Source: Candidatus Kapaibacterium thiocyanatum (GTDB lineage: Bacteria > Bacteroidota > Ignavibacteria > Kapaibacteriales > Kapaibacteriaceae). From it: DNA of 64,000 bases. Location of the stretch: NCBI GenBank assembly GCA_001899175.1, contig MKVH01000009.1, positions 1-64,000 of the forward strand. The letters are read 5' to 3'. A model generated the notes under the pieces. The model saw nothing but the letters and a program-made list of their open reading frames with translations. It had not been told where the DNA came from and made no database searches. This document shows, one piece after another, positions 1 through 64,000 of the stretch. Position numbers and translations under genes: made by a program. The stretch's first letter is position 1; each line of letters begins with the position of its first letter.

Positions 1-1735
1 GGTCACCAGGGTATTCCGTCGTCATGCAGGCCTCGTACGTCCCCGCATCCGCTGGCGTGAAGTTCGGGAACTCCATGGATGACATGTTCAAGGGCGCTTC
101 CGCTCCTACATCGGCAACGATGATCCTCTCATTGTAGACCGGCACACGTCCCGGCATGCGGAAGATCTGCAGGCGCACCGGAATGTTCGACAGATCCTGG
201 ATGCCGCCGTTGACGATACGGCCGCGAGGCGTGAACGGACGCTTCGCGTGATACTGACCACTCGTCACGACTGGCGCGTCCAAAGCCAGGACACCGACTT
301 CCTCGTTGTGCAGCGTCTGGAAGATGTACTGACCGCTCACGGGGAAACAGTCATTGGCCTGTTGTCGATCCACGGTGCCCATCAGTTCCGTACAGACCTG
401 GAGCGACCAGTTCGCAATGTCCTGGGCCGTGAAATTCTTGAAGTCGACCGTCGAAAGCTCTCCGATCTTCAACCGCACGTCGGTGATCACCGTATCGCGA
501 TAGACTTCCTGCCCACCAGGCGAGCGACGGATGATGGCGATGCAGCGCGTCGACGTCACGTCGTTCAGACCCACATTCTGTATGCGGGCCGTGACCGGCA
601 GGGCTACACCGCGGGGATACTTCCGGGGTACTTCCATCGGCGAACGGATGGCACGGACGGCAACGTCGTTGTCGAAGGCGATGTTGAATTCACGCCTGTA
701 GTTGAAGTTCCGCGAGCCGGAGCTGTAGGTCGCCTCCAGAACATAGACGCCACCCGGAATAGGTGTGAGATTCAGGATACCGTTCGGGCCGGCGGCGGGG
801 CCGGTCGCATCCGGAATATCGAACTTGTGGAGACCGTCCGTCATGGCGACATGCGTCATCACGCTGCTCGCTCCCTGACGTCCCTCGTAGATGATGTTGT
901 TGGACGGCAGAGGACCGACGATCCGGTAGGTCAGATTGATGTTCTGGCCTGCCGACTGATAGATCGACAGTGATGGACGCGAGAATTCCGGCGTCGAACC
1001 GTCGTAGACGAAGCCGGCCTTCAGCACACGGCGCGGATCGACGTCATCCGGGAACGAATGATCGATACCGGACAGACCTATTCGTACGATCGGACGAAAG
1101 ACCCATCGGCCCGGAAAGATCGTCAAGGAACAAGCGTCGCGATTCCTGATTCCGCTCCACGACATTGCCGCATATCCCGAAGGCACCTGCGTGTATTCGA
1201 ATTCAGGCCATAGCGACGTGAATCCACTACGGAAGGTACAGATCTCGAAGAGGATGTGCTTACGACCATCCCATTGCTGCGGGGTCGAGAACGGGAACTT
1301 CACCCATGTCGGCGTGCCCGCGACAGCATCGAACACGTGCGCCCCATTGTCGTACACGGTCGTCATGTTGTTGTCCATCGGCGAAGGCACGACATTGAAG
1401 TCGACGAACTTCATCCTGATCGTGAACCGGCGGCTGTTGAACGGTGTGATGTTGCGGAAGTTGAAGGCAATGGACTCCAATCTTCCTGGAGTCAGTCCGT
1501 AGAAGGCCGCCTCTTCGGCCCTGATGATGAACTGCGAGCGTACCGTCCAGTAGAAATCACTGAACGGATTCGGGTTGAACCCGAAGGGCATCCAGGTCCT
1601 GGGACTTCCGGTACTGCCACCGGAAATCTCGACGTGGGACTGGGCCCTTGTCTGACCCGGACTCAACAGTCCGAGTAAGGCAATAGCGAAGATGGTCGCC
1701 ATCCGCAGATGCGGACGGAGGAGCAAGCGATACAT
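1..1735 (-). CDS. Secreted repeat/CARDB-like protein, 3' end outside window (partial)
   Basis: An open frame runs on the minus strand from ATG at 1735 to the window edge without a stop, giving at least 578 residues; the C-terminus is missing. It begins with an export signal: basic start, hydrophobic stretch ATIFAIALLGLL and a probable cleavage site after TRAQS or just before it. The rest is rich in beta-strand-like segments typical of extracellular Ig or CARDB modules, for example VALPVTARIQNVGLNDV and the second-repeat IPVRLQIFRMPGRVPV. No catalytic motif is visible. It is probably a surface or secreted adhesin-like protein; whether a type IX sorting domain ends it cannot be seen. The gene is divergent from murD across about 520 bases of non-coding sequence. 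Confidence 0.75.
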   Translation of the reverse strand, partial: MYRLLLRPHLRMATIFAIALLGLLSPGQTRAQSHVEISGGSTGSPRTWMPFGFNPNPFSDFYWTVRSQFIIRAEEAAFYGLTPGRLESIAFNFRNITPFNSRRFTIRMKFVDFNVVPSPMDNNMTTVYDNGAHVFDAVAGTPTWVKFPFSTPQQWDGRKHILFEICTFRSGFTSLWPEFEYTQVPSGYAAMSWSGIRNRDACSLTIFPGRWVFRPIVRIGLSGIDHSFPDDVDPRRVLKAGFVYDGSTPEFSRPSLSIYQSAGQNINLTYRIVGPLPSNNIIYEGRQGASSVMTHVAMTDGLHKFDIPDATGPAAGPNGILNLTPIPGGVYVLEATYSSGSRNFNYRREFNIAFDNDVAVRAIRSPMEVPRKYPRGVALPVTARIQNVGLNDVTSTRCIAIIRRSPGGQEVYRDTVITDVRLKIGELSTVDFKNFTAQDIANWSLQVCTELMGTVDRQQANDCFPVSGQYIFQTLHNEEVGVLALDAPVVTSGQYHAKRPFTPRGRIVNGGIQDLSNIPVRLQIFRMPGRVPVYNERIIVADVGAEAPLNMSSMEFPNFTPADAGTYEACMTTEYPGD

Positions 1736-2258
1736 AGGTTGTGCACCGAATAACTGTGAAGGAAACCGGATTGTAGCCTGGTCGTCTACCCAGCCCTGGT
1801 TGCCGCCTGGCGGATCGATACAGCACCGGATCGGATCCTGGCAGTCCAACTGGACATGACTGAGTACTGTGGTGCAATGCCGCCCTCTGGCATAGCCCAC
1901 CATCCCACCTGACCCACACTATCGAAAGACGGAAGTTCCGGCACGGTGTCCATGCTACCCTCTAGCATGGCCCTGCTGCCCGTTGCCCATCGTACTGCTC
2001 TTCGTTCACAGGGTGCATGCCCCCTCAGGCATCTCCCTGCATCATTAACCGATGAGAAAATAACATTTTTTCATTGGTGATGTACGTATCCCGAAAAAAT
2101 TCGACGGAACGACGGAATACCCTCTCCGTGTTCCACGCGTCGGTGCTCCGAGGCAAATATGGGGATGCCCGCCGTACCGCCGATGACGGATGCCGCCAGT
2201 GAGCATCACGTACGACACCCTCCGCACCGGACCGATCCCGCTGCGTATTTTCGTGGTC
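1736..2258. other. Divergent intergenic region, no convincing gene
   Basis: This stretch of about 520 bases lies between two divergent genes. Short open frames are present, but they have no recognisable family and are interrupted by three related hairpins, so I do not call a gene. Between 2045 and 2110 the sequence becomes AT-rich (aaaataacatttttt), which is a plausible site for the promoter of one or both flanking genes. Confidence 0.5.
1877..2032. repeat. Three related short hairpins with a shared CCCTC loop
   Basis: Three inverted repeats lie at 1877-1893 (ATGCCGCCCTCTGGCAT), 1950-1970 (CCATGCTA, loop CCCTC, TAGCATGG) and 2017-2032 (ATGCCCCCTCAGGCAT), spaced about 75 and 64 bases apart. 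Each carries CCCTC in the loop on the plus strand (GAGGG on the minus strand), while the stems differ but still pair. They sit between divergent genes, so they are not ordinary terminators. They could be copies of a short interspersed repeat or protein or RNA-binding elements. Confidence 0.6.
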
Positions 2259-3593
2259 ATGAACATCACCATTCTCGGCGCAGCCCTCTCCGGTCTGGCC
2301 GCAGCACAGCTCGCACGGCGTACCGGCAACGACGTCTTCGTCACCGACGCGAAACCGGCCGAGAAGACATCGGAAGCGGTCGGCATCCTGAAACGCGAGG
2401 GAATCGCCCACGAGTTCGGCGGACATACCGATCGGGCACTCGAAGCGGACCTCATCGTCACATCTCCCGGCGTCCCTCCTTCGAATATCGTACGTCAGCG
2501 GGCGGCCGAACGCGGCATCCCCGTCATCGGGGAACTGGAATACGCATCGCGTATGATGACGAATCCCCTCATCGCCATCACGGGTACGAACGGAAAGACG
2601 ACGACGACGGCATTGACGGCATGGATACTGCAGCAGAGCGGGCGTTCGGCGGTAACGGCGGGCAACATCGGCACTCCCCTGTCGAGTCTCGTCGGCATGA
2701 TATCTCCCGATACCATCGTCGTCGTGGAAGCCAGCAGCTATCAGCTCGATACGACCGTCAGCTTCAGGCCACGCGTCAGCATCCTCACCAACGTCACTCC
2801 CGACCATCTTTCCTATCACGGCACATTTGAACAGTATGTGCATGCGAAGTGGAAAATTTTCGCTAACCAACGCGATAATGATGTCGTAGTTTTGAACGCA
2901 GATGACCCGCATGCAGCTGCGGGTGCATCGACGGCACAAGGGATGGTCTCCATGTTTAGTACTTCACATGAAGTGGAACGTGGGGCGTTCGTCCGGGGGG
3001 ACGAAATCATCCTGCGTGCCGGCTTGCAGCATAACGAGGAGATTCTCATGCCGGTACGCCGAATCGGACTGCCGGGAGTGCACAATTTGTACAACTCCCT
3101 TGCAGCCACCCTTGCCGCACGCGCCTTCGAAGTGCGCAACGAAGACATCCGCGACTCGCTCCAGTCGTTCGCCGGTGTCGAGCACCGCCTCGAATACGTA
3201 CGGACCTTCCATGACGTACGCTATTACAATGACTCCAAGGCCACGAACGTCAATGCCGCCTGGTACGCACTGGCGAGCTTCGATCGTCCGATCGTCTGGA
3301 TCGCCGGTGGCCGTGGGGACAACAACGACTACGGCCAGCTCGACGATCTGGTCGACACGAACGTGAAGGCCATCGTCTGCATCGGCGAGGAAACCGACAC
3401 CATCTTCAACCACTGGTGCACGCGCAAGCGCTGCGTCAAGTCGCCTACGCTGCAGGACGCCGTCCGCCACGCTTCGGAACTGGCGGAACACGACGATATC
3501 GTTCTCTTCTCGCCTGCCTGCAAGAGTTTCGACATGTTCGACAACTTCGAGCAGCGCGGCAGAGTCTTCAAGGACCTGGTCTCCCAGCTCTGA
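2259..3593 (+). CDS. murD: UDP-N-acetylmuramoyl-L-alanine--D-glutamate ligase
   Basis: MurD adds D-glutamate to UDP-MurNAc-L-Ala in the cytoplasm, the second amino-acid addition of peptidoglycan precursor synthesis. The 444-residue product has the normal family length. It begins with a Rossmann-like MNITILGAALSGLAA segment, carries the Mur-ligase ATP-binding loop ITGTNGKTTTT near residue 110, EASSYQLD and the NVTPDHLSYHG motif, then YYNDSKATN and, near the C-terminus, SPACKSFDMFDNFEQRG. The ATG at 2259 is chosen because the Rossmann start begins there; an upstream in-frame ATG at 2190 would add 23 unrelated residues. The gene is not inside a dcw cluster; it is followed after 13 bases by an ABC transporter operon. 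Confidence 0.95.
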   Translation: MNITILGAALSGLAAAQLARRTGNDVFVTDAKPAEKTSEAVGILKREGIAHEFGGHTDRALEADLIVTSPGVPPSNIVRQRAAERGIPVIGELEYASRMMTNPLIAITGTNGKTTTTALTAWILQQSGRSAVTAGNIGTPLSSLVGMISPDTIVVVEASSYQLDTTVSFRPRVSILTNVTPDHLSYHGTFEQYVHAKWKIFANQRDNDVVVLNADDPHAAAGASTAQGMVSMFSTSHEVERGAFVRGDEIILRAGLQHNEEILMPVRRIGLPGVHNLYNSLAATLAARAFEVRNEDIRDSLQSFAGVEHRLEYVRTFHDVRYYNDSKATNVNAAWYALASFDRPIVWIAGGRGDNNDYGQLDDLVDTNVKAIVCIGEETDTIFNHWCTRKRCVKSPTLQDAVRHASELAEHDDIVLFSPACKSFDMFDNFEQRGRVFKDLVSQL

Positions 3594-3606
3594 AAGCACC
3601 CTCCCG

Positions 3607-4514
<908 letters not shown>

Positions 4515-4518
<4 letters not shown>

Positions 4519-5354
4519 TGATCACGGCATTGCGCGTCGAACTCGCCAAGGTCTTCAGCAAGTGGCGCACGTTCATCGGCTTCATCGCCATGACGCTGCT
4601 CGTACCCGTCATCGTACTCGCGATGAGTGCGGAGGGTGGACAGTACTTCTCCTTCGCCATGCAGACACTGCAGCAGGCCTTCACCTTCACGGGCAATCTG
4701 ATGAACGGCTATACGGTAGCCTACATCATCTTCGGGGCGCTCTATCTCCACGTACCGTTCCTCGTGACGCTCGTGGCCGGGGACAGTCTCGCCGGCGAAG
4801 CCACGTCCGGTACCTATCGACTCCTCCTCACACGGCCGCTGACGCGCACGACGATGGTGACGTCGAAGTACCTCGCCTCCATGATCTACGTCAAGCTGCT
4901 CGTCCTGTGGATGGCCATCCTGTCGCTCGGTCTCGGCGTCCTCGTCCTCGGCACGGGCGAAGTCATCGTCATACGTTCCCAGATCACCATCATCGCCCAG
5001 AATGACGTCCTCTGGCGCTTCGCACTGGCCTATGCCTTCGCCATGCTGTCCATGATGACCGTCGCGAGCGTTGCCTTCCTCTGTTCGTCGCTCGTGGAGA
5101 ACAGCATAGGACCGATCATGACGACGATGGCCATCATCATCGTCTTCACCATCATCTCCGCCATCGATCTGCCGCTGTTCGACTCCATACGACCGTTGCT
5201 GTTCACCAATCACATGAACGGCTGGAAGCTGCTGTTCGACGATCCGGTCGACTGGTCGCGCGTGGCGACGTCGGCATCGGTACTCGCAGGACACATGGCC
5301 GCCTGCTACGGTGCGGCCCTAATCATCGTCAGAAGGAAGGATATCCTTACATGA
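4515..5354 (+). CDS. ABC-2 type transporter permease
   Basis: A 279-residue integral membrane protein with about six hydrophobic segments, starting with FIGFIAMTLLVPVIVLAM and ending with a C-terminal helix before a short basic tail (IVRRKDILT). The motif LAGEATSGTYRLLLTRPLTRT is typical of ABC-2 permeases of the NatB/CcmB-like class. It starts inside the stop of the ATPase gene and ends inside the start of the LolA-like gene, so three genes form one tightly coupled operon. Substrate unknown. Confidence 0.88.
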
Positions 5355-6013
5355 AGCGTCACGTTCTCGCCATCGTCGGAATCATCGTCCTCGCAGCCGG
5401 AATGTATGCACAGGAAGATCCCCAGGCCCTCATGCACCGTATGCGCGACCGCATGCTCGGCGCACGCACGTACGAGGCCGACATGCGCATCAAGGTCGAC
5501 GTTCCCTTCCTCAAGGCTCCCGAATCACGGGCTCGTATACGGTTCGAACAACCGGACAAGACGCATATCGATGCGCCGGGCTTCGCCATGATTCCCAAAC
5601 AGGGCGTGGATCTGTCCGGTGCACGCCTGCTCTCCAAGCCGTTCACGGCCGTCGACGCCGGACGTATGCCGTTCCAGGGAACGACGATGAGAAAGGTCAG
5701 GATCATCCCTACGAGCGATGCCGACGATATCGCAGTGGCCACGATATGGGTCGATACGACGATGCTCGTCCCACGTCGTGTGGAGATGACGACGAAGAAG
5801 GGCGGCACGGTCATTGCTGAACTCGTCTATGACGACACGACAGCGCGTACCTACTGCCTGCCGTCCTATCTCAAGCTCATGGTCGACGTAGGCGACTTCG
5901 CATTGCCCAAGACCATGACCGGCGACTTCGACACGAAGGCGAAGCCGGGGCCGAAGGGTGAACAGAAGGCCACGGTGGAGATCTGGTACAGCGGATACAG
6001 GATCAACCGATAA
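5351..6013 (+). CDS. LolA-like periplasmic outer-membrane lipoprotein-sorting domain protein
   Basis: A 220-residue exported protein with signal peptide MKRHVLAIVGIIVLAAGMYAQ. The mature part resembles the LolA/LolB-like half-barrel family that binds lipids: a first helix with DPQALMHRMRDRMLGARTYEADM followed by beta-strands RIRFEQPDKTH and a repeated strand pattern to KATVEIWYSGYRINR. Assignment is by overall pattern, not by an active site. It is the third gene of the ABC-2 operon, overlapping the permease by four bases, so it may carry or receive a lipid substrate linked to that transporter. Confidence 0.65.
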   Translation: MKRHVLAIVGIIVLAAGMYAQEDPQALMHRMRDRMLGARTYEADMRIKVDVPFLKAPESRARIRFEQPDKTHIDAPGFAMIPKQGVDLSGARLLSKPFTAVDAGRMPFQGTTMRKVRIIPTSDADDIAVATIWVDTTMLVPRRVEMTTKKGGTVIAELVYDDTTARTYCLPSYLKLMVDVGDFALPKTMTGDFDTKAKPGPKGEQKATVEIWYSGYRINR

Positions 6014-6186
6014 TCTGACGGAGTACTTCCACCCAGTGCCGACGATCAGCTTCACATCGATGACGATGCATGGAATCAGGCATGTACTTCCGATGATTCA
6101 TCGACACCTGCGATCTTCCCTCCCGTTCGAACGAATGACATGGCGCCAGGCAGGTACCCGGCGCCGGATATCATCTACGGATATGC

Positions 6187-6681
6187 TTACTTCATGGCCT
6201 CGTACTGCGCCATCAGATCTTCCGACGTCGAGACGGAATAACGCACCTTCACATCACGCGGCGAGACGAGTTCCTGCCGACCGTCCGGCATCGTCGCAAG
6301 ATCGAACAGCTCCTCTCCGTTCATGAGATCGCCCATCGAGGCCTTCTTCCATACGTCACCCTCGACCTTGTATCCCCTCTGACTGACGATGATGAGGGGC
6401 AGAGAGTAGGCCGTCAGAACGGCATTCGTAGCGAGATCGCCTCCGTTATGATCGAGCAGGTTGTCGACGGCATTCTTCATGTCCGGGAATCCGAACGGAA
6501 TGAACAGGATCGTCCATGCCAGATCATCATCCGCGAACCGACCGACCTTGACGAACTTATCCGTCAATGCGACGTTCTTCGTCGAGATAGTTGTGAAATC
6601 CCCGACCCGGACAGAACACCCACAGATACCCAGCATCACACCGAGAACTACGACGATCGATAGCGCACGTGAAAAACGCAT
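6187..6681 (-). CDS. Small lipoprotein, unknown function
   Basis: A 164-residue protein with a lipoprotein signal: hydrophobic ALSIVVVLGVMLGI followed by the lipobox GICGC, so it is likely lipidated at Cys and anchored in the envelope. ATG at 6681 is preferred over GTG at 6687 because an AAGGGA purine stretch sits seven bases upstream. The mature part has a hydrophobic segment LAWTILFIPFGFPDMKNAVD, reminiscent of bacterial lipoproteins that carry a TRL-like or YceK-like fold, but I do not recognise the family with certainty. It is convergent with the LolA-like gene and divergent from the next barrel gene. Confidence 0.7.
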   Translation of the reverse strand: MRFSRALSIVVVLGVMLGICGCSVRVGDFTTISTKNVALTDKFVKVGRFADDDLAWTILFIPFGFPDMKNAVDNLLDHNGGDLATNAVLTAYSLPLIIVSQRGYKVEGDVWKKASMGDLMNGEELFDLATMPDGRQELVSPRDVKVRYSVSTSEDLMAQYEAMK

Positions 6682-6758
6682 ATGCACATCCCTTCAATGA
6701 AACGATGATTGAAAAAGAACCACGCCGCAATATACCACCGAAGAATTCATTCGATAAA

Positions 6759-6781
6759 TACAATGATTGTTTAACATTGTA
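6759..6781. promoter_or_regulatory. AT-rich dyad, possible operator
   Basis: The perfect 7-base arms TACAATG (6759-6765) and CATTGTA (6775-6781) are separated by nine bases in a strikingly AT-rich divergent intergenic region (6688-6823). It lies about 43 bases before the barrel gene start and 78 bases before the lipoprotein start, where a regulator could bind. Function is inferred only from symmetry and location. Confidence 0.35.
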
Positions 6782-6823
6782 TAGTCTACTTCTATTTTTT
6801 AACCATCTTTATAACAGAATTCC

Positions 6824-7648
6824 ATGTACGTCCTTTCGCGGATTTGCTGTACGACCATCTTTCTTTTACTAAACACGGCATTCTGTTTATCAGAGGAAAC
6901 CGACACGGTATTCCACAAAAATGGAAGGACCTACATAGGTCGAATCGTGGAATATCTTCCTGAACAGAGCGTCAGCATTCTTACCCAGAACAACGACGCA
7001 TTCGTCGTACCGTGGGGAGAAATTCTCCGCGTCGCACGTGTCACGAGAGCCCAGACGACGTCCGGACGCTATGTCGGCCCTTCGAAACGGAGGGCATTGG
7101 ATACGACGGACATGCCCTCGTTCATGATCTCAGGAGCCGGTTACGTCAACGGATTCATCGGCTACGTCATTTCTTCCTCGACCGCTATCCGGGATCAGGC
7201 AATCGCGGGATGGGGTAGAGGGCTGAACGGTGTGGTCGCCGGACGTATCGGCCGAACGAAGTATCTCGGGGTAACGGCGGACTATCTGTCGGCATCGTTC
7301 CAGAACAGTCTCGGCGCCAGTGGGACCCGATGGACAGGCACGGCGACCTTCTGGTCCGTCGGCCCAAGCCTGTCGTTCGAAGCGCTCGGATTGTGGTTCA
7401 CGTCTTCCCTGAGCTATCTGCATCAGCGGTACGACTGGGATAGCCCACCGGGGTATCCGTCCGGCTATGTTCAGGCCGAGACCCGCGAAGGTATACGCCT
7501 GCAACACCACCTCGTCATCCCGGTCACGCCCTTCGTCGGAATCCATGGTGGTGCACGATTCGACATCGCGGGTACGTTTCAGCCCAACCTCATGTTAGGA
7601 GTGTCGTTCTGCAACTTCATGGACCTTCTCTACCATAACCATCAGTGA
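6824..7648 (+). CDS. Putative outer-membrane beta-barrel protein, paralogue A
   Basis: A 274-residue protein with signal peptide ending near CLSEETD. The first mature 60 residues (DTVFHKNGRTYIGRIVEYLP, then a strand pair ending VVPWGEILRVARV) form a small N-terminal domain. This is followed by alternating strands typical of a barrel (TKYLGVTADYLSASFQNSLG, VGPSLSFEALGLWF) and an aromatic-rich end. It is clearly homologous along its whole length to the protein at 8818-9642. No specific family is recognised. The two copies flank the DKNYY gene, which lies on the opposite strand. Confidence 0.75.
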   Translation: MYVLSRICCTTIFLLLNTAFCLSEETDTVFHKNGRTYIGRIVEYLPEQSVSILTQNNDAFVVPWGEILRVARVTRAQTTSGRYVGPSKRRALDTTDMPSFMISGAGYVNGFIGYVISSSTAIRDQAIAGWGRGLNGVVAGRIGRTKYLGVTADYLSASFQNSLGASGTRWTGTATFWSVGPSLSFEALGLWFTSSLSYLHQRYDWDSPPGYPSGYVQAETREGIRLQHHLVIPVTPFVGIHGGARFDIAGTFQPNLMLGVSFCNFMDLLYHNHQ

Positions 7649-8705
7649 TGCTCGTAGGATCGGGGCCGCATGGAAGCCGGCCCCGATACTCCATCCTCGT
7701 TAGTAGGAGGATCATGGGATCGGTCGACGGCGCTCGTCGTCGAAGAAGCCGAACCAGGACAGGCCACAGCCTTTTTCCGAATCGATCATAGTGGTTCCCG
7801 TTGCCATCCTTCCATCCGTCGCCCGATCTCCTGAACGTCGATGGAACCACCCCATCCAGGATGCCTTGCCGATAACAGACATGGTTCCTGTCCCTGTGCA
7901 GGAACGGTACGAATTCCTTCGGTTGCTCGATGGTGGCCGCATCGGCCTCCTGTGCAGCGAATGGCTCATTGTCGACGAGGACGACACCGTCCACACAGAC
8001 GGTCGAGCGTGAAACCACTCTCAACGACGATACATCCCGTACAGGATGGGTACGAAGCTCCAGGCGGCCGATGCGGTAGACGAAGTACAACGTATCGGCG
8101 ACACGTACGTAAGCGTCGTTCACTACGGACGACTCCTGAACCTTGTTCGACATGCAGCGGAAACTGTCGCCCTGCATGAATGTGTAGATGCCGTGCTTGT
8201 CGGCATAGAATTCGGTGTTCAGCTTCCTGAACGTAGCACGATCCACATCGATCGGATGATACCTGAAGTAATACCTGTTGACGTCGAGCGCCCATGGACC
8301 CCGGTAATCTTCCTCCCATACGTTCTCGAACGAAGGTATATCCACATCGTCGAATGCGATGAATGCACCATTGTCGTCCCGATAGACATGATACCTGTCC
8401 TTCGGAACACCCCTGTCGATATGGAACGACTCCACGTCCACTTCGGGATGAGGCACGGAACGGAAGAACATGACATTCCTGTCCTTCGCATATGATTCGT
8501 CAACTACCACGAACGACGCGGCATCCGCAGGGACAGGTTTCGAGCCGAGCTCGAACCGGTTTCCGTCCACGCAGTATTCGATCGCGCCCGACGAGGTGCG
8601 GTAGTACGATCTGGATCTCACGGCATCGACGGGATCGCCGGGAGTATATCCACCTGCAGCGACGATGGCGACAGCAGCGAATGCCGGGATGAGGAAGCGT
8701 TTCAT
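7617..8705 (-). CDS. DKNYY-repeat family exported protein, probable frameshift near 3' end
   Basis: The uninterrupted frame gives about 362 residues from ATG at 8705, chosen because it opens a signal peptide (MKRFLIPAFAAVAIVAAGG). The body consists of degenerate DKNYY-type repeats: a charged residue pair, an aromatic pair and a following D-x-x-[ST]F, for example KDRYHVYRDDNGAFIAF, DVNRYYFRYHPIDVDRATF, ADKHGIYTFMQGD and DRNHVCYRQGILDGVVPSTF. The family is of unknown function. Past a run of five T on the plus strand (7772-7776) the frame turns Arg/Pro-rich, crosses a hairpin and overlaps barrel A by 32 bases. Removing one base there gives a normal-looking tail, KGCGLSWFGFFDDERRRPIP, ending at TGA 7712-7714. 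The true gene is therefore probably 7712-8705. Confidence 0.7.
   Translation of the reverse strand: MKRFLIPAFAAVAIVAAGGYTPGDPVDAVRSRSYYRTSSGAIEYCVDGNRFELGSKPVPADAASFVVVDESYAKDRNVMFFRSVPHPEVDVESFHIDRGVPKDRYHVYRDDNGAFIAFDDVDIPSFENVWEEDYRGPWALDVNRYYFRYHPIDVDRATFRKLNTEFYADKHGIYTFMQGDSFRCMSNKVQESSVVNDAYVRVADTLYFVYRIGRLELRTHPVRDVSSLRVVSRSTVCVDGVVLVDNEPFAAQEADAATIEQPKEFVPFLHRDRNHVCYRQGILDGVVPSTFRRSGDGWKDGNGNHYDRFGKRLWPVLVRLLRRRAPSTDPMILLLTRMEYRGRLPCGPDPTSITDGYGREGP
7659..7687. terminator. Strong hairpin between convergent genes
   Basis: ATCGGGGCCG (7659-7668) and CGGCCCCGAT (7678-7687) form a perfect 10-bp stem with a nine-base loop just after the barrel A stop. No clear T-tract follows on either strand, so Rho-independent activity is uncertain. 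Its position supports the idea that the convergent DKNYY gene really ends at 7712, not inside the neighbouring gene. Confidence 0.5.
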
Positions 8706-8817
8706 GCCCCAATGTCGGAGGGCCTCCTCTTCCGGACAGGAATGGTTCGTCACATCGGAGTTCCGATTACATTTGCCGGGACCGCATCCGTCCTTCTCCT
8801 ACATAACGTACAGAGCC

Positions 8818-9642
8818 ATGTATCTGCCTATCCGTATCAGCTGTGCCACGATCCTGTTCGTACTTGGCACGACGTGCTGTTTTTCGGAGGAGACCGACAC
8901 GGTGTTCCTCAAGAGCGGGAAGGCGTACATAGGCAGGATAGTCGAGTACATTCCGGAACAGGACCTCGTCATCCGGATCCTGGACAACGAGGCACTCGTC
9001 GTGCCGTGGATGGATATCCTTCGAGTGGGGCGCGCTTCCAAACCCGGAACGATTCAGGAGCCTGCTACCGATCCTCTGACGCGAAGCCTGCTGGACACGA
9101 CGGAGATGCCGCCGTTCATGATATCCGGTGCGGCCTACGTCAACGTGTTCTACAATACGGGATACTCCACGCTGATCGATCCCGATGTGAAGGCGATGAC
9201 AGGTTGGGGTAGAGGGCTGAACGGTGTCGTCGCCGCAAGAACGGGACGGGCGAAGTACTTCGGTGTGACGGTGGACTACCTGTGGGCGTCGTTCCAGAAT
9301 GGCCTGGGCCAGGATGGATCGGCATGGACGGGCACGGGAACGTTCTGGTCGATCGGCCCTTCCGTATCGTTCGAAGCGGCCCGTACCTGGTTCACCGCAT
9401 CCGTGAGTTATCTGCATCAGCAGTTCCGCTGGAAGCATGCACGCGGAGTTCCCACCGTCTATCTTCCCGACGAAATCCATGACGGTATCCGGCTGCAGGG
9501 CAACCTCATCGTACCCGTCACCGACGTCGTCGGAATCCATGGCGGCATGAGGGTCGACGTCGCGGGCGCAATCCAGTACAACCTCATGGCCGGCGTGTCG
9601 ATCTGCAACTTCATGGACATTCTGTATCTCAACTGGCGTTGA
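8818..9642 (+). CDS. Putative outer-membrane beta-barrel protein, paralogue B
   Basis: A 274-residue protein starting at ATG 8818, where a signal peptide begins (IRISCATILFVLGTTCCFSE). It is homologous throughout to paralogue A at 6824-7648. Shared blocks include SEETDTVF, IGRIVEY, the internal PFMISGA and GWGRGLNGVVA motifs, a YLHQ motif and the C-terminal CNFMD. An in-frame extension upstream to 8665 exists but lies within the divergent DKNYY gene region and carries no signal. The pair looks like a gene duplication with both copies intact. Role unknown; the predicted location is the outer membrane or periplasm. Confidence 0.75.
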   Translation: MYLPIRISCATILFVLGTTCCFSEETDTVFLKSGKAYIGRIVEYIPEQDLVIRILDNEALVVPWMDILRVGRASKPGTIQEPATDPLTRSLLDTTEMPPFMISGAAYVNVFYNTGYSTLIDPDVKAMTGWGRGLNGVVAARTGRAKYFGVTVDYLWASFQNGLGQDGSAWTGTGTFWSIGPSVSFEAARTWFTASVSYLHQQFRWKHARGVPTVYLPDEIHDGIRLQGNLIVPVTDVVGIHGGMRVDVAGAIQYNLMAGVSICNFMDILYLNWR

Positions 9643-9676
9643 ATCGAGCTTCTGCGATCGGGAGTACGATGACGGC

Positions 9677-10099
9677 ATGCCGCGTGTCGTATCTTTGCCC
9701 ATGCGCTTCCTCAACGACCGCCACGTGGAATGGCTGATACGCTGGGCCTTCGCCATCGTCTACGTCTGGTTCGGCATCCTCAAGTTCACCGACCTCAGTC
9801 CTGCACATGACCTCGTCATGCAGACGTTGTCCATGGTTCCCGTCGACAATGTATCCGCATTGCTGGGCGGGTGGGAAATCATCATCGGTCTGTGCTTCCT
9901 CGCTCCACGGTTCACGAAGATCACGTTGAGCATGTTCTTCGTCCACATCGCGGGCACGTTTCTGCCCGTCTTCTTCCTGCCGTCGGTCACATGGCTGAAG
10001 CCTCCCTACGGCCTCAGCTTCGTGGGCCAGTACATCCTCAAGAATCTCGTCTTCATCGCTGCAGGAACGGCGCTCGCGCAACGCTCGTTGCGGAGCTGA
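9677..10099 (+). CDS. DoxX-like small integral membrane protein
   Basis: Up to 140 residues with four predicted membrane helices: WLIRWAFAIVYVWFGILKF, VSALLGGWEIIIGLCFLAP, ITLSMFFVHIAGTFLPVFFL and a last one around NLVFIAAGTALA. The first helix ending in W-F-G-x-L-K-F is characteristic of the DoxX/DUF417-like families of four-helix proteins, whose biochemical role is mostly unknown. The start may be ATG 9677 or ATG 9701; the shorter form begins directly before the first helix. It is convergent with xthA with a two-base gap. Confidence 0.65.
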   Translation: MPRVVSLPMRFLNDRHVEWLIRWAFAIVYVWFGILKFTDLSPAHDLVMQTLSMVPVDNVSALLGGWEIIIGLCFLAPRFTKITLSMFFVHIAGTFLPVFFLPSVTWLKPPYGLSFVGQYILKNLVFIAAGTALAQRSLRS

Positions 10100-10101
10100 G
10101 A

Positions 10102-10872
10102 TCAGGGATTCAGGATGATGCCGACGGGACAGTGATCGCTCCCCATGACTTCCTGCGAAATCCATGCGTTCTTGAGCGCAGGGCGCAGATCCTTGGTGAT
10201 CCAGTGATAGTCGATACGCCAGCCTACGTTCCGATCGCGGGCCTTGGTGAAATAGTCCCAGTACGAATACTGCTCGGCTTCGTCGGCATGGAACTCACGG
10301 AAGGTATCCAGCCAGCCCTGCTCCACCATCCAGTCCAGCTTGGCACGCTCTTCCGGAAGGAAGCCCGTTGTCTTGGAGTTCTCCTTCGGACGTGCAAGAT
10401 CGATCTCCATGTGGGCGATGTTGTAGTCGCCGCAGACGACGATGCCGCGGCCTTTCTTGCGCAGTTCATCGCAGTGAGCGAACAGTGCATCGTAGAACCG
10501 CAGCTTGTACGGCACGCGTTTGTTCTCGCTGGAGCCGTTGGGAAAGTAGATGTTGAAGAGTACGAAGGAACCGTAGTCGATCTCGAGGATCCGTCCTTCC
10601 TGATCGAACTCCTCGATACCGAGCTTGTCGTTGACGCGGACGGGTTCGATGCGCGACAGTACTCCGACGCCGGAGTAGCCCTTCTTCATGCTGCACGAAT
10701 GGAAGTACGTGTGATAGCCTTCGAGATTCCTCACTTCGTCGGGAATCGATACGGCATCGGCCTTGGTTTCCTGAAGGCAGATGACGTCGGCATTGACTTC
10801 GCTCACCCAGTCCATGAAGCCCTTCTTGAGGGCGGCACGGATGCCGTTCACGTTCCAGCTAATGATCTTCAT
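10102..10872 (-). CDS. xthA: Exodeoxyribonuclease III
   Basis: A 256-residue Mg-dependent AP endonuclease and 3'-5' exonuclease of the exonuclease-endonuclease-phosphatase fold, acting in base-excision repair. Visible motifs are the N-terminal ISWNVNGIRAALKKG, the catalytic Glu in CLQETKA, the YSGVGVLSR block, VVCGDYNIAH (Asn-binding metal site), WRIDYHWIT and the C-terminal SDHCPVGI with the catalytic His. Length is normal for the family. The start overlaps the stop of pyrE by four bases (ATGA), so both are co-transcribed. Confidence 0.93.
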   Translation of the reverse strand: MKIISWNVNGIRAALKKGFMDWVSEVNADVICLQETKADAVSIPDEVRNLEGYHTYFHSCSMKKGYSGVGVLSRIEPVRVNDKLGIEEFDQEGRILEIDYGSFVLFNIYFPNGSSENKRVPYKLRFYDALFAHCDELRKKGRGIVVCGDYNIAHMEIDLARPKENSKTTGFLPEERAKLDWMVEQGWLDTFREFHADEAEQYSYWDYFTKARDRNVGWRIDYHWITKDLRPALKNAWISQEVMGSDHCPVGIILNP

Positions 10873-11390
10873 CGGTTCACCAGTTCACTCATGGTAAAGA
10901 GCGCATTCAATTCGTATCCGGCTTCGCGCAGCTTGGCGCGTCCCCCGCTCTCGCGGTCGATTACGCATACGACGTGCGTGATCTCGGCGCCGAGGTTGCG
11001 CAGATCGTTGCCGCTGATGATGACCTGACCACCGCTCGTGATGACGTCTTCGACGACGAGTACACGCTTGCCCTGGAGATCGGGGCCTTCGGCCAGCTTG
11101 CACGTTCCGTAGTCCTTGGCCTTCTTCCGTACGAAGGCGGCAGGTAGGCCCGTGGCCATGGAGAGCGCCGTCGCGATGGCGAGCCCTCCCATTTCCAGAC
11201 CGGCGAGGACTTCGGTTCCGGGAGGAATCATCGCCACCAGGTGCTCGGCGATGGCCTTGAGCAGGGACGGATTCGATTCGAACTGATACTTGTCGAAGTA
11301 TTCGTTGCTGACGACACCGCTGCGGAGCTTGAATTCCCCCGTGAGATGCGATGTGTCGAAGATGCTGCGCGCCAGGTCTTGTCGTGTCAT
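10869..11390 (-). CDS. pyrE: Orotate phosphoribosyltransferase
   Basis: PyrE transfers the ribose-5-phosphate of PRPP to orotate to make OMP in de novo pyrimidine synthesis. The 173-residue product is at the short end of the family. It has FKLRSGVVSNEYFDKYQF near the N-terminus (substrate side), the PRPP-binding signature VLVVEDVITSGGQV and the lysine-rich catalytic loop AAFVRKKAKDYGTCKLAEG. It is followed by xthA with a four-base overlap. Confidence 0.93.
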   Translation of the reverse strand: MTRQDLARSIFDTSHLTGEFKLRSGVVSNEYFDKYQFESNPSLLKAIAEHLVAMIPPGTEVLAGLEMGGLAIATALSMATGLPAAFVRKKAKDYGTCKLAEGPDLQGKRVLVVEDVITSGGQVIISGNDLRNLGAEITHVVCVIDRESGGRAKLREAGYELNALFTMSELVNR

Positions 11391-11441
11391 GATCGGCTTG
11401 GAGATGGAATGGTTCGGGCGAAAATACCATTCCCCGGCCTA

Positions 11442-11483
11442 TAAAAAACTCAGGGCGAGCCCGGAAAGGGGTGACTCGCCCTG
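11442..11483 (-). terminator. Rho-independent terminator after the choice-of-anchor gene
   Basis: On the minus strand CAGGGCGAG (11483-11475) pairs with CTCGCCCTG (11459-11451), a 9-bp perfect stem with a 15-base loop, followed by AGTTTTTTAT. It lies just downstream of the stop of the 1498-residue secreted protein and before pyrE, separating the two transcription units. Confidence 0.85.
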
Positions 11484-11508
11484 GTTCATCGTGGAGGTTG
11501 TTCAGGCC

Positions 11509-14500
11509 TCACTTCGTATGGATCACAGGCACCGTGGCCACCATGTCGGCCAGCTCGACGCGTACCAGGTAGAAACCGGCCGCGGGAAGGACGTTGCCTT
11601 CGAGCATGAGTGTCATGGCGCCGGCAGTCTGGAAGGTCCTGCCGAGATCGGCCACCTGCGTACCGCTGGCATCGAAGACGCGGACGTGGATCATGCCGTC
11701 GACGGGAACGGCGATGCGAAGTGTCGAGGAAGCATCGAAGGGATTCGGCTCGCAGCGCACCGCAAGACCCGATCCGGCAATGGCCCCGTCATCGACTCCG
11801 ACCGTCACCTTGCGGTTGACACGTACGTCGGCGTTCTGCGTGTATTCCGAACCGCAGTCGTTGCTGATGCCGCACTGATAGAGGCCGGCATCTTCGAGCC
11901 GGGCATCGTCGATCGTATACGTGATCCCGTTGGCGCCCGGAATCGGCTTACCGGCCTTGTACCACTGGAAGCGGATCGGTTGCGTGCCGCTCTTGACGGC
12001 GATGCGCAGCGTCAGCGACTGTCCTTCGGTGATGACCGACAGATACTGGGGTTGAAGACCGAGGACGGGCTTGAAGTTCGTGGTAACGGTAACCGGACGC
12101 GTCGTCGTGACCGTCGTTACGCAGCGGCCTGTCACACGGCAGGTATAGATACCGTTCTGCCTGGTGGTGAGGCTCGGCTCCGTAGCCAGCGGGATGAGCT
12201 GGCCATCGCGGTACCATTGATAACCAAGGCTGGCACCCGAAGCGAGTACGTTCATGTAGGCCGATGTGCCACTGCAGATCTCGATGACGTCACCACCACC
12301 CGCAGCCGCAGGCTGACGCACGATGATGGGCTGCTCCGTTACGTCGATCCGCGCCAGATCGGTCGAACGCGGCAGGTTGGACGGTACACCGGTAATGAGG
12401 CAGGAGTAATGGGCCTGGTCGTCATTGCGCACGTCCGTGATACGCAGGCTCGGCGAGTTCACACCCGTGAAGCGGCCGCCTTCGGCGAGGAATTCGCCGT
12501 TGCGCATCCAGCGGTAGCCAAGGCCACGATCGCCACCCGAAGGACTGGCCGACGTGGTGAGGACGATGGCATCGCCAGGACACAGGACGGTATCGCGAGG
12601 CTGTAGCGTGATGCGGATGCGCGGAATGAGAACGGCGGAATTACGCGAGCGGACGCTGCTGCAACCACCGGTTACGACGCAGTAGTATGCCGACGACGTA
12701 TCGGCGAACTGGACGAAGCGGATAGTGAGGTTCGGGCCTTGTGCGCCCTGGTACTTCACGCCGTTCGCCAGTGCCGTGCCGGCCTTGTACCACTGATACG
12801 TTTCACCGGCTGCCGACGTAGCCTCGACCTTGAGGGTCACCGACTCGTCGACCGACAGTTGCGTCATGAGGACGGGCTCCTTCGTCAGGCGTGTACGTTC
12901 GGAGACCGTCACGTTGGTCGCACGAGGCGTGATGGTCATGCCACCCGCTGCCGTGACGCGGCATGCATACGTACCCTGGATGCCGTTGACGACATCGACG
13001 GCATACGTCGCGCTCGTAGCACCAGGAATATCGACACCGTTCTTCGTCCATTGATACGTCAGCGTCGGACCCGTCGCGGTGACGGACAGCGTCAGTCGAT
13101 CACCGATACAGGACTTGATCGTCGCGGCAGGAATGGAAACGATACGCGGAATGCGGATCTGGTAGACGGATACCGTACCGCCGATTTCGTTGGCGGCGAT
13201 GAGGAGGTCCGTGTTGTTCGGGCTATCCGTATTGGAAACGTAGACGGACACTTCGGGGCCGAGATCGCCGACCGTGCCGTTGTCGACGTTCGCAAGATTC
13301 GGCGTGACACCGAAGTTGCGGGAATTGATGTAGTCGATGTACTTCGGTGCGACGGGATTGGTGATGTTGTACATCATCGTATGGCCCATGCGCTCGAGAC
13401 CGATGAAGGCATAGACGGAGTCATTGATGACTCCCACCGTGATACCTTCGGGTTCCGGTCCCTTGTTGTCCGAACGATCATCCATCGCATTCGTCGTATG
13501 GCCTGTATTGAAGTTGGCAGGGAATGCGGCGGCGGTGATCTTCTCGAATTCGTTGCCGCTGTCCCATATCAGATTGCCGTCGGCATTCCACACCGTGAAC
13601 GACCGGCCACCGAGCGTATAGAGTTCGTCGTAGTCGCCATCACCGTCGAGGTCTCCCATCGTGCTGGTGATGTTGAGACGTCCGAGCTCACGGTTGTTCT
13701 TGAGCGTCGGCCATGCGGCGAAGGCCGTGGGATCGAGCGTGACCGCCCCGCTGCCCACGCGTACCTCCTCGACGAAGTTGTCGTATTCGCGTGCATCGCC
13801 TTCGTTGGCCGTAACGATGTAGGTCTCGCCGTTCAGCGTCGCTACGCTGATGGCATCGGGCTCGTACATACCGTAGACGGGCCACGTGTTGATGTTGATG
13901 GCGGGACCGTTTCCAGCGGCGTTGTCGCGATCACTGGGATCGAGTCCGTTCGGACGATCGAAGGCGATGAGGCCGAGAACGGGAATGTTGTTTGCGTTGA
14001 TCGTGATGCGGCCGTCGGGAGGATTGCTCAGCGTCGAACCGCCCACACCGAAGTCGTTGTCGTTGATCACGGCCAGCATGTTCTTGCTGATGCGTGCGAG
14101 ACCTTCGACCTTGTCGAAATCACCGTAACCGGCACCCGGAAGATAGACGGACTTCTTCTTGTGGACCGGGCGGATGCCGTAGGTCGACAGTTCGGAGAAG
14201 GACAGGGATTCGATGGTGCGTCCGGGAGGCAGCGTCGGCGGGTTCGCGACGAGGTTCGTGGCACCCTTGAGATTGATCTCGAAGATGTACTTGCGGGCGC
14301 GCAGGCCCGTGGCATCGTCACGTTCGACGACGTTGAAACGTCCGCCACCGAGCGATACGGCATCACCGATCTTGTCGGCCGAGCCGAACTTCTCGAACAT
14401 AGGGTAGAGGTATTCGCCCACGACCTGCTTGGTCGCGACGTTGAAGGCCAGGATCCGGCACCACGTGGATGCCTTCGAGGTGGCATCCGACGCGTTGTCA

Positions 14501-16005
14501 GGATTGTCCAGCGAGCTCTGGATGAAGGCATACAGGATGTTGCCTTCGATGGCTACCGCTTCGAAGCCGCGGTTGGAGCGACGCGTGGCATAGACGGCAG
14601 GCAGCGTTTCCGTACCGTATGTACCGACGGCTGCACCTGCGGATGCGGCCGTGCCTGCGGGAATGTGCCGGGCGATGAGCTGGCCGTTCGCATTGAAGTT
14701 ATAGATGGCGGGACGGTATTCGTCGACCATCCACCATGTGCCGAGGCTGTCGACGACGATACCTTCGAGGTCGCCACCGAACGGATCGTTGGGAATGTCA
14801 TTGCCATAGAGGTCCACGCCGTATTCGTCCGTGTAGGCGATACCCTGGCCTGCGGCCTGGAGGTTAGGACGACCCGTGATCGGCGTCGTGCCGTCCGTGC
14901 GCGTGAGCTTCACGCGATCGACGATGGTGAAGGCACCCGTGAGGCGGTTGAGTTCGAAGCGGATCACTTCGGCCTGGAAGTTCGGCAGGGCGAAGGGACG
15001 GCGCAGCTGGCCGCGCAGCGTGAGCGGCTCGGCGTTGGGGCCGCGGTCCGGATGCGTCAGGAAGCGCAGCGTGTTGGTATCGGCGCCGTAACCTTCGAAC
15101 CACAGACCGGAGAAGCCTCCGAGCTGGATGTCCTGGCCGGCAGCCGTAGTACCCAGCACCGGGCGGTCCCTCCAGGGATACTGCGTCGTCCTGGGCAATC
15201 CCCTGCTGTAGTCCTTGTATCCGAGCGCCACGACGCGCGTCAGCGTGGCATTGACGACGTCGACGATGGCGATGGCATTGGCTTCCTGCAGCGTCACGTA
15301 GGCCGTCTTGCCGTCCGGCGTGATGGCGGCGTACTCGGGCTCGAAGTCCTGGGCGACGGAGGCGTTGGGACCATAGATGCGGATACCCATCGCTCGGAGG
15401 CTGTCCTGCTTGCCGTTCAGCGACGTGAAGCCGACGGTACGGACGACGCCCGATGCGACGCCGGGTGTGAGATCGATGATGCTGACGGAACCTTCGGGAT
15501 CGATCGTATAATTGCTGTTGGCTTCGCCTTCGTTACACACCACGAGGCGCTGGCCATCCGGTGTGAAGGCAAGCATGTCGGGAAGCGCACCCACGGTATA
15601 CATGGCGCGGAACGTTCCCGTCATGTCGAAGATGACGACCTTGCCGGGATTCGTCTTCGCCGTGGCATCTTCCAGTGCGACGGCGACAAGACCGTTCCTG
15701 GTCGTGACGCTGTTGACGACTCCGCCATAGGCCTGGAGCAGAACCTCGCGGACGAAGACGGGCATCGCCGGATTCGTCATGTTGAGGAACGTGATCTTGT
15801 TGCCGTACAGGGCGGAGAAGATCGCCGTCTTCGTCGCCGGATCGTAGGTTACGACTTCGGCCCCGCCCTGATCGAAGGAGACAGGACGTTGCGTGTGACG
15901 TCCGAGGAATTGCAACACCCGCCCGGTCTGGGCAGACGATGCGATGGTAGTGAATGCGACAGCGCATATGACGATGGCTGTGCGTAACGTTGTACGGGTA
16001 AACAT
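11509..16005 (-). CDS. Secreted choice-of-anchor I / phytase-esterase-like protein with Ig-like domains and sorting domain
   Basis: A 1498-residue exported protein. Residues 1-25 are a signal peptide ending in IASSAQ. A long beta-propeller-like region follows with the choice-of-anchor I pattern (GGAEVVTYDPATKTA, FTPDGQRLVVCNEGEAN, and later VANEGDAREYDNF). It holds an embedded esterase-like-activity-of-phytase segment (GLWFEGYGADTNTLRFLTHP, LEGIVVDSLGTWWMVDEYRP). Next come about five Ig-like modules marked by Y/F-x-W-x-x-x-G cores: YQWTKNG, YQWYKAG, YRWMRNG, YQWYRDG and FQWYKAG. The C-terminus is a type A-like sorting domain starting at EPNPFDASSTL, as on type IX cargo. A surface or released phosphoesterase is likely but not proven. 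It stands alone with its own terminator. Confidence 0.85.
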   Translation of the reverse strand: MFTRTTLRTAIVICAVAFTTIASSAQTGRVLQFLGRHTQRPVSFDQGGAEVVTYDPATKTAIFSALYGNKITFLNMTNPAMPVFVREVLLQAYGGVVNSVTTRNGLVAVALEDATAKTNPGKVVIFDMTGTFRAMYTVGALPDMLAFTPDGQRLVVCNEGEANSNYTIDPEGSVSIIDLTPGVASGVVRTVGFTSLNGKQDSLRAMGIRIYGPNASVAQDFEPEYAAITPDGKTAYVTLQEANAIAIVDVVNATLTRVVALGYKDYSRGLPRTTQYPWRDRPVLGTTAAGQDIQLGGFSGLWFEGYGADTNTLRFLTHPDRGPNAEPLTLRGQLRRPFALPNFQAEVIRFELNRLTGAFTIVDRVKLTRTDGTTPITGRPNLQAAGQGIAYTDEYGVDLYGNDIPNDPFGGDLEGIVVDSLGTWWMVDEYRPAIYNFNANGQLIARHIPAGTAASAGAAVGTYGTETLPAVYATRRSNRGFEAVAIEGNILYAFIQSSLDNPDNASDATSKASTWCRILAFNVATKQVVGEYLYPMFEKFGSADKIGDAVSLGGGRFNVVERDDATGLRARKYIFEINLKGATNLVANPPTLPPGRTIESLSFSELSTYGIRPVHKKKSVYLPGAGYGDFDKVEGLARISKNMLAVINDNDFGVGGSTLSNPPDGRITINANNIPVLGLIAFDRPNGLDPSDRDNAAGNGPAININTWPVYGMYEPDAISVATLNGETYIVTANEGDAREYDNFVEEVRVGSGAVTLDPTAFAAWPTLKNNRELGRLNITSTMGDLDGDGDYDELYTLGGRSFTVWNADGNLIWDSGNEFEKITAAAFPANFNTGHTTNAMDDRSDNKGPEPEGITVGVINDSVYAFIGLERMGHTMMYNITNPVAPKYIDYINSRNFGVTPNLANVDNGTVGDLGPEVSVYVSNTDSPNNTDLLIAANEIGGTVSVYQIRIPRIVSIPAATIKSCIGDRLTLSVTATGPTLTYQWTKNGVDIPGATSATYAVDVVNGIQGTYACRVTAAGGMTITPRATNVTVSERTRLTKEPVLMTQLSVDESVTLKVEATSAAGETYQWYKAGTALANGVKYQGAQGPNLTIRFVQFADTSSAYYCVVTGGCSSVRSRNSAVLIPRIRITLQPRDTVLCPGDAIVLTTSASPSGGDRGLGYRWMRNGEFLAEGGRFTGVNSPSLRITDVRNDDQAHYSCLITGVPSNLPRSTDLARIDVTEQPIIVRQPAAAGGGDVIEICSGTSAYMNVLASGASLGYQWYRDGQLIPLATEPSLTTRQNGIYTCRVTGRCVTTVTTTRPVTVTTNFKPVLGLQPQYLSVITEGQSLTLRIAVKSGTQPIRFQWYKAGKPIPGANGITYTIDDARLEDAGLYQCGISNDCGSEYTQNADVRVNRKVTVGVDDGAIAGSGLAVRCEPNPFDASSTLRIAVPVDGMIHVRVFDASGTQVADLGRTFQTAGAMTLMLEGNVLPAAGFYLVRVELADMVATVPVIHTK

Positions 16006-16108
16006 GAGTAGCCCTCACGATGAAAAGACGGCGCGAAACTATCGTCCGCATGTAGGGCACGTGTAACGTCAATGTGAACGTTTTGTAATTCGTTGTTACG
16101 GGAGTGTT

Positions 16109-16573
16109 ATGCGGTATGCTATGGTATTGACCGGCTTCGTACTTGTCTCGGTCCTGGGTGCGTGCGGCACGTCATCGTGTCTGAAGGACGTGGACAGGAA
16201 CACCTTCGCCGTCACGCTGGAACGCGGCGCCTGCTTCGGCAAATGTCCGGTCTTCGTATCGACGGTCTATGGAGACGGCCGGGTGGAGTTCGACGGCAAG
16301 GCGAACGTGAACCGTATCGGGATCCACGAAACGAAACTTGACGACGACCAGCGTTGCGAGCTCGTCAAGACCGTCGAAGAATCGGAAGTACTGACGGCCG
16401 ATTTCGACAAGGCGCTGGAGCTTCCGGATGCACCGCGTACCCGCCTCACCGTACGCAGGGGAAGCACGAGCCGTACGCTGGAATGGTACGTGGGCACACC
16501 TGCGCGACTGAAGCCACTGGTGGCGATGATCGAACGGATGGCGGTGAAGAACGACGCCCTTCATCCCCGGTAG
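16109..16573 (+). CDS. DUF6438-like lipoprotein
   Basis: A 154-residue protein with a lipoprotein signal (VLTGFVLVSVLGAC, Cys at about 19). The mature part matches the pattern of DUF6438 proteins: LERGACFGKCPVFVSTVYGDGRVEFDG, in which a CFGxCP motif is followed by a beta-hairpin. Function is unknown. Its start is 103 bases from the divergent 1498-residue protein gene, and its 3' end overlaps the convergent menA gene by 13 bases. Confidence 0.75.
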   Translation: MRYAMVLTGFVLVSVLGACGTSSCLKDVDRNTFAVTLERGACFGKCPVFVSTVYGDGRVEFDGKANVNRIGIHETKLDDDQRCELVKTVEESEVLTADFDKALELPDAPRTRLTVRRGSTSRTLEWYVGTPARLKPLVAMIERMAVKNDALHPR

Positions 16574-17439
16574 GATGCGGAGAAGATCAGGCCGAGCGTC
16601 GTGAATACGGTATACTGGAGATAGAGCAGTGCCGTCCCGCCGAGCACAGGGTTGAGGGCAGCTCCGGTGCGGCGATGGATGAGCACACACAACACGATGG
16701 TGTAGGGCAGCGAGGCCAGAGACAGCATCATCCACGGACCACGGGCCTCGCGGAGCAGCAGGGCCGGTACGACGATACCCACGAGGTTCAGCGCGACGTA
16801 GAGCACCCTGGCAGCCGGAGCGCCGATACGCACGGCCAGCGTGATCTTGCCCGCACGTTTGTCGGTGGGAATGTCACGCAGATTGTTCACGCCGAGAATG
16901 TTGGCTGCAAGACAGCCGGGGCCGAGCGACAGGACGAGGGCATCGGGACTCCACGTACGGCTGTAGACGAAGAAGGCGCCGACGACGGCCACGACGCCGA
17001 AGAACGTGAAGGCGAAGAGATCTCCGAGACCCTTGTAGGCCAATGGGAACGGTCCGCCGGTATAGGCCCACGACATGACGAGACAGACGACGCCGATGCC
17101 GAGGACCGGCCATCCGGCATACCAGACCAGAGGCTGACCGAGGACGAAGGCCGCAGCCACGACGATCCATGACGCACGCTTCATCGCCGCAGGAGTGATG
17201 AGCCCTGCGCTCACGGCACGCAGCGGCCCTACGCGCTCGGTATCCGCACCACGGTTGAAGTCCTCGAGTTCGTTGATGAAGTTCGATGCGATCTGTATCA
17301 GCACCGCACAGGTCAGGGCAAGGAGTCCCACCCACCATACGAAGACATGATCCGCCACGGCGAGTGCCGACGCCAGGATCACCGGTGCGGCCCCGGCGAC
17401 GAGGGTCTTGGGACGGATGGCGTTCAGCCATACGTTCAT
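16561..17439 (-). CDS. menA: 1,4-dihydroxy-2-naphthoate polyprenyltransferase
   Basis: MenA attaches the isoprenoid chain to dihydroxynaphthoate in menaquinone synthesis at the inner membrane. The 292-residue product starts at ATG 17439 (MNVWLNAIRPKTLVAGAAP), which overlaps the ubiE stop by four bases; a longer in-frame extension is unrelated to the family. The prenyl-diphosphate-binding motif is NFINELEDFNRGADTERVGP, and about eight membrane helices follow. The second Asp-rich motif appears as NNLRDIPTDKRAGK. Together with ubiE it shows menaquinone respiration. Confidence 0.93.
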   Translation of the reverse strand: MNVWLNAIRPKTLVAGAAPVILASALAVADHVFVWWVGLLALTCAVLIQIASNFINELEDFNRGADTERVGPLRAVSAGLITPAAMKRASWIVVAAAFVLGQPLVWYAGWPVLGIGVVCLVMSWAYTGGPFPLAYKGLGDLFAFTFFGVVAVVGAFFVYSRTWSPDALVLSLGPGCLAANILGVNNLRDIPTDKRAGKITLAVRIGAPAARVLYVALNLVGIVVPALLLREARGPWMMLSLASLPYTIVLCVLIHRRTGAALNPVLGGTALLYLQYTVFTTLGLIFSASYRG

Positions 17440-18131
17440 CGCTGTCCCACCGTACCGATGTAGAGATAGGCGATGCCACCGGTCAGCGGGATGTACCGGC
17501 ATGCCTGATAGCGTCCGGTCTTCCTCATGAGATCGAGGAATTTCTCCTGCGCCGGAAATGCTGCCGCCGTCGACGGCAGGTATTCGTATGCCTTGCGATT
17601 GCCCGTCAGCATTCCACCGATGGTGGGGATTACGTACCGGCTATAGAGGCGATAGGACAGGCCGACGATACCCTTCGGTTGTCCGAATTCGAGGACGACG
17701 ACCTTGCCGCCCGGCTTCACCACGCGAGCCATCTCGTCGAGGCACTTCACCGGGTCGTCCACATTCCTGATACCGAAAGAGATGCTGGCGATGTCGAAGG
17801 TCGCATCGCCATACGGCAGGTCCATGGCATCGGCGACGGCGAAGTCGACGTCGACATTCTGCTGCCGGGCCTTGTCGGGGGCGAAGGAGAGCATGTCGGC
17901 ACAGAAGTCCGTACCTACGACATGGCCTGTCGGGCCGACGGCCTTCTTGAAGGCGATGGCCAGATCGCCGGTTCCCGTGGCACAGTCCAGCACGGACATG
18001 CCCGGCCGTGCACCGCTCTCGCGGACGGTCTTCGCACGCCAGAGGTGGTGGATTCCGAGACTGAGCACGGAATTGGTCACGTCGTACTTCGGCGCGATGT
18101 CCGAAAACATCTGCTGTACTGTATCACTCAT
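17436..18131 (-). CDS. ubiE: Demethylmenaquinone methyltransferase
   Basis: UbiE/MenG methylates demethylmenaquinone with S-adenosylmethionine, the last menaquinone step. The 231-residue product begins at ATG 18131 (MSDTVQQMFSDIAPKYDVTN, the typical family start). It has the SAM-binding loop VLDCATGTGDLAIAF, the ADAMDLPYGDATFDIASISF block with GIRNVDD, and a class I methyltransferase end with PSTAAAFPAQEKFLDLM. It is the first gene of a ubiE-menA operon, and a TATCTTTG box lies immediately upstream. Confidence 0.93.
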   Translation of the reverse strand: MSDTVQQMFSDIAPKYDVTNSVLSLGIHHLWRAKTVRESGARPGMSVLDCATGTGDLAIAFKKAVGPTGHVVGTDFCADMLSFAPDKARQQNVDVDFAVADAMDLPYGDATFDIASISFGIRNVDDPVKCLDEMARVVKPGGKVVVLEFGQPKGIVGLSYRLYSRYVIPTIGGMLTGNRKAYEYLPSTAAAFPAQEKFLDLMRKTGRYQACRYIPLTGGIAYLYIGTVGQR

Positions 18132-18137
18132 AGTCGG

Positions 18138-18145
18138 CAAAGATA
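18138..18145 (-). promoter_or_regulatory. Bacteroidota-type -7 promoter box upstream of ubiE
   Basis: On the minus strand TATCTTTG ends six bases before the ubiE start codon. It matches the TAnnTTTG -7 consensus of Bacteroidota primary sigma factors. No clear TTTG -33 element is seen at the usual spacing. If used, the transcript would be nearly leaderless. Confidence 0.45.
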
Positions 18146-18217
18146 CGGAGGACTCGCCGTCCGGGAAGCCGACCCGCGGGTGGGACAACGACGAGATAAA
18201 CGCCGTAATTTAGGGGC

Positions 18218-18430
18218 ATGCAACACCTCATTCTCGCAGTCGTCACTATGGGCACCGTATGGGTCGCCTGGCGAAGCTTCAAACAACTGGGCCGTGTCAA
18301 GGCGACCGACGCCGATCTTACCACTGAAGAACGTCAAAGGCAGCAAATGCGGTACGGGATGCGTATCGTACTATGCCTGGTCGTACTTGCCGTTCTTCCG
18401 TTTCTCTTTACGATGATAACACATGGCTGA
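18218..18430 (+). CDS. Small two-helix membrane protein
   Basis: A 70-residue protein with two hydrophobic segments (HLILAVVTMGTVWVAW near the start and IVLCLVVLAVLPFLFTMI at the end) flanking a charged central part with TTEERQRQQMR. No family is recognised. Its stop overlaps the start of the following LOG gene by eight bases, which argues for a real gene in that operon. It is divergent from ubiE. Confidence 0.6.
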   Translation: MQHLILAVVTMGTVWVAWRSFKQLGRVKATDADLTTEERQRQQMRYGMRIVLCLVVLAVLPFLFTMITHG

Positions 18431-19175
18431 ACCGCAGCAAGACAACAACCACGAGGACGAGAACCCGACGATCACCCGCGAGAACAGCGAACGAATCTTC
18501 CTGGGTGGCCCGCACTCCCGCTTCCGGGAGTTGAAGTTCGTCTGGCGCGTCGTGAAGGAATTCATCCATGGCTTCCGCCACCTCCATTTCGTCGGTCCCT
18601 GCATCACCGTCTTCGGATCGGCCCGCTTCACCGAAGACCACACCTACTATCAGCTCGCACGACAGGTAGGCTATGCACTCGGCGACATGGGCTTCACGGT
18701 ACTGACGGGCGGTGGTCCGGGCATCATGGAGGCGGCCAACCGCGGCGCCAAGGAAGCGGGCGCCATGAGCGTCGGCTGCAACATCATCCTTCCGCATGAA
18801 CAGGACCCCAATCCGAACCTCGACCTCATGATCGAGTTCGAACACTTCTTCGTGCGGAAGGTCATGCTGGTCAAGTATTCCCTTGGCTTCGTCGTCATGC
18901 CCGGCGGGTTCGGCACGCTGGACGAGCTGTTCGAAGCCATGACGCTGATCCAGACCAAGAAGATCAAGAGCTTCCCCATCGTCGTGATGGGTACGGAGTA
19001 CTATCGCGACATCATGGAGCTGATCGAAGTGATGGTCAAGCGTGGAACCGTATCGCCCGACGACCGAAAGCTCATCCTCTTCACGGATTCCGTGGACGAG
19101 GCCATGGCCCATCTCAAGAAGAACGTCGTCAAGCGCTTCGGTCTCAAGCAACTCCTCTTCATCCCGAAGGAATGA
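18423..19175 (+). CDS. LOG-family (TIGR00730) Rossmann protein, copy 1
   Basis: A 250-residue protein of the lysine-decarboxylase-like/LOG family, which includes cytokinin-activating phosphoribohydrolases and nucleotide 5'-monophosphate nucleosidases. It has a Rossmann start CITVFGSARF, the nucleotide loop LTGGGPGIMEAANRGA and the family signature PGGFGTLDELFEAMTLIQ. An N-terminal extension of about 50 residues and a Phe-rich C-terminus resemble the longer TIGR00730 members. The biological substrate in this organism cannot be stated. It is followed directly by a second, shorter LOG protein. Confidence 0.85.
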   Translation: MAEPQQDNNHEDENPTITRENSERIFLGGPHSRFRELKFVWRVVKEFIHGFRHLHFVGPCITVFGSARFTEDHTYYQLARQVGYALGDMGFTVLTGGGPGIMEAANRGAKEAGAMSVGCNIILPHEQDPNPNLDLMIEFEHFFVRKVMLVKYSLGFVVMPGGFGTLDELFEAMTLIQTKKIKSFPIVVMGTEYYRDIMELIEVMVKRGTVSPDDRKLILFTDSVDEAMAHLKKNVVKRFGLKQLLFIPKE

Positions 19176-19774
19176 CCTTGACCACGGCCGACGGCACGCT
19201 CATCCTCGTCTACTGCGGTTCGCGCATGCCGGACAACGACGCCTACGTCGCGGCGACACGACTGGTCGCCGACCGCATGGCGGATATGGGCATCGGCTTG
19301 GTCTACGGCGGAAGCGGCAATGGCCTCATGGGCATTCTCGCCAAACGTCTGCTCGAACGCGACGGTCACGTGACGGGCATCCTGCCCTCGTTCCTGCATA
19401 CCACGGAGATCGCGCTGACGACGTGTACCGAACTCGTCGAAGTATCCAGCATGCACGAGCGCAAGCTGACGATGCTCGACCGCGCCCATGCCATCCTGGC
19501 CCTGCCTGGCGGCTATGGCACCATGGACGAGCTCTTCGAAGCCGTGACATGGCGCCAGATCGGCCTGCACAACAAGCCCATCGCCATCCTGAACGTCGAC
19601 GGATTCTACGACCACCTTTCCGCACAGCTCGATGTGATGACCCGCGACGGCTTCCTCACGGCCGAAGCGCGCTCCCATATCCGGATCTCTTGCTCCATCG
19701 ACGATCTCCTGCCGTGGCTGCAGGAGAACGCTTCGTCGCTCAAACCCGATCCCCTGCTGCCACGCTGGACGTAG
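19172..19774 (+). CDS. LOG-family (TIGR00730) Rossmann protein, copy 2
   Basis: A 200-residue member of the same family as its neighbour, with a shorter N-terminus. It has ILVYCGSRMPDNDAYVAAT, the loop VYGGSGNGLMGILAK, then SMHERKLTMLDRAHAILALP and the signature PGGYGTMDELFEAVTWRQIG. It has the form of classical LOG phosphoribohydrolases that release free base from a nucleoside monophosphate. The start overlaps the upstream stop by four bases (ATGA). Despite the shared fold the two copies are diverged, so they may have different substrates. Confidence 0.87.
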   Translation: MTLTTADGTLILVYCGSRMPDNDAYVAATRLVADRMADMGIGLVYGGSGNGLMGILAKRLLERDGHVTGILPSFLHTTEIALTTCTELVEVSSMHERKLTMLDRAHAILALPGGYGTMDELFEAVTWRQIGLHNKPIAILNVDGFYDHLSAQLDVMTRDGFLTAEARSHIRISCSIDDLLPWLQENASSLKPDPLLPRWT

Positions 19775-19817
19775 GACATGACCGCGTACGATCCATGCGT
19801 CCCCCCACCCGGCGATA

Positions 19818-19852
19818 GAAACAGAAAACCCGCACGGAACGAACCATGCGGG
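19818..19852 (-). terminator. Rho-independent terminator
   Basis: On the minus strand CCCGCA (19852-19847) pairs with TGCGGG (19834-19829), with a further GG/CC pairing inside, followed by TTTTCTGTTTC. It would end transcription coming from the right, just after the decayed fragment at 19873-20118, which implies that a functional gene once stopped there. Confidence 0.7.
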
Positions 19853-19872
19853 CCTCCTGACCTGAACCGCCC

Positions 19873-20118
19873 TCACCAGCAGGGTAGTGCGCCGCCGATG
19901 GTGAAAGAGAGCAGTCCCGGAACGTTCGTGATCATCCTGTGATGAAGCACCGCACGTACGGAATCGATGAACGTCCCGTACGTTCCATACGAGATATCCA
20001 CAGCATGGTATCCTGTCGTGCAGTCGGAACGATATCGACGTATAGAGTGGATATGAACGGTAGTGTCACAATGAATACGTTGCTCCGCAGCCGGTGGTTC
20101 TGCAATTTCCGCTGTGGC
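19873..20118 (-). pseudogene. Probable decayed gene end, exported/barrel-like
   Basis: An open stretch of 81 codons between two in-frame stops contains no ATG before its last third, yet reads like protein. It has CDTTVHIHS, GYHAVDISYGTYGTF and a final NVPGLLSFTIGGALPCW that ends at TGA 19873-19875. A terminator follows at 19818-19852. The strand-rich pattern and aromatic last residue suggest the C-terminus of an outer-membrane or secreted protein. The 5' part (20119-20228) does not continue in any frame, so the gene seems truncated or frameshifted. No family recognised. Confidence 0.35.
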
Positions 20119-20228
20119 TCATGGTTCCCTGCGATACCGCGCACGGCCCCTTGGTCCGTTCCGTAGGGAACGACCACCGAAGAACCGGAGCATCGACGGA
20201 AATCGGAGGGAACAGGAACCGAACGGAA

Positions 20229-20588
20229 TCAGGCCATGTCCTGTCCGAGCTGGATGACGTAGCCGTTGTTGTCGCGTACGGCGAACTCCCTCATGCCGTA
20301 GAAGAACGTCTCGATAGGATAGACGACGGTACAGATGTCCTTCATGCGCCCCCATTCATGGTCGACGGCGTCGACCGTCATGTAGAGCGATCCCGAGAAC
20401 GACATCGTATCACTCTCACCGTCCAGCGGTGTACGGAACATGACCTGCGTCGTTCCGTTGAACAACGAACACCAGCTATCGTCCATCTCGCTGCTGATAC
20501 TGAATCCAAGCACATCCGACCAGAACGTCTTCGTGGCCTTCATGTCGTTGGTGACCAGCATGGGCGTGCATTCCAGGATCGTTGCCAT
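20229..20588 (-). CDS. VOC family (glyoxalase/bleomycin-resistance-like) protein
   Basis: A 119-residue single VOC domain starting at ATG 20588 (ATILECTPMLVTNDMKATKT). The beta-alpha-beta-beta-beta pattern is clear: FWSDVLGFSISSEMDDSW then FNGTTQVMFRTPLDG in the first half, and SLYMTVDAVDHEWGRMKD with REFAVRDNNGYVIQLGQDM in the second. The canonical C-terminal Glu of metal-dependent members is replaced by Gln in IQLGQ, so it may not be a classical metal enzyme. Longer upstream starts are unrelated to the family. Confidence 0.8.
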   Translation of the reverse strand: MATILECTPMLVTNDMKATKTFWSDVLGFSISSEMDDSWCSLFNGTTQVMFRTPLDGESDTMSFSGSLYMTVDAVDHEWGRMKDICTVVYPIETFFYGMREFAVRDNNGYVIQLGQDMA

Positions 20589-20678
20589 AGCTACGTTTCG
20601 AGATTGGTGAGCGGATCGTGAACCCGGCAATGATCGATAATTTCTTCGGTTCATCGATGATATGTCAAGATAGAACAT

Positions 20679-20898
20679 CTGGCATGAGGTTTGCTTCCTC
20701 AGCGGCTCATGCTACTCTTCCTGTAATCATACTGGAACCCACACGATGAAACTCCTTCGGGCAGCCATCGTGGTGCGCGGTTCGGCTGACCCGCTGTAGG
20801 TCCCACCTTCCCTGACATGGTCACCGTTCCGAAGTACCGCCTGCGTGTACCCCACGCATTCATACGTATTTCCCTGAACGCTCAACGGGACCATTGTC
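20679..20898. other. Non-coding region upstream of the ABCC transporter
   Basis: About 220 bases between two divergent genes. I see no recognisable gene, terminator or conserved promoter box in it. It should contain the promoters of the VOC gene and of the ABC transporter. Confidence 0.4.
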
Positions 20899-23800
20899 AT
20901 GTCTTCGTTCCTGAATCGGATATTCTTTTTCGACGTCGGCCGTATCATACGTGCCGGGCGGTCCCGTGCACTCGAGCCGAGTGACGCCCCTCCGCTGATA
21001 CCGGATCTCGACCCGCGTCTCACCACCCGCGAATACGATACGCTGGATACGGGCCGCTTCTGGCCCTTCGTACTTCGCACCTACTTCGCCGCCGGAGCAT
21101 CGCCGCGCATCCTCGTCTTCCTCGCCTGCCTGCGCATGGGCGTCCTCGTCTGCACGCTCCTGCTGCTGCACAGCGTCCTTGCCGACATGGCCTCGCTGCC
21201 CACCGTCGTGGGTGTTCCGGTGTGGACGCTGCTGACGGCCCTGATGCTCGGTATCACGGGCATGACGGGTGCACTGATCCAGCAACAGTTCTACTACCAT
21301 GCACTCAAGACCTTCGGGACGATCGTCAACGGCCTGAACCGCCGCATCGTGATGCACTCCCTGCACCTGCGGAGATCCGCACGTACACGCATTCCCACCG
21401 GCGACATGGTGAACCACCTGTCGAGCGATACCGATGCCCTCGCGGAGTCGGGCTTCTTCCTGCCGGAAATATGGCACTCGCTGCTAACGCTCGTGACCGT
21501 CGGCTTCATGCTGTACTTCTATCTCGGTGTGGCGGCCTTCGCCGCCATCGGTATGCTGATGCTGATCGCACCCATGACGATCCTCGTGGCCAGGCGGTAT
21601 CGCAAGCTCGATCATGAGATCATGGAGCTGCGTGACGAACGGGTGACGCTGATGTCGCAGATCCTTCACGGTATCCGCGTCGTCAAGTTCCACGCATGGG
21701 AAAGCAGCGTCCACGCCGAAGTGCAACAGGTACGCCGTCGTGAAATCCACACGAAGGTGCGCATCGTCACGACCGATGCCATGAGTACGATCATCTTCAT
21801 CTCGACGACGACGGTCGTGGCCTTCGCGGGCTTCGGCGCCTTCGTCATCATGGGTGGCACGCTGACGGCTCCCCTCATCTTCGCCTGCCTGGCCCTGTTC
21901 GGCATGCTGGAAGAACCGTTCGGCTTCATCTCCCACATCCTCGCCAACATCCAGCATGCACGAGTGGCGACGGGCCGTCTCGACAAGTTCTTCAACGCGG
22001 CGACGCACGATATCGACGCACGGCCGACGAGTGCACCGGGCCATCCCGTAGGCCTGCATGCCACCGGCGTGACGATGCAGTACATGGACGCCGAAGAACC
22101 CGCCGTCGTGGACGTATCGATGGACATTCCCGCAGGATCGTCCATCGCCATCATCGGTCCTGTCGGCTCCGGCAAGAGCACCCTGCTGCGTACCCTGCTC
22201 GGCCTGCACGAACCGCGGCGCGGGTCGATCGCGGCGACGGGCATACCGTCCGATCAGCGACCCCGCTTCGCCTACGTCCCGCAGGAAGCCTTCATCATGA
22301 ATGCCAGCGTTCGCGAGAACATCCTGTTCGGATCGGCGATGATATCGGACATGGGGCCTATCATCCATGCCTGCGCTCTCGAACCCGACGTGGAAGCGAT
22401 GACGGCGGGTCTGTCGACGGAGATCGGCGAGCGCGGTGTGAACCTGTCCGGAGGACAGAAGCAGCGCGTCTCCCTGGCGCGTGCCGTGGCCGAACATCCC
22501 GGTATCGTGCTGCTGGACGATCCCCTGTCGGCCGTCGACGTGACCACGGAGACGATCCTGGCCGACCGCCTGCTCTTCGGCATGTGGAAGGACATCACGC
22601 GCGTCTGCGTCACGCATCGCCTCACTCATCTCGACCGATTCGACCGCGTCTTCTATCTCGAGAAGGGTCGCATCGTAGCCGAGGGACGCCATACGGATCT
22701 GATGGCCGGCAACGAGGCCTATCGCCGGTTCGTGGAAACGGAAGACGATCATGCCGCTACGGGGGAGTCCGTACCGACGCAGGACATCAGCATCGGTACC
22801 GCGGCTCACGTCGTCATCCCGGCGGTGGCAACCGGCATCGCGCAGGAAGAGCCGCAGCTCGATACCATCAACGACGGACGTCTGACGGAGGACGAGGATC
22901 GCGAGACGGGCGCCGTACGTGTCGACGTCTACTGGCGTTACGTACGTGCGATGGTAGGACACCATCCCGTCGTGGCTCCCCTCCTCATCACCCTGCTCGT
23001 TCTCACGGCGGCGATGATCACCGTCCTCCCCATCCTGCAGACGGGATGGCTGGGCAAGTGGTCCGACGACCCGTCGCTCGCCGATCCGCTGTGGGCCGTG
23101 GCCATCTACGGTCTCATCGGTGTGGCCGTGCTTCTCGGCTGGCTTATGGAACGTCTGCTCTGGTTGTACCGATCGGCCGCAGCAGGACGCATCATCCACG
23201 ACAACGCCCTTGCGGGCGTGCTCGCGGCACCGCTGCGGTTCTTCGACAGCACTCCGATGGGACGTATCCTCAATCGCTTCGCTCGCGACATGGAAGCGGT
23301 GGATGATCATCTCTCCTGGAACTTCGAACAGTCGTTCAAGTCGCTCTCGCAGACGATCGGTTCCCTCGTCCTGATCCTTGCCGTGCTCCCGGTCGTCATC
23401 GTCGTCATCGTGCCCGTCCTGTGGATCTACTACCGGCTGCAGGGCGACTACCGTCGTGCGGCGCGTGAGGCCAAGCGGATCGAATCGATCGCACGATCTC
23501 CACGCTATGCGCACTACAAGGAAATGGTGACGGGACTGGACGTCATCCATGGATTCGGACGCGAGCGATACTTCATCGACTCGTTCTACGATATCCTCGG
23601 ATACTATCAGCGCATGTTCTGGTGCAGCATCCTGCTCAACCGCTGGTTCAGCGTACGCGTGCCTCTCGTCAGCGGTCTCGTGGCCCTCACGACGTCGGTG
23701 GGTATCGTCGTTCTCGCATGGAACGGCAGCATCTCACCGGGTATCGCCGGCGTGGTACTGACCTATGCCCTGAGCTTCTGGATGAGCCTGAACTGGACCG

Positions 23801-24615
23801 TACGCGCATTCAGTGAAGTGGAAAGCCGGATGACGTCGGTGGAACGTCTGGGACACTATGCCACATTGCCACCCGAACCGGTAACGACGTTGCCGGAAGC
23901 GCTCGCCGACGATGCCGTATGGCCCGTGCGCGGTCGAGTCGCCATCAGGGATCTTTCGGCCCGCTATGCCGAGCATCTGCCGCTCGTCCTGCGCGATGTC
24001 TCCTTCACCGTCGAAGGCGGCGCCAAGGTCGGCGTCATCGGTCGTACGGGCTCGGGCAAGAGCACGCTGTTCCAGACGCTCTTCCGCTTCCTCGAGCCTG
24101 CATCGGGTGCGATCGAGATCGACGGCGTGGATATCCGCACGGTACCGCTGCCCCGCCTGCGGCGTGCCATCGCCATCATTCCACAGGATCCGACGCTCTT
24201 CATAGGTACCGTGCGCAGCAACCTGGACAGGTTCGACGAATGTACCGACGAGGACGTATGGAATGCCCTGCGACGTGTGCAGCTCGCCGATCTCGTGCGC
24301 GCATTGCCCGAAGGACTCGGAGCCCCCGTCGCCGAGAACGGCGTCAACTTCTCCCAGGGGCAGCGCCAGCTCCTCTGCATGGCACGCGCCATCCTGACCA
24401 GGGCACGTATCATCGTCCTCGACGAAGCAACGGCGAGCGTGGACGTCCAGACCGATGCCGTCATCCAGCATACCGTCCGTACGGAGTTCGACGACGTCAC
24501 GGTACTCATCATCGCCCATCGCCTGAATACCGTCGCCGATGCCGACATGATCGTCGAACTGTCGCATGGTCGTGTGGTGAACGTCACGACGCCAGCGACC
24601 GGCGAACGACTCTGA
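20899..24615 (+). CDS. Full-length ABCC/MRP-type ABC exporter
   Basis: A single 1238-residue chain with the order TMD1-NBD1-TMD2-NBD2. NBD1 has Walker A GPVGSGKST, the Q-loop YVPQEAFIMNASVREN, signature NLSGGQKQRVSLARAV and Walker B VLLDDPLSAVD, with Asp in place of the catalytic Glu. NBD2 has GRTGSGKST, IIPQDPTLFIGTVRSNLD, the signature variant NFSQGQRQLLCMARAI, VLDEATASVDVQTDAVIQ and the His switch IIAHRLNT. These two asymmetric sites, including the degenerate NBD1 and the FSxGQ motif, are the hallmark of eukaryotic ABCC (MRP/Ycf1) transporters, which export anionic conjugates. No TMD0 is present. The substrate is unknown. The stop is four bases from the convergent DUF4833 gene. Confidence 0.92.
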   Translation: MSSFLNRIFFFDVGRIIRAGRSRALEPSDAPPLIPDLDPRLTTREYDTLDTGRFWPFVLRTYFAAGASPRILVFLACLRMGVLVCTLLLLHSVLADMASLPTVVGVPVWTLLTALMLGITGMTGALIQQQFYYHALKTFGTIVNGLNRRIVMHSLHLRRSARTRIPTGDMVNHLSSDTDALAESGFFLPEIWHSLLTLVTVGFMLYFYLGVAAFAAIGMLMLIAPMTILVARRYRKLDHEIMELRDERVTLMSQILHGIRVVKFHAWESSVHAEVQQVRRREIHTKVRIVTTDAMSTIIFISTTTVVAFAGFGAFVIMGGTLTAPLIFACLALFGMLEEPFGFISHILANIQHARVATGRLDKFFNAATHDIDARPTSAPGHPVGLHATGVTMQYMDAEEPAVVDVSMDIPAGSSIAIIGPVGSGKSTLLRTLLGLHEPRRGSIAATGIPSDQRPRFAYVPQEAFIMNASVRENILFGSAMISDMGPIIHACALEPDVEAMTAGLSTEIGERGVNLSGGQKQRVSLARAVAEHPGIVLLDDPLSAVDVTTETILADRLLFGMWKDITRVCVTHRLTHLDRFDRVFYLEKGRIVAEGRHTDLMAGNEAYRRFVETEDDHAATGESVPTQDISIGTAAHVVIPAVATGIAQEEPQLDTINDGRLTEDEDRETGAVRVDVYWRYVRAMVGHHPVVAPLLITLLVLTAAMITVLPILQTGWLGKWSDDPSLADPLWAVAIYGLIGVAVLLGWLMERLLWLYRSAAAGRIIHDNALAGVLAAPLRFFDSTPMGRILNRFARDMEAVDDHLSWNFEQSFKSLSQTIGSLVLILAVLPVVIVVIVPVLWIYYRLQGDYRRAAREAKRIESIARSPRYAHYKEMVTGLDVIHGFGRERYFIDSFYDILGYYQRMFWCSILLNRWFSVRVPLVSGLVALTTSVGIVVLAWNGSISPGIAGVVLTYALSFWMSLNWTVRAFSEVESRMTSVERLGHYATLPPEPVTTLPEALADDAVWPVRGRVAIRDLSARYAEHLPLVLRDVSFTVEGGAKVGVIGRTGSGKSTLFQTLFRFLEPASGAIEIDGVDIRTVPLPRLRRAIAIIPQDPTLFIGTVRSNLDRFDECTDEDVWNALRRVQLADLVRALPEGLGAPVAENGVNFSQGQRQLLCMARAILTRARIIVLDEATASVDVQTDAVIQHTVRTEFDDVTVLIIAHRLNTVADADMIVELSHGRVVNVTTPATGERL

Positions 24616-24619
24616 TCCA

Positions 24620-25129
24620 TCATCCCGCAATCGTTTCCGTGATACGTGTGCCGGTGGACTCCGACGTTCCCGTCACACGTATCCAGTTCACACGAGGCAG
24701 GATTCCCTCCGTCGTACTGACGTAGACACGCTCCAGAACGGCGCTCGCTCCGTTGATCGACATGAGCGCCACCCACTTTCCGTTCCTTCGTGTGATACGT
24801 ATCGGCTTGTCCAGGGCCTGCAAACGCACGTCGGCGCTGTCGTTGCCGTAGTTGTTCACGACGTTCGCTCCGTAGGCATGGGCACGTTCGAAGACGCCGA
24901 GCGATTCCCGTGAACCGTCGGTAGCCTTCAGCAACCAGTAAATGTCCAGCGGATCCTTCCGCAGATTACCGGTGCCGTCGAGCCGTACGTCGTAGCAGAC
25001 GATGTTCGCGTTCTTGCTGCGATCGATCTGGAAGAGCCGTGTGGATGTCACAGCATCACCGGCTGTCGCTCCAACCGGTACGAGGATATGCGAAAGCATC
25101 GTCCATATCATGATCATACGTCGCCGCAT
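24620..25129 (-). CDS. DUF4833-like exported protein
   Basis: A 169-residue protein whose preferred start at 25129 opens a signal-like segment (MIMIWTMLSHILVPVGATAG). The mature part has RLFQIDRSKNANIVCYDVRL and PLDIYWLLKATDG, the pattern of DUF4833 proteins, a beta-rich family of unknown function. An in-frame extension to 25267 has no family likeness. It is convergent with the ABCC transporter. Confidence 0.75.
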   Translation of the reverse strand: MRRRMIMIWTMLSHILVPVGATAGDAVTSTRLFQIDRSKNANIVCYDVRLDGTGNLRKDPLDIYWLLKATDGSRESLGVFERAHAYGANVVNNYGNDSADVRLQALDKPIRITRRNGKWVALMSINGASAVLERVYVSTTEGILPRVNWIRVTGTSESTGTRITETIAG

Positions 25130-25279
25130 CGTCGAAGTCTCCGATATGTTGAACGATGTGGGTTCACGACCCGCGTCACCGCAATATGGATGACGGACGA
25201 TTACCGGCATATATCCGGTATGCGTGACGAAACGATAGCACGGGATGACGTCGACGATGCGATGCATCGTACGGAATCG

Positions 25280-26290
25280 CTACCAGACGTTGACTTCACG
25301 CTCAAGATCGATGCCGAAGCGGTCGCGCACGCTCTGCTGGATATCGTAGGAAAGGGCAAGCAGCTCTTCACCCGTGGCATCGCCATGATTGACGATGACG
25401 AGGGCCTGATGCTCGTGTACACCGGCATCACCACGGCGATAGCCCTTCCATCCGCACCTGTCGATGAGCCATGCGGCGGGAACCTTCACGGAACCGTCTG
25501 CCTGCGGATAGTGCGGCACCTCCCCTCCGTGGATGCGACAGACGTCGAGATAGACCCTGTGGTCGACCACGGGATTCTTGAAGAAGGACCCCGCATTGCC
25601 GATCACTGCCGGATCGGGCAGCTTGCGACGCCGGATGGCGACGACTGCATCGAAGACGTCACGGATGGAAGGCGAGGAAAGATCGCGGGACGCCAGCTCG
25701 TTCCCGACGTCGGCATAGGAAGCATTGATGACGGGCTTCGTGCTGAGTCGATACGAAACCGACGTGATGATCATGCGGTCGCGTAGCTCGTGTTTGAAGA
25801 CGCTCTCGCGATATCCGAACCGGCATCGTGGCGCATCGAACGTCATCGTCTCACCGGTCGCCCTGTCCATCGCCGTCAGCTCGTGAAAGCATGCCATCTG
25901 TTCCACACCGTAGGCACCGATGTTCTGCATGGGCGCCGCGCCTGTCGTGCCGGGAATCAACGCGAGGTTCTCGAGTCCACCCCAGCCGTTGTCAACGGTC
26001 CAGCGCACGCATTCGTGCCATGACTCGCCCGCGCCGAATCGTACGATGACATGATCGTCGAGGGTCGCGACGACGTCGCGACCCTCGATACGATTGACGA
26101 GTACGAGACCATCCACATCCTGCGTGAACAGGATGTTGCTGCCTCCACCGAGGATGAGCGCCGGCTTCGACCCTGAATCCAGCACTTCGGCGATATCCGC
26201 AGCGGAACCGGCTACGACGAGGCTCGCCGCCTTCGCGGCGACGCGGAAGGTCGTATACGGTTTCAGGTCGACGTCGGCGTGGATCTGCAT
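25280..26290 (-). CDS. murB: UDP-N-acetylenolpyruvoylglucosamine reductase
   Basis: MurB reduces UDP-GlcNAc-enolpyruvate to UDP-MurNAc with FAD and NADPH. The 336-residue product starts at ATG 26290. It carries the FAD-binding LILGGGSNILFTQDVDGLVL, the loop ALIPGTTGAAPMQNIGAYGVE, the type I insertion with FGYRESVFKHEL, the catalytic Ser in GNAGSFFKNPVV, and the acidic end LEREVNVW. The longer open frame (to 26689) lies antisense-like inside the protease gene and is rejected. It is five bases downstream of the protease stop, suggesting co-transcription. Confidence 0.93.
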   Translation of the reverse strand: MQIHADVDLKPYTTFRVAAKAASLVVAGSAADIAEVLDSGSKPALILGGGSNILFTQDVDGLVLVNRIEGRDVVATLDDHVIVRFGAGESWHECVRWTVDNGWGGLENLALIPGTTGAAPMQNIGAYGVEQMACFHELTAMDRATGETMTFDAPRCRFGYRESVFKHELRDRMIITSVSYRLSTKPVINASYADVGNELASRDLSSPSIRDVFDAVVAIRRRKLPDPAVIGNAGSFFKNPVVDHRVYLDVCRIHGGEVPHYPQADGSVKVPAAWLIDRCGWKGYRRGDAGVHEHQALVIVNHGDATGEELLALSYDIQQSVRDRFGIDLEREVNVW

Positions 26291-26295
26291 GGTGG

Positions 26296-29200
26296 TCAGC
26301 GGATGATCGACAGCGGCAGTACGGTCATGCGTTCGCCCGTACGGATACGCACGACGTAGGCGCCGGGCACGAGACCGCTCACCGGCAATGCGATGGAAGA
26401 GAAGCCGGATTCGAGCGTGCGGCCATCCATGGCGACGACCGTGCGACCGGCCATGTCCATCACCCTGATATCGGCCATACCGCTCTTCTCCATGCGGACA
26501 TCGAGGCGGGCTTCGTCGACGGCAGGCATCGGTACGATGCGCATGGATTCCGTCACCGACCCTCCGTCGTCGACCGACGTCGCCGCATTGAACCAGCGGA
26601 ACGTAAGACCGGATTCCGGAGCCAGCGTCGTGGTCAGGAACATGCTGCCGTTCTGGCTGTTGTTCGTGAAGAGGCTCGGGGCGGACCACGACATATCGGC
26701 GGTCGTCTGTACGAACCGCTGCTGATCGAGATTGTCGCTACCTCGCATACCGAGGTTCACGGGAATGGGCATGGCATTGTCGTTCATCATCTGGCCATAG
26801 ACCACTTCGACGATACCGCTCGACTCGTGGAAACGGATCTGGAAGTTCAGGGCACCTGCAAGGATCATCCGGTTGTTCACGAAGTCGTAGCCGACACCCT
26901 TGAAGTTCTTCCATTGGAGGACGTAGATCCGGCTCGGCGACGTTCCCAGCGTGGCGACACGCAGTTCTCCGGGATTGTCCGCAGCCGTATCCGGTACGAT
27001 GGAACCGCCGCAGGCGGACACGACCAGGGAAGCGGGCTCGGAGGACATGATGGGCGAAGCGCCGCCGTTAAGGCTCTTGTCCCCGATCGTCACATATCCG
27101 GACAATCCGACGTGCAGCGATCCTGCACCGAGATTCGGAATCTTCAACTCGAAGGGCAGATTCCTCTCGAGGCTGCCCCCCGCCGCTCCCCTGCCGGAGT
27201 AGAGCACTTCGCCTTCGGTGATCTCCGTATATATTCCCTGCTTGATGTCGTGTTGCAGCGGACGCACGACGAGCGGGAACCTGCGTTCGCGTTTGCCGAA
27301 CTGCAGGATCATGAGATTCGCCGGATAGGCATAGTCCACGTCGTTCGTCGCCGGAACCCATGACGCCGTATCGAACCGGGGCCTCACCATGAAGTAGTCC
27401 GTCGACTGCATCCCGTTGAAGATGGCGATACCGTCCTCATCGGCCGTGAGCTCGGAGATCGGAGTGCCATCACTCTGCGAGAGTTCGAACGTTTCGAGCG
27501 GACTGATGACGAAGCGACCGTTCTCGAGCTTCGATCCGAGGCAGACGATGGGCGTGACGGTTTCGGGCGCCGTAGGCGCTCCCGTGAACGACGCCAGCGG
27601 AGCGGGATCACCGGCGCGAAGACGGATGGTGACCTTCTCCGGCGTGAACTTCATGTCCTGCGCGAGCGGAACGATGGTATACGTTCCTTCGGGAAGCGAA
27701 CGCGTGATGGGTACTGCGAACTGTGTGGCTAACGTGGGGAGCGCCACGCTTTGCATGAGGCCTTCGAATCCGTTGGAAACGACGTGGAGCATCACCTGGA
27801 CTGTGCTGCTGTTGGTACCGATCTGCACCGTGCCCGGATAGGCAGGCAGCAGAGTGAAGTCCATGCGTACTTCCGACTGCGTGACGAGAACGTTCCGGCT
27901 CGACTCGATGGCATTGAGATCGAAGGGCACGAAGGCATAGTTCGTGGACTTGAGCACGACGGTATAGAGACCGTCGCCGATGCCCTGGAACCTGTACGCA
28001 CCGTCGGCACCGGTCACGGCCAGCGTGTCTCCCGTGGGGACCGGCGAATTGCGATAGATGTCGTCGTTGTACCGGCGTATGGCGAACTCCACACCGGACA
28101 ACGGCTCACCGGTCTCGGCATGGATGGCACGGCCGGTAAGGACGTTGGTCGACGGGCGCGGACTGTTGCCGATGCACGAGGCGGCCTGGAGATAGGACCG
28201 CAGGACCTGACGATGGCGGGGGTGGAATTCGAGAGCCATACCGCCACCGTCCTGACGACGCTGATGGCAATAGGACATGATGGTTCCGATACGCGGACGC
28301 GTCATCTCGCTCGTGACGCAAGGACCGCTTTCGGACGTGATGCAGCTATCGAGAGGTCCACCCGGCCAGAAGCAGCTCTGCGTATGGACGGCGCCGCATA
28401 CGTGGCCCATCTCGTGCGGAATCAATGCGGCATCCCATGAATACGTCTCGATGTTGGCGATGTCGCCTGCGATATCGGCTGCGCAGTAGCTGTCGCGCGC
28501 ACCGCAGATGCCACCGATCGTACGCGCGATACCGCCCTGTCCGCCACGAGCCGTGACGAAGACGACGATGTCACGTGGGAGATCCGACATCGTCGATTCG
28601 TAGTGATTGACGAGTTCGTCGAGGATACTGAAGACGTTGACGTCGTCCGTATACGGATCGTCGGCCGTTTCCCAGATACGGACGTTCGTGACGACGACAC
28701 GTACGGCAAGATCACGTTCGTAGATCTGCGACGTCAGGGACAGGAGCTGGAGCAGATAGGCGGAGCTGCGGGACAGATCGCGATTGAAGAAGTTGTACAG
28801 CAGATAATCGCCTTCAAGTGCCACTTCGATCGTCAGCGTATCGCCGTCGGCCTGCACCTTGTCGTGCTTGCCCTGCTCGGCCATGCCCCCCCGATTCAGG
28901 AGGTTCTGCAACGAGGCGTCGATACGATCGCCCGTATGGCAGGGACCACCACGCATCGGCTGCGCGGGCATGGTAACGACGCGATGCTCGCGTGCGGATA
29001 CGGCGCCGTTCGTACTGCGGCCGATCAACGTACGCGTATCCGTCGTCTCGATACTGCCGGCGACTTCACCGGGCGTAACGACGAGGGAGATCAGCGAATG
29101 GTCGTCACCGGGAAGTGTGCCCCTGTAGACAACGACGTCATGCGACGACAGCGTCCGGACGATACCCTTCGACGACACTCCCTGGATCTCCATGCCGGGC

Positions 29201-29466
29201 TGCAGGATGTCGTGACGTTTCAACGCTACCGTCGTTTCTCCGCCGTCCTGCGATGGAAGGACGACCTCCAGCTCGCGCTGACGCTCCTGGACCAGCCGAT
29301 TGCTGACGGACGGATCCAGCAACAGTACACGATCCTTGCGGAGTGCCGCATCGGACGAACGGGTGAGCGTGGCGGGACCGTCCGTGAACAGGCGCACCGG
29401 CTGTCCAGCGGTAGCGATGCCGGTAATGCACAAGAGCATTACGATCAGGTATGAACGTCGCAACAT
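26296..29466 (-). CDS. Secreted reprolysin-like metalloprotease with sorting domain
   Basis: A 1056-residue exported protein starting at ATG 29466 (an ATG at 29481 adds five residues), with signal LIVMLLCITGIATAG. A propeptide-like region precedes a reprolysin-type zinc protease domain: LPRDIVVFVTARGGQGGIAR, then the zinc motif HEMGHVCGAVHTQ (HExxHxxGxxH) and a downstream Met-turn-like IGTIMSYCHQ. After it come carboxypeptidase-regulatory-like and Ig-like modules (GRAIHAETGEPLSGVEFAIR) and a C-terminal sorting domain (IVPMPAVDEARLDVRM to PGAYVVRIRTGERM). It is probably secreted by the type IX system. Substrate unknown. Confidence 0.88.
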   Translation of the reverse strand: MLRRSYLIVMLLCITGIATAGQPVRLFTDGPATLTRSSDAALRKDRVLLLDPSVSNRLVQERQRELEVVLPSQDGGETTVALKRHDILQPGMEIQGVSSKGIVRTLSSHDVVVYRGTLPGDDHSLISLVVTPGEVAGSIETTDTRTLIGRSTNGAVSAREHRVVTMPAQPMRGGPCHTGDRIDASLQNLLNRGGMAEQGKHDKVQADGDTLTIEVALEGDYLLYNFFNRDLSRSSAYLLQLLSLTSQIYERDLAVRVVVTNVRIWETADDPYTDDVNVFSILDELVNHYESTMSDLPRDIVVFVTARGGQGGIARTIGGICGARDSYCAADIAGDIANIETYSWDAALIPHEMGHVCGAVHTQSCFWPGGPLDSCITSESGPCVTSEMTRPRIGTIMSYCHQRRQDGGGMALEFHPRHRQVLRSYLQAASCIGNSPRPSTNVLTGRAIHAETGEPLSGVEFAIRRYNDDIYRNSPVPTGDTLAVTGADGAYRFQGIGDGLYTVVLKSTNYAFVPFDLNAIESSRNVLVTQSEVRMDFTLLPAYPGTVQIGTNSSTVQVMLHVVSNGFEGLMQSVALPTLATQFAVPITRSLPEGTYTIVPLAQDMKFTPEKVTIRLRAGDPAPLASFTGAPTAPETVTPIVCLGSKLENGRFVISPLETFELSQSDGTPISELTADEDGIAIFNGMQSTDYFMVRPRFDTASWVPATNDVDYAYPANLMILQFGKRERRFPLVVRPLQHDIKQGIYTEITEGEVLYSGRGAAGGSLERNLPFELKIPNLGAGSLHVGLSGYVTIGDKSLNGGASPIMSSEPASLVVSACGGSIVPDTAADNPGELRVATLGTSPSRIYVLQWKNFKGVGYDFVNNRMILAGALNFQIRFHESSGIVEVVYGQMMNDNAMPIPVNLGMRGSDNLDQQRFVQTTADMSWSAPSLFTNNSQNGSMFLTTTLAPESGLTFRWFNAATSVDDGGSVTESMRIVPMPAVDEARLDVRMEKSGMADIRVMDMAGRTVVAMDGRTLESGFSSIALPVSGLVPGAYVVRIRTGERMTVLPLSIIR

Positions 29467-29502
29467 TCCTATCTCCTGCATATGACGAGAATCGATAATG
29501 AT

Positions 29503-30897
29503 TTACAGTCCAGGTCCGAGCATTTCCTCGGGCTTTACCCATTCGACGAATTGCCGTTCGGTCAGAAGATTCAGCTCGAGAGCCGCATCCTTCAGCGTCT
29601 TGCCGCTCTTGTGCGCATGTTTGGCGATCTTGGCCGCACTATCGTATCCGATATGAGGGTTCAGCGCCGTGACGAGCATCAACGTATTCTGATTGTACCA
29701 GTTCAGTCGCTCCACGTTCGGCTCGATACCGCGTGCACAGTGTTCGTCGAACATCGTACAGGTATCCGTCAGCAGCCGTGCACTCTGGAGGAAATTATAG
29801 ATCATCACCGGCTTGAAGACGTTCAGTTCGAAGTTGCCCGAAGCACCGCCGATGTTGATGGCGACGTCGTTGCCCATGACCTGGGCGGCGACCATCGTCA
29901 TCGCTTCGCTTTGCGTAGGGTTGACTTTGCCGGGCATGATCGACGATCCCGGTTCGTTCTCCGGAATCGAGATCTCGCCAAGACCACAGCGGGGACCCGA
30001 CGACATCCAGCGGATATCGTTCGCGATCTTCATCAGCGAAGCTGCGAGCGTCTTGAGGGAACCGTGGGCGTAGACCAGAGCGTCATGGGCAGCCAGAGCC
30101 TCGAACTTGTTCGGCGCCGACACGAACGGAAGACCGGTCAATGCGGCGATAGTTACAGCGGAACGTTCGGCGAACTCCGGATGGGTGTTGAGTCCCGTAC
30201 CCACGGCCGTACCACCGAGCGCCAGCTCGTAGAGCCCTTCCAGACCTTGTTCCAGACGCTTGATGTCGTTGGTGAGCTGCTGGACGTAACCGGAGAATTC
30301 CTGACCGAGCGTGATGGGCGTGGCATCCATGAGGTGGGTACGGCCGCTCTTGATGAGGTCCTTGAAGGCGACGGACTTCGCTGCCAGGGTGTCGCGCAGG
30401 GCCGTCACCGCCGGAATCAGCTTCGTTTTGACGGCGATCGCCGCGGCGATGTGCATGGCCGTCGGGAACGTGTCGTTGGACGATTGGGATTTGTTGACGT
30501 CGTCGTTCGGATGCACGGGCTTCTTGCTTCCGAGCTCACCACCGGCGATTTCGATGGCCCTGTTGGCGATGACTTCGTTCACGTTCATGTTGGTCTGCGT
30601 GCCCGAACCGGTCTGCCATACGCTCAGCGGGAAGTGCGCAGCCAGGGAACCAGCGATCACTTCGTCGGCCGCCTTGACGATGAGATCGGCCTTCTCGCGG
30701 GCGAGGACGCCGAGATCCGCATTCACCATGGCGGCGGCCTTCTTGAGGGTGGCCATGGCGGCGATCAGCTCTACCGGCATCGTTTCCGTACCGATGGCGA
30801 AATGGATGAGCGAGCGTGCCGTCTGGGCACCGTAATAGGCGGTCGAGGGGACGCTGATGTCGCCCATCGTGTCGCGTTCGATACGTGTCGTTGACAT
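29503..30897 (-). CDS. fumC: Class II fumarate hydratase
   Basis: FumC hydrates fumarate to L-malate in the citric acid cycle without an iron-sulphur cluster. The 464-residue product starts at ATG 30897 ([20 protein letters not shown]) and has normal family length. Motifs are [19 protein letters not shown], the S-x-N substrate site [32 protein letters not shown] and the family signature [15 protein letters not shown]. An upstream in-frame extension to 31062 is not part of the family. A TATCTTTG box lies 49 bases upstream. Confidence 0.95.
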
Positions 30898-30945
30898 GAT
30901 GCTGTTCGATCGTGATGGTGATACGGGTCGTTCATTACGGAACGG

Positions 30946-30953
30946 CAAAGATA
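30946..30953 (-). promoter_or_regulatory. Bacteroidota-type -7 promoter box upstream of fumC
   Basis: TATCTTTG followed by CC on the minus strand, identical to the box before ubiE, ends 48 bases before the fumC start. This leaves room for a normal untranslated leader. No strong -33 TTTG is seen upstream. Confidence 0.45.
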
Positions 30954-31081
30954 CCGATTCGGGGTTTGCGATCCCCCGGCGACCTACGCCCGGAATCCTG
31001 TCGACGGATAAATCCTGAATCGTCCGAAGGCTTGCGATTCCGCATATTCCCCCTGTTTCCACCAGTCATCCGGACCGTCGA

Positions 31082-31729
31082 ATGAACACCGGTCGTCTTC
31101 ATGCCATCCTCGTCTGTATCCTGCTGGCGCTCCCGCCGACGATACGGGCCCACTACCACCGTACGACGCCTGTCGTACGGCCGCAGGACGTCGATCTGAA
31201 GCGCATCTTCCGTGAAATCACGACGACTCCGGCAGCCGACCTCTTTACGGCCGCAGGACAGGTATACCGCGACGGCAAGCTGGAAGATGCCGCCTTCCTG
31301 TTCTACGTGGCACAATTGCGCGTGGCACACGACATGCTGATGTATCCGGCACGTGGAACGGGAGGCAACAGTCCCCTCGTCGCCTTCGGGGCCATCGCAT
31401 CCGTGCTCGGACCGGAAATCAACGGAGCGCTGTCGTCGCAGCCGACGATTCAACACGCAGCCTTGCAGCGGGTGCGGAAGTGGGCGCCTGCCACTCATCG
31501 TACGTATTCGCCGGGATGGGAATACACGGAACGACGGCGGGGAGCATTCGTAACGGACCAGTTCGCCATTAGGGGATACTCACCTGCGCCGAGGTTCAGA
31601 TGGTGTAATCAGCTCAAAAGGGTCCGGGAACACTGGCGCAGATATGCCGGAAAGTACCTGCTTAGTTCACAATGGGATTGCAACCATTGGAACAATATAT
31701 GGGCCAGAAGGAATCCGCAGCGTCAATGA
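31082..31729 (+). CDS. Exported hypothetical protein with altered C-terminus
   Basis: A 215-residue open frame with a signal peptide (LHAILVCILLALPPTIRAH). The middle (LEDAAFLFYVAQLRVAHDML followed by VLGPEINGAL) resembles a family of small bacterial secreted proteins of unknown function that share a W/F-x-Y-x-x-Q-L-R segment. After about residue 160 the composition changes to Arg/Trp/Asn-rich sequence that reads into the AT-rich islet and overlaps the convergent SecB-like gene by 63 bases. The last 40 to 50 residues therefore are probably not original and the gene may be 3'-truncated. It is divergent from fumC. Confidence 0.5.
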   Translation: MNTGRLHAILVCILLALPPTIRAHYHRTTPVVRPQDVDLKRIFREITTTPAADLFTAAGQVYRDGKLEDAAFLFYVAQLRVAHDMLMYPARGTGGNSPLVAFGAIASVLGPEINGALSSQPTIQHAALQRVRKWAPATHRTYSPGWEYTERRRGAFVTDQFAIRGYSPAPRFRWCNQLKRVREHWRRYAGKYLLSSQWDCNHWNNIWARRNPQRQ

Positions 31730-32089
31730 AAATATTGATTCACGAATAAATGGCAATAGAATATAGAAGCCATTGCTCCTCGCCCAATACTCAATATTAC
31801 TAGTATCAAAGGAGGAAGGATCAAAATCAAACTCGCCATACACTATCGTATTGTACTTGAACGTTGGACTAGGGATAGTCATACCAAGCTTAACTTCAAA
31901 CTTAACTCTGAATGACCGATCGCCCGTCAACCTGTCAAAGGTACAGTCAACATTGAGATCACCATGAGTCGCATTCTCGCGATCTTCATCATGCTCCTCT
32001 CCGAACAAAGCGACTTGTTCTGTTTGGGCAAAACCAATCCAGAATCTAGTCAACTGAATTGGGTGTTCTTCTATTTGAAGATCGGACAT
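31667..32089 (-). CDS. SecB-like chaperone-family protein
   Basis: A 140-residue acidic protein. The first 75 residues form a strand-rich region typical of the SecB fold (RSFRVKFEVKLGMTI, VYGEFDFDPSSFD). The C-terminal helix and following loop match SecB relatives strikingly: NGFYILLPFIRESIFSLTLR and then PYIVPMVAIPL, comparable with the xILFPYxRExIxxLTxRxGxPPLxLPPxNF pattern. SecB binds unfolded proteins; SecB-like genes in islands often belong to toxin-antitoxin-chaperone modules. The gene is AT-rich relative to its surroundings, and an ADP-ribosyltransferase-like open frame overlaps its start. Divergent origin and a role in toxin control are inference. Confidence 0.65.
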   Translation of the reverse strand: MSDLQIEEHPIQLTRFWIGFAQTEQVALFGEEHDEDRENATHGDLNVDCTFDRLTGDRSFRVKFEVKLGMTIPSPTFKYNTIVYGEFDFDPSSFDTSNIEYWARSNGFYILLPFIRESIFSLTLRIPSGPYIVPMVAIPL

Positions 32090-32244
32090 CTATGCCGCCC
32101 TGCAATATATCCATGAAAAAAGTAAATGCCTATCCCAAAACGACTTTCTTCCTTTGTCCCAGGAGAGATAGTGAAACCAGTATCAAGTATGATAAGCGCT
32201 CGCTCACGGCAAGTGCCGTGCATCAAGTTCGGCCAATGCTGCAT
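32071..32244 (-). pseudogene. ADP-ribosyltransferase-like fragment
   Basis: A 57-codon open frame from ATG 32244 to TAG 32071-32073 overlaps the start of the SecB-like gene by 19 bases. It contains LMHGTCRERALIILDTGF and then RFGIGIYFFHGY. The HGT-x(5)-A-x-x-I-L-x-x-G-F followed by FGxGIYF is the start of DUF3990/ART-like toxin folds, where the His of HGT and the Tyr belong to the NAD site. The rest of such a domain, including the late Glu, is missing. Upstream, related reading (IVEYYEEGC) is blocked by a TAG, and another frame gives MNNCNIIAHRE. It is therefore probably a broken toxin gene. Confidence 0.4.
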
Positions 32245-32437
32245 ATGGGGTATACAACCTTCTTCATAGTATTCTACTATTCTCTATGAGCAATGATATT
32301 GCAATTATTCATAAGCTACAATCAGAAGCTCGTAAGCCCGGAATGTCAATCGATTTACAAAGCAAATAGTGCCTCCATCCATCATATCGTCCCCCTTCTA
32401 TAGATTGCGTTGCCTCCTCAACCATCCGGACTCTTCA

Positions 32438-35353
32438 ATGGTCAAGGCCATGTTCCGTATCCTGTCGGCGATCGTCGTCCTGTTCTCCCTCTCGGCTTCC
32501 GGCCTCCGTGCCCAGCACGGTTTCTCGTCGGTCCCGGGCGATCCCGCTGCGACGAAGATCCACACCCTGGCCAATGGGCTCCGTGTCTACGTGAGCGTGA
32601 ACGACGACCAGCCACGGGCCACCGTCTACGTAGTGGCCAGAACCGGCAGCAAGCAGGATCCCGCCGATGCCACAGGCCTCGCTCACTACCTGGAGCATAT
32701 GCTGTTCAAGGGTAACGAGGAATTCGGTACGCTCGACTTCGCGAAGGAACGACCACTCATCGACCGTATCGAGTCAACCTACGAACGATATCGCCAGACG
32801 ACGGATACGGCCATGCGACGCAGTCTGTACCGGACGATCGACTCCCTCTCGGGCATCGCCGCCACCTTCGCCATTCCGAACGAATACGACCGCATGTGCC
32901 AGGCATTGGGCTGCACCGGAACCAATGCCTTCACCAGCGAGGAAGTGACGGCCTACTACAACGAGGTACCGTCCAACAGACTGAAGACCTACTTCGAGAT
33001 GGAAGGCGCACGTTTCAGGAAGCCCGTCCTGCGCCTGTTCCATACCGAACTCGAAGCCGTCTACGAAGAGAAGAACGGATCGCTCGACGACGACCGGTCA
33101 CTGATCGAGGATACGCTGCGTGCCGCCCTGTTCCCTACGCATCCCTATGGCACGCAGAGTACGCTGGGCACGATCCAGCATCTGAAGAATCCCTCGATGA
33201 AGCGTATCCGCGAATACTACGACACCTACTACGTACCCAACAACATGGCCGTCATCGTCGCGGGAGACGTCGATCCCGATTCCGTCGCCGCATGGGTCGA
33301 AGCATCGTTCGGATGGATGCGGCGAAAGAACGTTCCGGAGTGGAAACCCGCGGCTCTTGCCGAGATCGCGGCACCGGTCGAGAACACGGTACAAGGCCGC
33401 GAAGGTGAAAGCGTCACCATCGGCTTCCGCTGGCCGGGTGCGAACCATGCCGACATCCCCGCACTGCAGATGCTGGACATGGTGCTCTCGAACGGTGTGG
33501 CCGGCCTCATCGACCTGAACCTCCGTCATGCGCAGAAGGTGGCCGACGCCGCATCCGTGCAGTATATGATGTCGGACCACGGTTATCACATTCTCGGAGG
33601 CAATCCGTTTCCCGGACAATCCCTCGTCCAGGTCCGTAACCTTCTCCTCGACCAGTTGCGCCTCGTCAAGCAGGGAGCCTTCGACGAAGCGATACTGGAC
33701 GGCATCATCAGGAAGTACAGGATCGACAGGACCCGGCAACTGTCGACGGCCCAGGGCCGCGCCGACTGGATCCTCGAGTCCCTCATGCTCGGCCGCTCCT
33801 ATCCCGTCCACGCACGCAGTCTCGATGCCCTCTCCATGGTCACGAAGGACGACATCGTGCGCGTAGCGAACAAGTACTATGGCGAGAACCACGTCATCGT
33901 CTACAAACAGGTAGGGCCACGCATGGACCTGAGATCCATCGTCAAGCCGGACATCACGCCCGTCGCTCTCAATCGGGATACGCTCTCACCGTTCGCCTTT
34001 CGCATCATGGCTCAACAGGCCGTACCCGTCGCGCCGCGATTCGTCGACCTCGCGAAGGATGTGCGTACGTCGGGAATCGGACGTGGCGTCGTTCTGCGTA
34101 CCACGCACAACAGGGACAACGACCTCTTCTCGTTGACCTACAGGATTCCTGTCGGCGCCCTGAACGATCCATTACAGGACTACGCCCTCGACTACCTGAG
34201 CTACCTGGGAACGTCGGAACGGAATGGAGGCGACGTCCAGCGCGAGAAGTTCAGGCTCGGCATGTCGATGGACCACAGCACCGACGACGACTACGCCCTG
34301 ATCACCGTATCCGGCCTCCAGGAGTCGTTCGTCCAGAGCCTCGACCTCGCCGAACATCTCATCGCCGATGCACGCTCGGACACCGCACAGTATTCGGCAT
34401 TCGTCCTGACGGTACTGAAGACGCGCGAGGACCAACTGAAGGACAAGACGGTCCTCCTGCAGGAAGGACTCGTTCCGTACGCCAAGTACGGTCCGGACAA
34501 TCCCACGATGCGCGATCCGAGCAATGAGCGTCTCCGTACCGTTGGTGCCGATACCCTGCTGGCCATCATACGGTCGCTGTTCGCCTATGACCATGAGATA
34601 TGGTACTATGGACCGGTGTCGCACGACTCCATCGCGACGATCATCGGGCGGCATCACAGGATCCCGGCAACGCACAAGGCGGCGCCCGTCGTCAGGTATC
34701 CCGTCGTCCGCACGCTCGACAAACCGGAAGTATGGATCATCGACCACGATATGGTCCAGGCCGAAGTGACGATCCTTTCGAAGGCACTGCCTCGCTTCGA
34801 TCCGACGCATCAGGCCGTGGTACGGGCCTTCAACGAGTACATGGGTGGAGGTATGAACGGTCTGGTCTTCCAGACGCTGCGTGAATCGCAGGCACTCGCC
34901 TACGGTGCGGGCATCAGTATTCCATGGCCCGAGAACCGGATGGAGCCGATGACGATGGAAGGCTATATCGGAACGCAGGTGGACAAGCTCAACGATGCCC
35001 TCGCCTCGATGAATACGCTGATGACGAGCCTGCCGAAGAACGATCCGACCTTCGTCAACGTCAAGGAATCGCTGCTGTCCCAGTACCGGACTTCGCGAAT
35101 CGAACGGGCCGGTATCCTCTCGTTCGCCGATCTGTCACGTCGCTATGGTCTGGGCAACGACTGGCAGCAGCGTACCTACGATGCCATCGGAAAGATCACG
35201 TACGGAGAACTGCACAGGTTCTTCGACGACAACATCGCACGCAAGCCGAGGGTCATCGCCATCATCGGCTCGAAGGAACGGCTCGACCTTCCCGCATTGG
35301 AACGATACGGCAAGGTACGTGTCGTGACGGTGAAGGACCTGTTCCCCTGGTAG
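32438..35353 (+). CDS. M16 family zinc metalloprotease, two-domain
   Basis: A 971-residue exported insulinase/pitrilysin-type protease. The start at 32438 precedes a signal peptide (AMFRILSAIVVLFSLSASG). The inverted zinc motif is HYLEH in LAHYLEHMLFKGNEEFG, and the third ligand lies in TELEAVYEEKN about 118 residues later. That is further than in classical members, owing to an inserted helical segment with CTGTNAFTSEE. The second half repeats the M16 fold (RTTHNRDNDLFSLTYRIPVG, GGGMNGLVFQTLRESQALAY) but lacks HxxEH, so only the first domain is catalytic. Probably periplasmic peptide degradation. Confidence 0.92.
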   Translation: MVKAMFRILSAIVVLFSLSASGLRAQHGFSSVPGDPAATKIHTLANGLRVYVSVNDDQPRATVYVVARTGSKQDPADATGLAHYLEHMLFKGNEEFGTLDFAKERPLIDRIESTYERYRQTTDTAMRRSLYRTIDSLSGIAATFAIPNEYDRMCQALGCTGTNAFTSEEVTAYYNEVPSNRLKTYFEMEGARFRKPVLRLFHTELEAVYEEKNGSLDDDRSLIEDTLRAALFPTHPYGTQSTLGTIQHLKNPSMKRIREYYDTYYVPNNMAVIVAGDVDPDSVAAWVEASFGWMRRKNVPEWKPAALAEIAAPVENTVQGREGESVTIGFRWPGANHADIPALQMLDMVLSNGVAGLIDLNLRHAQKVADAASVQYMMSDHGYHILGGNPFPGQSLVQVRNLLLDQLRLVKQGAFDEAILDGIIRKYRIDRTRQLSTAQGRADWILESLMLGRSYPVHARSLDALSMVTKDDIVRVANKYYGENHVIVYKQVGPRMDLRSIVKPDITPVALNRDTLSPFAFRIMAQQAVPVAPRFVDLAKDVRTSGIGRGVVLRTTHNRDNDLFSLTYRIPVGALNDPLQDYALDYLSYLGTSERNGGDVQREKFRLGMSMDHSTDDDYALITVSGLQESFVQSLDLAEHLIADARSDTAQYSAFVLTVLKTREDQLKDKTVLLQEGLVPYAKYGPDNPTMRDPSNERLRTVGADTLLAIIRSLFAYDHEIWYYGPVSHDSIATIIGRHHRIPATHKAAPVVRYPVVRTLDKPEVWIIDHDMVQAEVTILSKALPRFDPTHQAVVRAFNEYMGGGMNGLVFQTLRESQALAYGAGISIPWPENRMEPMTMEGYIGTQVDKLNDALASMNTLMTSLPKNDPTFVNVKESLLSQYRTSRIERAGILSFADLSRRYGLGNDWQQRTYDAIGKITYGELHRFFDDNIARKPRVIAIIGSKERLDLPALERYGKVRVVTVKDLFPW

Positions 35354-35362
35354 ATACACGAA

Positions 35363-35397
35363 GACCTGGAGCGGCACATAGCAGGCCACTCCAGGTC
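35363..35397. terminator. Hairpin between convergent genes
   Basis: GACCTGGAG (35363-35371) and CTCCAGGTC (35389-35397) form a perfect 9-bp stem with a 17-base loop, 10 bases after the M16 stop and 30 bases from the convergent RND gene stop. There is no T-tract on either side, so it may act weakly in both directions. Confidence 0.5.
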
Positions 35398-35426
35398 CCG
35401 GATCATGTCTACGGAGATTCGTCCGA

Positions 35427-38400
35427 TCAGCGCAGCAGGCGTCCGGCCAGGCGCAGGGCCTCGATACCGGCGACACGCGTTTCGAATTCGACCTGGGCCA
35501 GACGTGCTCCGATCTCGAGCAGCGTCTGCAATGTCTGCCGTGCTTCGATGGACGTGATGAGGCCGAGACGGAGCTTGTCGACGGCGATGCCCGCATTGCG
35601 CTGTGCTGCGGTGAGCGACGCCTGTTCGACGTCCATCAGTGCCTTCCCCTGCTCGTATCGGCGATAGGTCTGCGCCAGGCGGTTGAGCTGATCGGCCCTG
35701 ATGTCCTGCACCATCAGACGCTGACGTTCGGCATCGACACGAGCCTTCTCGGCATCGAGCTTGTCCGTGAAGCCATTGAACAGATTATAGGAAAAGTTAA
35801 CACCGACGTTCCATCCGAGCTGACGGTTCTCGATCAGGAAGCCTGCATCGCTCTTGTTGTTCGTATAGGAATAGCCGAGGTTGGCGGCGATCTGGGGGAA
35901 GAATCGCGCATCGACCTCACGAACGTGGAGCGAGGCCGCTTCCAGTTGGCGCTCGGCGGCAAGGACGTCGTAGTTCTGACGTTCGAGTTCGGTCTGGAGC
36001 GTATCCAGCGGCGGCAGCGCCGGTACGTCCAGCGCCGTATCCACGTCGAGGGGATCCATCGGCTTGCGTGCCATGAGTCTGTTCAGCGTCGTCTTGGCCG
36101 TGAAGAGATCCGTCTCGCCGCGCAGGACCATTCCCTTCACGGTATTGCGATCGACTTCGGCCTGGGACATTTCGACGCCGGAGTTCGATCCCACCTTGAA
36201 CCTGTTGGTTTCGATGACGTAGCGCTGATCGGCGAGCTCCAGGGCATCCTTCGTCGTATTGAGCACGCGCTGGTTGGCGATGACGCTGCTGTAGGCCGTC
36301 ACCACATCGGCGATGGTCATGGCCATCCTGCTGCGGGCCTGCAGCACGCCCCCCTGCTCGAGTACCGTTGCGCGATCGCTCGTCGCGAACATCTTGAGTC
36401 CGTCGAACAACGTCCACGTCAGCCCGGCGGCAGCGCCCATGTTGGTATACCCCGCACCATTCCGTTCGATGACCTGGCCGCTCGCGAGGATCTGGCTGAC
36501 GTCGTTCGAACCACGAACGTACGACCCCGTCACATTGAAGGTCGGCATGAAGGGCGTGACGCTTCCCTTACCGGTCGCTGCGGCAAGGACGGAGTCCTGA
36601 CGTGCCACCTGAACGTTGTAGTTCGACGTCATCGCATTGCCGATGGCCTCGTCGAGCGTCGTCACTCCCTGCGAACGCATGGGAACGACGGCGAGCAGGA
36701 GTATGCCGACGACGGCTGCGGCCTTGGCAGGTACGTGGGTTCCCTTATGACGCTTGATACGGCTCAGGATGACGTAGAGCGACGGAATGATGTACAGCGT
36801 CAGGAACGTCGCGAAGATCATACCACCGACGATGACGACACCCATGCCGACACGGCTGCCGCTGGCCGCACCGAGCGACAGGGCGATCGGAAGCGCGCCG
36901 AGGATCGTGGCGAGCGACGTCATGAGGATAGGACGGAACCGCGATGCGGCGGCTTCCTGTACGGCGTCCTTCCAGTCGAGTCCTGCTTCACGACGCTGAT
37001 TCGCGAACTCGACGATGAGGATACCGTTCTTCGTCACCAGCCCGATGAGGACGATGCAACCGATCTGCGAGAAGATGTTCAGCGATTCACCGGTGAGCCA
37101 CAGGGACAGTACGGCACCGGCGAGAGCCAGGGGTACCGTGAGCATGATCGTCAACGGGTCGACGAAGCTCTCGAACTGCGCTGCGAGGATAAGATAGACG
37201 AGCGCCAGTGCGAGCATGAAGGCGAAGACGAGACTCGACGACGACTCGGCGAAGTCACGCGAAGGACCGCTGAGCGATGTGGTGAAGGACTCGTCCAGCG
37301 TATTGCGGGCGATGTTGTCCATCGCCGCGATACCGTCGGCGATCGTCTTGCCCGGCACGGGCTCGGCGCTGACCGTCGCACTCACGTACCGATTGTAGCG
37401 ATAGAGCTGGGGCGGGCTGCTCTGCTCCGTCATCTTGACGAGATCGGCGAGTGGGACGACGAGACCTTCAGGAGTACGGATGGACAGGGCGGGAATGTTG
37501 TCGGGCGTACTGCGGCCGCTGCGTTCGTATTCACCGATGACCTGATACTGCTTGCCACCCATGATGAAGTAGCCGAAGCGCTGACCGGAGAAGCCGGCCT
37601 GCAGGACATCGGCGATGGACAGTACGGAGAGACCGAGTTCACGCGCACGTGCACGATCGATCTCGATGGCCACTTCCGGCTTGTTGAATTTCAGGTTCAC
37701 GTCGACGATGGCGAAGGTAGGATCCTTCTGGGCGAGGTCGATGAACTTCGGCAGGACGCGGCGCAGGTCGCTCAGTTCGGAGGCCTGGAGAACGTACTGC
37801 ACGGACAGACCGGGGCGACCGCCGCCCGTGGCGATCGTCTGTTCCTGGGCCACGATCGTACGGGCTTCGCTGATACCGCGCATCGTGGCCGTCAGTTCGT
37901 TCGCGATCTGCATCTGCGAACGTTGTCGCTCTTCCGGATCCTTCAGGATCAGTCGTGCGAAACCGCTGTTACTGCCGCCGCCGGCGAAGGACGGAGACGT
38001 CACGGTGATGAGCAGCTTCTTCTCGGGAATCGTGCGGTCCACGACGGACGTCAACGTATCCATGAAGCTGTCCATGCGGTCGAACGTATATCCTTCCGGT
38101 GCCGTGATGCTCAAGGACAGTGCCGACCGGTCCTCGAGGGGCGGAAGACCGCTCTTCAGCGCGCGTCCCACCACGTAGATCGTTCCGACGCATGCCAGCA
38201 TCACGACGGCTGCCAGCCATGACCGTTTGATCACGGAATGGAGCGTGCGTTCGTAGAACCTGTTCATTCCGATGAAGAACGGTTCCGTCACGCGCGTCAA
38301 CCAGCTCTGCTTTTCTTCGTGACGCAACATGCGCGTACTCATCATCGGCGTCAAGGTCAACGAGACGAAGGCACTGACGGCGATGGACATGGCGACGACG

Positions 38401-39791
38401 AGGCCGAACTCGCGGAACAGACGTCCGGTAAGGCCCTGCAGGAAGATCACGGGAATGAAGACGACGACGAGCGTGATGGTCGTCGAGATGATGGCGAAAT
38501 AGATTTCGGTGGCCCCCTTCTCTCCCGCTTCCCGCGGATGGAGGCCTTCCTCGATGTGCACGAAGATGTTCTCCATCACCACGATGGCGTCGTCCACCAC
38601 CAGACCCGTCGCCAGCACGATGCCGAGCAGTGTGAGGACGTTGATGGAGAAGCCTGCGAGCCAGAGAAAGAAGAAACCGGAGATGAGCGATACGGGAATG
38701 GCCACGACGGGAATGATCGTGGCGCGCCATGAGCGCAGGAAAATGAAGATGATGAGGACGACGAGACCGAAGGCGATGAGGAGCGTTTCCTGCACTTCGA
38801 AGACGGCCTTGCGGATGAACTTCGTGTTGTCGAAGGCGACGTCGAGGACGATGTCCTTCGGTGCGGACTTCACGAGCACGTCGAGACGACGATAGAATTC
38901 GTCGGCGATCTCGACCTGGTTCGCACCGGGCAGCGGTGCGATGGCCAGACCGATCATCGGAGATCCGTCACGCTTCAGGATCGTCCGTTCGTTCTCGGCA
39001 CCCAGATAGACGCGGGCGACGTCATGCAGACGTACCGTGGCTCCGGGCTGCGAACGCAGGATGAGGTTCTCGAATTCCTCCGGCTTGGAGAGGCGTCCGA
39101 CAGCGCGGAGGGAAAGCTCCGTGTTCTTTCCTTCGAGACGGCCCGCAGGCAGTTCGACGTTCTCGCGTTGCAGGGCGTCGCGGACGTCGGCAGGGGTGAG
39201 TCCGTAGGAACCCAGACGGTCCGGATCCATGATGAGGCGCATGGCATAACGCCGTTCGCCCCAGATCGTGATGTTACCGACGCCGGGAATCGTCTGCAGA
39301 CGTTCCTTGAAGAGGTTCGTCCCGATGTCCGTCAGTTCCGTCAGAGACCGTGCGGTACTCTGCACCGTCATCACGAGAATGGCGTTGCTGTTCGCGTCGG
39401 CCTTGGCCACGATGGGAGGATCGGCATCGGGCGGGAGATTGCGTTGCGCGCGCGATACGCGATCGCGCACGTCGTTGGCCGATGCTTCGAGGTCCTCGCC
39501 GAGTTCGAACTCGACGGTGATGTTGCTGCGGCCGTCACTGGATGCCGACGTAATGCTCTTGATACCGGCGATACCGTTGATGCTCTCTTCGAGAGGCTCG
39601 GTGATCTGCGATTCGATGACGTCGGCATTGGCACCGGTATACGTCGTGGTCACCGTGATGTTCGGCGGGTCGACGTCGGGAAACTGCCGTACGCCCAGGA
39701 AGGAATATCCTACCGCCCCGATGAGGACGATGAGGATGCTGAGTACGATGGCCAGTACCGGCCTGCGGATACTGAGAACGGAAAGATTCAT
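35427..39791 (-). CDS. RND multidrug-type inner-membrane pump fused to a TolC-like outer-membrane channel
   Basis: A single 1454-residue frame. Residues 1 to about 1030 are an AcrB/MexB-like (HAE1) pump: start LSIRRPVLAIVLSILIVLIG, YTGANADVIESQITEPLEES, the TM4 proton-relay segment VLATGLVVDDAIVVMENI with two Asp, and TKNGILIVEF in TM10-11. After the last pump helix a hydrophobic stretch AAAVVGILLLAVVPMRSQG acts like an internal signal peptide. It leads into a complete OEP/TolC domain: TLDEAIGNAMTSNYNVQVAR, WTLFDGLKMFATSD, LGWNVGVNFSYNLFNGF and SIEARQTLQTLLEIGARLAQ. The upstream gene encodes its adaptor; the gap is seven bases. Confidence 0.93.
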   Translation of the reverse strand: MNLSVLSIRRPVLAIVLSILIVLIGAVGYSFLGVRQFPDVDPPNITVTTTYTGANADVIESQITEPLEESINGIAGIKSITSASSDGRSNITVEFELGEDLEASANDVRDRVSRAQRNLPPDADPPIVAKADANSNAILVMTVQSTARSLTELTDIGTNLFKERLQTIPGVGNITIWGERRYAMRLIMDPDRLGSYGLTPADVRDALQRENVELPAGRLEGKNTELSLRAVGRLSKPEEFENLILRSQPGATVRLHDVARVYLGAENERTILKRDGSPMIGLAIAPLPGANQVEIADEFYRRLDVLVKSAPKDIVLDVAFDNTKFIRKAVFEVQETLLIAFGLVVLIIFIFLRSWRATIIPVVAIPVSLISGFFFLWLAGFSINVLTLLGIVLATGLVVDDAIVVMENIFVHIEEGLHPREAGEKGATEIYFAIISTTITLVVVFIPVIFLQGLTGRLFREFGLVVAMSIAVSAFVSLTLTPMMSTRMLRHEEKQSWLTRVTEPFFIGMNRFYERTLHSVIKRSWLAAVVMLACVGTIYVVGRALKSGLPPLEDRSALSLSITAPEGYTFDRMDSFMDTLTSVVDRTIPEKKLLITVTSPSFAGGGSNSGFARLILKDPEERQRSQMQIANELTATMRGISEARTIVAQEQTIATGGGRPGLSVQYVLQASELSDLRRVLPKFIDLAQKDPTFAIVDVNLKFNKPEVAIEIDRARARELGLSVLSIADVLQAGFSGQRFGYFIMGGKQYQVIGEYERSGRSTPDNIPALSIRTPEGLVVPLADLVKMTEQSSPPQLYRYNRYVSATVSAEPVPGKTIADGIAAMDNIARNTLDESFTTSLSGPSRDFAESSSSLVFAFMLALALVYLILAAQFESFVDPLTIMLTVPLALAGAVLSLWLTGESLNIFSQIGCIVLIGLVTKNGILIVEFANQRREAGLDWKDAVQEAAASRFRPILMTSLATILGALPIALSLGAASGSRVGMGVVIVGGMIFATFLTLYIIPSLYVILSRIKRHKGTHVPAKAAAVVGILLLAVVPMRSQGVTTLDEAIGNAMTSNYNVQVARQDSVLAAATGKGSVTPFMPTFNVTGSYVRGSNDVSQILASGQVIERNGAGYTNMGAAAGLTWTLFDGLKMFATSDRATVLEQGGVLQARSRMAMTIADVVTAYSSVIANQRVLNTTKDALELADQRYVIETNRFKVGSNSGVEMSQAEVDRNTVKGMVLRGETDLFTAKTTLNRLMARKPMDPLDVDTALDVPALPPLDTLQTELERQNYDVLAAERQLEAASLHVREVDARFFPQIAANLGYSYTNNKSDAGFLIENRQLGWNVGVNFSYNLFNGFTDKLDAEKARVDAERQRLMVQDIRADQLNRLAQTYRRYEQGKALMDVEQASLTAAQRNAGIAVDKLRLGLITSIEARQTLQTLLEIGARLAQVEFETRVAGIEALRLAGRLLR

Positions 39792-39798
39792 GTTCTGC

Positions 39799-40881
39799 TC
39801 ACAACTCCGTCTTGACAGGTAAACCGGGCTTGAGCAGCAGCAGACCCGTCGTCAGCACCGTATCGCCTGCGGCGATACCGGACGAGATCCTCACCATCGT
39901 TGGGGTGCGGCCACCCGTTTCGACGAAGACTGGGCGGGCCACGCCGCCGCGCTGGACAAAGATCTTCGTTCCGTTGAGGTCGGGTACGATGGCCTCGGTC
40001 GGGACGAGCAGGGCATCGCTCACCGTAGACAGGGGAAGATTGATGTCGGCGAACATTCCTGCGACGAGACCACGGGAATCCTTGCAGCGAGCGCGGATCT
40101 TCAGCGTACGCGTACTCGCTTCGACCGCAGGGTCGATGGCATAGATCACGGCTTCCCTGCCCTGCATCGTATCGCGTCCGCGTGTGCGGAACGACAGGCT
40201 CTTGCCCAGAGCCACGGTTGACGCATAGCGTTCGGGAATCGAGCATTCGAGTTTGAGTTGCTGTTCATCGGCCAGGACGGCGATCAGGGTATTCGTCGTG
40301 ATGACGGCGCCGTCGCTGACTTGCCTCAATCCTATGCGTCCGGAGAACGGAGCGAGGATTTCCGTGCGGGAGATCTGGGCGAGCAGGACGTCGATCTCGG
40401 CCTTGCGCATCTCGACCTGGGCAGCCGCCACTTCGTACTCTTCCGTGCTCACGCCGTCGACGCGCTTCAGCTCGGCATAGCGACGCATCTTGTCCTCATC
40501 GATCTTCAGTTGCTGGCGGGCCTTGGCGAGCTGGGCACGCAGGTCGGCATCGAACAGCTTCACCAGAAGCTGCCCCTTGCGCACGAGCCCCCCCTCCTGG
40601 AAACCGAGCTTGATGATACGACCGCTGACTTCGCTGCGGATCTCGACCGATTCGTTGGCCATGATGCTGCCCGTCAGCGTGATCGATTCGTCGAACGACG
40701 ACGGCTGGACGACGATTCCACGAACGGAAACCGGACCCGCCTTGACGCCACCCGGTCCACCCGGTGGTGTTCCCGCACCGGGTCCCCTGGCCGCCGACGT
40801 ACCTGTAAGGGAGCGGATGAGGAAGAATGCACCGATGGCCACGGCCACCACAATCGTCCAGATCAGTACTTTTTTGTTCAT
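39799..40881 (-). CDS. RND efflux periplasmic adaptor (membrane fusion protein)
   Basis: A 360-residue HlyD/AcrA-like adaptor with one N-terminal membrane anchor (VLIWTIVVAVAIGAFFLI) and a Gly/Pro-rich linker. The lipoyl halves are VRGIVVQPSSFDESITLTGS with VEIRSEVSGRIIKLGFQEGG and TEILAPFSGRIGLRQVSDGA, with an alpha-hairpin between them. The C-terminal beta-barrel part has GMFADINLPLSTVSDALLVP. It bridges the pump and channel domains of the fused protein encoded seven bases downstream. Confidence 0.92.
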   Translation of the reverse strand: MNKKVLIWTIVVAVAIGAFFLIRSLTGTSAARGPGAGTPPGGPGGVKAGPVSVRGIVVQPSSFDESITLTGSIMANESVEIRSEVSGRIIKLGFQEGGLVRKGQLLVKLFDADLRAQLAKARQQLKIDEDKMRRYAELKRVDGVSTEEYEVAAAQVEMRKAEIDVLLAQISRTEILAPFSGRIGLRQVSDGAVITTNTLIAVLADEQQLKLECSIPERYASTVALGKSLSFRTRGRDTMQGREAVIYAIDPAVEASTRTLKIRARCKDSRGLVAGMFADINLPLSTVSDALLVPTEAIVPDLNGTKIFVQRGGVARPVFVETGGRTPTMVRISSGIAAGDTVLTTGLLLLKPGLPVKTEL

Positions 40882-41022
40882 CGTGCAAACTTGCGAAATG
40901 TCGCTATCACTTTGTGTTACAACACGCTTATGTCGTCGTACACCAAAATCCGGGTATCATCCGTCTGCGTCCTTTTTCATCCCATCGCGTCCTACTGACG
41001 TACACTACGAAAGGAGTATGCA

Positions 41023-41355
41023 ATGAAGGCTCTTCTGTTGATGATGATGCTCGTCCCAAGCATGATGTTCGCCACAGAACAGACGTTTACGACCAAGGTC
41101 AGTGGAAATTGTGGCTCGTGCAAAAAACGTATCACCAAGGCCGCCGAGGCGGTCGATGGCGTATCGAACTTCGCATGGGACAAGAAGACGAAGGTCGCGA
41201 CCGTAACCTACGACGACGCAAAGACATCACCCGACGCGGTCAAGAAGGCCATCGCCGCTGCCGGACACGATGTGGAAAACGTCAAGGCCACGAACGAAGC
41301 CTACGACAAGCTTCCCGACTGCTGCCAGTACCGGGACGGCGAAACGACGCACTGA
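41023..41355 (+). CDS. Exported heavy-metal-associated (HMA) domain protein
   Basis: A 110-residue protein with a signal peptide (LLLMMMLVPSMMFA) and a single HMA fold: TFTTKVSGNCGSCKKRITKA with the metal-binding Cys pair in GNCGSCK, then DDAKTSPDAVKKAIAAAGHD. A further CC pair near the C-terminus (LPDCCQY) is common in this subfamily. It would bind copper or another soft metal in the periplasm. It is divergent from the RND operon and has its own terminator. Confidence 0.87.
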   Translation: MKALLLMMMLVPSMMFATEQTFTTKVSGNCGSCKKRITKAAEAVDGVSNFAWDKKTKVATVTYDDAKTSPDAVKKAIAAAGHDVENVKATNEAYDKLPDCCQYRDGETTH

Positions 41356-41382
41356 CGGTCCAAACGGCCTGTCGACGTACCG

Positions 41383-41417
41383 AGCGCCTTCTTTCCATCG
41401 CGGAGGGAGGCGCTTTT
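41383..41417 (+). terminator. Rho-independent terminator after the HMA gene
   Basis: AGCGCCT (41383-41389) pairs with AGGCGCT (41408-41414), with additional pairing inside (TCC with GGA), and is followed by TTTTG. It separates the HMA gene from gcvP. Confidence 0.75.
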
Positions 41418-41501
41418 GCCATTCCCCCGATCCGTCAGGCGTCGTCTGTTTCATATTTTTGTCGTTCCTGAGCAACCAGTCCACACAGTACCACATCAGC
41501 A

Positions 41502-44369
41502 ATGCACCATCCACGCCTCTATCGCGACGAATTCCATTCCCGCCACAACAGCGCCACGGAGCACGACATCGAGCAGATGCTGCGTACGGTCGGCGCATCG
41601 ACGCTGGATCACCTCATCGAGGAAACGGTCCCGTCGAAGATCCGCCTGCCCAAGCCCCTCTCCCTGCCCGATGCCCTGACGGAAGCCGAGCTCCTCGCCG
41701 AACTGCGCGAGATAGGTTCCTGGAATGCACGATACCGGACCTACATCGGAATGGGCTACTATGACACGATCACGCCGCCCGTCATCCTCCGCAACATCGT
41801 CGAGAATCCGGGCTGGTATACGCAATACACGCCGTACCAGGCCGAAATCGCCCAGGGCCGTCTCGAATCGCTCCTGAACTTCCAGACGATGATCATCGAT
41901 CTCACGAAGCTCGAGATCACGAACGCATCGCTCCTCGACGAAGCCACGGCCGCTGCCGAGGCCATGCACCTGATGTATGCCGCCAAGAGCGGCGCAGCCA
42001 AGGATGCCGAAGCCTTCTTCGTCGACGAGAACGTCTTCCCCCAGACCCTCGACGTGCTGATCACCCGTGCCGAACCTCTCGGCATCGAGATCCGCACGGG
42101 CAACGTCCACGATGTCCAGTTCGACGGTTCCGTCTTCGGCGTCTACATCCAGTATCCGGCCGGTAACGGCGACGTCCGTTCCCATGCCGACGTCTGCGAG
42201 CGAGCACATGCCGCCGGCGCCCTGGTCTGTGCGGGAACGGATCTGCTGGCCCTGACCCTGCTCACGCCTCCGGGCGAATGGGGTGCCGACGTCTGCATCG
42301 GTTCGGCCCAGCGCTTCGGCGTTCCTCTCGGCTACGGTGGTCCCCATGCAGGCTTCATGAGCACGAAGGAACAGTACAAGCGCCTCATGCCCGGACGCAT
42401 CATCGGCGTCAGCGTGGACGCGCAAGGCAACATGGCCTTCCGCATGGCACTGCAGACGCGCGAACAGCATATCCGTCGCGACAAGGCGACGTCGAACATC
42501 TGCACGGCCCAGGCGCTGCTCGCCAACGTGGCAGCCATGTATGCCGTGTACCACGGTCCGAAGGGCCTGCGCGGCATCGCCGAACGCGTGCACGTGCTGA
42601 CGTCCGCACTGTCCGATGGTCTCCGTGGCCTCGGCTACGACGTCGTCAACGGCTCCTGGTTCGATACGATCACGATCGAAGCATCGGCGGATGCCATCAG
42701 AACCCGTGCGGAAGAAGCCGGCATCAACTTCCGATACAGCGGCGACAACTCCGTCGGCATCTCCATCGATGAAACGACGAAGCCTTCCGACCTCTCGGCC
42801 ATCCTCGGCGTCTTCGCAGGCATCAGGGGTACGGCCGTACCGGACGTGATGGACCTCATCACGAAGACCAAAAGCGGCATTCCCGAAGTACTGCGTCGTA
42901 CGAGCGACTACCTCACGCATCCCGTCTTCAACCAGTATCACAGCGAACACGAGATGCTGCGATACATGAAGCGCCTGGAAAACAAGGACCTCTCGCTGGC
43001 TCATTCGATGATTCCGCTCGGCTCGTGTACGATGAAGCTGAACGCCACCGCGGAAATGATTCCCATCACGCAGCCGGAATTCAACTCCATCCATCCCTTC
43101 GTACCGGTCGAGCAGACCCGGGGCTACGCCCGTGTCTTCCGTGATCTCGAAGCATGGCTCAACGAGATCACCGGCTTCGACGCCTGCTCGCTGCAACCGA
43201 ATGCGGGCGCACAAGGTGAGTATGCCGGACTCCTCGTCATCCGCAAGTATCATCAGGCACGTGGCGAAGGCCACCGCGACGTCGTCCTCATTCCGTCCAG
43301 CGCCCACGGCACCAATCCCGCGTCGGCCGTCATGGCCGGCATGAAGGTCGTCGTCGTCAAGGCGACGGAAGACGGACTCATCGACGTCGAGGACCTGCGC
43401 GCCAAGGCCATCGCCAACTCGGCGAACCTCGCAGGACTCATGGTGACGTATCCGTCCACGCACGGCGTCTTCGAGGAAGCCATCATGGACGTCTGCTCCA
43501 TCGTCCACGAACACGGTGGCCGCGTCTATATGGACGGCGCCAACATGAATGCCCAGGTCGGTCTCACCAGCCCGCGCACCATCGGTGCGGACGTCTGCCA
43601 CCTCAACCTGCACAAGACGTTCTGCATTCCTCACGGCGGTGGTGGCCCCGGCATGGGGCCTATCTGCGTCGTGTCCGACCTCGCTCCCTATCTGCCCGGA
43701 CACAGCGTCGTTTCTCCGAACGGCAACACGTCGACGGCCGTCTCGGCCGCACCCTGGGGATCGGCTTCGATCCTGCTCATCTCCTATGCCTACATCCGCA
43801 TGATGGGCGGCCCGGGACTCACGCAGGCGACGAAGCTGGCCATCCTCAACGCCAACTACATCAAGAGCCGCCTCGAGAGCGGCTACGACATCCTCTACGT
43901 CGGCAGCAAGGGACGCGTCGCTCACGAAATGATCGTCGACCTCCGCACCTTCAAGCAACGCGGCGGTCTCGAAGCCGAAGACGTCGCGAAGCGTCTGATG
44001 GACTACGGCTTCCACGCACCGACGCTCAGCTTCCCCGTCCCCGGTACGATCATGATCGAACCCACGGAAAGCGAAAGCAAGGCTGAACTGGACCGGTTCA
44101 TCGACGCCCTGCTGACGATCCGTCGCGAGATGGAAGATGTCTGCACCGGCGCCGTCGATGCGAAGGACAATCCGCTCAAGAACGCTCCGCACACGCAGTT
44201 CGTGGCCATGGCTGACGAATGGGCTCACCCCTACACGCGTCAGCAGGCCGTCTTCCCGCTTCCGTGGGTCCGCGACCGCAAGTTCTGGCCGAGCATCGGA
44301 CGTGTCGACAATGCCTATGGTGACCGCGTCCTGATCTGCACGTGTCCTTCGATCGAGGAGTATGCCTGA
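41502..44369 (+). CDS. gcvP: Glycine dehydrogenase (decarboxylating), single-chain P protein
   Basis: The pyridoxal-phosphate P protein of the glycine cleavage system, which decarboxylates glycine and passes the aminomethyl group to the H protein. The 955-residue chain has normal length for the fused homodimeric form. N-terminal half: [18 protein letters not shown] and [21 protein letters not shown]-terminal half: [37 protein letters not shown] and the PLP-lysine region [20 protein letters not shown]. It stands alone; gcvT and gcvH are not in the window. Confidence 0.96.
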
Positions 44370-44408
44370 TCCTGCAGTACACGAACGACACGTCGAATCG
44401 ATCATCCG

Positions 44409-44440
44409 ACGACCCGCCACATGGCGGGTCGTTGCGTTTT
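44409..44440 (+). terminator. Rho-independent terminator after gcvP
   Basis: ACGACCCGCC (44409-44418), loop ACAT, GGCGGGTCGT (44423-44432): a 10-bp perfect stem followed by TGCGTTTT. It is located 40 bases after the gcvP stop. Confidence 0.85.
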
Positions 44441-44564
44441 CGGCATGACGTCGGCGTATGCACGACCATCATCACGTCATCGGCAGGGATGATTCGAACG
44501 ATACCTGCTCCCTCCGCCAGCGAACGTAACTTGCCATCGACATCATCATGCATTCCCATCCTCG

Positions 44565-46982
44565 ATGCCCGTCTTCCCTGCCCTTCCCATCGTCGACGTC
44601 CTGCCATCGATCCTCGATGCATTGTCGGGACATTCGTCCTGCATCCTCGAAGCGCCGCCGGGTGCGGGCAAGACAACGATCGTTCCGCTCGCCCTGCTCG
44701 ACGCTCCCTGGCTGAAGGACAGGCGCATCATCCTGCTCGAGCCGAGACGCCTCGCCGCACGTGCCGCTGCACGACGTATGGCCGATCTGCTCGGCGAGGA
44801 CGCAGGACGCACCGTGGGCTACCGCATGAGGATGGATACGAAGGTATCGAACAGCACACGCATCGAAGTCGTGACCGAAGGGATCCTCACACGGATGCTC
44901 TCGTCCGACCCGACCCTCGCAGATACGGCCATCGTGATCTTCGATGAATTCCACGAGCGATCGCTGCAGGCCGATACCGGACTCGGTCTCTGTCTGCTCG
45001 GACGCGACCTCGGCGATACCGACCTGCGCATCATGGTGATGTCGGCAACGCTGTCGTCCCTCGACCGGTTACGCACGCTGCTGCCCGAGGGCACCCCGGT
45101 GATACGCTCGGAAGGACGGATGTATCCCGTCGAGACGACGTACATGACGTCGACGCCGACGCGCCATCTCGATCACCTGATGTCGGCCGCCATCGTGGAT
45201 GCCCTGCATGATCATGACGGCGACATCCTCTGTTTCCTGCCCGGCACGGCGGAGATACGCCGTACGCTCACCGCGGCGTCAACATCGTTGGACAAGGCAG
45301 GCATCACGAACGTCGATCTCATTCCACTCTACGGTGATCTCGATGTACGCGAACAGGATCGGGCCCTGCGTCCGTCACCGGCCACACGACGCAAGGTCGT
45401 CCTGGCCACGTCCATCGCCGAAACCTCCATCACGATCGACGGCGTCCGCGTCGTGATCGACGGTGGCCGCAGCCGCGAGCCACGATTCGATCCGCGTATC
45501 GGCATGTCCCATCTCGTCACCGTACCCGTCTCCCGCGATGCTGCGGAACAGCGTCGGGGTCGGGCCGGACGTACGGCCGAGGGGACGTGCATCCGGCTAT
45601 GGACGCGAACCGAACAGGAACAGCTTCCCGAGCGGAGATTGCCGGAGATCCTCACTGCGGACCTCGCTCCCCTCGCTCTCGACCTCGCAGCCTTCGGTGC
45701 ATCCGTACAGGACGTACCGTGGATCGACGCTCCACCCGACGGGCACTACCGCCAGGCGATCGAACTGCTCCGCGAACTCCATGCTCTCGACGACGACGGA
45801 AACATCACCTCCGATGGCCGCGAAATGGCCCGCATGGCCATGCATCCGCGAATGGCACATATGATCCGCAGGGCACCCGAAGCACGGCGCATGGCCCTCA
45901 TCCTCGCAGTCCTGCTCGGTGAACGCGACATCCTGCGCGCCGTCCGCGACGCCGATCTGCGTCGTCGTGTCGCCATCATCGATGGCATGCACGACGATCA
46001 GGCCGACATGCAGGCGGTACGTTCTGCGCGACAACGTCTGTCGGTGCTGGAACGTAATGCCGCCGATCCCGCATCGCCCCTCGATATGGACTCCTGTGGC
46101 CGCATCATGAGCCTCGCCTATCCGGACAGGATCGCACGACGCAAGGACGCCTCATCTCCATTGTATCTCATGCGGAACGGACGTACGGCGCGACTGTACG
46201 ACCATGATTCCCTGATTGAGCACGAGTGGCTCGCCATCGCAGCACTCGACGGTACGGCGAGCGACGTACGTATCGGGCTCGCAGCACCGATGACGGAAGA
46301 GGACGTGCTGGGCAATGCCGGACAGGATGTCGTGACGGTTCCGGTATTCGGTTGGGACGACGATGCAGGCACCGTCGTCGCACGCATACGTCGTTCTCTC
46401 GGCTCCATTGTCCTGCAGGAACACGACGATCCGGATGCGGATCCATATGCCATCGCAGCGGCCCTGGCGGAGCATTATGCGCGGAACGACTGGAAGGACC
46501 TTCCCTGGACGGATGCTGCACGCATCCTGTATCGACGCATGACGTTCGCCGGCATCGACGTTCCGATATCCGTATGGACGGAAGCCCTCGTCGGATGCCG
46601 GAAGCGCAAGGATGTGGAGCGGATCGACGTCCGTTCCATCCTGGATACCGCGATGTCATGGGAAGAACGCCAACGCCTCGACCGGCTTGCGCCGACGCAC
46701 TACACGGTGCCCAACGGACGCCGCATCGCGATCGACTATTCGGATCCGGAACGCCCCGTCCTGGCCGTACGGTTGCAGGACATGTTCGGTGTGAAAACGC
46801 AACCTCGCGTCGCCGATGGCCGCATCGTACTCACCGTCCACCTTCTCTCGCCTGCAGGACGTCCAATACAAGTGACACAGGATATAGGCGGGTTCTGGAG
46901 CGGAAGCTATGCGGAGGTGCGAAAGGAAATGCGAGGCAGATACCCGAAGCACACGTGGCCCGAAGATCCTACGACGATGTGA
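44565..46982 (+). CDS. hrpB: ATP-dependent helicase HrpB
   Basis: An 805-residue DEAH/RHA-type helicase. Motif I is LEAPPGAGKTTIVPLALL, Ia LEPRRLAARAAARRMA and motif II the DEFH variant IVIFDEFHERSLQAD. Motif III is VMSATLSS, V LATSIAETSITIDGVRVVID and VI EQRRGRAGRTAEG. The C-terminal HrpB-specific region includes PNGRRIAIDYSDPERPVLAVR. Its cellular role is not well defined. Its 3' end overlaps the convergent hisIE gene by 14 bases. Confidence 0.93.
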   Translation: MPVFPALPIVDVLPSILDALSGHSSCILEAPPGAGKTTIVPLALLDAPWLKDRRIILLEPRRLAARAAARRMADLLGEDAGRTVGYRMRMDTKVSNSTRIEVVTEGILTRMLSSDPTLADTAIVIFDEFHERSLQADTGLGLCLLGRDLGDTDLRIMVMSATLSSLDRLRTLLPEGTPVIRSEGRMYPVETTYMTSTPTRHLDHLMSAAIVDALHDHDGDILCFLPGTAEIRRTLTAASTSLDKAGITNVDLIPLYGDLDVREQDRALRPSPATRRKVVLATSIAETSITIDGVRVVIDGGRSREPRFDPRIGMSHLVTVPVSRDAAEQRRGRAGRTAEGTCIRLWTRTEQEQLPERRLPEILTADLAPLALDLAAFGASVQDVPWIDAPPDGHYRQAIELLRELHALDDDGNITSDGREMARMAMHPRMAHMIRRAPEARRMALILAVLLGERDILRAVRDADLRRRVAIIDGMHDDQADMQAVRSARQRLSVLERNAADPASPLDMDSCGRIMSLAYPDRIARRKDASSPLYLMRNGRTARLYDHDSLIEHEWLAIAALDGTASDVRIGLAAPMTEEDVLGNAGQDVVTVPVFGWDDDAGTVVARIRRSLGSIVLQEHDDPDADPYAIAAALAEHYARNDWKDLPWTDAARILYRRMTFAGIDVPISVWTEALVGCRKRKDVERIDVRSILDTAMSWEERQRLDRLAPTHYTVPNGRRIAIDYSDPERPVLAVRLQDMFGVKTQPRVADGRIVLTVHLLSPAGRPIQVTQDIGGFWSGSYAEVRKEMRGRYPKHTWPEDPTTM

Positions 46983-47577
46983 CCATCATACGCCGACCAT
47001 TCCGCGATGCCAGCCGCTCCTCCACTTCCGAAAACCGGTGGCCGCGTACGTGGAGCAGGACAAGGACGTGGTAGAGAAGGTCAGCAACTTCGTCGACCAG
47101 CTGCTCGGGCGCGGCAACGGCTGCGAGAGCTACTTCGAGGCCTTCCTCACCGACCTTCTGCGCACAGCGATGGATGCCCTCGCGCAGCAGACGTACGGTG
47201 TACGAATGCTGATCACCGGAAGCGCCACGCAGAGCGATGATGTCCTCGAGATCGGCAAGTCTGAATATGGCTTCCTGGTCATCGAAACATGATGGGCTTC
47301 CCGTATGGCATGTCGGTCCCGCCGGCCTGGCCTTGATGAGAAGGGAATCGGCATCGCAGTCGGCGTGAATGGAGACGACGTTCAGCACATTGCCCGACGT
47401 CTCGCCCTTCGTCCACAACTCCTGCCTCGAACGACTGAAGAAGGTGACCCGACGCGTCGTCATCGTCGTATCGTAGGCATCGCTGTTCATGTATCCGACC
47501 ATCAACACGGAACCACTGTCCGCATCCTGGACCACCACGGGGAGAAGACCCGTGATATCGTCATACTTGAGTATCAT
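46969..47577 (-). CDS. hisIE: Bifunctional phosphoribosyl-AMP cyclohydrolase / phosphoribosyl-ATP pyrophosphatase
   Basis: Catalyses steps 2 and 3 of histidine synthesis. The 202-residue product starts at ATG 47577, one base inside the hisF stop. The HisI half has SGSVLMVGYMNSDAYDTTMT, WTKGETSGNVLNVVSIHADC with zinc and Mg ligands (DCDADSLLI) and PTCHTGSPSCF. The HisE half has REGIHRCAQKVGEEGLEVAL and LVDEVADLLYHVLVLL. It is the last gene of the operon, and its 3' end overlaps hrpB. Confidence 0.95.
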   Translation of the reverse strand: MILKYDDITGLLPVVVQDADSGSVLMVGYMNSDAYDTTMTTRRVTFFSRSRQELWTKGETSGNVLNVVSIHADCDADSLLIKARPAGPTCHTGSPSCFDDQEAIFRLADLEDIIALRGASGDQHSYTVRLLREGIHRCAQKVGEEGLEVALAAVAAPEQLVDEVADLLYHVLVLLHVRGHRFSEVEERLASRNGRRMMVTSS

Positions 47578-48326
47578 CACCGCACCTCGATTGAACATGT
47601 CCGCAAATAGTTCTTGAGCGTATCGACCGTACACTCCCCCCGATGGAACATGCCTGCTGCGAGCACAGCGTCTGCTCCGGAGACCAGCGGGTCGACAAAA
47701 TGTTCCACTCGTCCGGCGCCACCACTGGCGATGAGCGGAAGCCGGACCGTATGCGCTACCGCCGCGATCACATCCGTATCGAATCCGTCCTTCGTACCGT
47801 CCCGGTCGATGGACGTACACAGTATCTCCCCTGCACCACGTCCCTCGGCCACACTGGCCCATTCCAGAGCATCGAGACCGGTCGTACGCTTCCCGGAGTG
47901 CGTCATGACCTGCCATACGTGGCCCTCACGACGGACATCGACGGCCAGAACGACGCACTGACTGCCGAAGGCTGCGGCACAGCGGTCGATCAGCGATGGA
48001 TCGGCCACGGCAGCGGTATTGACGGCGACCTTGTCGGCACCGCATCGCAACATGTGCTCCATGTCGCGTTCCGAACGTATGCCACCACCGACGGTGAACG
48101 GGATGGCTATGGCTGCGGCTACATCCTCGACGACGGCGGCGAAGGTCGACCGCTCCTCGATCGTCGCCGAGATATCGAGCAGCACGAGCTCGTCGGCGCC
48201 ATCCTGTGCGTAACGCATGGCCAGTGCAACGGGATCGCCCACATCGCTCAGGTTCTCGAACCGTATACCCTTCACGGTGCGCTTGCCCATGACGTCGAGG
48301 CACGGTATGATACGTCGGGCAGGCAT
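47577..48326 (-). CDS. hisF: Imidazole glycerol phosphate synthase cyclase subunit
   Basis: HisF uses ammonia from HisH to turn PRFAR into imidazole glycerol phosphate and AICAR. The 249-residue (beta/alpha)8 barrel starts at ATG 48326 (PARRIIPCLDVMGKRTVKG, with catalytic Asp in CLDV) overlapping the hisA stop by one base. Other marks are IPFTVGGGIRSERDMEHML, ADKVAVNTAA, EILCTSIDRDGTKDGFD (second catalytic Asp) and LIASGGAGRVEHF. Confidence 0.96.
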   Translation of the reverse strand: MPARRIIPCLDVMGKRTVKGIRFENLSDVGDPVALAMRYAQDGADELVLLDISATIEERSTFAAVVEDVAAAIAIPFTVGGGIRSERDMEHMLRCGADKVAVNTAAVADPSLIDRCAAAFGSQCVVLAVDVRREGHVWQVMTHSGKRTTGLDALEWASVAEGRGAGEILCTSIDRDGTKDGFDTDVIAAVAHTVRLPLIASGGAGRVEHFVDPLVSGADAVLAAGMFHRGECTVDTLKNYLRTCSIEVR

Positions 48327-49042
48327 CAGGACATCCCTCCGATTTCGTCGAGAATACGCTCGTCGTCGAGCCACGCCCGTCCGATCACCGCCCCATCCAT
48401 TCCGATGGCTGCCAGCCCGTTCATGTCTTCCCGTCCTCGTACGCCACCACTGGCGATGAGATGCGCAGAAGCATACCGTTCACGTAGACGTTCGTACGAC
48501 GCGAAGGCCGGCCCGTTCATCATACCGTCGCGGGAGATGTCGGTGATCATGAAGCGGCACAGACCTCTGTCCGTCATGTCGTCCATGACGTCGTCGATAC
48601 GGAACGATGAGGTCTCTTTCCATCCACGGATACGTACGGTTTCCGCAGCGACGTCGATGGCCACGATGATCGCATGCGACCCGTACTGCGCAGCGATATC
48701 ACCGACCGTACGGGGTTGTACGACGGCCAGTGTTCCAATGCAGACCATGGCCGCACCGGCATCGAGCAGGCGCCGTACATCGTCTCCGGTGGAGATTCCA
48801 CCACCGACGTCGACGACGAGCGAGGTCGTACGCGCGATCTCCGACACGACATCGAGGATGCCGTGTCGTCCACTGCGTGCTCCATCGAGGTCGACGAGGT
48901 GAAGACGCTTCATGCCCGCACGTTCCAGTCGATGGGCATAGTCGAGCGGTGATCCATCGTAGTACGTGACGTCATCGAAACGGCCATTCAGGAGGCGAAC
49001 GACACGTCCATCGAGAATGTCGATGGCAGGAACAGGTATCAT
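48326..49042 (-). CDS. hisA: Phosphoribosylformimino-5-aminoimidazole carboxamide ribotide isomerase
   Basis: HisA opens the ribose ring of ProFAR to PRFAR. A 238-residue barrel related to HisF: IPVPAIDILDGRVVRLLNGR with the catalytic Asp of AID, LHLVDLDGARSGR, VVDVGGGISTGDDVRRLL, ITDISRDGMMNGPAF and LIASGGVRGREDM. It overlaps hisH by four bases and hisF by one. Confidence 0.95.
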   Translation of the reverse strand: MIPVPAIDILDGRVVRLLNGRFDDVTYYDGSPLDYAHRLERAGMKRLHLVDLDGARSGRHGILDVVSEIARTTSLVVDVGGGISTGDDVRRLLDAGAAMVCIGTLAVVQPRTVGDIAAQYGSHAIIVAIDVAAETVRIRGWKETSSFRIDDVMDDMTDRGLCRFMITDISRDGMMNGPAFASYERLRERYASAHLIASGGVRGREDMNGLAAIGMDGAVIGRAWLDDERILDEIGGMS

Positions 49043-49623
49043 AGTCGGAGGAAATTGTTGAACAGACGTTGGCCATCGTCACCGCTCTTTTCGGGATGGA
49101 ACTGCACTCCTATGGTGAGCCCATCCACGACCGCCGCCGCGAATGACCGTCCGTGCCGGCATGTCGCAGCCCTTCGGCTGCTCACATCCGCGGCATAGGA
49201 ATGGACGAAATACATCCAGCTTCCTTCAGCGATGCCGTCGAATACGGTCGTCGAGATATCCGTGATCCTGCTCCATCCCACATGCGGGATCTTGCACCCT
49301 TCTGCATCCGGCAAACGGCGTACGATACCCGGCAGACGCCCGATGCACGGAACGTCGCCTTCCTCCGACCACTCGAACAGCACCTGCATACCGAGGCAGA
49401 TTCCGAGGAGCGGCATCGTACGGCGCCGCAGGACATCGACGAGCCCTGCTTCATGCAGCGACGACATCACTCTCGCCGCATGCCCTACTCCAGGCAGGAT
49501 GACGTGATGTGTCGATTCGACGACGCCGGCGTCTCTCGTGAGAACGGCTTCCCTGCCCGCACGACGTATCGCGTGGATCACGGATCGCACGTTGGCTGCG
49601 CCCGTATCGATGACAGCTACCAT
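49039..49623 (-). CDS. hisH: Imidazole glycerol phosphate synthase glutaminase subunit
   Basis: HisH is the glutaminase that feeds ammonia to HisF. The 194-residue class I amidotransferase starts at ATG 49623 (VAVIDTGAANVRSVIHAIRR), overlapping the hisB stop by one base. It shows the oxyanion strand ILPGVGHAARVMSSL, the nucleophile in LLGICLGMQVLFE (Cys), then YFVHSYAAD and GVQFHPEKSGDDGQRLF with the catalytic His-Glu pair. Confidence 0.95.
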   Translation of the reverse strand: MVAVIDTGAANVRSVIHAIRRAGREAVLTRDAGVVESTHHVILPGVGHAARVMSSLHEAGLVDVLRRRTMPLLGICLGMQVLFEWSEEGDVPCIGRLPGIVRRLPDAEGCKIPHVGWSRITDISTTVFDGIAEGSWMYFVHSYAADVSSRRAATCRHGRSFAAAVVDGLTIGVQFHPEKSGDDGQRLFNNFLRL

Positions 49624-50663
49624 CAGAGCCTCCCCTTCGACGAAGGGATGGCATCCGATGGCACGTCGCGAATTGCGTCGCGCAATGATCTGCCGAGTCC
49701 CTTGAACATGCTCTCTACGATGTGATGGTCGTTGACACCGTCCGACTCCATGTGCAGCGTACACCGCAGACCGTCGGCGAACGACCGGAAGAAGTGCTCC
49801 ACCATCTGTGTCGGCATGGTACCAAGACGCTCCTGACGCAATGCCGCCTTCCATCGGAGGAATGGTCGATCGCTCAGGTCCATGGCCACGAGAGTACGCG
49901 CCTCGTCCATCGGCAGCACGAATCCGTACCGACCGATCCCGCGCTTGTCTCCGAGAGCGTGTCGCAACGCCTCACCAAGAGCCAGGCCCGTGTCCTCGAT
50001 CGTGTGATGGTCGTCGACATGAAGATCACCAACCGTGGTGATCACGGCATCCATGCCGGCATGGACGACGATCTGCGTGAGCATGTGGTCGAAGAATCCG
50101 ATTCCCGTCGATATCGTACACGAACCGTCCCCGTCGAGGGCGATCCATCCGCCGATCCGCGTCTCCTTCGTCGTGCGGTCGATACCAGCTCTTCTTCGTC
50201 GTCGCTTGAGGAGTGAAGCGACCTCGTCCCATGACGACAGGTCATGTGCCTCCGGTACCGCACCGATAGTCGACGCAGTCCATTCGTCGACCAGCCGCAA
50301 CCGGCCGACCTCCGGAGCTATATCGAATGACGGGGTCCAGTCACCATGGCCGAGAACGAAGGAACGACCCGCATCCATGATTCCGTCGTATCGCCCGTTC
50401 GACCGATCGGCCCGGATTTCATCGAGCCCGATCCCTTCCGAAGCGAGAACGTCCGTCAGGATATTCCACGCCATTCGACGAGTATCGCCCTGCCATACGG
50501 ATCGTCCTTCGTCCGCAATCATCATCACCACATCGTAGCCCAGTCCGACGGCTACGCGCAACGCTCCGATGGCACCTTGCCGTAGCGACGGTATCGCTCC
50601 GTCATCATCGGTACGACGAAACAAGGTCTCTTCGCCATCCAGGAAGAGTATGGATCCATTCAT
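49623..50663 (-). CDS. hisB: Imidazoleglycerol-phosphate dehydratase with a degenerate N-terminal HAD domain
   Basis: 346 residues in the layout of bifunctional HisB. The C-terminal dehydratase (from about residue 165) is intact: GIGFFDHMLTQIVVHAGMD, DDHHTIEDTGLALGEAL and VNDHHIVESMFKGLGRS keep the manganese-binding His/Glu. The N-terminal histidinol-phosphate phosphatase half is not. DxDGT is changed to DGEET (Asp9 kept, Asp11 now Glu). The Ser/Thr-Asn motif is ADEG, the four zinc-binding Cys/His and the CRKP lysine are missing, and GDxxxD reads GHGDWTPS. It probably only dehydrates. It overlaps hisDC and hisH. Confidence 0.9.
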   Translation of the reverse strand: MNGSILFLDGEETLFRRTDDDGAIPSLRQGAIGALRVAVGLGYDVVMMIADEGRSVWQGDTRRMAWNILTDVLASEGIGLDEIRADRSNGRYDGIMDAGRSFVLGHGDWTPSFDIAPEVGRLRLVDEWTASTIGAVPEAHDLSSWDEVASLLKRRRRRAGIDRTTKETRIGGWIALDGDGSCTISTGIGFFDHMLTQIVVHAGMDAVITTVGDLHVDDHHTIEDTGLALGEALRHALGDKRGIGRYGFVLPMDEARTLVAMDLSDRPFLRWKAALRQERLGTMPTQMVEHFFRSFADGLRCTLHMESDGVNDHHIVESMFKGLGRSLRDAIRDVPSDAIPSSKGRL

Positions 50664-52912
50664 CGTTCACCCCTCAACGCATCGATGACCTGGACGTTCT
50701 GCTCGCGCGTACCCACCGTGATACGAAGGTGACCGACACAATCGATATCGTCGGTACGGCTCCGCACGAGGATGCCGCGACGTTCGAGCAGCGACGTCGC
50801 CCTATCCGCATCCCGCATACGCACGAACAGGAAGTTGGCCGAGGACGGATGAACGTCGACGACGTCATCGAGCAGCATCAACTGCGAGGCCAGCCAGTTA
50901 CGTTCGTCACCGATCGCCTGTACGGTCTTCTCCATCGTTCCGCCATGATGACGTATCGCATCCGCAGCCATGCGCTGCGTCATCGACGATACGTTGAACG
51001 GAGCACGGATCGCATCGATCGCGTGAACGACGTCGGGATGGGCGAGCAGCACACCGCAACGGAGCCCGGCCAGACCCCAGGCCTTCGACAGCGTACGCAG
51101 TACGATCAGCCTGTCCTCGTTCATGATCATCGACGTGCAGTCGGCATCCTCCGCGAACTCCACATAAGCATGATCGACGACGACGTATGCGGATGTTTCC
51201 CGAAGGAGCCTCAGAACATCGTCGAGTGGCGATACATTCCCCGTAGGGTTGTTCGGCGAACAGACGATGATCATGCGGACACTTTCGTCGACGGCTGCGA
51301 TGATGCCATCGACGTCGAGTGCGAATCCGTCCATGCGTCGTACGTTCCGTACGTCCACCTTCGATGCGGCGGCACAGCGGTCGTACATCACGAAGGTCGG
51401 AGGAGTGTTCACGACGACATCCCTCCTCGGTTCGCAGAGCGCACGTATGGCGAGATCGATCAGTTCGTCGCTACCGTTCCCGCAGACGATACGATCGGTC
51501 GGAAGGCCATAGTATCGACCGAGAGCCTGACGCAGGTCCGTACAGGCGGGATCGGGATAGCGGTGCAGATCGTCACCGTACGGTGAGCCGAAGGCGTTCT
51601 CGTTCGCATTCAGCGATATCGGCGTCAGACGCCGGGTAACGGCCCTGGCATGCGCTTCGAGTCGTTCAGTGCGCGCCAACGTCGTAACGGTCGGAGCGAT
51701 GGCCTGCAACGCCGACTCCGTCGCACGCTGCACCGTCATCGTCACGCAGAAACTGTCCAGCGTCACGCCACTGACACGTCCCGCCCATCCTCCCGTCGGC
51801 AACGTATGGTTCGTACCGCTCGCATAGTCTCCAAGCGATTCCGGTGTGTACGGTCCGAGGAATACCGATCCTGCCGCCGTGATCCTGCCGCAGACCTGTT
51901 CGAGACAGTCGGGATCACCATCGTCCATGATCACGATGAGGTGTTCGGGTGCATAGTCGTTCGTGAAGGCGATGGCCTCGGCCCGATCGTCGAAGACGAT
52001 GGCCAGACCATGTTCGAGAGCACGTCCTGCGATATCCTTCCTGGGCAGTATGGCAAGTTGTTCATCCAGGGCCTTGTACGTACGCTCGACCGATGCGGCA
52101 CTCGTCGTGACCAGCACCACCTGACTGTCCGCACCATGCTCGGCCTGAGCGAGAAGGTCCGCCGCAACGGATTCGGCATCGGCCGTTTCGTCGCAGAGCA
52201 CCAGCACTTCCGATGGACCGGCGGGAAGATCGATGGCCACGCCATACAGCGATGCACGCTGCTTCGCAGCCGTGACCCATGCATTACCCGGACCGAGAAT
52301 CTTCTTCACCGGCTTCACGGATTCCGTGCCGTAGGTGAGCGCTGCGATGGCCTGCACGCCGCCGATGGCATGCACTTCACGAATGCCGCACAGTACGGCG
52401 GCAGCCATGATGGAGACGTCGGGTCGACCCGTCGATGGATCGGGTGGAGAACAGATGACGATACGTCCGCACCCCGCCTCGACGGCAGGGATGGCGAGCA
52501 TGAGTACCGTCGAACACAACGGAGCGGATCCACCGGGAATGTAGAGCCCGACCGCATCGATCGGCCTCGTCTCCATCCTGCATATCAGGCCTGGCATCGT
52601 TTCCACCTCGACGGCAGGCCGGCGCTGGGCGTTGTGGAACGTGCGGATATTCCCGGCAGCCGTTCGCATCGCCGTGATCGTGTCGGCATCGAGCATGGAC
52701 GACGAACGCTGCAGTACGTCGTCGGGAACACGACTCGTCACGATGTCGACATCGTCGAACTGGCGTGTCCAGCGACGAACGGCGGCGTCGCCACGCTGGC
52801 GGACGTCATCCATGATGACCGCGACGTCCGACCACAGCGCTTCAGGATCGGCTACGGGTCTGCGCGTCAGTGACATCCATCGTTCACGTGGCGGGTTGAT
52901 GATCGTCTTCAT
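50660..52912 (-). CDS. hisD-hisC: Fused histidinol dehydrogenase - histidinol-phosphate aminotransferase
   Basis: A 750-residue single chain starting at ATG 52912. Residues 1 to about 425 are HisD: GLYIPGGSAPLCSTVLM, KKILGPGNAWVTAAKQ, zinc/catalytic residues in LLAQAEHGADSQ (Gln, His), DYAPEHLIVI (Glu-His), SLGDYASGTNHTLPTGG (Asp) and ERLEAHARAV (His). Directly after TRRLTP comes HisC without its N-terminal arm: SLNANENAFGSPYG, CGNGSDELIDLAIRALCEP, VCSPNNPTGNV, VVDHAYVEF, the PLP Lys in LRTLSKAWGLAGLRCG and LRITVGTREQNVQVIDAL. No stop or start lies between. The two enzymes act at steps 8 and 10/9, respectively. Overlaps hisG and hisB by four bases each. Confidence 0.94.
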   Translation of the reverse strand: MKTIINPPRERWMSLTRRPVADPEALWSDVAVIMDDVRQRGDAAVRRWTRQFDDVDIVTSRVPDDVLQRSSSMLDADTITAMRTAAGNIRTFHNAQRRPAVEVETMPGLICRMETRPIDAVGLYIPGGSAPLCSTVLMLAIPAVEAGCGRIVICSPPDPSTGRPDVSIMAAAVLCGIREVHAIGGVQAIAALTYGTESVKPVKKILGPGNAWVTAAKQRASLYGVAIDLPAGPSEVLVLCDETADAESVAADLLAQAEHGADSQVVLVTTSAASVERTYKALDEQLAILPRKDIAGRALEHGLAIVFDDRAEAIAFTNDYAPEHLIVIMDDGDPDCLEQVCGRITAAGSVFLGPYTPESLGDYASGTNHTLPTGGWAGRVSGVTLDSFCVTMTVQRATESALQAIAPTVTTLARTERLEAHARAVTRRLTPISLNANENAFGSPYGDDLHRYPDPACTDLRQALGRYYGLPTDRIVCGNGSDELIDLAIRALCEPRRDVVVNTPPTFVMYDRCAAASKVDVRNVRRMDGFALDVDGIIAAVDESVRMIIVCSPNNPTGNVSPLDDVLRLLRETSAYVVVDHAYVEFAEDADCTSMIMNEDRLIVLRTLSKAWGLAGLRCGVLLAHPDVVHAIDAIRAPFNVSSMTQRMAADAIRHHGGTMEKTVQAIGDERNWLASQLMLLDDVVDVHPSSANFLFVRMRDADRATSLLERRGILVRSRTDDIDCVGHLRITVGTREQNVQVIDALRGER

Positions 52913-53817
52913 TCTATCAGCTTCTCGATAGGTGTCACAAGGATGCCTTCGGCGCCATTGGCGCGCAGCTCGTCGATGATGTCCCAGAACCGGTCTTCGG
53001 GAATGACTGCATGGACGCTGCTCCATGCCGGACGTGCGAGCGGCATCACGGTAGGGCTCTGCAGTCCTGGCAACAGATGGATGATATCGGCGAGAGCGGC
53101 GTTCGGCGCATTGAGGAAGATGGCCCGCATCGACCGGGCGCGAAGGACGGCATCGATCCTGAACAGCAGCCGGTCGCGTTCCGTCACCGTCGCCTCGTTC
53201 ACCGCATCGTTCACGATCACCACCGCTTCGGACTGCATCACCGTCTCCACTTCACGAAGACCGTTCATGAGCAGGGTCGACCCCGAGCTCACCAGATCGC
53301 AGATCGCATCGGCGAGACCGATGCTTGGTGCGATCTCCACCGAGCCGCTTATCTCGTGAACGTCGGCCACGACACCCTGACGACGCAGAAAGTCATTCAG
53401 TAAACGCGGATACGATGTCGCGATCCGCAGGCCCCGCAGATCGTTCGTTCCCGAATAGTCCATCCCTCGAGGCATGGCGATGGAGAGACGGCATCGGGCG
53501 AAGCCGAGACGCCGGACGATCATCGCACGGCATCCATGCTCGGTCACGACGTTGTCGCCGAGGATACCCGCATCCGCCACTCCCGACGCCACCGCATCGC
53601 AGATGTCGTCGTCGCGGAGAAAGAGCACGTCGAGAGGAAGGTTGGCGGCAGGCAGTACGAGGCGTGCCTCCTGATGTCCGAGGGAAAGACCGCATTCGCG
53701 CAGAAGGCGCAGTGAATCATCCGTCAGACGGCCACTCTTCTGAACGGCAAGACGGAAGGGCCTTAGGCGTCGGGCCACGGCGGTTCGATTCGGCAGGGAC
53801 GTCATGATCATGGGCAT
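52909..53817 (-). CDS. hisG: ATP phosphoribosyltransferase, long form
   Basis: HisG condenses ATP with PRPP, the committed first step. The product has up to 302 residues, the length of the long form with a C-terminal regulatory ACT-like domain, so no HisZ is needed. It has FRLAVQKSGRLTDDSLRLLR, DICDAVASGVADAGILGDNV, LRGLRIATSYPRLLNDFLRR, EISGSVEIAPSIGLADAICD and a C-terminal domain to GILVTPIEKLIE. Starts at 53817, 53811 or 53805 are possible; no Shine-Dalgarno decides. The attenuator terminator ends 10 bases upstream, so hisG is the first controlled gene. Confidence 0.94.
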   Translation of the reverse strand: MPMIMTSLPNRTAVARRLRPFRLAVQKSGRLTDDSLRLLRECGLSLGHQEARLVLPAANLPLDVLFLRDDDICDAVASGVADAGILGDNVVTEHGCRAMIVRRLGFARCRLSIAMPRGMDYSGTNDLRGLRIATSYPRLLNDFLRRQGVVADVHEISGSVEIAPSIGLADAICDLVSSGSTLLMNGLREVETVMQSEAVVIVNDAVNEATVTERDRLLFRIDAVLRARSMRAIFLNAPNAALADIIHLLPGLQSPTVMPLARPAWSSVHAVIPEDRFWDIIDELRANGAEGILVTPIEKLIE

Positions 53818-53827
53818 GGACTCGATG

Positions 53828-53867
53828 AAAAAGAAAAAGGGCCGTTCCCGGTGAGAGAACGGCCCTT
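53828..53867 (-). terminator. His operon attenuator terminator
   Basis: AAGGGCCGTTC (53867-53857), loop TCTCACCGG, GAACGGCCCTT (53847-53837), then TTTCTTTTT (53836-53828): an 11-bp perfect stem with a T-tract, located between the histidine-rich leader peptide and hisG. It would stop transcription before hisG when formed. The segment 53862-53849 (CCGTTCTCTCACCG) can instead pair with leader bases 53921-53910. Confidence 0.9.
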
Positions 53868-53892
53868 GATGGGTCGATTGCTATGGTCGGAA

Positions 53893-53997
53893 TCAGCCGA
53901 TTCGCGTCACCATTCTCACCGCACGACAGCATACACCGTGATGCACATGGATGTGCACGGCGTGATGATGGGTGCGATGATGGTTGCGGCTGATCAT
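53893..53997 (-). CDS. hisL: Histidine-rich his operon leader peptide
   Basis: A 34-codon open frame begins at ATG 53997 and ends at TGA 53895-53893. Nine histidine codons lie at positions 6, 7, 10, 11, 12, 15, 17, 19 and 20 (HHRTHHHAVHIHVHH). A promoter-like box ends eight bases upstream of the ATG. Codons 26-30 overlap the antiterminator segment 53921-53910 (CGGTGAGAATGG). When histidyl-tRNA is scarce, a ribosome stalled at the His run leaves that segment free; with ample histidine a ribosome moving to the stop covers it. No independent function of the peptide is expected. Confidence 0.9.
   Translation of the reverse strand: MISRNHHRTHHHAVHIHVHHGVCCRAVRMVTRIG
53910..53921 (-). promoter_or_regulatory. 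Antiterminator segment of the his attenuator
   Basis: CGGTGAGAATGG on the minus strand can pair with CCGTTCTCTCACCG of the terminator (53862-53849) over 12 base pairs: eight (CGGTGAGA with TCTCACCG), a two-base bulge, then ATGG with CCGT including one G-U. The helix takes six bases of the 5' terminator arm and the loop, so it excludes the terminator. A separate pause-type hairpin CCGTG..CACGG lies within the His codons. Confidence 0.8.
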
Positions 53998-54005
53998 TGT
54001 GACGG

Positions 54006-54038
54006 CAAAGCTAGAATCGTTTCGAGGACATTTCCAAA
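54006..54038 (-). promoter_or_regulatory. Probable his operon promoter
   Basis: On the minus strand TTTG (54038-54035) and TAGCTTTG (54013-54006) are separated by 21 bases, the spacing and consensus (TTTG - about 19-21 - TAnnTTTG) of Bacteroidota primary promoters. The transcript would begin a few bases before the leader peptide ATG at 53997. Confidence 0.65.
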
Positions 54039-54168
54039 TATCCTTCCGATATCATCACCGCCATTACCATCGTCGAGGCCCTGCGGAATCGGGATCGGAG
54101 CTCCCTTTCGAATTTCTTTAGAATCGTCCCGTTGCTTTGCACATCCCACATCAGGACGAACGGAATCC

Positions 54169-55515
54169 ATGAAGCCAAGGATGTCGATATGGGCGCTGTC
54201 GGTCATCACGACCCTGGTCGGCTGCGCTACCGAAAGCAGGGTGAATCGCAGGACGATCGACGACGCAGTGAAGGCGTATTCCGGTGCCGGTATCGGTGAG
54301 CGCAAGGAAGCCGGGCGCTTCGACCTCCCGCCAGGTATCACGCTGGATAGCGGAATCACGATCGACGATGCGGTCGCCATCGCCCTTCGCAACAACGCAC
54401 AGTTCCAGGCCGATCTGGCTTCCATGCCCATCGCCGAGGCGGATGTCGTCGATGCCGGAACGATTCCGAATCCCGTCCTGCGCTACCTCTCGCCGAACGC
54501 GGGAATCGTGGCCCAGGGGTATCTCAACGTGGCCATCGACGTCCTGTGGCAGCGACCTGCCCGTATCGAAGCCGCACAACGGGATGCGGAACGCATGGCG
54601 TCCCTGCTCATACGTCGCAGCTACACACTGATCCGCGATGTACAGGTCGCCTATATCGATCTCCAACTGGCGCGCGAACGTGCGCATCTGCTCACGGAAA
54701 ACCTTGCCTTGCGAACCCAGCTTTCCGAGATCGCCGGTTCACGGCTGCGGCACGGAGACATCAGCGATCTGGAAGCCACCGTCTCACGGACGGACTCCGC
54801 GACTGCGGCCGACGACCTGCAACGTGCCGTTCTCGATACACTTCTGCTCGGCAACAGACTCACGACACTCCTCGGAATGCAGACGACCGATACGACGCTC
54901 CGGCTCACGGTGAAGAAGGTACATGATTCCCTCGTCCTGCTTCCGAAGGAGCGCTATCTCGAACTCGCCTGGTCCTATCAGCCGGAAATGGTTGCAGCGA
55001 AGGCCGCCATAGAAGCCGCGGGAGAACGGATCGGATGGGAGAAGTCGAAAGTCGCCTCGCTCACCGCAGTGCTCAACTATCAACACGTCAACGGCACATC
55101 AGGTAATGCATGGCTTCCCAATGCCGTGAATCCCGGCATACAGATCGAACTGCCGATCCTGAACCGGAACCAGGGCAAGATCATGCGGGCGGAAGCGGAG
55201 CTGGATCAGGCCATGCTGCAATACGTCGCCTTACGACAGCGCATCGCACTCGACGTAACGGATTCGTACAACAGATACGCACAGGTGTGGAACTCCTGTG
55301 CCATCTGGAATACCGACATGCTTCCTTCGCTCGAACAGGCCGTACGGCTCGTACGGGAATCGTACAGACGCGGCGATATCTCCTACCTCCCCGTACTGGA
55401 AGCCATGCGCCAGCTCGCGAACGGCAAGCTCAGGAAGGCGGAGATCGAGGCGGAGCTGCAACGAACGGTAAGTCAACTGAATTACAGTATCGGCAAGAAT
55501 ATCCCAGGTCAATGA
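54169..55515 (+). CDS. Outer-membrane efflux lipoprotein, TolC/CusC-like
   Basis: A 448-residue OEP family protein with a lipoprotein signal (SIWALSVITTLVGC). It carries the two OEP halves: DSGITIDDAVAIALRNNAQF and IPNPVLRYLS first, then QPEMVAAKAAIEAAGERIGW and NPGIQIELPILNRNQGKI, with a long coiled helix between (VQVAYIDLQLARERAHLLTE). The start at 54169 is chosen because the lipoprotein signal begins there. It is the first of seven co-oriented genes and forms the exit duct for the RND pump encoded downstream. Confidence 0.9.
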   Translation: MKPRMSIWALSVITTLVGCATESRVNRRTIDDAVKAYSGAGIGERKEAGRFDLPPGITLDSGITIDDAVAIALRNNAQFQADLASMPIAEADVVDAGTIPNPVLRYLSPNAGIVAQGYLNVAIDVLWQRPARIEAAQRDAERMASLLIRRSYTLIRDVQVAYIDLQLARERAHLLTENLALRTQLSEIAGSRLRHGDISDLEATVSRTDSATAADDLQRAVLDTLLLGNRLTTLLGMQTTDTTLRLTVKKVHDSLVLLPKERYLELAWSYQPEMVAAKAAIEAAGERIGWEKSKVASLTAVLNYQHVNGTSGNAWLPNAVNPGIQIELPILNRNQGKIMRAEAELDQAMLQYVALRQRIALDVTDSYNRYAQVWNSCAIWNTDMLPSLEQAVRLVRESYRRGDISYLPVLEAMRQLANGKLRKAEIEAELQRTVSQLNYSIGKNIPGQ

Positions 55516-55516
55516 C

Positions 55517-56710
55517 ATGCGTCGACTCCGTCATATCGCTCTCTGCACGGCATCCACTTCCCTGCTCTTCGCATGCGGACCGGATCACGATCAACCGCAC
55601 GAACCGCCAGCCTCGGTGGACAGGATCATGAAGGAGGCCGACCTGAATACGGTCACCCTCACGGACAAGGCCATCGAACGACTCGGCATCACGACCGCAG
55701 CAGTGGAGCGCAGATCCGTCGGCGACAGTCGGCTCGTCGCTGGAGAGGTCATCGCCATGCCGGGCCGTACCGTGACGCTCACCGCACCAATGGCCGGTAC
55801 GGTGCTCGATGCGAAGCCGGGTGACCCACTCACGTCAGGACGCAGTGTACGCAGAGGCCAGCGCCTGTTCCGGCTGCTCATCCTGCCATCCGAACGCGAT
55901 CTGCTCAGCGCCCGCGAGGATGTCGCACAGAAACAGGTGCAGTACGATGTCGTCGTCGAGAAAGTGCATCGGGCCGAACAGCTCCTCAAGGAACGTGCAG
56001 GAAGTGTAAGGGCCAAACAGGAGGCCGATGCCGAGCTTGCGGACATCACGGCGTCGCTGCGCGTCGCACAGGCACGACTCGAGTTGCTACGCGGTCATCC
56101 GAACGGCGACCTCGCGGATCGTCTGTCCACCCTCGACGTCGAAGCGCCGATCGAAGGGATGATACAGCGAGTCTTCATCGGCTCTTCGCAGGTAGTGGCG
56201 ACTGCAGCTCCCATCCTCGAGCTGACGTCGACATCGACGCTCTGGGTACGCGTTCCCGTCTACGCCGGTGATGCGGACCGGATCGATCGTATGGCGAATG
56301 CATACATCCAGTCCCTGTCCGGCGATTCTCCCGAACATCCTTCCATCGCCGCACGCCCGGTGAACGGACCGATGACGGCCGACCTCGTAGCCACATCCGT
56401 CGATCTGTATTACGAGATCGACAACAGGAACGGACGCTTCCGTCCGGGACAACGTATCGGCGCATCGATTCCCCGGCAGGGACGGCAATCGTCCCTCGTG
56501 ATAGCGTTCTCCGCCGTGCTCTACGATCCGTCCGGCGGCACATGGATATACGAACGCACGGGTGATCGCACGTTCGTGAGGCGAAGAGTGGAAGTGGATC
56601 ACGTCGAAGACGGAATGGTCGTCCTGCGGAGAGGTCTGACCGAAGGTACACGGGTCGTCACGACCGGTGCGGCGGAGTTGTTCGGCACGGAGTTCGGAGG
56701 AGGCAAGTAA
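55517..56710 (+). CDS. RND efflux periplasmic adaptor lipoprotein, CusB/CzcB-like
   Basis: A 397-residue membrane fusion protein with a lipidation site (TSTSLLFAC). Features are LGITTAAVERRSVGDSRLVA, the lipoyl-type TLTAPMAGTVLDAKPGD with its partner VEAPIEGMIQRVFIGSSQ, a coiled hairpin SAREDVAQKQVQYDVVVEKV and a barrel end with IAFSAVLYDPSGGTWIYERT. It begins one base after the TolC-like stop and ends immediately before the pump gene. Confidence 0.9.
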   Translation: MRRLRHIALCTASTSLLFACGPDHDQPHEPPASVDRIMKEADLNTVTLTDKAIERLGITTAAVERRSVGDSRLVAGEVIAMPGRTVTLTAPMAGTVLDAKPGDPLTSGRSVRRGQRLFRLLILPSERDLLSAREDVAQKQVQYDVVVEKVHRAEQLLKERAGSVRAKQEADAELADITASLRVAQARLELLRGHPNGDLADRLSTLDVEAPIEGMIQRVFIGSSQVVATAAPILELTSTSTLWVRVPVYAGDADRIDRMANAYIQSLSGDSPEHPSIAARPVNGPMTADLVATSVDLYYEIDNRNGRFRPGQRIGASIPRQGRQSSLVIAFSAVLYDPSGGTWIYERTGDRTFVRRRVEVDHVEDGMVVLRRGLTEGTRVVTTGAAELFGTEFGGGK

Positions 56711-59700
56711 GTGCGCCATTTCATCTCGCTCTCCATGCGACTGCGGATCATCGTCGTCGCCCTCATGGCCCTGCTGATGATCGTCGGTATCCAGGTACTG
56801 AAGAACGCCTCGTTCGACGTCTTTCCGGAGTTCGCGCCACCTTACGTGGAGATCCAGGTCGAGGCGCCCGGTCTGTCCACCGCCGAGGTCGAGGCCCTGC
56901 TCGCTGTTCCCATCGAGAATGTTCTGAACGGCGTCCCTCATGCCACGCATCTTCGATCGAAGTCCGTACCGGGCCTGACATCCATCGTCCAGCACTTCGA
57001 ACACGGTACGGACATCATCCAGGCACGACAACTGGTTCAGGAACGCCTCAGCAGGGTGACTCCACAACTGCCTGCGGTAGCACGGCCTCCCGTCATGCTC
57101 AGTCCATTGTCATCGACAAGCAGGGTGCTGAAGATCGGCGTGAGTTCGCATACACTGACGCAGATGGAAATGACGACGCAGGTCCGCTGGACACTGCGGC
57201 CACGGCTCATGTCGATTGCCGGCGTGGCCAATGTGGCGATCTGGGGACAGCGCGACAGGCAACTTCAGGTATGTGTCGATCCCGAGCGACTCTATGCGAA
57301 CAACCTCACGCTCGCCCAGGTCACTACCGCCGTTCAGGACGCCACACGTCAGTTCGGTGGAGGTTTCGTGGACATGCCCAATCAACGGATCGCCGTCTCC
57401 AACGTACCGCACGTCTACGATGCCCGTGATCTGTCGGCTATCGCCCTCCCCACCGCGAACGGAGCGTCCGTGCGCCTCGGCGATCTGGCCGACGTCATGG
57501 AAGGATATCCTCTCCCCATCGGCAATGCCATCGTCAACGATGGCCCCGGGCTTCTGCTCATCGTGGAGAAGCAGCCCGGCGCGAACACGCTCGACGTGAC
57601 GAGGCAGGTCGAAGCCGTCCTGCGTGAAATGACTCCTGCAATGAAGGGTATGACCTTCGATTCCACGATCTTCCGTCCGGCCACCTACATCGAGATGTCG
57701 CTGCACAATCTCAACAAGGCCCTGCTCATCGGTTGTACCCTCGTCGTCATCGTACTCTTCTTCTTCCTCCACGACTGGCGCGTCGCTCTCATCAGCGTGA
57801 CGGCCATTCCGCTATCGCTCGTCGTGGCGGCACTCGTCCTGCACTATCGCGGCGGCACCATCGATACGATGGTACTCGCCGGACTGATCATCGCGCTCGG
57901 TGAAGTGGTGGACGATGCCATCATCGACGTGGAGAACATCGTGCGGCGATTGCGCGAGAACGCGCTTCGACCCGATCCCCTGCCGGCCTTCCGCGTCGTA
58001 CTGGAGGCCTCGATGGAAGTGCGCAGTGCTGTCGTCTTCGGCAGCATGATCGTCGCCCTCGTCCTGATACCGGTCTTCTTCCTTCCCGGTCTGTCGGGTG
58101 CCTTCTTCCAGCCGTTGGCCCTGTCCTACGTCCTGGCCATCATGGCATCGCTCTTCGTTGCCCTGACACTCACACCAGCCCTGTCCCTGCTCCTTCTGCC
58201 GAAGGCATATGGACACGGCACCGACAAGTCGCATCGCGTCGAACCGAAGGTCGTGCTGTGGATGAAGGGTCGCTACGAAGCCGCACTCCATCGTATTCTC
58301 GAACGACGGCGCGGCATTCCCGTCGTGCTCGCAGGAATCGTCGTCGTCACGATGGCCATCGTTCCCTTCCTCGGCGAAGAGTTCCTGCCGCACTTCAGGG
58401 AATACGACTTCCTCATGCACTGGGTCACGAAGCCCGGTACGTCACTCGACGAGTCGACGCGCATCACGCAACGTGTGAGCAAGGAACTGCGCGCGATCCC
58501 CGGTGTGCGCAACTTCGGTGCCCATATCGGCCGTGCGGAGGTCGCCGACGAGGTGGTAGGATCGAACTTCACGGAGAACTGGATCAGCGTCGATCCGACC
58601 GTCGACTACGACAGTACCGTAGCCCGCATCCAGAGCGTCGTCGACGGTTATCCCGGTCTGCACCGTGACGTGCTCACCTATCTGCGCGAGCGCGTGAAGG
58701 AGGTCCTGACCGGCACGAGCGCCAGTATCGTCGTGCGCATCTATGGTCCGGACCTTGGAACACTGGAACGCAAGGCCAAGGAAGTGGGTGCTGCACTGGT
58801 GTCCATCGACGGCGTCTCCGATCTGAAAGTACAGCCTCAGACGCTGGTACCGCAACTCGCCGTACGGTTCGATGCTGAACGTGCGGCATGTTTCGGTGTG
58901 ACGGCGACCGACGTCCGACGCACCATCGCCACGATCGTGAATGGTGTCAAGGCCGGAGAAGTCTACGACGACCAGAAGATCTTCGACGTCGTGGTGTGGG
59001 GGCGACGCGAGCTCCGTACCGACATCGAACGGATCCGCGACATTCAGGTCGATCTTCCTCGTGGTGGCCGTGTTCCGCTGAAGGACGTCGCCGATATCCA
59101 TATCGCTCCGACGCCGAACGAGATCACGCGTGAGCTCTCGTCGCGCCGTATCGACGTCACCTGCAATACCAGGGGTCGCGACCTCGGAAGCGTGGCGCGT
59201 TCCATCGAAGACAAGCTCCGCACGATCCCCTTCGATGCAGGATACCATCCCGAGATACTCGGCGAGTATGCCGAACGGCAGGAATCGCAGCAGAGACTCT
59301 ATGCGCTTGCTCTCCTCTCCATCCTGGGTATCTTTCTCATCCTCTACGCCGACTTCGCGTCCTATCGCCTGTCCCTGCTCGTGCTGCTGAGTCTCCCCTT
59401 CGCACTTGCCGGCTGCGTGATGAGCACGACGATGACGGGAGGCATCCTCTCGCTCGGCTCGCTGGTAGGATTCGTCACCGTGCTCGGAGTCGCTGTCCGT
59501 AACGCCATCATGCTGATAAGTCACTATCGTCATCTCGAAGATGTCGAAGGCGAAGGATTCGGACTCCGCCTCGTCGTCCGCGGTGCACTGGAACGGCTCG
59601 TTCCCATTCTCATGACGGCCTTGACGGCAAGTCTCGCCCTGCTTCCCATCGTGGCGACCGGTGACAGGCCCGGCCAGGAAATCGAGTATCCGATGGCCAT

Positions 59701-59809
59701 CGCAATCCTCGGTGGCCTGACCACGTCGACCGTCCTCAATCTGTTCTTCCTGCCGGCCTTGTACCTGCGTTTTGGACGACCATATATCGCTTCGGCACAG
59801 GAATCATGA
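56711..59809 (+). CDS. CzcA/CusA-like RND efflux pump
   Basis: A 1032-residue RND permease beginning with GTG directly after the adaptor stop. It has [40 protein letters not shown], the TM4 relay region [40 protein letters not shown], and TM10-11 [20 protein letters not shown]. The heavy-metal DFG-x-x-x-D motif reads LGEVVDD, so metal export is not certain and an organic substrate is possible. It forms a tripartite system with the two preceding gene products. Confidence 0.92.
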
Positions 59810-60483
59810 AACTGCTCATCGTGGAAGACGAACTGCGCCTGCTGGAGGACATGGAAACGTTCATGTCCGAACAGGGCTATCTGTGCGAGCGCGCGGAGAA
59901 CCATGCACAGGCGGAAGAGAAACTTTCGTTGTATCGATACGATGCCATCCTTCTCGATATCACGCTGCCTGACGGCAACGGCCTGCGCCTGCTCGAACTC
60001 GTCAAGGACCTGCACCCCGTGACCGGTGTCCTGATCGTGTCGGCGAAGGATTCGCTGGACGACAAGCTGAAAGGTCTGCATCTCGGTGCCGACGACTATA
60101 TCACCAAGCCCTTCCATCTCGAAGAGCTCAATGCCCGCATCAGCGCACTGATACGACGAACGAACTACAACGGCAGCACGCTCATCACGGTCGACGACGT
60201 CGTCATCGACACCGCGTCGAAAACCGTATCCGTCGGCCCCGAACCGGTCATCCTGACGAAGACCGAATACGAGCTCCTGCTCTACTTCGTCGTGAACCGC
60301 AATCGCGTGCTCAGTCAGCAATCCATCGCCGAACACCTGTGGGGCGATCACTACGACATGGCGGACAACCATAGCGTCGTCTATGTTCACACGAACAACC
60401 TCCGGAAGAAGATCCATAGCGCGACGGGCAGGGACTACATCAAGACCGTCTACGGGATGGGATATCGCTGGTCCACTCCATGA
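59806..60483 (+). CDS. OmpR-type response regulator
   Basis: A 225-residue regulator: receiver domain [16 protein letters not shown] with the acidic pocket, phospho-acceptor Asp in [13 protein letters not shown], Thr/Ser VSAKDS and Lys in [12 protein letters not shown] winged-helix DNA-binding domain follows, with [18 protein letters not shown] and [11 protein letters not shown] then TVYGMGYRW. It overlaps the pump gene by four bases and the kinase gene by four, so it probably controls this efflux operon. Confidence 0.95.
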
Positions 60484-61724
60484 AGCTGCTTCGTAAAACC
60501 ACATCGCTCTACCTCGGAGCCACCGCCGTGATCCTGTGCATGGCAGGCATAGCGCTCTTCTTCATCCTGCAGGAAATCGTGCAGGACGAGATGGACGAAC
60601 AACTGGAACTGCAGGCCGAACTCCTTGCGGAACAGGTGCGTACCGGCGATGTGCCATCCCTGCCGATGGCGACGATAACGGAGCTGAGCACCGACGTCCC
60701 GCCGGCGACGATCACCGGTGATACCCTGCTCTACGACAGGGTCCAGAAGAAGAAGGAAGACTATCGCTATCTGTCGACCATCCGCACCATCACAGGAAGG
60801 AAGTACAGACTGACGGTCGTTACGGCCCACATCGGCTGGGATCAATACTACCTCATCATCTTCACCGTATTCCTGGCCGCAGTCCTGTCCCTCACGATGG
60901 CGGGCACCGCGATCAACTTCGTTTCGTCACGGAGGATATGGCGGCCCTTCTTCCATAATCTGAAGGCGTTGAAGGAATACTCGGTCACGTCGTCCGAGCC
61001 CATGGATCTGATGGATTCGGATATCGACGAATTCCGTGAGTTGAAGCGCTCACTGGACCAACTGACGCAACGTGGCCGAAGGGAATATATGGCCTTGCGC
61101 GAGTTCACCGAGAATGCATCGCACGAGCTTCAGACGCCACTTGCCATCATCCGATCGAAGATCGACAGACTGAGCCAGTATCCGGTGTCGGAAGAGATGG
61201 CGGAGATCATATCCCAGGCCCGCGCCGACGTGAGCCGCCTGTCCCGTATCAACAGGAATCTGCTCCTCCTCGCCAGACTCGACAACAGGGCTTTCGAATT
61301 CACGGACGCCCTCGACATCGCCGACATCACCCATGATCATCTCCAGCGCATGCAGGACCTGTTCGCCGTGCGCGACATCCCGGTGACGATGGAATCCTCT
61401 CCCTTGACCGTCAAGGGTAACCGATACCTGTTCGACGTCCTCATGACCAACATGCTCTCGAACGCATGGAAGTACACGAACGATGGCGGAGATGTCGCCA
61501 TCGCCATCACCGGATCGGCGTTGACGATGAGTAACAGCGGTGCTCCTCTCGACCTTCCCGAACACGAACTGTTCGACCGGTTCAGGAAAGGGACGATGCA
61601 TCACGGATCGACGGGCCTCGGCCTGGCCATCGCACGCGAGATATGCGAGGTACACGGCTGGACCATCCGCTACGACTACATACATGGTCGACATCATTTT
61701 TCCATCGATCTTCACCCGGACTGA
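60480..61724 (+). CDS. Sensor histidine kinase
   Basis: A 414-residue kinase with two membrane helices (LYLGATAVILCMAGIALFFI and YYLIIFTVFLAAVLSLTMAG) around a periplasmic sensor of about 110 residues. The H-box is FTENASHELQTPLAIIRSKI with the phospho-His. The ATPase part has MLSNAWKYTNDGGDVAI (N box) and GSTGLGLAIAREICEVHGW (G box). It partners the regulator immediately upstream. The ligand is unknown; with the pump genes, a toxic compound or metal is likely. Confidence 0.94.
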   Translation: MKLLRKTTSLYLGATAVILCMAGIALFFILQEIVQDEMDEQLELQAELLAEQVRTGDVPSLPMATITELSTDVPPATITGDTLLYDRVQKKKEDYRYLSTIRTITGRKYRLTVVTAHIGWDQYYLIIFTVFLAAVLSLTMAGTAINFVSSRRIWRPFFHNLKALKEYSVTSSEPMDLMDSDIDEFRELKRSLDQLTQRGRREYMALREFTENASHELQTPLAIIRSKIDRLSQYPVSEEMAEIISQARADVSRLSRINRNLLLLARLDNRAFEFTDALDIADITHDHLQRMQDLFAVRDIPVTMESSPLTVKGNRYLFDVLMTNMLSNAWKYTNDGGDVAIAITGSALTMSNSGAPLDLPEHELFDRFRKGTMHHGSTGLGLAIAREICEVHGWTIRYDYIHGRHHFSIDLHPD

Positions 61725-61725
61725 C

Positions 61726-62148
61726 ATGCACGGCCTCGTCCATCATATCGAGCTCTACGTCTCCGATCTCCCGGCGTCCACGGCATTCTGGTCGTGGCTG
61801 CTGACGGAGAAGTTCTCGTATACAGTCTATCAGAAGTGGAACAAGGGCATCAGCTTCAAGCTCCACGATACCTATATCGTCCTCGTGCAGACCGAAGCAC
61901 GATATCTCGACATCCCCTATCACAGGAAACGTTCCGGCCTCAACCACCTTGCCTTCCATTGCGAGTCCCGTGAGTTCGTGGATACCCTCGCCGGAGAGTT
62001 GCGGGACAAGGGCATCGCGATACTCTATGCGGATACGCATCGTAACACGGAAGACTATCACGCCATATATTTCGAGGACCCCGACAGGATCAAGGTCGAG
62101 CTCGTAACCCATCCCAATCGATCGGAGGAACATCGTCATGACCGTTGA
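61726..62148 (+). CDS. VOC family protein
   Basis: A 140-residue single VOC domain starting at ATG 61726, one base after the kinase stop: MHGLVHHIELYVSDLPASTA with FWSWLLTEKFSYTVYQKWN, then GLNHLAFHCESREFVDTLAG and HAIYFEDPDRIKVELVTHPN. The positions HHIEL, HLAFH and VELV give the usual metal ligands His and Glu. Such proteins detoxify small electrophiles or bind drugs. It is in the efflux operon and overlaps the next gene by 11 bases. Confidence 0.85.
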   Translation: MHGLVHHIELYVSDLPASTAFWSWLLTEKFSYTVYQKWNKGISFKLHDTYIVLVQTEARYLDIPYHRKRSGLNHLAFHCESREFVDTLAGELRDKGIAILYADTHRNTEDYHAIYFEDPDRIKVELVTHPNRSEEHRHDR

Positions 62149-62599
62149 AACATCCGAACTCGGACCATATCATGTGGCCACGATACGGCATATCGGCCCC
62201 TATACGAACGTGGGCAGGATATTCGACGAACTCTGGAAATGGATCGTCGCCAACGACCTCGTCAACGACGACACCGTAGTCATCGGCCTGTCCTACGACG
62301 ATCCCGCCATTCTTCCGGCGGAGCAGCTACGCTATGACGCGTGCGTGACCGTACCACAGGGTACGACGGGAACCGACCGGATCGTCATCAGGACCCTGCC
62401 CGCACAGCGATACGCCCATACGATTCACGTCGGCAGTTACGAAGGATTGGGGCCGGCCTTCGGCCGGATGTTCGACGAGTGGCTTCCCCGCAGCGGAGCG
62501 CATGCCCTGCCTCTCCCCTGCATCGAAGTCTATCTCGACGACATGGCCAGGGTTCCGATAGAGCAACTGAGGACGCTCATCGGTATTCCGGTGGCATGA
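62138..62599 (+). CDS. GyrI-like small-molecule-binding domain protein
   Basis: A 153-residue stand-alone GyrI-like (AraC effector-binding, SOUL/Rob-like) domain. It has TSELGPYHVATIRHIGPYTN, IFDELWKWIVANDL, IGLSYDDPAILPAEQLRYDA and a second half with RYAHTIHVGSYEGLGPAFG and CIEVYLDD. It has no DNA-binding domain, so it may bind a drug-like ligand or, by analogy to SbmC, protect a target. Its start lies inside the VOC gene, placing it at the end of the seven-gene operon. Confidence 0.82.
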   Translation: MTVETSELGPYHVATIRHIGPYTNVGRIFDELWKWIVANDLVNDDTVVIGLSYDDPAILPAEQLRYDACVTVPQGTTGTDRIVIRTLPAQRYAHTIHVGSYEGLGPAFGRMFDEWLPRSGAHALPLPCIEVYLDDMARVPIEQLRTLIGIPVA

Positions 62600-62603
62600 T
62601 GCG

Positions 62604-64000
62604 TCAGTGAAGGACGACGAGTCTGACGGAGTGGACGTCCCCATGTTCGTCGCCGCAGGCGATGGCATAGACACCGTTCGGAAGATCGGTGGTAAGCAGG
62701 CGGACGACACCACCGTCCATACCGATACGTGCCCTGTCCTGTACGTCCATCCCCTGCATGTCCGTGATGGCGATCCAGCGGATACCTGCCGGAGCGGTGA
62801 TCGTCGTTTGGTCGCCCGCCGGATTCGGAATGCACGACAGTACAGCTCCCGATGCATCGTCGATCTGCGATGGCGGTGCCGACGATGCCGATGGCGAGCA
62901 GTCGACTTCGTAGATATCCCGTCCCGATGGCACGAGCAGATGATCACCGTCGGCCCATTCGGCCGTAGCGACCGGATAGTACGATTGCAGTTCGTAGGAA
63001 AGCCACGACCACGTCGTTCCTCCATCGGCCGTATAGGCCACTGCAGGACCCGAACCATAGATGGCGATGTGCCGGTCGTCGGAAGCATCGAGGCCGTTGG
63101 CGGTGAAGTACGTCCAGCTCGACGGGACCCTCCACTCCTCGCTCCATGTCTTTCCCTTGTCGGACGTCTTCCACATCGCCGTCACGTAGCGTCCGGGTTC
63201 CGTGTGCGTTCCCACGATACGGATATCGTCATGGGCCAGGATCCGGCATCCATTCGCGAACCACATGCCCTGCGGCAAGGCCGTCGTATCCCACGTCGTT
63301 CCGTCATCGGTACTGGTCGCGAACGACGTACCGGCCAGGACGAGCAGACCGGGACTGGACGTCGCGATGCTCATGGAACCGATGGGACCGGCAAGGGAAT
63401 CGAAGGTCGCACCACCGTCATCGCTTCTCATCCGGAAACCGTAAGCGGCGACGTGGACGACGCCGCGTTCGGACACCGTCATCGACGCTGCGCGCGACGA
63501 CGACCAACGGTGCACCGCCCATGTCCGGCCATCATCCTGCGACGTCCACAGCCGTGCTGCCGACTTGCCGTACGTACGATTCCCTTCCTTCACCGTCCAG
63601 CTGCTGTCGCCGGCACAGATGATCGTTCGCGTACCGGCCTCCACCACATCGAGGATGCGGTTGTCGCCGGTGGACAGCAACGACTGGAAGGTGATTCCGG
63701 AATCCTGTGAGCGGACGAGATCGGTATAGCCACGTACGCAGAGGAGACGTTCGCGATTCCGTGCGACGATCCTGCTGAATCCGGCGCTCGGAAGGCCGTT
63801 GGTCGACGGCCCACGGCCGAAGCCGCTCATATCGAAGGTCATGTCGTCGACGGTCAGGGACCTGGCCACGCGATAGACACCGTCATCGCCGCAGATCACC
63901 GCACGAGGATAGTCGGGGCTGACGACGACAGGGCCGGCGAGAAGATCGAAGGACTTCGACTTCCGCCACGTCGTTCCCCCATCCCTGCTGAGCAGGTGCA
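62604..64000 (-). CDS. Secreted BNR/sialidase-like repeat protein with sorting domain (partial, 5' end outside)
   Basis: The frame is open from the window edge to the stop at 62604, giving at least 465 residues; the N-terminus lies beyond 64000. It contains repeated Asp-box-like motifs: SRDGGTTWRKSK, SQDDGRTWAVHRWSS, SDDGGATFDSL, STDDGTTWDTT, SDKGKTWSEEW and TADGGTTWSWL, as in BNR/photosystem-assembly-like propellers. The C-terminus is a type IX-like sorting domain (CIPNPAGDQTTITAPAGIRW to LPNGVYAIACGDEHG). It is a secreted propeller of unknown ligand, convergent with the GyrI-like gene, with a four-base gap. Confidence 0.85.
   Translation of the reverse strand, partial: HLLSRDGGTTWRKSKSFDLLAGPVVVSPDYPRAVICGDDGVYRVARSLTVDDMTFDMSGFGRGPSTNGLPSAGFSRIVARNRERLLCVRGYTDLVRSQDSGITFQSLLSTGDNRILDVVEAGTRTIICAGDSSWTVKEGNRTYGKSAARLWTSQDDGRTWAVHRWSSSRAASMTVSERGVVHVAAYGFRMRSDDGGATFDSLAGPIGSMSIATSSPGLLVLAGTSFATSTDDGTTWDTTALPQGMWFANGCRILAHDDIRIVGTHTEPGRYVTAMWKTSDKGKTWSEEWRVPSSWTYFTANGLDASDDRHIAIYGSGPAVAYTADGGTTWSWLSYELQSYYPVATAEWADGDHLLVPSGRDIYEVDCSPSASSAPPSQIDDASGAVLSCIPNPAGDQTTITAPAGIRWIAITDMQGMDVQDRARIGMDGGVVRLLTTDLPNGVYAIACGDEHGDVHSVRLVVLH

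Follow-up and report, generated by a model that had tools for sequence, protein, structure and literature searches.

Classical attenuation requires close coupling of transcription and translation. Bacteroidota are without Shine-Dalgarno sites and have an unusual promoter, and to our knowledge little is known about transcription-translation coupling in this phylum; Vitreschak et al. 2004 reportedly cover some Bacteroidetes/Chlorobi attenuators. The locus described here lies in a 64-kb stretch of DNA, the whole of which is called the window below. It resembles the enterobacterial hisL attenuator (RF00514) in its His-codon leader peptide, its alternative antiterminator and terminator and its predicted control of the his operon, and the window shares the gene order GDC[NB]HAF[IE] with the enterobacterial his operon (PMC8305728). 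Unlike hisL, the window has a Bacteroidota promoter, no expected Shine-Dalgarno site, an AUG about 8 nt past the -7 box, interspersed His codons, and an antiterminator segment located in the last leader codons, with three segments only.

In Firmicutes, his attenuators have been described for the Bacillus cereus group, Peptostreptococcaceae and Erysipelotrichales, in a study in which Bacteroidota were not treated (PMC9413887). As in the window, these consist of a His leader peptide, a terminator and an antiterminator before his operons, but they belong to another phylum and carry three to five consecutive His codons, whereas those of the window are interspersed (PMC9413887). The his genes of the Bacteroidota superphylum have been surveyed, with attenuation mentioned for enterobacteria only (PMC8305728). 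A structured 5' element without Rfam hit was reported before hisG in Flavobacterium psychrophilum and other Flavobacteriaceae, together with clues to leader-peptide attenuation before amino-acid operons in F. psychrophilum (PMC9723704); for hisG, the main text of that paper describes neither a peptide nor a helix. The F. psychrophilum element is like that of the window in being structured and belonging to Bacteroidota, and differs from it in leader, stems and spacing. The principle of attenuation is classical, and both a hisG 5' element and attenuation clues are already on record for Flavobacterium in that paper.

Rfam scans of the window and of the leader region identified no family matching the element. 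His_leader (RF00514) was matched neither at the gathering threshold across the window nor around the leader with E values allowed up to 5, and no T-box riboswitch model matched upstream of the operon in the same scans, on which ground T-box and other known RNA families were rejected.

The histidine operon and its leader

On the minus strand, a promoter, a leader and a U-tailed terminator precede hisG-[DC]-[NB]-H-A-F-[IE], which encodes the complete histidine pathway (Table 1). The hisD and hisC genes are fused into a single ORF in each of the two family genomes that carry hisG, in the window and at 2510-4816 (-) of L185, while the conclusions of a survey of 91 superphylum strains name hisIE and hisNB fusions only (PMC8305728). 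The gene on the far side of the attenuator is divergent and TolC-like; it belongs to a plus-strand efflux cluster (53851-59809), in which it is accompanied by genes for a membrane-fusion-like protein and a large RND-type pump. Read from its mechanical start, the first ORF of the cluster (53851-55515) crosses the attenuator, and a lipoprotein-like start near 54170 looks likelier.

Table 1. Coordinates of the features of the putative his attenuator and of the his operon in the window
Feature	Position	Strand	Evidence
-33 promoter element, TTTG	54035..54038	-	Read directly; of 73 box-bearing relatives, about 60 have TTG 18-21 nt upstream of the -7 box
-7 promoter element, TAGCTTTG, Bacteroidota TAnnTTTG type	54006..54013	-	Read directly; motif enriched before relatives' leaders
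Leader peptide ORF, 34 codons, nine His, MISRNHHRTHHHAVHIHVHHGVCCRAVRMVTRIG	53893..53997	-	ATG at 53997, TGA ends at 53893; chance test; similar leader in G003
Regulatory His codons 6-20, putative stall zone	53938..53982	-	Leader translation; stall states modelled
Segment 1, protector helix partner of segment 2	53972..53984	-	MFE and centroid fold
Segment 2 (codons 25-30), partner of segment 1 or, via 53921-53914, of terminator 53856-53849 (antiterminator)	53909..53924	-	Folding, duplex comparison
Stop-region arm, partner of 53995-53987 around the leader start	53891..53899	-	Folding
Intrinsic terminator (segments 3 and 4): hairpin of 13 pairs with a 5-nt loop, then T-tract	53837..53867	-	Folding; sequence
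hisG, long form, first operon gene	52909..53817	-	TIGR00070 (E 4.5e-52) and TIGR03455
hisD-hisC fusion ORF, probable start near 52912	50660..53026	-	TIGR00069 (residues 68-466), TIGR01141 (residues 459-785)
Remaining operon: hisNB, hisH, hisA, hisF, hisIE	46969..50663	-	NCBIfam matches

The His richness of the leader is far beyond chance. Nine of its 34 codons (6, 7, 10-12, 15, 17, 19 and 20) encode His, and among the ORFs of 10-60 codons in the window it is the only one with at least six His in 16 codons, of which it has nine. A first-order Markov simulation of 150 windows yielded no ORF with at least seven His and 0.07 ORFs per window with at least six. A search with a His-codon pattern returned nine scattered matches. 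The leader RNA was predicted to fold at -72.3 kcal/mol, compared to -52.3 ± 4.2 kcal/mol for shuffled sequences (z -4.8).

Promoter and leader start

The putative promoter reads TTTG-N21-TAGCTTTG and fits the Bacteroidota primary-sigma promoter (TTTG near -33, TAnnTTTG near -7), for which the consensus quoted in PMC7366714 was used. The box pair, its Bacteroidota type and the 34-codon leader with nine His codons had all been proposed in a first-pass annotation of this DNA, and each was found as described. For comparison, about 158 hisG loci were gathered from the order, class and phylum and from a public genome collection; the sample is non-random, includes close relatives and consists mostly of Bacteroidota with a few Acidobacteriota. 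At 117 of these loci there is a His-rich leader, as a rule some 21 codons long and containing HHHH or a similar motif. TAnnTTTG occurs within 60 nt upstream of the leader in 73 of the 117, versus 4.6 expected from shuffles, and TTG is found 18-21 nt before the -7 box about 60 times in these 73 loci, versus about one occurrence per spacing elsewhere.

In the window the leader ATG (53997) follows the -7 box by 8 nt. The box-to-AUG distance is at most 11 nt in 34 of the 73 loci with a recognisable box (window included), with a peak at 7-10 nt, and amounts to 15-35 nt in many other relatives, including most of the Flavobacteriaceae-like ones. Because the box is centred near -7, the start that we infer from it would leave a 5' UTR of about 5 nt, and transcription in the window probably starts only a few nucleotides before the leader AUG. 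Where the AUG lies at most 11 nt from the box, an almost leaderless mRNA is expected. Such mRNAs are rare in Bacteroidota: only about 3.7% of the 5' UTRs of B. thetaiotaomicron are shorter than 10 nt (PMC7366714), and leaderless mRNAs make up 5.5% in F. psychrophilum (PMC9723704).

On balance, we lean towards the view that the Bacteroidota his attenuator is a compact, near-leaderless form, in which transcription would start a few nucleotides from the leader AUG, the ribosome would load, with no Shine-Dalgarno site to guide it, on the bare 5' end as this emerges from RNA polymerase, and the antiterminator would lie inside or adjoin the last leader codons. Of all parts of the attenuator, this architecture is the likeliest to be new. 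If true, a his attenuator of this kind, found throughout the phylum and having a defined peptide, three competing helices and an almost leaderless start, would be a ready reporter for coupling and leaderless initiation in Bacteroidota, and would warrant a new RNA family for many unannotated leaders.

In twelve loci of Saprospirales/Lewinella type (L013, L016-L020, L022, L027, L028, L030, L038 and L121), a tRNA-Phe(GAA) gene lies directly 5' of the His leader and no TAnnTTTG box was found before the leader. These attenuators may be co-transcribed with, or processed from, the tRNA transcript.

Competing helices and modelled switching

The predicted fold of the free RNA contains a 9-bp helix between segment 2 and segment 1, the latter comprising His codons 6 and 7 with their neighbours; this helix links the start region of the leader to its stop region. 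The first leader codons are also paired with the stop region. In the alternative pairing, the antiterminator, 53921-53914 (CGGUGAGA) forms eight contiguous pairs with 53856-53849 (UCUCACCG). The first-pass annotation had proposed a 12-bp helix (53921-53910 with 53862-53849), of which these eight pairs stand; four more are possible past a 2-nt bulge, and the figure of 12 is slightly generous because AUGG favours a local hairpin in the model. It had likewise been right about a terminator followed by a T-tract (TTTCTTTTT, directly after the hairpin), the stem having 13 pairs instead of the 11 proposed. Segment 1 and the very short distance between promoter and AUG were absent from that annotation and are added here.

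Equilibrium folding was rejected as a test of switching, since the completed terminator prevails in all states modelled; the switch must therefore be kinetic, as in classical attenuators, and truncated nascent RNAs were used instead. These RNAs ended at 53849, just past the terminator loop, or four bases further, the RNA upstream of and under the stalled ribosome being removed, and the kinetic decision is approximated by such truncated RNAs only. In the RNA ending at 53849, the 2:3 pairing reached 0.97-0.98 with the ribosome stalled at each of the nine His codons, versus 0.00 with no ribosome, in which case the 1:2 pairing was 0.68. The earlier proposal that a stall in codons 6-20 frees segment 2 agrees with these values. 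With the ribosome at the stop codon, downstream RNA alone remains in the model and the terminator forms. By an approximate argument, a ribosome of normal footprint on the stop codon would reach back to about 53913 and cover the 3' end of segment 2 only, most of this segment lying just behind it, so that the earlier suggestion that the ribosome covers the segment is partly right; attenuation probably also depends on 1:2 pairing behind the stop-codon ribosome, which is the likelier reason for termination in this state.

We interpret the element as an attenuator of his operon transcription that is ribosome-mediated and works through three competing helices (probability about 0.92). A short leader ORF rich in His codons is located upstream of the operon, an intrinsic terminator separates it from the first gene, and a mutually exclusive antiterminator is freed by a stall in the model. 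This interpretation, already advanced in the first-pass annotation, passes every available sequence test, with a complete pathway downstream; it is well supported by sequence and modelling, from which we infer the regulation itself, with ribosome stalling and readthrough in the cell. When histidyl-tRNA is scarce, the ribosome would stall in codons 6-20 and keep segment 1 from pairing; segment 2 would then pair with the 5' arm and loop of the terminator before the 3' arm is synthesised, and transcription would continue into hisG and the genes behind it. In the terminating state, segment 2 would be displaced by the ribosome or captured by segment 1 behind it, allowing the 3:4 terminator to form and RNA polymerase to halt before hisG. 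Without translation, the 1:2 helix would form and transcription would likewise stop.

Conservation, alternatives and distribution

Judged from sequence, the element is not exceptional in the phylum, being one of many putative Bacteroidota his attenuators; the His codons and the alternative pairing, for which the first-pass annotation had proposed a comparison with relatives, recur across Bacteroidota, and Flavobacteriia-type relatives in the locus set have His leaders and terminators. The best duplexes between the segment following the His codons and the terminator arm average -13.9 kcal/mol, versus -7.8 kcal/mol for shuffles, and in 64 of 83 non-redundant loci no more than 5% of shuffles attain the observed complementarity. 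The value for the window taken singly is weaker, its pairing with the terminator arm being equalled by 7% of shuffles, although no segment from another locus pairs with that arm as well as its own. Compensatory changes, also suggested earlier as a check, were found in a 23-sequence alignment at six of eight terminator pairs, a number reached by none of 500 shuffles. In the same alignment, antiterminator cells were paired in 88% of cases versus 29-52% when slid by 1-3 columns, with two pairs changed on both sides, no more than in column shuffles.

Within the family (G000-G022), hisG and hisB were identified in only two of 23 genomes, and a genome of the same genus (G001), listed as 100% complete, has neither; histidine auxotrophy thus seems common in the family. 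The other hisG-bearing genome, G003, has a HisG 61% identical to that of the window and a similar leader and terminator (MTRLSPSLVSHHTNHRHHALHHGACCIVGTGRVV, then GGGCCGTTCTCGCACGAGAACGGCCC and T-runs), and HHG(V/A)CC follows the His codons in both leaders. The antiterminators of these two are offset by 2 nt in their pairing register, and a claim of covariation between them was given up for this reason.

The leader might instead govern translation of hisG and not its transcription, the hairpin merely hiding or spacing the hisG start without termination, and the annotated start of hisG is indeed only some 20 nt from the hairpin. Its 13 pairs and T-tract have, however, the form of an intrinsic terminator, and hairpin and T-run are kept in 97 of the 117 His-leader loci, 19-46 nt past the leader stop and in many cases well away from the hisG start; we regard this explanation as very unlikely. 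Still less probable is that the attenuator is intact in sequence but its regulation lost here, as a relic or by constitutive readthrough. The patchiness of the operon in the family would fit such a loss, but every operon gene is open in the window, nothing is missing from the leader, the promoter or either of the alternative pairings, and the element is kept in G003 despite 39% HisG divergence.

That a His-rich ORF adjoins the terminator of another transcript by chance has a negligible probability and is already contradicted by the comparative data. The plus-strand ORF 53851-55515 does overlap the region, but no such leader arose in the 150 simulated windows, His-rich leaders recur before hisG phylum-wide, and the neighbouring gene is divergent, which leaves the terminator without a transcript from upstream to stop.

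In a HisG tree, the window and G003 were joined with a support of 99/98, and family f7 of the same order was placed elsewhere. The tree, whose backbone lacks resolution and for which composition and long branches were flagged, favours neither gain nor loss of the operon, and a claim that it was inherited vertically in the order was dropped. The f7 loci (L039-L047) have hisG without a His-rich leader, and in several of them another coding sequence abuts hisG. The HisG of one phylum-level relative in the comparison set is identical to that of Neolewinella aquimaris, which places the genome of the window in Bacteroidota. Outside Bacteroidota, His-rich leaders (RHHHHHAIDHQH and HLHRHHAHRHHH) were found before hisG in two Acidobacteriota loci (L023 and L024, Pyrinomonadaceae).
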